Source of the DNA: an uncultured Bacteroidota bacterium
GTDB lineage: Bacteria > Bacteroidota > Bacteroidia > Chitinophagales > Chitinophagaceae
NCBI GenBank assembly: GCA_946480675.1
Contig: CAMLKS010000164.1
Span: 1 to 5,974, forward strand
DNA: 5,974 bases
Direction of reading: 5' to 3'
Shown: positions 1 to 5,974 of the stretch, one piece after another
Layout: every line of letters begins with the position of its first letter
Numbering within the stretch: position 1 is the first letter of the stretch
Notes under the pieces: generated by a model
Database searches by the model: none
What the model saw: only the letters and a program-made list of their open reading frames with translations
What the model was told of the DNA's origin: nothing
Program-made: the position numbers and the translations under genes

Positions 1-804
1 GATTTCAACGAGAAAAAGAAAACAATGCTGGCTACCATAAAACCGGTGCTGAAACAGGTAAACGATAAAGACAGCCTTTTCATCCGGGCGGATACTTTTT
101 ATTCAGCACCTGTGCCTAACCCCGGCGATACAGCAATCATAAAAAAGACTATTACTAAGAAGAATAAAAAAGGCAAAAAGGAGATAATAACAGAACAAGT
201 ACCGGTTGATACAGTAGCGGCAGACTCCAGCAGGCCGCGGTATTTTATTGGCTATCACCATGTGCTTATTTTCTCTGATTCCCTGCAAGGCAAGTGCGAT
301 AGTATCAGCTATACGCAGAAAGACTCTGTTATGCGCATGATGTACGACCCTATAGTATGGTCGCGCAAAAGCCAGATAACGGGCGATACCATACTACTCT
401 ATACAGATAGCAGTAAGATCAAGAAGATATACGTACCCAACAATGCTTTTGTGGCATCGCAAAGCGGTCCGGATAAGGCCGGCTTATTCGACCAGGTGCA
501 AGGCAAAACACTCACGGGTTATTTTAAAGATGGCAATATAGACTACATGCTGGTGAAGCCCGATGCGCAAACCATCTATTATGCCAAGGATGAACATGAC
601 GCATACCTGGGTGTAAACCAGGTAACCAGCCTGCGTATGAAGGTCTATTTTAAGGACCAGTCTATACACCGCATCATTTACGAGCAGGATGTAAAAAGCA
701 AGATGACCCCGCTTAATAAGGCCGACCTGCCCGGTATGAAACTAAGCCGCTTCAAATGGTTGCCGGAACTGCGTCCGAAGAGCAAAGAACAATTGTTTGA
801 GTAG
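1..804 (+). CDS. OstA/LptA-like protein, C-terminal part (5' end outside window)
   Basis: The reading frame is open from the first base (in-frame DFNEKKKT precedes the first Met at 25) and ends at TAG 802-804, so about 267 C-terminal residues are visible and the true start lies upstream. The pattern resembles the OstA-like proteins of Bacteroidetes: repeated short beta-strand units of the LptA/OstA fold, with segments such as SLFIRADTFYSAP, YHHVLIFSDSLQGKCDS, ITGDTILLYTDS, GKTLTGYFKDGNIDYM and the tail FKWLPELRPKSKEQLFE. Family knowledge: OstA/LptA proteins act in the periplasm or at the outer membrane in lipopolysaccharide transport. The precise role of this Bacteroidetes group is less certain. 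A lysine-rich, low-complexity insertion (bases 142-180) separates two beta units and is probably a flexible loop. No hairpin terminator directly follows the stop. Read-through transcripts would run into the leader at 805-1021 and could end at the terminator there. Family call fairly sure; no gene symbol assigned. Confidence 0.8.
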   Translation, partial: DFNEKKKTMLATIKPVLKQVNDKDSLFIRADTFYSAPVPNPGDTAIIKKTITKKNKKGKKEIITEQVPVDTVAADSSRPRYFIGYHHVLIFSDSLQGKCDSISYTQKDSVMRMMYDPIVWSRKSQITGDTILLYTDSSKIKKIYVPNNAFVASQSGPDKAGLFDQVQGKTLTGYFKDGNIDYMLVKPDAQTIYYAKDEHDAYLGVNQVTSLRMKVYFKDQSIHRIIYEQDVKSKMTPLNKADLPGMKLSRFKWLPELRPKSKEQLFE

Positions 805-821
805 TTTTTTTGTACCGGTTC

Positions 822-853
822 TTGGTTATTAGAAAAAAATATCCTTAGTTTTG
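822..853 (+). promoter_or_regulatory. Bacteroidetes-type promoter for the leader/aminotransferase/aspartokinase unit
   Basis: TAGTTTTG at 846-853 is a perfect match to the Bacteroidetes -7 consensus TAnnTTTG. A TTG at 822-824 lies 21 bases upstream, within the usual distance for the -33 element. Transcription should begin around 858-861, only a few bases before the leader ORF start at 864. No comparable box lies between the terminator (ending 989) and the aminotransferase start at 1022, so this is the likely promoter for the downstream genes. The position of the transcription start is inferred. Confidence 0.65.
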
Positions 854-863
854 CGCCACGATT

Positions 864-914
864 ATGAATAACAAGATGTATAAGAAGGCCGATAAACGTT
901 TTACCACCAGGTAA
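864..914 (+). CDS. Putative leader peptide (16 aa) of an amino-acid attenuator
   Basis: A short ORF reads MNNKMYKKADKRFTTR and stops at TAA 912-914. It begins just after the predicted transcription start, so its mRNA would be almost leaderless. An internal Met at 876 is an alternative start that leaves a longer 5' UTR. Of 16 residues, 11 belong to the aspartate family (Lys x4, Asn x2, Met x2, Thr x2, Asp x1), which fits the aspartokinase gene downstream. The Lys/Met codons at 873-887 lie at least 22 bases before the antiterminator strand (909-917), so a ribosome stalled there would leave that strand free. A ribosome at the stop codon would cover it. Stalling at the two Thr codons (903-908) would probably cover the strand too, so Lys or Met sensing fits the geometry better than Thr. 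The composition could be partly chance, because these codons are A-rich. Translation is not shown. Confidence 0.5.
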   Translation: MNNKMYKKADKRFTTR

Positions 915-983
915 GCCGCAACGACTTCTTATGTGTATAACATACAGTACTGAATCTAAAGGCTTACCTCCACCGGGTAAGCC
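904..983 (+). repeat. 14-base direct repeat making two alternative pairing partners
   Basis: CCACCAGGTAAGCC (904-917) recurs as CCACCGGGTAAGCC (970-983), with 13 of 14 bases identical. The first copy spans the last codons and stop of the leader ORF. The second spans the loop and 3' arm of the terminator. Both can pair with GGCTTACCT at 961-969, so the repeat is the basis of the structural switch. Confidence 0.8.
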
Positions 984-989
984 TTTTTT
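961..989 (+). terminator. Intrinsic terminator inside the operon leader
   Basis: GGCTTACC (961-968) and GGTAAGCC (976-983) form a perfect 8-bp stem around the loop TCCACCG and are followed directly by TTTTTT (984-989). It lies 33 bases before the aminotransferase start and downstream of the promoter at 822-853. It is therefore more likely a regulated attenuator than a plain end for the OstA-like gene, although it could serve both. Confidence 0.85.
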
Positions 990-1021
990 AATACGATTAA
1001 AACAATATAACAAACGAGAAA

Positions 1022-2284
1022 ATGAGCCAGTTAAGCCAGCTTGCAGAAACACTGATCGGGTCTGAAATAGTGCGCCTGGGTAATGAGATTGCCGTGCGTG
1101 TAAATCGTGGTGAGAAAATATATAACTACACCATCGGCGATTTCGATCCGCAGATATTTCCCATTCCACAAGAACTGGAAGATGCCATCATAGATGCGTA
1201 TCGCAACAAACTGACCAACTATCCTCCCGGCGATGGGTTGCTGGAGTTAAGGCAGGCAGTAGCTTCATTCATTAAAGACCGTGAGGGGATTGAGTATGCC
1301 GCGAATGAAGTGCTGATAGCTGGCGGGGGCCGCCCGCTTATTTACTCACTATTCCGTACCATAGTAAACCCCGGCGATAAAGTGTTGTATGCAGTACCAT
1401 CGTGGAACAACAATCACTACACGCACATGAATGGTGGCGAGCATTGTGTAATAGAAGCCACACCCGAAAACGACTTTATGCCTACGGCTGCTGATATAGC
1501 CCCGCATATAGCAGGCGCAGCATTACTATGCCTGTGCACACCGCAAAACCCTACCGGTACTACACTGGCAAAAGCCGAACTGGAAAAGATATGCGACCTG
1601 GTGCTGGAAGAAAACAAGCGCCGTGGTGATGGTAAGAAACTATACGTGATGTTCGACCAGATGTACTTTACACTTACTTATGGAGAAACGGAACATTACA
1701 ACCCTGTATCGCTTCGCCCAGAAATGAAGCCATACACCATTTTTATCGATGGTATCTCAAAAGCATTTGCTGCCACCGGTGTGCGTGTAGGTTGGTCTTT
1801 TGGTCCTGCACATGTGATAGCTAAAATGAAAGCACTACTCAGTCATATTGGCGCGTGGAGCCCAATGGCTGAACAGAAAGCCACAGCGCAATACCTGCTG
1901 CAGAAAGATGCGGTAAACACCTACCTTACTTCTTTCAAAAAAGAATTGGAAGAAAGGCTGTGGGCCATCTATAACGGTATCATTGCACTAAAAGAAAAAG
2001 GGTATCCTGTAGATGCCATCGCGCCACAGGCGGCCATTTATCTTACCATCAAGATAGACCTTGCCGGCAGAGAAGCAGATGGTAAGCAACTGGCCAATCA
2101 GGCAGAGGTTACAGAATACCTGCTCAATGAAGCGAAGCTGGCTATCGTACCGTTCTATGCATTTGGTGCCAATAAGCAGTCGCCTTGGTATAGGCTGAGT
2201 ATAGGCACTTGTAAAAAAGAGGAGATAGCAGAAATGCTGGGCATGCTGGAAGGGGCACTGCAAAAGCTAATGGTACTCAGTTAG
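1022..2284 (+). CDS. PLP-dependent aminotransferase, class I/II (aspartate aminotransferase-like)
   Basis: A 420-residue fold-type I aminotransferase. Visible landmarks are the N-terminal segment YNYTIGDFDPQIFPIP (34-49), the NYPPGDG region (66-72), GGGR near 101-104 in the cofactor phosphate loop, NPTG at 176-179 (Asn contacting PLP), D212 and Y215 in FDQMY, and the Schiff-base lysine K247 in SKAFAATGVRVGW with R255. R391 in WYRLSIG is the expected arginine for the substrate alpha-carboxylate. All key catalytic residues are present. Length is slightly above the usual ~390-400. The start ATG follows an A-rich stretch without Shine-Dalgarno, as is normal in Bacteroidetes. The gene sits between the attenuator and aspartokinase, suggesting a role in making aspartate or in a transamination step of the aspartate family. 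The sequence does not look like LL-diaminopimelate aminotransferase (DapL). The family is certain; the substrate is inferred from context only, so no symbol is given. Confidence 0.9.
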   Translation: MSQLSQLAETLIGSEIVRLGNEIAVRVNRGEKIYNYTIGDFDPQIFPIPQELEDAIIDAYRNKLTNYPPGDGLLELRQAVASFIKDREGIEYAANEVLIAGGGRPLIYSLFRTIVNPGDKVLYAVPSWNNNHYTHMNGGEHCVIEATPENDFMPTAADIAPHIAGAALLCLCTPQNPTGTTLAKAELEKICDLVLEENKRRGDGKKLYVMFDQMYFTLTYGETEHYNPVSLRPEMKPYTIFIDGISKAFAATGVRVGWSFGPAHVIAKMKALLSHIGAWSPMAEQKATAQYLLQKDAVNTYLTSFKKELEERLWAIYNGIIALKEKGYPVDAIAPQAAIYLTIKIDLAGREADGKQLANQAEVTEYLLNEAKLAIVPFYAFGANKQSPWYRLSIGTCKKEEIAEMLGMLEGALQKLMVLS

Positions 2285-2333
2285 TAAGTATATCAATTTT
2301 AGGTTCTTATTTTTAAATTTTGACTTTAATAAA

Positions 2334-3599
2334 ATGCAGGTTTACAAATTCGGTGGGGCATCTATAGCCAGCCCTGAACGCATGATGGCGTTATTACCCA
2401 TAATACAGGATGCAAAACAACCGATCATTATGGTTGTATCGGCATATGGTAAAACTACCAATGCCCTGGAAGCAATAGTAGCGGCGGCATGTAAGGGTAA
2501 GAAGCAGGAAGCGCACGAAATGGTAAACACGCTGGAACAGCAACACCTGGCATACACCCGTGCATTGTTGAATGATAGCTACTATGTGCAAGCTGAAAAA
2601 GCACTGAATGTATTTTTTACTGAGCTGCAATGGGCGGTAGATGATGCGGATGCTGACAAATACGATTATTCATACGACCAGATTGTATGCATGGGAGAGT
2701 TGTTATCCACACGCATCTTTGCATTCTATTTACAGCAGAGTGGTTTGAACTTTGAATGGAAAGACATCCGCGATGTAGTGCGTACCGATGACACCTATCG
2801 CGATGCGCGGGTAGATTGGGAATTCTCCAAGGCGAAAGCCGCAGAAATATTATCCCCCGTACTGGCCTCCGGCGCAAGCATTATCACGCAAGGTTTCATC
2901 GGCGCTACTTCCGATAATGCCTCGGTAACATTAGGTCGCGAAGGTTCCGACTATACAGCTGCTATGCTGGCAGCATGGTTGGGTGCCGAAAGCGTAACAA
3001 TATGGAAAGACGTAGAAGGCCTGCAAAATGCAGACCCTAAACTGTTTCCGAATACGGTGAAGATAGAAGCCATTACCTATCACGAGGTGATAGAGATGGC
3101 CTACTATGGGGCACAGGTGATACACCCTAAAACTATTAAGCCGCTGCAGAATAATAATATACCGCTGTATGTAAAATGCTTCCTGGATAAAGATTTGCCG
3201 GGCACGGTGATACAGAATGATGTGAACAGCATCTTCTACCCGCCACTTATTGTGCTGAAGAAAGATCAGGTATTACTGCAGGTGACATCAAAGGATTTTT
3301 CTTTCATTACACAGGATAACCTCAGCGACCTGTATAGCAAACTGCATGACCTGAATATTAAAGTGAACCTGATACAGAATGCCGCCATTAGTTTTGTGGC
3401 CTGTATCGATAATAAGGAAGACAATGTGAAGAAGCTAATGACTGCCTTAAGCAAAGATTACAATGTGCTTAGCAATAATGACGTTAGCCTGCTCACCATC
3501 CGTCACTATACACCAGAGATATTGTTCGACCTCACCAAGAGCCGCTACATATTGCTGGAACAAAAAACAAGGCATACCGTACAGGTGATTATGAAATAG
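2334..3599 (+). CDS. lysC: Aspartate kinase (aspartokinase, single-function)
   Basis: Phosphorylates L-aspartate to 4-phospho-L-aspartate, the first committed step to Lys, Thr, Met and diaminopimelate, in the cytoplasm. The 421-residue protein opens with KFGGAS (5-10), the nucleotide/aspartate site usually written KFGGTS. It continues with VVSAYGKTTNALE (34-46), GELLSTR (121-127), GREGSDYTAA (201-210), WKDVEGLQNADPK (224-236) and the YHEVIEMAYYGAQVIHPKTI segment (249-268). Residues ~305-421 form the ACT-type regulatory region, including DFSFI and IKVNLIQNAAISF, where feedback amino acids bind in the family. The protein is shorter than typical LysC enzymes of ~450 residues, but the length and the ending LLEQKTRHTVQVIMK resemble other Bacteroidetes aspartokinases. 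No homoserine dehydrogenase domain is fused. It lies 49 bases after the aminotransferase with no terminator between, so co-transcription is likely. A strong terminator follows at 3621-3649. The symbol is by function; paralogues elsewhere in the genome are possible. Confidence 0.92.
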   Translation: MQVYKFGGASIASPERMMALLPIIQDAKQPIIMVVSAYGKTTNALEAIVAAACKGKKQEAHEMVNTLEQQHLAYTRALLNDSYYVQAEKALNVFFTELQWAVDDADADKYDYSYDQIVCMGELLSTRIFAFYLQQSGLNFEWKDIRDVVRTDDTYRDARVDWEFSKAKAAEILSPVLASGASIITQGFIGATSDNASVTLGREGSDYTAAMLAAWLGAESVTIWKDVEGLQNADPKLFPNTVKIEAITYHEVIEMAYYGAQVIHPKTIKPLQNNNIPLYVKCFLDKDLPGTVIQNDVNSIFYPPLIVLKKDQVLLQVTSKDFSFITQDNLSDLYSKLHDLNIKVNLIQNAAISFVACIDNKEDNVKKLMTALSKDYNVLSNNDVSLLTIRHYTPEILFDLTKSRYILLEQKTRHTVQVIMK

Positions 3600-3620
3600 C
3601 CTGTTGATATAACTATTAAA

Positions 3621-3649
3621 AAAAGCGATTGGGTTATCCAATCGCTTTT
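3621..3649. terminator. Bidirectional intrinsic terminator between convergent genes
   Basis: AAAAGCGATTGG (3621-3632) and CCAATCGCTTTT (3638-3649) form a perfect 12-bp stem with loop GTTAT. T-rich sequence follows on the plus strand. On the minus strand, the A-run at 3618-3624 supplies the U-tract. It ends the aspartokinase operon and can also stop leftward transcription from the chaperone gene. Confidence 0.9.
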
Positions 3650-3659
3650 CTATTTTATG

Positions 3660-3682
3660 AGCCCCTTTAGGGGTTAGGGGCT
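3660..3682. repeat. CCCC/GGGG hairpin element at the chaperone stop codon
   Basis: CCCC (3662-3665) and GGGG (3670-3673) form a hairpin with loop TTTA. Alternatively, AGCCCC (3660-3665) pairs with GGGGCT (3677-3682). The element overlaps two bases of the chaperone stop codon (minus-strand TAG, 3683-3681). From memory, similar CCCCTTTAGGGG-type palindromes are frequent between genes in Bacteroidetes genomes, which would make this one copy of a dispersed family. Only one copy is in this window. Confidence 0.55.
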
Positions 3683-5540
3683 ACACTATCTTCTTCCCTT
3701 TCATAGCGTCCTTCAGTGCTGCATCCATTACACGTTCTGCAAACGGGCGTGTTACTTCATTCAGTAGTTCTGTTTCCTTTTGCACACGGTTTTTATCTTT
3801 TGTAGCTATGGCATCGCGCAGTTGTTGCAAATGTGTTTGTGTAGTGGCCAGTTCAGCTTCGCTCAGTAGTTCTCTATGCTTCACTACAAATTTCTCTGTA
3901 GTATCTATCATCTGTTCCGCCTCCGTGCTGGCTTCTACCAGTGCACGTGTTTGCATATCTTCTTTGGCATGCGTTAACGAATCCAGTAGCATGCGTTCTA
4001 CTTCTTCGTCTGTCAGTCCGTATTGAGGTTTCACATCTATACTGGTAGCTACACCGCTGCGCAGTTCGGCAGCGGTTACTTTCAGTATGCCGTCAGCATC
4101 TATCAGGAAGTTTACTTCTACTTTAGGCAATCCTGCCGGCATGGCCGGTATACCGCTCAGGTTAAATTCTGCCAACTTGCGATTGTCCTGCACCAGGTCG
4201 CGTTCGCCCTGGTACACAGATATGCGCATGCCGCTTTGCCCGTCTTTCTGCGTAGTATATTGCCTGCCTGCTTTTACAGGTATTTTAGAGTTGCGTGGTA
4301 TTAGCACATCCATCAGCCCGCCCATGGTTTCTATACCCAGGCTCAGCGGTGTTACATCTAGCAGCAGCATATCGGTGTTGTTACCGGCCAGTATATCGGC
4401 CTGCACCGCAGCACCCAGTGCTACTACCTCATCGGGGTTCAGGTTGTCATATACTTCTTTGCCAAAGAAAGCACTCACACTTTCTTTCACCAGCGGCACA
4501 CGTGTAGAACCACCTACCATTACTACAGCATCTATCTCAGTGGTTTGAAGGCCGGCATCGCGCATTGCGTTCCTGCAACAGGTTATGGTGCGGTTTACCA
4601 ATGGTTGTACCAGTTCATTGAAAGCTGTTTTTGTGATGCTTACTTTTTCACTGCCTACAGTGCCTTCAAAGCTATCGTTGCTGCTCAGGTGCTTCTTGGC
4701 TTCTTCGGCTGTCAGCCTCAGTTCCTGTGCCAGCGATTTATGCTGTTGCAGTTCTTCGTTGGTAAGGCCCAGTTCTTTTTGCCAGTGTTGTGCCAATGCC
4801 CTGTCCATGTCGTCACCGCCCAGGTAGGTATCACCATTGGTAGCCAGCACTTCAAATATACCGTTGGTTATTTTCAGTATCGACACATCGAATGTGCCAC
4901 CGCCCAGGTCATATACCGCTATTGTCTTCTCCTCATCCGGTTTTACACCCATGCCATAGGCAAGGCTGGCAGCCGTTGGTTCGTTTACAATGCGCAGCAC
5001 ATCCAGTCCAGCCAGCCTGCCGGCATCGCGCGTAGCCTGCCTTTGGGCATCGTTAAAATAAGCCGGTACGGTTATCACCGCTTTATTCACCGGTGTTTTC
5101 AATATATGCTCGGCGCGGTGCTTCAGTTCTTTCAGTATATAAGCAGAAAGTTCTATGGGCGAATAGAACTTATCGCCCGCTTGTATCTTCACCAGTGAAT
5201 CGGTATCGTCATCTATTACCTTGTAGGCAAAAAAGTTGGCGTGATCGCTCACGTCCTTATACGATTTGCCCATCAGCCTCTTTACGGAGTATATAGTGCG
5301 ATGCGGCTCTGCTATCAGCTTTTCCTTTGCGGCATTACCTACGGTTATATTACCTGCGTCGTCAAAGTGTATAATGGAGGGTACCAATGTCAAACCGTCT
5401 ACTTCGCGCAATGCCAGTGGCTGGCGGGTGTCTTCACGTACTATTGCTATCAGGCTGTTGGTAGTCCCCAGGTCTATTCCTACTATTGTTTCTTTCTGTT
5501 GTAAGCTTCCTGTTGCCAGGTTAATGGCTACTTTACCCAT
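3681..5540 (-). CDS. hscA: Hsp70-family chaperone, HscA-like (iron-sulfur cluster assembly)
   Basis: A 619-residue Hsp70. ATPase domain: GIDLGTTNS (21-29, phosphate 1), K87 in SVKRLMG (the ATP-hydrolysis lysine), ITVPAYFND (156-164), [11 protein letters not shown] (187-197), [11 protein letters not shown] (210-220, phosphate 2), [10 protein letters not shown] (342-351, adenosine) and [11 protein letters not shown]. The [15 protein letters not shown] linker (391-405) leads into the beta substrate-binding domain and a helical lid (~509-619). Three features favour HscA over DnaK: about 20 residues before GIDLGTTNS (DnaK has about five), a length close to E. coli HscA (616), and a basic KGKKIV end instead of DnaK's long acidic tail. 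Diagnostic-looking stretches such as [13 protein letters not shown] also resemble HscA. In the family, HscA with the J-protein HscB drives cluster transfer from the scaffold IscU. No isc, hscB or fdx gene is visible nearby. The gene is convergent with the aspartokinase gene and starts just after a -7 box. A DnaK paralogue is the main alternative. Confidence 0.82.
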
Positions 5541-5560
5541 GTTTTTATCTGTTGGAATGG

Positions 5561-5568
5561 CAAAGGTA
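5561..5568 (-). promoter_or_regulatory. Promoter -7 box for the HscA-like gene
   Basis: On the minus strand, 5568-5561 reads TACCTTTG, a perfect TAnnTTTG box. It lies 20 bases before the start codon and implies a 5' UTR of about 12-16 bases. No clear -33 TTG lies at the expected distance. No CIRCE heat-shock operator is visible. Confidence 0.55.
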
Positions 5569-5582
5569 GGCTAACAGATGCA

Positions 5583-5607
5583 CTATTGGCGGGTGCTGCA
5601 TCAATAG
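5583..5607. repeat. Short inverted repeat upstream of the chaperone promoter
   Basis: CTATTG (5583-5588) and CAATAG (5602-5607) are inverted around a 13-base spacer. They lie roughly 28-52 bases upstream of the predicted chaperone transcription start. It could be an operator, but six-base arms are common by chance, so this is a weak call. Confidence 0.2.
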
Positions 5608-5674
5608 GGCTATAAATAGTATACGAATGGGTGTAACTTTTTCGTTTTTTAAACGATATATAGGCAGAATTCAA

Positions 5675-5682
5675 TTACTTTG
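5675..5682 (+). promoter_or_regulatory. Possible -7 box for the lipoprotein gene
   Basis: TTACTTTG matches TAnnTTTG at seven of eight positions. Transcription would begin near 5688-5690, which favours translation from the ATG at 5699 over the one at 5687. No -33 TTG is seen at the expected distance. Confidence 0.35.
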
Positions 5683-5698
5683 TCTAATGATTTTACGG

Positions 5699-5974
5699 AT
5701 GCGCAACCGTTTTACCATTCTGTTTGTAATAGCTGCGGCAATACTGCTGCAGGCATGTGAATTTGATAAAAAGGAAAAAGCACAGAAACTGAGTACGGAA
5801 CTCACTTCTGTTAACGATTCTATGTACCACCTTGGCCGTGTATGGTTAGAGGAGTTCAAAGTGGCTGTAAACACCAAAGACTTCTCAGAACTGCCCCAAA
5901 ACCGCCAAAACCTTTCTGCTTTTATCGATAGGAAGATTGAATATATTAGTAAAATGGAAGATATTGGCGGCTCT
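5699..5974 (+). CDS. Putative lipoprotein, N-terminal part (3' end outside window)
   Basis: The frame is open to the last base, giving 92 residues from ATG 5699. An in-frame ATG at 5687 adds MILR in front. I prefer 5699 because it gives a compact signal peptide (MRNRF, then hydrophobic ILFVIAAAILL) and because the -7-like box at 5675-5682 leaves almost no room before 5687. The lipobox is LQAC, with Cys at residue 20 as the expected lipidation and signal peptidase II site. The residues after it (EFDKKEK) include acidic positions, which resembles the surface-export signals of Bacteroidetes lipoproteins. The mature part is rich in charged residues, probably helical (KLSTELTSVNDSMYHLGRVW and onward), and has no membrane segment. 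I do not recognise the family with confidence. The spacing of the VNDSM and IDRKIEYISKM segments faintly recalls the LIC11966-type surface proteins. The gene is divergent from the chaperone gene. Confidence 0.7.
   Translation, partial: MRNRFTILFVIAAAILLQACEFDKKEKAQKLSTELTSVNDSMYHLGRVWLEEFKVAVNTKDFSELPQNRQNLSAFIDRKIEYISKMEDIGGS

Follow-up and report, generated by a model that had tools for sequence, protein, structure and literature searches.

A putative lysine-codon attenuator before an aminotransferase–aspartate kinase operon of Chitinophagaceae, a relative of the his-operon leader

The window, which is the whole stretch of 5,974 nucleotides analyzed here from an uncultured member of the Chitinophagaceae (contig CAMLKS010000164.1), contains a leader region between an upstream gene and a gene for a class I/II aminotransferase, which is followed by a gene for aspartate kinase. 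We found that this leader combines a small lysine-rich open reading frame with two mutually exclusive RNA pairings, and that relatives of the leader carry His, Lys, or Lys and Thr codons in accordance with the gene downstream. Judging from the sequence and its comparison with these relatives, the leader is very probably an attenuator of transcription in which the ribosome senses charged Lys-tRNA, and we infer from this that the leader responds to lysine.

Anatomy of the leader in the window

The elements of the leader and the neighboring genes are listed in Table 1. The antiterminator strand X (909–917) and the strand at 961–969 form nine Watson–Crick pairs, and this pairing excludes the terminator, in which eight pairs (961–968 with 976–983) are followed by a T-run; in the predicted fold, the terminator helix extends to 12 bp (958–969 with 975–986). 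Both pairings had been described in an initial annotation of this DNA and proved exact in the sequence, as did its small ORF running into the first partner, with the TAA stop inside X. When positions 805–1021 were shuffled with their dinucleotides preserved, an 8-bp Watson–Crick terminator that has a T-run and whose 5′ arm finds a perfect partner further upstream appeared in 0 of 20,000 shuffles, and a 7-bp version of the switch in 0 of 5,000.

Table 1 Features of the window
Feature	Position	Strand	Basis
Upstream gene	end at 804	same as leader	
TAnnTTTG promoter box, TAGTTTTG	846–853	+	Sequence; ten bases 5′ of the leader ATG
Leader peptide ORF, MNNKMYKKADKRFTTR, 16 codons, TAA at 912–914	864–914	+	ORFs with Lys codons, of varying length, in relatives
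Control-codon stem, 5′ arm	876–887	+	Swap test of Lys leaders, 0/5000 permutations
Control region, Lys codons at 882, 885, and 894	882–896	+	Codon positions compared with relatives
Inner strand P (TTTACC), a mimic of the terminator 5′ arm that pairs with 910–915	900–905	+	Predicted fold
Antiterminator strand X, AGGTAAGCC, includes the stop codon	909–917	+	Pairing and alignment
Control-codon stem, 3′ arm, CTTCTTATGTGT	925–936	+	Swap test and pairing
Terminator 5′ arm, GGCTTACCT, also the antiterminator partner	961–969	+	Pairing and alignment
Terminator 3′ arm (976–983) and T-run (984–989)	976–989	+	Pairing and alignment
Class I/II aminotransferase (PF00155) at the head of the putatively regulated operon	1022–2284	+	Profile matches
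Aspartate kinase (TIGR00657 over cut-off)	2334–3599	+	Profile match
HscA-type Hsp70 gene	3681–5540	−	Over the TIGR01991 cut-off

The control-codon stem (stem 1) consists of 12 pairs, three of them G–U. The annotation held that this stem would trap X unless a ribosome occupies the Lys/Met codons; the stem is present, but it would not act alone, because a predicted inner hairpin within its loop (TTTACC at 900–905 with GGTAAG at 910–915) also holds X. This hairpin and the promoter box had both been missed. In addition to the Lys codons of the control region, which fall within the 5′ arm of stem 1 or shortly past it, the ORF has a Lys codon at 873, and the codon at 894 lies 16 nt 5′ of the first G of GGTA in strand X.

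We take TAnnTTTG to be the −7 promoter element of Bacteroidota. Since the box lies just 5′ of the leader ATG, transcription should start within a few bases of this codon, with the small ORF at the 5′ end of the transcript or close to it. Among 52 leaders of the window type and of the hisG type described below, 47 have a TAnnTTTG box within 40 nt 5′ of the ATG, at a distance of 4 to 12 nt in 38 of these 47, and with this spacing, the RNA from which the leader ORFs are translated may be leaderless or nearly so.

Occurrence and control codons of the leader

The aminotransferase gene is present in 121 of 147 genomes of the family, and we read the upstream DNA at 110 of these 121 loci. By eye, the leader was recognized at ten of the 110, namely, in G001 (the nearest relative genome of the window), G051, G027, G080, G070, G095, G102, G002, G032, and G126. 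A switch finder that is not tied to the arm sequence recovered six of these ten, the window itself, and two matches judged to be chance; it missed G102, G002, G032, and G126 (genera g2 and g32), where the helix between X and the terminator arm is mismatched. In the genus of the window, 14 of 15 genomes have the aminotransferase gene, and the finder detected the switch at 12 of 12 further loci, as well as in G001 and G095. The fifteenth genome, G351, gave no aminotransferase match at the cut-off, and its leader lies directly 5′ of the aspartokinase gene. Outside the family, the gene occurs in 87 genomes, from which 27 loci were fetched and 26 examined, with the switch at none of the 26. The leader is thus limited to some clades.

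Several candidate loci were set aside: the finder matches L060, L064, and L358 were taken as chance, and L127, L142, L145, L161, L162, L298, L299, L303, and L312 as spurious. In genus g57, L058 (G141) and L064 (G057) have a terminator with related arms (GGCTTGCT and AGTAAGCC) before the aminotransferase gene, with no clear X strand, control codons, or convincing leader; these terminators may be what remains of a leader that has decayed. A complete leader (L155) is present in G205, which belongs to the same genus.

To compare control codons, we counted the codons before X in 27 Lys-type leaders of aspartokinase operons (hereafter Lys leaders), ten of which had been added by pattern or by eye, and in 25 leaders of hisG (hereafter His leaders). 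The ATG was chosen by hand where several were open, and L001 and L187 (both the window leader again), L060, and L064 were dropped beforehand. Lys accounted for 103 of 391 codons in the Lys leaders and 16 of 353 in the His leaders (Fisher test, 3e-17), whereas His accounted for 15 of 391 and 121 of 353, respectively (5e-29). The proposal that Lys and Met codons act as sensors is therefore best narrowed to Lys, which is enriched in the leaders of relatives; Met, start codons aside, is not among the commonest six.

The position of the control codons is also shared. In 25 of 27 Lys leaders (codon 894 in the window) and in all 25 His leaders, the distance from the start of a control codon to X is 14 to 20 nt, so that Lys codons take the place of His codons at the same distance from the antiterminator strand; position −16 itself is the start of a His codon in 18 of the 25 His leaders and of a Lys codon in 11 of the 27 Lys leaders. 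X contains the stop codon, or has it at its edge, in 20 of the 27 Lys leaders and 21 of the 25 His leaders; the stop follows X in six Lys and four His leaders, and one Lys leader with a mis-set X start (L028) falls outside these classes. A ribosome finishing the ORF would therefore cover or cross X.

Related leaders at hisG, asd, and lysA

A search with the three-arm pattern matched 99 of 394 family genomes, and the backwards control matched one of the genomes listed. The 30 loci listed for the pattern comprise four Lys leaders of the aminotransferase operon, one spurious locus, and 25 with His-rich peptides; a hisG-like gene follows at all of the 25 but one, which ends early. At the class level, the pattern occurred in seven of 295 genomes, and the five outside the family are His-containing leaders before hisG-like genes. 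In a gene-driven search, hisG was found in 74 of 98 family genomes, and of 30 loci fetched and 28 examined, 25 had the switch and a His-containing ORF according to the finder.

The two kinds of leader resemble each other beyond their layout. Each of the 27 Lys leaders had a match at E ≤ 1 (database size set to 100,000) among 55 His leaders, with a best value of 8e-10 and about 0.4 for the two weakest, and reversed sequences gave no match; part of this similarity is built in, the 55 His leaders having been selected through the pattern of their arms. Identity reached 76% over 89 bases (L197 and L160) and 77% over 88 bases (L146 and L160). The his-operon leader and the window leader share a promoter-proximal ORF, control codons 14 to 20 nt before X, strand P, the X motif GGTARGC, the 3′ arm of stem 1, and terminator arms GCTTACC/GGTAAGC, with sequence similarity extending past the arms. 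They differ in that one has His codons and precedes the hisG operon, whereas the window ORF has Lys codons, contains no His codon, and precedes an aminotransferase gene rather than hisG. On this sequence evidence, we regard the window leader as related to the his-operon leader of the family, probably as its paralogue. A TIGR00070 (hisG) match is absent from several genomes with the Lys leader (G001, G095, G051, G070, and G032), which suggests that these genomes lack the his operon to which the sister leader belongs.

A covariance model of the second half of the leader matched 119 of 144 family genomes. Among its further matches, 20 were examined: eight before asd, two before lysA, one directly before aspartokinase (G137), five of the His type, and four spurious ones; the identity of asd and of one lysA was confirmed by family profile searches where the same genome was listed. 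Among the leaders that the model found are His-type ones (L302 and L308–L311) with arms that deviate from the exact pattern. With G351, there are two genomes in which a Lys-codon leader directly precedes aspartokinase.

At asd, a gene-driven examination found the switch at 20 of 30 loci, with peptides such as MKHTKRTKKRS; after the first residue, the 20 peptides contain 95 Lys and 39 Thr among 354 residues. These leaders (with ORFs of the KHTKRTKK type) share with the window leader the order of elements, Lys codons, and three-way arms, but they combine Lys with Thr codons, and their arms are GGAAGG/CCTTCC/GGAAGG, all three changed together, instead of GGTAAGC/GCTTACC. At lysA, 26 of 30 loci were examined with crudely set gene starts, so that a leader could be missed, and gave a single real leader, in G002 (MTLIANIKTIKTKKPYLYG), and one match judged to be chance; overall, a Lys-codon leader was seen before lysA in two genomes. 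The same design, with a Lys-rich ORF (MNSVIVLKIKKNKLFRKGRPV), was also seen in G098 (L167/L259, G098:C47:82942-83026) before a gene that by eye is a GNAT-like acetyltransferase and has no obvious role in lysine biosynthesis.

Codon identity in these leaders follows the end product of the downstream gene: His at hisG, Lys at aspartokinase and lysA, and Lys with Thr at asd. This agreement supports reading the window leader as a ribosome-coupled attenuator, as the initial annotation had suggested. We read the amino acid sensed as lysine because Lys-rich leaders precede asd (with Thr), lysA, and aspartokinase. Among 46 genomes with both regions examined, the asd leader was found in none of the eight with the aminotransferase leader and in at least 24 of the 38 others (Fisher test, 0.0012), where the counts are lower bounds, since the regular expression for asd leaders misses some (for example, G009, G010, G041, and G061), and the eight genomes may represent one or a few events. 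On balance, we favor a scheme in which one attenuator chassis was duplicated in the family for His (hisG), Lys (aminotransferase–aspartokinase and lysA), and Lys with Thr (asd) and was retuned when its control codons were exchanged and the pairing strand changed accordingly; in the lineages of the window, lysine control would act at aspartokinase instead of asd.

Coevolution, folding, and the proposed mechanism

Relatives have both the small ORF and the alternative arms, and we examined whether the arms change together. Because the whole-leader MAFFT alignment misaligned X in several rows, we used a shorter alignment (31 of 46 segments) and a swap test, in which partner arms are exchanged between leaders and no register has to be chosen; a block count of stem 1 was discarded for wrong registers in at least four rows. 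The leader sequences are related, and the permutation counts given below are therefore not probabilities, nor are the tests, which share ancestry, independent of one another. In 25 distinct Lys leaders, the 5′ arm of the control-codon stem paired with its own partner at −12.56 kcal/mol, compared with −10.63 kcal/mol for swapped partners (0/5000 permutations); in the His leaders alone, the test of this stem was not significant (1492/5000). Across the groups, His 5′ arms with Lys 3′ arms were much weaker (−8.17), and Lys 5′ arms with His 3′ arms (−10.19) were nearly equal to other Lys partners. The terminator gave 0/5000 in both groups, and the antiterminator a weaker signal (28/5000 for Lys and 142/5000 for His). 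In the 31-leader alignment, 100% of terminator cells were paired, with eight cells in two pairs changed on both sides; for the antiterminator, 95.2% were paired, with three such cells in two pairs. Compensatory change, which had been put forward as a check of the proposal, is thus seen in the terminator, in the control-codon stem of the Lys leaders, and, more weakly, in the antiterminator.

The inner helix between P and X is clearer in the group than in single leaders. It has at least 4 bp in 49 of 50 distinct leaders (20 nt away in two of these) and five or more pairs in 36 of 50, and as a group it was stronger than in shuffled upstream sequence (mean score 12.3 versus 9.1, Wilcoxon test, 4e-10). 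Against the leader's own shuffles, a value below 0.05 was obtained in only eight of 50, and among the 25 distinct Lys leaders, 11 have a helix of no more than 4 bp.

We then folded the leader RNA of the window with positions masked according to ribosome footprint sizes that we assume to hold for this leader. In the RNA up to 973, the antiterminator was the best structure with the ribosome on codon 894 (−18.9) and was not formed with the ribosome at the stop (−5.9). The nested fold of 858–973 without a ribosome also prefers the antiterminator (−20.5), so termination without translation would depend on stem 1 and the P:X hairpin forming first. In full-length RNA, the best structure contained the terminator in every ribosome state tried, and the switch must therefore be kinetic.

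The proposed mechanism is as follows. When lysine is scarce, a ribosome whose A site holds codon 894 would cover about 876–906, open the outer stem, mask strand P, and leave X free; X would then pair with 961–969 once this strand is transcribed, and RNA polymerase would read through into the aminotransferase and aspartokinase genes. When lysine is plentiful, the ribosome would reach the stop codon and cover X, and the terminator would form. If the ORF were not translated, the outer stem and the P:X hairpin would hold X and favor termination. The leader thus has the parts of a leader-peptide attenuator: a short upstream ORF rich in codons for the end product of the pathway, an antiterminator and an intrinsic terminator that exclude each other 5′ of the first structural gene, and, as far as the geometry and the assumed footprint indicate, an X strand placed so as to be exposed by a stalled ribosome and covered by one at the stop.

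An attenuator of this form could instead sense another signal, such as Arg, Tyr, nascent-peptide arrest, or a general slowing of translation, with its Lys codons reflecting A-rich sequence. Arg (31 of 391 codons versus 8 of 353) and Tyr (27 of 391 versus 10 of 353) are also more frequent in the Lys leaders than in the His leaders. However, Lys is concentrated in the reading frame of the Lys leaders, falling from 103 of 391 to 20 of 384 and 24 of 367 in the other two frames; leaders of this design have His codons at hisG and Lys or Lys with Thr codons at lysA, aspartokinase, and asd; and the P:X pairing accounts for part of the peptide between the control codons and the stop. We therefore consider a different signal improbable. 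The coordinates of stem 1 and the antiterminator are compatible with an H-type pseudoknot, as expected for a metabolite riboswitch or pseudoknot in which loop strand X of the 876–887:925–936 stem pairs with 961–969 and the ORF is incidental. Such an element would not account for an ORF and control codons that are retained while codon identity shifts with the pathway, the conserved columns are mainly the arms, and no Rfam riboswitch matched the window or nine relatives, which makes this reading very unlikely. Hardly any weight falls on a reading without regulation, as a hairpin arising by chance or as no more than the terminator that ends the upstream gene: that gene ends on the same strand as the leader, but the promoter box lies in between, strand X and the ORF recur with the terminator, and the arms coevolve.

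Attenuators with a leader peptide are textbook regulators of amino-acid operons, whereas control by lysine is usually known as a riboswitch, and to our knowledge lysine is absent from the classical list of amino acids sensed through leader peptides. Lopatovskaya et al. (2010) reportedly treat attenuation of amino-acid operons in bacteria and may hold related predictions. Published statements touch on Flavobacterium psychrophilum, presumably of the same phylum as the window organism, and Sinorhizobium meliloti, which we take to belong to another. For F. psychrophilum, leader-peptide attenuation, the same kind of mechanism, has been proposed in general terms 5′ of amino-acid operons, but the passage names no lysine, peptide, or structure, and its supplementary tables may list related leaders (PMC9723704). 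For S. meliloti, the short ORF SEP5, which precedes an aspartate dehydrogenase gene and has six Thr codons and three Lys codons, resembles the present case as a suggested leader peptide of the aspartate family, compared here by description only, but the passage is without attenuator anatomy (PMC10117765). The passages reached by our literature search contained no lysine-codon attenuator and, for the phylum, general statements on attenuation only (PMC9723704 and PMC7366714). The lysine riboswitch (L box, RF00168), which precedes lysC in other bacteria (PMC2659441), also imposes lysine control on aspartokinase through premature termination, but does so by a ligand-binding aptamer without a leader peptide. 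Neither a lysine riboswitch nor a T-box was matched up to E = 5 in Rfam searches of the window and nine relatives. In the same searches, no family reached its cut-off; one relative gave a Thr_leader match at 23.4 bits (cut-off, 55). The enterobacterial trp, his, and thr attenuators similarly let the position of the ribosome on end-product codons select the antiterminator or the terminator, but the window fails the gathering scores of His_leader (RF00514) and Thr_leader (RF00506).

If the proposed reading is true, these bacteria would have a lysine and lysine-plus-threonine regulon with a clear anatomy, and their leaders would be a case, in natural sequences, of codon exchange on a conserved RNA switch, in which a change of codon is predicted to switch the amino acid sensed.

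The Rfam scan of the window gave a sole match, below the cut-off, to L20_leader (3563–3659, 22.7 bits). This weak match spans a strong hairpin (AGCGATTGGGTTATCCAATCGCTTTT, 3624–3649) 3′ of the aspartokinase gene; the hairpin lies between the convergent aspartokinase and HscA-type genes and is probably their shared terminator.
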